A stretch of 9,132 nt of DNA, from the NCBI GenBank assembly GCA_030066475.1, contig JASJBO010000309.1, forward strand, positions 1-9,132, written 5' to 3'. A program made the position numbers and the translations under genes. This document shows positions 1 to 9,132 of this stretch, piece by piece. Below the pieces are notes generated by a model that worked only from the letters and a program-made list of their open reading frames with translations, ran no database searches and was not told the DNA's origin. The DNA is from Myxococcota bacterium (GTDB taxonomy: Bacteria; Myxococcota_A; UBA9160; PR03). Every line of letters begins with the position of its first letter. Within the stretch, counting starts at the first letter, position 1.

Positions 1-77
1 GCTATGGCTGCGGTTTCGCGCCTTGATCTCGGGCCGAATTCGCGCGCCAGGCTCGGTCCGGGTTCTTCAACGGGCTG
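1..77. other. Short non-coding left edge
   Basis: This stretch lies downstream of the minus-strand TPR-like gene, whose stop codon is at 78-80. I see no convincing start, stop or hairpin here that belongs to another gene. The plus-strand frame running from position 23 into the TPR gene is arginine- and proline-rich and looks like a GC-driven shadow. Confidence 0.5.
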
Positions 78-1283
78 CTAGCTCCCTCCCGCCTCCTTGG
101 TCTCGACGGGAGCGATCACGGGCGGCAGGTCGAGCTGGAAGGGCGCCTCGAGGCCGGCCCGCGCGGCCACCATCGAGCGCGGGTTGCGAGGCACGTCCAG
201 GGACGCCACGTGCTGGTACTCGGCCAGGGCGCGGGCGCGTTGGCCCTGCACGTCGAGGATCTGACCGCGCGTGACGCGCACCCAGCGATTGCCCCAGTCC
301 GGATTGGCCGGCCCGTCGGCGCCGAAGGTTTCGAGGATCGTCCACGCCTCTTCGGGGCGCCCGCGATGCAGCTCGATCCGCGCCCGCCAGATGCGCGCCA
401 TGTTCGCGCGGCCGCGGTGGTGCTCCGCCGGGTCGGGGTGCGCCTCGAGCGCACGGGCCTCTCGCATCGCCCCTTCGTAGTCCGACACCATCAGCAGCAG
501 GTCCACCAGGTCGAAGTGCACGATCGAGTTCCGCGGGTGCCGCGCGTGGAGCTCCCGCGTGACGGCCAGCGCCCGGGCGAGGTCCGGGTCCTCGTAGAAG
601 GTCAGGGCGTGGGAGAGGAAGAAGCCTCCGGTGAGCCGATAGCGCTCGCCGTACCGGTAGACCTCGTCGAAGTAGCGCAGCCCCTGCTCGGCATCGCCCT
701 TGGGAATGAACCACAGGAAGTCCAGCCACTTGAACAGGCTCGGCACCTGGCTCGCGTAGAAGGCGTAGAGCCCGAGCGAGAACTTCGCATCGTGGAGCGC
801 CGGGTCGAGCGCGAGCGCCCGCTCGAGGGCCAGCCGCCCCCGCTCGCCGAGACGGTACGCGCGGTACAGCTCGGCCCGCATGCCGTGCAGGCGGCCGCGA
901 TTGAAGAGCGCCTGGCCCAGGTAGAAGTGGGCCCGCGCGTCCTGCGGCCGGGCGGCGACCCACGCCTCGCCCTTGCGGATCGCGGCTGCGCACTCGCGCG
1001 CGATGGCCTCGTCGAAGCCCCCGCGGTCGTCCGACTGGACCTGGAGCCAGTAGAGCGTGTCGACCGCGTGGACGTGGGGCGCGGGGTGGACCGGGGCATG
1101 CGCGCGCAGACGGGCCCAGGTCTCCGCCGCCGCGTCGTAGTCGCCGTCGTCGTTCTGGCGCGTGCCCTCGCGCACCAGGCGGTCCACCACCGGGTCGTCC
1201 CACTCGGCCGACTCCGCCGCCATCGACGCGATGCACGAAGCGAGAGCCAGCATCGCAACGACGATCCACGAGCGCACGAGCAT
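78..1283 (-). CDS. TPR-like repeat lipoprotein, function unknown
   Basis: A 401-residue exported helical-repeat protein. The N-terminus has Arg 4, a hydrophobic core and a lipobox LASC at residues 14-17, so lipidation at Cys 17 and membrane anchoring are likely. The rest reads as degenerate tetratricopeptide-like helix pairs: around 40-65 (DGDYDAAAETWARL), 112-160 (ARAHFYLGQALFNRG, then LALERALALDP), 165-182, 225-282 (DLARALAVTRELHARHP, DYEGAMREARALEA), 290-320 and 333-361. Such repeats usually hold protein partners, and no catalytic motif is visible. A central hydrophobic-aromatic segment (183-195, LFKWLDFLWFIPK) interrupts the repeats. The ATG at 1283 begins 6 bases after the stop of the PEP-CTERM gene, and the GAGGA overlapping that stop can serve as ribosome binding site, so the two are probably cotranscribed. 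TPR assignment is by eye from periodicity; the specific role is unknown. Confidence 0.8.
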   Translation of the reverse strand: MLVRSWIVVAMLALASCIASMAAESAEWDDPVVDRLVREGTRQNDDGDYDAAAETWARLRAHAPVHPAPHVHAVDTLYWLQVQSDDRGGFDEAIARECAAAIRKGEAWVAARPQDARAHFYLGQALFNRGRLHGMRAELYRAYRLGERGRLALERALALDPALHDAKFSLGLYAFYASQVPSLFKWLDFLWFIPKGDAEQGLRYFDEVYRYGERYRLTGGFFLSHALTFYEDPDLARALAVTRELHARHPRNSIVHFDLVDLLLMVSDYEGAMREARALEAHPDPAEHHRGRANMARIWRARIELHRGRPEEAWTILETFGADGPANPDWGNRWVRVTRGQILDVQGQRARALAEYQHVASLDVPRNPRSMVAARAGLEAPFQLDLPPVIAPVETKEAGGS

Positions 1284-1289
1284 CGGTCC

Positions 1290-1925
1290 TCAGCTTCGGT
1301 GCGCTACTGGATGGGCTCCGGATCGCGCCTGCCGGCGGGCCGCGACGGCGACCAGCGCGGCCCAGGCGGCCGCGAGACCAGCCGGCTCCGGGACCTCGAC
1401 CACGAGCCGAAGCCGCCGGTTGATGTTGCCATCCAGGGTCTGCCACGTCGCGCCGTCGTTGGGGCTGAAGAGTGGCTTGACGAGGGAGCCGGGGCCGACC
1501 GTGCTCGAATCGGTAGTGTCGAACCAGTTCGTGAAATCGGGGGACCCGTCCGGATAGGCCAGCAGCATCCAGTAGGTTCCGTTCGGCTCGAGCACGGCGG
1601 GGGCGAGCGGCTCCCAGATGAAGGTGTTGATGACGGACAGCGGGCCCTCGCCGAAGCTCGCGACGTAGGTCGTCGGCTCGTCGTCGCCCGACCACAGCTC
1701 GGCGATCATCCCGGGCAGCGGCGCTCCCATGCTCACGGTGATCGCGGCGAGCTCGCGCGCCTGCCCGTCGTTGACGAAGCCGGCGGCCTTCCAGCTGTTC
1801 TCGCGGATCGAGTAGCCGCCGCCGGGGGCGCGGATGGTGTGGAAGTTCGAGACCAGCACCTCCTGGGCCGGAGCGGCGGCGGCCGCGAGCACGAGCACAC
1901 CGAGGAGGGTCGGCGCGAGGGGCAT
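1290..1925 (-). CDS. PEP-CTERM exported protein, possibly of a choice-of-anchor type
   Basis: A 211-residue exported protein. It has an N-terminal signal peptide (residues 1-20, ending APA) and a C-terminal tripartite sorting signal: VPEP at 178-181, a short alanine/leucine-rich membrane segment (182-196) and a basic tail beginning RR at 197-198. This is the PEP-CTERM arrangement, which in known systems is cleaved and sorted by an exosortase; no exosortase gene is in the window. The body is rich in Gly, Trp, Asn and aromatic residues in short beta-like stretches ([49 protein letters not shown]), resembling the choice-of-anchor R proteins as I remember them. That subfamily call is tentative. 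The tail after the membrane segment (about 15 residues) is longer than usual. The start at 1925 has no Shine-Dalgarno, but TATCCT ends 6 bases before it. Confidence 0.8.
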
Positions 1926-2032
1926 GCGAGGAGGATACCACGGGGTCGGCCAGGAGATTCGCAGCGCGCCGCCCGTTGCTCACGGTATGCTCGGTGGCGC
2001 GCACCGCCTGCGAAGAGGACACCCTCGGCATC
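1926..2032. promoter_or_regulatory. Divergent promoter region
   Basis: About 107 bases separate the minus-strand PEP-CTERM gene from the plus-strand DUF1538 operon. On the minus strand TATCCT (1937 down to 1932) lies 6 bases before the ATG at 1925 and fits a -10 box for a leaderless transcript. On the plus strand TATGCT (1986-1991) is a candidate -10 that would start transcription near 1998, 35 bases before the GTG at 2033. I see no clear -35 element for either, so both are weak calls. Confidence 0.4.
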
Positions 2033-2764
2033 GTGAACTGGCTGCGATCGCTGCTGCGCTTCCTGTCGGGGAGTGCCCGTGACCTCACCCCGATCGTGCT
2101 GGTCATCGCGCTCTTCCAGCTGCTGGTCCTGCGCCAGCCGTTCCCCGACCTCGGGAACGCCCTGCTCGGCCTGATCCTGGTCCTGCTGGGCCTCTCCTTC
2201 TTCGTCCGGGGCCTCGACCTCGGGCTCTTCCCACTCGGCGAGAGCATGGCGCACGCTTTCGCCCGCAAGGGCTCCCTCGGCTGGCTGCTGGCCTTCTCCT
2301 TCGCCCTGGGCCTGGGCACCACGGTCGCGGAGCCGGCACTGATCGCGATTGCCGCCGAGGCGTCGGAGGTCGCGGCCCAGGCCGGGGCCATCGCCGACAG
2401 CGCGGCGGCGCGCCACCGCTACGCCCTCGGTCTGCGGCTCACGGTCGGGCTGGCGGTGGGGGTTGCCCTCGTGATCGGCGTCTTCCGGATCCTGACCGGA
2501 TGGCCCATTCATCTGATGATCGCGGGCGGCTACCTGCTGGTCGTCGTCATGACGGCCTTCGCGCCCGAGGAGATCATCGGCATCGCCTACGACTCCGGCG
2601 GCGTCACGACCTCCACCATCACGGTGCCGCTGGTGACCGCCCTGGGCGTGGGCCTGGCCTCGTCGATCGAGGGTCGCAATCCCGTCCTGGATGGGTTCGG
2701 GCTGATTGCGTTTGCGTCGCTCACCCCGATCGTGTTCGTCCTCGCCTACGGAATGCTGATCTGA
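2033..2764 (+). CDS. DUF1538 membrane protein, first of a pair (UmpA/UmpB-like)
   Basis: A 243-residue integral membrane protein of the DUF1538 family, with about seven hydrophobic segments (near 18-34, 42-60, 84-98, 134-152, 161-177, 192-210, 222-241). Family-type motifs are GTTVAEPAL (95-103), [15 protein letters not shown] (186-200) and [11 protein letters not shown] (220-230). An upstream TTG at 1976 is possible, but the GTG at 2033 is preferred because from there the protein aligns residue for residue with the start of the next gene ([10 protein letters not shown] against [10 protein letters not shown]). The ribosome binding site is weak: GAGGA lies 13 bases upstream. From memory, a DUF1538 pair called UmpA/UmpB from Halomonas was reported as a two-component Na+(Li+,K+)/H+ antiporter, so cation/proton exchange in the inner membrane is the best guess. 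Substrate here is inferred, not shown. Confidence 0.85.
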
Positions 2765-3585
2765 TGCCGTGGCTGGCCGAGCTGCTTCGGGTCGTGGTGG
2801 AGACCGTCCGCGACGTCCTCCCGATCGTCGCCATCCTGGCCGTCTTCCAGCTCTTCGTCCTGCGGCGAAAGCTGCCCAACCCGATGCGGCTGTTGCAGGG
2901 GCTCGGCTTCGTGCTGGCCGGGCTGGTGCTGTTCCTGATGGGCCTGGAGCAGGCCGTCTTTCCCGTCGGCAAGACCATGGCCGCCCAGCTCACCGCGCCG
3001 CAGGTGCTCGGCACCGCGGGCGCGCAGGACGCCGCTGCCGCCGACCCGCTGGCCTATCTGTGGGTCTACGCGTTCGCCTTCGCCATCGGGTTCAGCACGA
3101 CCATCGCCGAGCCGGCGCTGATCGCGGTGGCGCTCAAGGCCGAGGAGCTCTCCGCCGGCGCCATCAACGCCTGGGGCCTGCGGATCGCCGTGGCGATCGG
3201 GGTCGCGCTCGGCATCAGCCTCGGTGCGCTCCGCATCGTGCTCGGCGTCCCCCTCCACTACTTCATCGGAGTCGGGTACGCCGTGGTCGTCGTCCAGACG
3301 CTCTTCGCACCGAGGCTCATCGTGCCGCTCGCCTACGATTCGGGCGGCGTCACCACGTCCACCGTGACCGTACCACTGGTCGCCGCGCTGGGACTCGGGC
3401 TGGCCGATGCGCTCCCCGGCCGAAGCCCCCTCATCGACGGCTTCGGACTGATCGCCTTCGCCAGCCTCTTTCCCATGCTCACCGTCATGACCTACGCGCA
3501 GGCCTCGGAGTGGCGGGCCGCGCGCAGCCGTGCGGCCGGGGATCACGCCGCGGGCGAGCTAGCATCCGAGGAGGATCGACCATGA
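2764..3585 (+). CDS. DUF1538 membrane protein, second of a pair (UmpA/UmpB-like)
   Basis: A 273-residue membrane protein homologous to the preceding one throughout. Shared motifs are STTIAEPAL (111-119), [15 protein letters not shown] (191-205) and [11 protein letters not shown] (225-235). It differs in a longer, alanine-rich loop at 78-97 and a hydrophilic C-terminal tail (246-273) rich in Arg, Ala and Glu that probably faces the cytoplasm. The ATG shares its A with the upstream stop (TGATG), and no good Shine-Dalgarno precedes it, which points to termination-reinitiation and equal production of the two subunits. The two proteins probably form a heteromeric transporter. In many genomes two DUF1538 domains are, as I recall, fused in one polypeptide of about 500 residues; here they are separate. 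The tail is a plausible contact site for the P-II-like or CBS partner (inference). Confidence 0.87.
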   Translation: MPWLAELLRVVVETVRDVLPIVAILAVFQLFVLRRKLPNPMRLLQGLGFVLAGLVLFLMGLEQAVFPVGKTMAAQLTAPQVLGTAGAQDAAAADPLAYLWVYAFAFAIGFSTTIAEPALIAVALKAEELSAGAINAWGLRIAVAIGVALGISLGALRIVLGVPLHYFIGVGYAVVVVQTLFAPRLIVPLAYDSGGVTTSTVTVPLVAALGLGLADALPGRSPLIDGFGLIAFASLFPMLTVMTYAQASEWRAARSRAAGDHAAGELASEEDRP

Positions 3586-3932
3586 GGTTCAAGCTGCTGG
3601 TAGCCCTGGTGGATGACCACCTGACGGAGGCGGTCACCGAGGCGGCTCGGGACGCGGGCGCGACCGGCTGTACCGTGCTGACCCAGGCACGGGGCGAGGG
3701 GCTCGAGAAGAAGACGACGTTCCTCGGCCTCACCCTCGAGACCCAACGGGACGTGGTCCTGCTGCTCGTCGAGGAGCACCGGGCACGCCACATCCTGGAG
3801 ACCATCGGGGAGGCCGGCGAGTTCGACTCGAGCCCGGGCACGGGCATCGCCTTCCAGGTCGACGTGGAAGACGCCGTGGGGGTCGCCCACCAGGCGGAGA
3901 GCATCACGCCGAGCCTTCAGGAGGAGCTGTGA
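3582..3932 (+). CDS. P-II-like signalling protein
   Basis: A 116-residue soluble protein with the P-II plan: an N-terminal beta strand (FKLLVALVDD, 3-12), a helix (13-25), a strand (TGCTVLTQARG), a T-loop region (about 37-56), strand DVVLLLVEE (57-65), helix (66-79) and a B-loop-like segment SSPGTGIAFQVDV (83-95). P-II trimers bind ATP/ADP or related nucleotides at subunit interfaces and press their T-loops on transporters or enzymes. Here the T-loop is short, and the Tyr that is uridylylated in GlnB/GlnK is absent. This is therefore a P-II-like protein and not a classical nitrogen regulator. The start is firm: GAGGAGGA lies 6 bases before the ATG, and the ATGA overlap joins it to the DUF1538 gene. 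By context it should regulate that transporter, as GlnK does AmtB and SbtB does SbtA. The ligand is unknown. Confidence 0.85.
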   Translation: MRFKLLVALVDDHLTEAVTEAARDAGATGCTVLTQARGEGLEKKTTFLGLTLETQRDVVLLLVEEHRARHILETIGEAGEFDSSPGTGIAFQVDVEDAVGVAHQAESITPSLQEEL

Positions 3933-4333
3933 CGGAGAGGAACGTCATCCGCGTCGCGGACGTGATGGAGCAGGACTTCGCGATCGTCGAGGGCATCGCC
4001 ACGGTGGCCGAGGCGCTCGCCCTCATGCGGGAGAGGAACGCGCACTTCCTCATCGTCGCCAAGCGCCACGAGGACGACGAGTTCGGCATCGTGATGATCC
4101 GGGACATCGCCGAGCACGTGCTGGCCCCGAATCGCTCCCCGGAGCGCACCAACGTCTACGAGATCATGTCCAAGCCGGTGCTGTCCGTACCGCCCCGGAT
4201 GGACATTCGCTACTGCGCGCGGCTGTTCCACCGCTTCGGGATCTCCACCGCGCCCGTGATCGAGGGGGACGAGATCCGGGGCATCGTCACCTACGACCAG
4301 CTCGTCCTGAAGGGGTTGGCGCAGCAGGCTTGA
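3929..4333 (+). CDS. Two-CBS-domain protein
   Basis: A 134-residue soluble protein made of a tandem CBS pair (Bateman module): CBS1 at about 9-66 (VADVMEQDFAIV ... GIVMIRDIAEHVL) and CBS2 at about 75-130 (NVYEIMSKPVLSV ... GIVTYDQLVLKGL). There is no other domain, so it must act on a partner. Such pairs bind adenosine nucleotides between the domains. The usual G-[IV]-V-T-x-x-D ribose-binding motif is split: CBS1 keeps the Asp (59) but has Met 56 in place of Thr, while CBS2 keeps Thr 121 but has Gln 124 in place of Asp. The GTG start shares GTGA with the P-II-like stop and has AGGAGGA at 3919-3925, so it is the last gene of a coupled four-gene unit. A role as second adenylate sensor for the DUF1538 transporter is inferred from context. 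Confidence 0.88.
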   Translation: MTERNVIRVADVMEQDFAIVEGIATVAEALALMRERNAHFLIVAKRHEDDEFGIVMIRDIAEHVLAPNRSPERTNVYEIMSKPVLSVPPRMDIRYCARLFHRFGISTAPVIEGDEIRGIVTYDQLVLKGLAQQA

Positions 4334-4339
4334 GGCGCA

Positions 4340-4380
4340 CCCGCGCGAGCGGCAGCGGAGCTTCCGCGAGCGCCCGCGGG
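4340..4380 (+). terminator. GC-rich hairpin after the DUF1538 operon
   Basis: Seven bases after the CBS stop codon, CCCGCG (4340-4345) can pair with CGCGGG (4375-4380), and inside it GCGGA (4355-4359) pairs with TCCGC (4363-4367) around a 3-base loop. There is no T-run after it, so it may act as an mRNA end-protecting structure or a Rho-aided terminator. In such GC-rich DNA it could also be chance. Confidence 0.3.
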
Positions 4381-4415
4381 GAGGCGCCTGGGGCGCGATG
4401 TCCCAAGGGCCGCCA

Positions 4416-4452
4416 CTGGCGCGTCGGAACGCATTTCTGGCGCGTTGGAACG
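4416..4452 (+). repeat. Two 16-base direct repeats, 21-base period
   Basis: CTGGCGCGTCGGAACG (4416-4431) and CTGGCGCGTTGGAACG (4437-4452) differ at one base and start exactly 21 bases apart, two helical turns, so they present the same face of DNA. The second copy contains CGTTGGAACG, whose CGTT/AACG arms are inverted repeats. A third partial match, TCGAACG, follows at 4456-4462. They lie 81-117 bases before the start of the secreted-protein gene and may be operator sites for an unknown regulator. They do not fit a sigma-54 promoter, as the GG-to-GC spacing in the first copy is 11 and not 10. Confidence 0.6.
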
Positions 4453-4532
4453 GGATCGAACGGCGCTGCCGCGAGACCATGGGATGCATCGAGAACGCTG
4501 CCTGATCCCAGGTCAACGCATTGGAGGAGATC

Positions 4533-6038
4533 ATGAACCCCGTCAGGCTGGCCGCCATCGTCGCGGCCTCGACTCTCGTGGCCCTGAGCGCGCACGCGGG
4601 CCACGGCTACCTGCCCAAGAAGAACGTCGAGATCCCCGACAGCAACTGCTTCTGGACCGGTCCCTACGTCCGGGAGAACCCGGTCACCAACATCGCCTAC
4701 CCGGATACGGGCGCCAAGTACTGGGCGACCAACTTCGCGATGCCCGAGGGCTCCACCCTGAAGATCACCGGTCGCTACATGCACAACCGCTACATGTCGT
4801 ACAACTCGTACGACATCGCGGGTGACGACCCGACCTACTCTCCCGTCGACGCCATCACCGACGTCGACCTGCAGCCCTTGTTCCGATTCGCGAAGAACCC
4901 GTACGTGGAGGGCAACCGCCGAAACACCTGGCTTCGCCGCTACGTGCTCGAGGTCCTGCCGGGCGCTCCGGTCGAGGGCGATCCGCCCAACACGCTGCGC
5001 TCGAACGCCGCGTACGGCGAGCGTGCGACTCTCGTCCTGCGCTCCTACGTGGAAGATGCCGGCACCGGCAACACGGCGGGCGAGTACCTGCCGTCGCCGA
5101 TCGTGACCCTGGCCGACGGCACCGTCCTGTGGGACGTCGAGGAGATCTGTGAGACGCTCGACGTCGACTCCTCGATCGTCAACATCCCGCTCATTCCCGC
5201 TGCGACCTACGACCGGATGGCCGCGTTCGGCAATCCGTACCACCTGGACGGCACCGAGGCGAACCCGACCTTCCTGCTCAAGGCCTTCACGTTCCCCGAG
5301 AACATCAGCTGCGACTGGTTCGGCGCCTGCAGCCCGGCTCCCAGCGATCAGCCCGGGTTCTACGCCAACCTGGACAACCAGTACGTGTTCGGCATGACGA
5401 CCAACGCGCGTCCGATCGTGGTTCCGGAGGCCGCGCTCGAACTCGAGGAGGGAACGACGCCTCTCGGTGTGGTCACGGTCGGCTTCCAGAAGGACCCCGA
5501 GCTGGCGGTTGCCGTCTTCCGCGGGAAGCTGCCCGAGACGCCGCGGACCCGCGAGGGCAGCAAGTACGCCGAAGAGGGCGAGATGCGCTACTGGTCGTTC
5601 TGCACCAACCAGTACATGTCCCAGAAGGTGACCGACTGCCTGTACGACGAGCAGGTCGTCACGGACGAGGACGGGTACTACACCATCGCCATCGGCTGGG
5701 AAGAGGACCGTCCCGCCAACGCGACCGCCGAGTGCGGCTACAACTGGCTTCCGACCTCGACCGCGGGCGACGGCTACCTCGACATCCTCGAGCAGGAGGT
5801 CGCCCAGGGCGAGCTGGATCCGGTCGAGCTGGTGACGCCGAACGCGCTCGGCCAGCCTCGCGCGAACAACCCCTACCAGAACATGGTGATCGTGCGGAAC
5901 ATGCTGCCCGCGGCCGACTTCCCGTACGCCATCCAGGACGTCTCGAGCTACGCCGAGACGGCGAGCGTGATGGGCGAGTACGCGGTGGGCTACTGGTACG
6001 AGTCCCGGGCCGCCTTCGAGAGCCGCGGCTGCCACTGA
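4533..6038 (+). CDS. Secreted protein of unknown function, 501 residues
   Basis: I do not recognise a named family. A clear signal peptide (1-22, hydrophobic core then SAHA) predicts export to the periplasm or beyond. The mature part holds eight cysteines (39, 206, 260, 266, 357, 369, 401, 500), an even number compatible with disulfides. It is acidic and rich in Tyr, Pro and Asn. Notable segments are TGRYMHNRYMSYNSYD (79-94), which resembles the start of beta-sandwich domains in uncharacterised exported proteins, and RYWSFCTNQYMSQKV (352-366), followed by DCLYDEQ. No known catalytic triad or metal motif is evident, and there are no membrane segments after the signal. The ATG at 4533 is preferred over a TTG four codons upstream, because GGAGGA (4523-4528) sits 4 bases before it and the signal peptide begins properly. 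It appears monocistronic, between the direct repeats and a strong hairpin. High translation is suggested by the good ribosome site only. Confidence 0.83.
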   Translation: MNPVRLAAIVAASTLVALSAHAGHGYLPKKNVEIPDSNCFWTGPYVRENPVTNIAYPDTGAKYWATNFAMPEGSTLKITGRYMHNRYMSYNSYDIAGDDPTYSPVDAITDVDLQPLFRFAKNPYVEGNRRNTWLRRYVLEVLPGAPVEGDPPNTLRSNAAYGERATLVLRSYVEDAGTGNTAGEYLPSPIVTLADGTVLWDVEEICETLDVDSSIVNIPLIPAATYDRMAAFGNPYHLDGTEANPTFLLKAFTFPENISCDWFGACSPAPSDQPGFYANLDNQYVFGMTTNARPIVVPEAALELEEGTTPLGVVTVGFQKDPELAVAVFRGKLPETPRTREGSKYAEEGEMRYWSFCTNQYMSQKVTDCLYDEQVVTDEDGYYTIAIGWEEDRPANATAECGYNWLPTSTAGDGYLDILEQEVAQGELDPVELVTPNALGQPRANNPYQNMVIVRNMLPAADFPYAIQDVSSYAETASVMGEYAVGYWYESRAAFESRGCH

Positions 6039-6065
6039 GCGGCTCCCGGAACCGGATCGAGACGG

Positions 6066-6096
6066 ACGGCCCGGTGCTCCCCGAGCGCCGGGCCGT
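6066..6096 (+). terminator. Strong intrinsic-terminator-like hairpin
   Basis: ACGGCCCGG (6066-6074) pairs perfectly with CCGGGCCGT (6088-6096). The pairing continues inward through one T-G wobble and four more pairs to a 3-base loop at 6080-6082, giving a 14-pair stem. It begins 27 bases after the stop codon of the secreted-protein gene and is followed by TTTCCCG, so the T-run is short. It should end transcription of that gene and insulate the aminotransferase operon. Confidence 0.75.
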
Positions 6097-6151
6097 TTCC
6101 CGCTCCCGTCCGGGCGGGCGCACGACGAGAGGATGCCCGGCGCAGATCCAC

Positions 6152-6164
6152 TAGATTCTCCCGC
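6152..6164 (+). promoter_or_regulatory. -10 element for a probably leaderless hisC transcript
   Basis: TAGATT (6152-6157) matches the TANNNT core of a -10 box and ends 7 bases before the ATG at 6165, the distance expected if transcription starts at the A of the start codon. No Shine-Dalgarno sequence lies upstream of this ATG, which supports a leaderless message. No clear -35 hexamer is visible. Confidence 0.5.
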
Positions 6165-7238
6165 ATGTCGCGCTTCTGGAGCGATCACGTGCACCGGCTC
6201 TCGCCCTACGTCCCGGGCGAGCAGCCGAGGTCCACGCGGCTCGTCAAGCTGAACACGAACGAGAACCCCTATGCGCCGTCACCCAGGGCGCAGGCGGTCC
6301 TCTCCCGCCCGCTCGTCGACGAGCTGCGGCTATACCCCGACCCCAACTCGACCGCGCTGCGCGAGGCCGCTGCCGGACGCCACGGGCTCGGCGCCGAGCA
6401 GGCCTTCGCGGGCAATGGCTCGGACGAGGTGCTGGCGCTGGCGTTCGCCGCCTTCTTCGGCCCGCGCGCCGGCCACGACGGTCCCCTGCTCTTCCCGGAC
6501 GTCTCGTACAGCTTCTACCCGGTGTGGGCCGGCTTCTTCGGCATCGCCTGGCGGACCGTGCCTCTCGCCGAGGACTTCCGTCTCGACCTGGCGCCCTATC
6601 GCGAGGGCCGCGGCGGCATCGTCTTCCCCAACCCGAACGCACCGACGGGCATCGCCCTGGCGGTGGCCGAGATCGAGGCCCTGCTGCGGGCGGTGCCCGA
6701 CCGGGTCGTCGTGGTCGACGAGGCATACGTCGAGTTCGGCGCCGAGTCGGCGGCGCCGCTCGTGGCCCGCCACGACAACCTGCTGGTGGTGCAGACCCTG
6801 TCGAAGTCCCACGCGCTGGCCGGGATCCGGGTGGGCTTCGCGTTCGGCTCGCCCGAGCTGATCGCGGGACTCGACCGGGTGAAGGGCTCCTTCAACTCCT
6901 ATCCCGTCGACCGCATCGCCGAGCGCATCGCGTGCGAGGCACTGGCCGACCGCGCGTGGCTCGACGCGTGCCGCGCGCGCATCGTCGCCACGCGCGAGTG
7001 GACGAGCGAGCGCCTGCGCGCGCTGGGCTTCGAGGTGCTGCCTTCGAGCGCGAACTTCGTGTTCGCCCGCCACGGCGAGGTCCCCGGCGCCAGGCTCATG
7101 GATGGTCTGCGCGCCCAGGGCATCCTGGTCCGCCACTTCGCGCAGCCGCGCATCGACGACTACCTGCGCATCACGATCGGGACCGACGACGAGATGAAGC
7201 AGCTGATCTCGGTGCTCGAGTCGCTTCTCACCGGCTGA
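6165..7238 (+). CDS. hisC: Histidinol-phosphate aminotransferase (HisC-type)
   Basis: A 357-residue fold-type I PLP aminotransferase of normal HisC length. HisC transfers the amino group of glutamate to imidazole acetol phosphate, giving histidinol phosphate in histidine synthesis. Motifs in order are [12 protein letters not shown] (29-40), the N-terminal substrate segment; LYPDPN (56-61); GNGSDEVL (83-90), phosphate/PLP loop; PNPNAPTG (155-162), with the PLP-contacting Asn; VDEAYVEF (184-191), whose Asp 185 binds the PLP nitrogen; [15 protein letters not shown] (211-225), with Lys 214 as Schiff-base lysine and Arg 222 near the phosphate; and YLRITIGT (333-340), whose Arg binds the substrate carboxylate. 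No other his genes are nearby. The neighbour is an aromatic/aspartate aminotransferase, so a role in phenylalanine or tyrosine formation is an alternative, since HisC-like enzymes in several bacteria accept aromatic keto acids. Confidence 0.9.
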
Positions 7239-7272
7239 GGCCGTGGCCTTCGCGGCCGCACGGGAGTGCCCC

Positions 7273-8499
7273 ATGTTCGAATCCCTCGAACCCATGCCGC
7301 CCGACGCGATCCTCGGGCTGATGGAGGCGTTCCGCGCCGACCCGCGCGAGCACAAGATCGACCTGGGCGTCGGTGTCTACCAGGACGAGCGCGGGGAGAC
7401 CCCGGTGCTCGCGTGCGTCAAGCAGGCCGAGGAACGACTCCTCGCGGAGGAGTCCAGCAAGAGCTACGTCGGACCCGCGGGTGCGGAGGGCTACAACGCG
7501 CGGGTGCAGGCGCTGCTCTTCGGGGACGCCCTCGCGACCCGCATCGAGGAACGCACGAGCGTGGTGCAGACGCCCGGAGGCTGCGGCGCGCTGCGCGTCG
7601 CCGCCGAGCTCGTCCTGCGCTGCCGGCGCGACGCCGTGGTCCACGTTCCCGACCCCACCTGGGCGAACCACGTGCCGCTGCTCGGCGACGCGGGGCTCGA
7701 GATCCGTGCGTATCCCTACTTCGACCGCACGACGAGCGGGCTTCGCTTCGACGCGATGGCGGCCCACCTGGATGCGCTCGGCCCGGGCGACCTCGTCCTG
7801 CTCCACGGCTGCTGCCACAATCCCTGCGGTGCGGATCTCGATCGCGCGCAGTGGCAGGCCGTGCTCGAGCTCGCGCAACGGCGCGGCTTCACGCCGTTGG
7901 TCGACCTGGCCTACCAGGGCTTCGGGGACGGCCTCGACGAGGACGCGTTCGGGGTGCGGCTGCTCGCCGCCGAGCTGCCCGAGCTGATCGTCGCGACGTC
8001 GTGCTCGAAGAACTTCGGGCTGTATCGCGAGCGCACCGGCGCCATCGCGCTGATCTCGGAGAGCGCGCCGACGGCGCGCATCGCGCGCAGCCAGCTGCTG
8101 AACGTGATCCGCGGCATCTACTCGATGCCGCCCTCGCACGGCGGCGCGATCGTCGATCGGATCCTCGGCGACGAAGCCCTGCGCGGCGAATGGCTGCGCG
8201 AGCTCGGCACCATGCGCGACCGCATCCATGCCCTGCGATCGCTGCTCGCCCTGCGCTTCGCCGACCACGGAGACGCAGGCCGCTTCTCGTTCCTCGGCCG
8301 GCAGCGGGGGATGTTCTCGCTGCTCGGCATCGGGCCCGCGCAGGTGAAGGCCCTGCGCGACGAGCACGCCATCTACCTGGTGGACTCGAGCCGCATCAAC
8401 GTCGCGGGCGCGAGCCACGACAACGTCGACCGGCTCTGCGGCGCGGTGATGTCCGTCCTGTCGGCCGCTGCAGGGCGGCTGGGCACGGCGGAGGGATAG
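7273..8499 (+). CDS. Aromatic/aspartate aminotransferase (TyrB/AspC-type)
   Basis: A 408-residue class I aminotransferase, close to the usual 396-400 of AspC/TyrB. It moves amino groups between aspartate or aromatic amino acids and 2-oxoglutarate using PLP. Visible family residues are Trp 130 in PDPTWANH (stacks on PLP), Asn 183 in CCHNPCG, Asp 211 and Tyr 214 in DLAYQGFGDG, Lys 246 in SCSKNFGLY (Schiff base), Arg 254 in RERTG, Arg 280 before GIYSMPPSHGG and Arg 374 in SSRINVAG (alpha-carboxylate). Two motif threonines are Cys here: position 104 in GGCGALR and 185 in HNPCG. The ATG at 7273 is chosen over a GTG at 7243, because GGGAG sits 6 bases before it and MFESLEPMPPDAIL matches the family N-terminus. 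It follows hisC by 34 bases and is probably cotranscribed. AspC and TyrB cannot be separated by eye, so no symbol is given. Confidence 0.9.
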   Translation: MFESLEPMPPDAILGLMEAFRADPREHKIDLGVGVYQDERGETPVLACVKQAEERLLAEESSKSYVGPAGAEGYNARVQALLFGDALATRIEERTSVVQTPGGCGALRVAAELVLRCRRDAVVHVPDPTWANHVPLLGDAGLEIRAYPYFDRTTSGLRFDAMAAHLDALGPGDLVLLHGCCHNPCGADLDRAQWQAVLELAQRRGFTPLVDLAYQGFGDGLDEDAFGVRLLAAELPELIVATSCSKNFGLYRERTGAIALISESAPTARIARSQLLNVIRGIYSMPPSHGGAIVDRILGDEALRGEWLRELGTMRDRIHALRSLLALRFADHGDAGRFSFLGRQRGMFSLLGIGPAQVKALRDEHAIYLVDSSRINVAGASHDNVDRLCGAVMSVLSAAAGRLGTAEG

Positions 8500-8520
8500 C
8501 CACTCCGGCGGCCCACCGCG

Positions 8521-8546
8521 GACCCCGGTTCCCCAGGGGGTGGGTC
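8521..8546 (+). terminator. Possible terminator hairpin after the aminotransferase operon
   Basis: GACCC (8521-8525) pairs with GGGTC (8542-8546), and inside it C-rich 8531-8533 can pair with G-rich 8537-8539, giving an interrupted stem. It begins 22 bases after the stop codon and is followed by T-rich but not uniform sequence (TGTACATGTTGTAT). Termination here is plausible, but the stem is imperfect. Confidence 0.35.
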
Positions 8547-8581
8547 TGTACATGTTGTATCTATATTTTATCTTTACAACA
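8547..8581. promoter_or_regulatory. AT-rich promoter/operator with perfect inverted repeat
   Basis: Only 8 of the 34 bases at 8547-8580 are G or C, in sharp contrast with the surrounding DNA. TGTTGTA (8553-8559) and TACAACA (8575-8581) form a perfect 7-base inverted repeat around a 15-base spacer holding -10-like hexamers (TATATT 8562-8567, TATCTT 8569-8574). TGTACA (8547-8552) just before is itself a palindrome. It lies 57-91 bases upstream of the EF-hand gene, and the layout fits a repressor or activator site laid over a promoter. I cannot place a convincing -35. Confidence 0.55.
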
Positions 8582-8623
8582 GCGAGCGCATAGGTCGGCT
8601 CGTAAACAACACATCAGGAACAG

Positions 8624-8637
8624 AAAGGGGTAACCCC
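8624..8637 (+). promoter_or_regulatory. Ribosome binding site within a small GGGG/CCCC repeat
   Basis: AAAGGGG (8624-8630) is the only purine-rich ribosome site before the EF-hand start, 7 bases from the ATG. Its GGGG (8627-8630) can pair with CCCC (8634-8637) directly before the ATG around TAA, which is a very tight 3-base loop. Pairing would hide the site; it may only be a chance of composition. Confidence 0.4.
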
Positions 8638-8931
8638 ATGCGAATCCTAGCAGCAACCGCACTTGCCCTGCTGACGCTGGCGATCGGGCCCGGGGCGGCC
8701 CTGGCCGGCGGCGGTTGCGAGGGCATGAACGTCGTCGCGCACATCTTCGACGCCTCCGACACCGATGGCAGCGGCACGCTCAGCGCCGCGGAGTACGCCG
8801 AGGCCGGGCTCGAGCGCTACGGCGTGCCCTTCTCGGAGTACGACGCGAACGGCGACGGCGAGGCCTCGCTCGACGAGTACCTGGACACCTTCGACCGGTA
8901 TCACGCGGCGTCGGAGGGCGTCGAGAGCTGA
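8638..8931 (+). CDS. Small exported EF-hand calcium-binding protein
   Basis: A 97-residue protein with a Sec signal peptide (1-23, ending ALA before GGG) and two EF-hand loops. Loop 1 is DTDGSGTLSAAE (41-52) and loop 2 DANGDGEASLDE (69-80). Both have the canonical acidic or oxygen-bearing residues at 1, 3, 5 and 9, Gly at 6 and Glu at 12, so both should bind calcium; loop 2 has Ala at position 8 where Ile, Leu or Val is usual. The mature form, about 74 residues, is little more than one EF-hand pair, which fits a calcium sensor or buffer in the periplasm or outside. One Cys (27) follows the signal region, but GGGC does not make a good lipobox. A separate AT-rich regulatory stretch precedes it. 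The next gene starts 40 bases downstream and is also exported, so they may share a transcript. Confidence 0.88.
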   Translation: MRILAATALALLTLAIGPGAALAGGGCEGMNVVAHIFDASDTDGSGTLSAAEYAEAGLERYGVPFSEYDANGDGEASLDEYLDTFDRYHAASEGVES

Positions 8932-8971
8932 TCCGGGCGGAGGCTCGGCCCCGCTCCAAGGAGGACCGCGG

Positions 8972-9132
8972 ATGAAGGCCACGACGCTGCTACTGAGTCT
9001 GCCGCTAATGCTGACGATGTTCCTGCCGACTGGCGACGCCGGTGCGGCAGGTGCCTACAGCAAGCGCACGAGCAAGAAGGCCAACACTCCGCTCGAACGT
9101 GCGAGCCACGCGATCGCCGGCGAGCAGTACGA
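8972..9132 (+). CDS. Exported protein, N-terminus only, cut by window edge
   Basis: An open frame runs from ATG 8972 through the right edge, 53 complete codons without a stop. AAGGAGG (8958-8964) lies 7 bases before the ATG, a strong ribosome site. The start encodes a signal peptide (about residues 1-25, core LLLSLPLMLTMFLP, then GDAGAAGA), followed by a basic stretch YSKRTSKKANTP and a helix-like LERASHAIAGEQY. The last segment resembles the first helix of a tetratricopeptide-type repeat, but the fragment is too short to be sure. It follows the EF-hand gene by 40 bases on the same strand. Codons such as CTA, CTA and ACT in its first lines are rarer than in the neighbouring genes. Confidence 0.75.
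   Translation, partial: MKATTLLLSLPLMLTMFLPTGDAGAAGAYSKRTSKKANTPLERASHAIAGEQY

Follow-up and report, generated by a model that had tools for sequence, protein, structure and literature searches.

Genes and reading frames at the locus

The window, by which we mean the whole 9,132-nucleotide stretch of DNA analysed here, carries on its plus strand a run of four genes, A to D. Gene A (2033–2764) starts at GTG and encodes a 243-residue UmpA-like DUF1538 membrane protein; gene B (2764–3585) encodes a 273-residue UmpB-like DUF1538 membrane protein with a charged C-terminal tail. Both were named from Pfam family PF07556, the NCBIfam UmpA and UmpB models and a charge bias described below, and for B also from an AF2 model. 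Gene C (3582–3932) encodes a P-II-like protein of 116 residues with a shortened T-loop (approximately residues 37–57) and without the canonical ATP/2-OG residues. Gene D (3929–4333), with a GTG start, encodes a 134-residue CBS-pair protein (PF00571 in two stretches) that is accessory and not always present. Read directly from the plus strand, the A/B junction is a one-base stop/start overlap, TGATG (2762–2766), and the B/C and C/D junctions are four-base start/stop overlaps, ATGA (3582–3585) and GTGA (3929–3932). The original prediction of four coupled plus-strand genes spanning 2033–4333, overlapping by 1, 4 and 4 bases, is therefore borne out by the reading frames. The flanks of the window encode a TPR protein, an anchor-type protein, HisC, an aromatic aminotransferase and an EF-hand protein, none of which has an obvious connection with these four genes.

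Conservation and co-occurrence of the genes

A genome scan with C yielded 210 confirmed loci, and we read the best 80 of these (62–92% identity), a set hence biased to close relatives. Among their sources are Vibrio, Shewanella, Photobacterium, Chromatiales, Nitrosomonas, Myxococcota and a single Pirellulales MAG. The closest locus is on a Myxococcota MAG contig (L001; identities of 86, 81, 92 and 88% for A, B, C and D), which makes a Myxococcota origin of the window probable. In 80/80 of these best loci C is flanked, on its own strand, by B upstream and D downstream; A is present in 79/80 (in L012 the contig starts inside B), and the gene order A-B-C-D recurs in 79/80. C and D share exactly 4 bases in 73/80, A and B share 4 or 1 in 65/78, and the B/C spacing is variable. 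A few of the best 80 loci have A or B broken over two frames, the sources being drafts with some broken frames, and one locus (L010) has a second B.

In a sample of 249 Pseudomonadota genomes, DUF1538 was found in 105, the C profile in 109, and both in 101 (Fisher p 2.7e-54, a value that treats phylogenetically related genomes as independent). A match to C was absent in four of the 105 DUF1538-bearing genomes, and C occurred without DUF1538 in five genomes below E 1e-8 (eight at E 1e-3). For 144 of the 150 DUF1538 matches listed for Pseudomonadota, C lies no more than 1.6 kb away in the same orientation, a count that left out C matches weaker than E 1e-7 and D matches below 62 bits; of the other six, two have C on another contig of the same genome and four make up two A-B pairs, in two genomes, with no C behind them (L229 and L230). 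DUF1538 is rare in our Myxococcota-phylum sample (6/140 genomes), where C adjoins it in 6/6, and in the Planctomycetota-phylum sample (3/119 genomes), where C adjoins it in 3/3 by reading of the loci. Over the three phyla, 110 of the 114 DUF1538 genomes also carry C, each sample containing the seed genome that led to it. Counting how often the families occur together had been put forward with the original prediction as a check on it, and the outcome is strongly non-random: chance neighbourhood is ruled out by the 80/80 order, the 101 joint genomes and the 144/150 listed adjacencies. Conserved adjacency of PII and transporter genes, as in PII-gated transporters, is thus what we found, both from the side of DUF1538 (144/150 listed) and through C (80/80 loci).

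Reading of the loci distinguished four sub-types. Sub-type 1, that of the window, has separate A, B and C genes and mostly D. Sub-type 2 has separate A, B and C with D usually absent and, in some loci, K+/CNNM genes alongside; verified neighbours are TrkH (L175), TrkA (L182), TrkA-type K+ channels (L179 and L180) and CNNM/CorC (L172). Sub-type 3 has A and B fused (~495–535 residues) followed by C and D, and sub-type 4 has a divergent A-B fusion (~567–647 residues; unfused in L166) followed by C and often by an apparent second P-II-like gene, without D.

The DUF1538 pair

A and B match PF07556 with 225.8 bits (E 4.8e-67) and 223.1 bits (E 3.1e-66), respectively, far beyond the Pfam cut-off of 22.6 bits. 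Since their scores against the NCBIfam equivalogs NF041627 and NF041628 fall below the cut-offs (A to UmpA, 366.3 against 490; B to UmpB, 312.3 against 500), we term them only UmpA-like and UmpB-like. The accessible text on UmpAB of Halomonas zhaodongensis (PMC5484666) describes two homologous DUF1538 proteins, each with seven predicted transmembrane segments and encoded with a one-base stop/start overlap, that form a heterodimer in which both are required for full activity. The Pfam matches together with that account support the earlier proposal that A and B are relatives of this pH-dependent Na+(Li+,K+)/H+ antiporter, and by analogy with the Halomonas pair the window pair would have antiport activity. 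According to the same text, umpAB subcloned without further genes conferred salt tolerance and antiport on the antiporter-deficient E. coli KNabc (PMC5484666); transport in the Halomonas pair without C or D fits a regulatory role for these two proteins. As far as the accessible parts of other papers go, DUF1538 is among the top-20 features for growth pH (PMC13255231), and in cable bacteria salinity has been linked to UmpAB homologues (PMC10030654, PMC12093952).

By count, B has seven membrane helices in its AF2 model (pLDDT 92.6, pTM 0.84); two of these are interrupted, close to the STTIAEP and DSGGV motifs. E116 and D192 (B numbering) are invariant in all 44 rows of the UmpA/UmpB alignment. 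A PDB search of solved structures with the UmpB profile gave no matches up to E 10, Foldseek with the UmpB model gave none at E ≤ 0.001, and a faint fold resemblance to the MgtE membrane domain was too weak to use.

The P-II-like protein

C scores 43.9 bits (E 3.2e-11) against the Pfam P-II family, with a cut-off of 25, and has the PII fold, which together place it in the P-II superfamily. For comparison we used the E. coli GlnK positions R38, Q39, K58, K90, R101 and R103, those of ATP/2-OG binding, and Tyr51, the T-loop tyrosine. In an alignment of 21 sequences, including C of the window, with E. coli GlnK, R38, Y51, K58, K60, K90 and R101 are kept in none, Q39 is kept in 3/21 and R103 in 1/21. 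With the ATP/2-OG residues and Tyr51 gone, identity of C with a canonical nitrogen PII (GlnB/GlnK) is ruled out. The original prediction had the P-II-like protein sensing energy state; because other residues or gaps stand at the GlnK ligand positions in all, or almost all, of the 21 sequences, energy sensing through this protein is unsupported. The mean entropy of the T-loop is 0.85 bits, against 1.05 over the whole of C, and is lower still in the C-loop and three strands; the T-loop is therefore not the most conserved part, which counts against gating through it.

C has at least 7,996 matches at E ≤ 0.001 (of 8,000 scored candidates), a count of all C matches and not of the sub-family alone; a plasmid search with C gave no match. 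A C-family gene lies directly upstream of dusB-ntrB-ntrC in one locus (L153; by Pfam and NCBIfam, with the kinase below the NtrB equivalog cut-off) and, by reading, upstream of these genes in L155, L156 and L161, the last also near argB. Such members away from DUF1538, together with the genomes that have C only, indicate that the C family is not confined to antiporters. In the Myxococcota-phylum sample, NhaB is followed in 2/2 strong-NhaB genomes by a protein whose second half is P-II-like and whose first half is more weakly so. No P-II-like gene was found near NhaB at any of 35 strong places (of 36 listed) in Pseudomonadota, over ~1.5 kb or more on each side where the contig allows, so an NhaB/P-II pairing is ruled out as a general rule.

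Fused DUF1538-DUF1538-P-II proteins

A search with the open frame that joins B and C in one locus (L017) identified proteins carrying DUF1538 and P-II together. Four of these (P0194, P0202, P0222 and P0234) are DUF1538-DUF1538-P-II in one chain, and a join of UmpB to P-II in P0181 looks genuine. Two further UmpB-P-II joins (P0121 and P0122) look by eye like frameshifts and were excluded as evidence. Among the 120 best matches of P0202, precomputed annotation gives PF07556 and PF00543 together in 105 and DUF1538 alone in 15, and our own profiles find a P-II-like domain behind two DUF1538 domains in 119. Sources of this type of fusion include Poseidonibacter parvus, Malaciobacter halophilus and Arcobacter species, several on contigs longer than 1 Mb. 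With two stretches summed, P0277 and P0344 reach 504.0 and 491.9 against the NCBIfam UmpA model, passing its cut-off of 490, and 417.2 and 415.9 against the UmpB model, below its cut-off of 500. In the list from the L017 query, 98 of 102 double-DUF1538 proteins are without a P-II domain in the same chain; a P-II domain in 121 of the 219 fused proteins overall is not a frequency, as the queries themselves carried that domain.

The presence of UmpA, UmpB and P-II in one Arcobacteraceae-type polypeptide (119/120) makes it very likely, from domain composition, that P-II is a physical subunit of the DUF1538 transporter. These fusions are our strongest evidence, and would put C at 1:1:1 with UmpA and UmpB, next to the UmpB C-terminus and facing the cytoplasm; docking in the unfused form, gating and ligands we infer.

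Predicted orientation of the pair

We expressed charge bias as a count of K and R in the loops, with loop limits chosen post hoc from the UmpB model. UmpB has a bias of +6.0, with 24/25 sequences above zero, and UmpA one of −5.8, with 0/19 above zero; with the tails left out, the bias is above zero in 25/25 UmpB and below zero in 18/19 UmpA sequences. The same loop limits, without tails, applied to the fused proteins gave a first half that is negative in 214/219 and never positive, and a second half that is positive in 219/219; as the 219 are mutually related, they are not that many independent tests of the pattern. From these opposite positive-inside patterns an antiparallel heterodimer is predicted, A having its N-terminus in and its C-terminus out and B its N-terminus out and its C-terminus in. 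The fused proteins lead to the same prediction by another route: the median gap between their two DUF1538 domains is 27 residues (n=219), and seven helices in each domain, a short linker and a cytoplasmic terminal P-II domain would also require opposite orientations. The words "topology", "antiparallel" and "inverted" do not occur in the accessible text of the UmpAB paper (PMC5484666).

The CBS-pair protein

D has two CBS stretches (PF00571, Pfam E 2.5e-18). The usual nucleotide-site pattern of CBS domains is G...D; in repeat 1 of D, G53 and D59 are present in 30/30 sequences, and in repeat 2 G118 is present in 30/30 and D at position 124 in 14/30. The best solved relative of D is CBS-CP12 (5nmu; E 6.5e-35, profile positions 6–128), which binds AMP according to the accessible part of its description (PMC9406205), and by this likeness it is plausible that D senses AMP. 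Among the matches listed for Pseudomonadota, 57 D matches reach at least 62 bits, and 55 of these are no further than 300 bp from C in the same orientation. While D in these matches is nearly always beside C, the reverse fails, as D is absent from seven loci whose C is strong, and is mostly or wholly missing in sub-types 2 and 4. Of the four-gene module first proposed, the overlaps and order are real, but the CBS gene is missing from several DUF1538/P-II sub-types; the core of the module is three parts, UmpA-like, UmpB-like and P-II-like, to which the CBS protein does not belong.

Proposed mechanism and alternatives

Our best reading, to which we give a probability of about 0.6, is that the locus encodes a PII-gated, antiparallel, two-subunit monovalent cation/H+ antiporter, akin to GlnK-AmtB and SbtB-SbtA. 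In its favour are the co-occurrence, the fusions, the charge patterns, the activity of umpAB by itself, the K+ and CNNM/CorC neighbours of sub-type 2, the published ties to pH and salinity, and the P-II-like protein behind NhaB; against it are the C-family members away from DUF1538, the DUF1538 genomes lacking C, the double-DUF1538 proteins that have no P-II domain, the failure of the NhaB pairing to generalise and scores below the UmpA/UmpB cut-offs. Under this proposal the genes would encode a secondary antiporter of monovalent cations and protons together with a dedicated control subunit; UmpA and UmpB, homologous seven-TM proteins in opposite orientations, would form one antiparallel transporter. 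Transport of cation and proton probably falls to invariant acids located at, or close to, the two helices that are broken; in B these acids are E116 and D192. The P-II-like protein would sit on the cytoplasmic face, the predicted site of the UmpB C-terminus and the positive loops, and would gate transport, probably via T-loop contact as GlnK does on AmtB, without the canonical ATP/2-OG reading. The CBS pair, where present, would add a second, probably AMP-dependent, input.

A different relationship between the partners would have the transporter act as a sensor, UmpAB mainly sequestering and releasing the P-II-like protein, whose free form would control other targets, for example in nitrogen or potassium regulation. 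The C-family members directly upstream of dusB-ntrB-ntrC (L153) and near argB (L161) speak for this, ntrBC and argB being classic PII target genes, as does the sequestration of GlnK by AmtB (a reference in the accessible part of PMC10710835); we nevertheless consider it unlikely, as the P-II domain of the Arcobacteraceae-type proteins is fused and so cannot leave the transporter. It is about as improbable that what the DUF1538 pair exchanges for protons in most bacteria is not Na+/K+ but another substrate, such as a divalent ion, with the P-II-like protein still acting as its regulator. We give still less weight to a loose pH/salt operon, in which the genes are co-expressed and the soluble proteins do not touch UmpAB. 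Coupled genes are often merely co-regulated, and we found no binding data in the literature searched on these families, but the covalent DUF1538-DUF1538-P-II proteins, and the adjoining of C and DUF1538 in three phyla, argue against such an arrangement.

Returning to the PII-gated antiporter, a wider reading, which we offer tentatively and hold at somewhat short of even odds, is that DUF1538 proteins are widespread antiparallel two-subunit monovalent cation/H+ antiporters with a near-obligatory built-in P-II subunit. This subunit would have lost ATP/2-OG sensing and would read another signal (cation, pH or other ligand); the CBS pair, in loci that have it, would add control by AMP, and members of the wider P-II-like family to which the subunit belongs would have been recruited to NhaB and beside NtrBC as well. 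P-II control is textbook nitrogen and carbon signalling, and a P-II partner on a monovalent cation/H+ antiporter, conserved and in some bacteria covalently joined, would, if true, extend it to pH and salt balance; many proteins annotated as "P-II family nitrogen regulator" would thereby gain a function. Judged from gene and domain arrangement, the partnership of P-II with this cation/H+ antiporter family is real and widespread. The predicted antiparallel topology is testable, and the opposite charge patterns offer a testable answer to why both UmpA and UmpB are needed; the fused Arcobacteraceae-type proteins are a single-chain target for structure work.

Comparison with known systems

UmpAB of Halomonas zhaodongensis, as presented in the accessible text, resembles the window pair in having two homologous DUF1538 proteins, seven predicted TM segments and a one-base overlap; it differs in that the window proteins do not reach the equivalog cut-offs, and that in the window the pair is coupled to a P-II-like gene and a CBS gene and is predicted to be antiparallel. 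"P-II" and "CBS" are absent from the accessible text of PMC5484666, and "P-II" and "CBS domain" from PMC5996927, PMC6055358 and PMC7221264, in which a single "pii" is part of a motif. We found no description of a P-II partnership with a DUF1538 cation/H+ antiporter in the literature searched, which covers few subscription journals; searches on P-II together with CBS or NhaB led no further. The source cited for the gene of PII-NG beside CzcABC is reportedly Sant'Anna 2009. In the accessible part of PMC7726332, PII-NG is a divergent P-II encoded beside CzcABC, a proton-driven cation exporter, and is the nearest precedent in gene context to the window; CzcABC exports metals and belongs to a different family from the DUF1538 pair, and the likeness lies in gene context. 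In view of this precedent, we do not claim the first PII control of a cation/H+ antiporter.

A review states, in its accessible part, that PII control of transporters appears limited to ones able to function as trimers (PMC10710835), and as UmpAB is reported to be a heterodimer (PMC5484666, accessible text), this counts against P-II gating. SbtB-SbtA is like the window in that a PII-like protein acts on a transporter and AMP is involved, there bound to SbtB (PMC10710835, same part); SbtA, however, is a trimeric bicarbonate transporter, and in the window AMP, if any, would be on a separate CBS protein. CBS pairs control ion transporters also in MgtE and CNNM-CorB (PMC10710835, again as accessible), with a weak fold resemblance between UmpB and MgtE, whereas the CBS protein of the window is separate and optional, and the UmpB profile has no sequence match among solved structures. 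D is closest to the AMP binder CBS-CP12 (5nmu) among solved relatives, as far as its accessible description goes, but has no CP12 part and has transporter genes as neighbours. GlnK-AmtB is like the window in placing a gene of the P-II fold beside that of the transporter that its product would gate. AmtB is a trimeric channel, whereas the window encodes a putative antiporter pair and a P-II-like protein with a shorter T-loop, no Tyr51 and no ATP/2-OG residues, for which natural fusions to the transporter exist.

Gene neighbourhoods of the module and its homologs

Just downstream of the four-gene module, the window encodes a 498-aa protein (4542–6035) that by eye has a signal-peptide-like N-terminal start and had no match in Pfam or NCBIfam. 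Two minus-strand genes, for a Choice-of-anchor R/PEP-CTERM-like protein (1290–1925) and a TPR protein (78–1283), diverge from the module. Among the loci collected from other genomes, three Vibrio drafts (L016, L017 and L028) had UmpA broken into two frames, reflecting either sequencing error or real loss.

Divergent DUF1538 fusions, in which the UmpA-like and UmpB-like proteins are joined, were followed by the P-II-like protein C and an apparent, weakly supported second P-II-like gene in L191–L193, L196–L198, L202, L206, L207, L270 and L271. This second gene scored 21.0 bits in L193, below the Pfam cut-off of 25; profile matches were weak in L202, L270 and L271, support was absent in L198, and the other loci were judged by eye. 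Behind these genes in L193 and L196 was a SpoIIE-phosphatase-domain protein.

P-II-like proteins also occurred beside other genes. An NhaB-type Na+/H+ antiporter gene preceded a protein made of two P-II-like halves in L189 (2679–4845) and L190 (2668–4838), the second half alone being matched by Pfam in both. Directly downstream of a P-II-like paralog of C, L153 (103–4023) carries dusB, an NtrB-like kinase gene and ntrC, with families verified in this locus only; by reading, L155, L156 and L161 have the same order, and argB lies close by in L161. In these genomes, nitrogen control may have been taken over by a non-canonical P-II protein.
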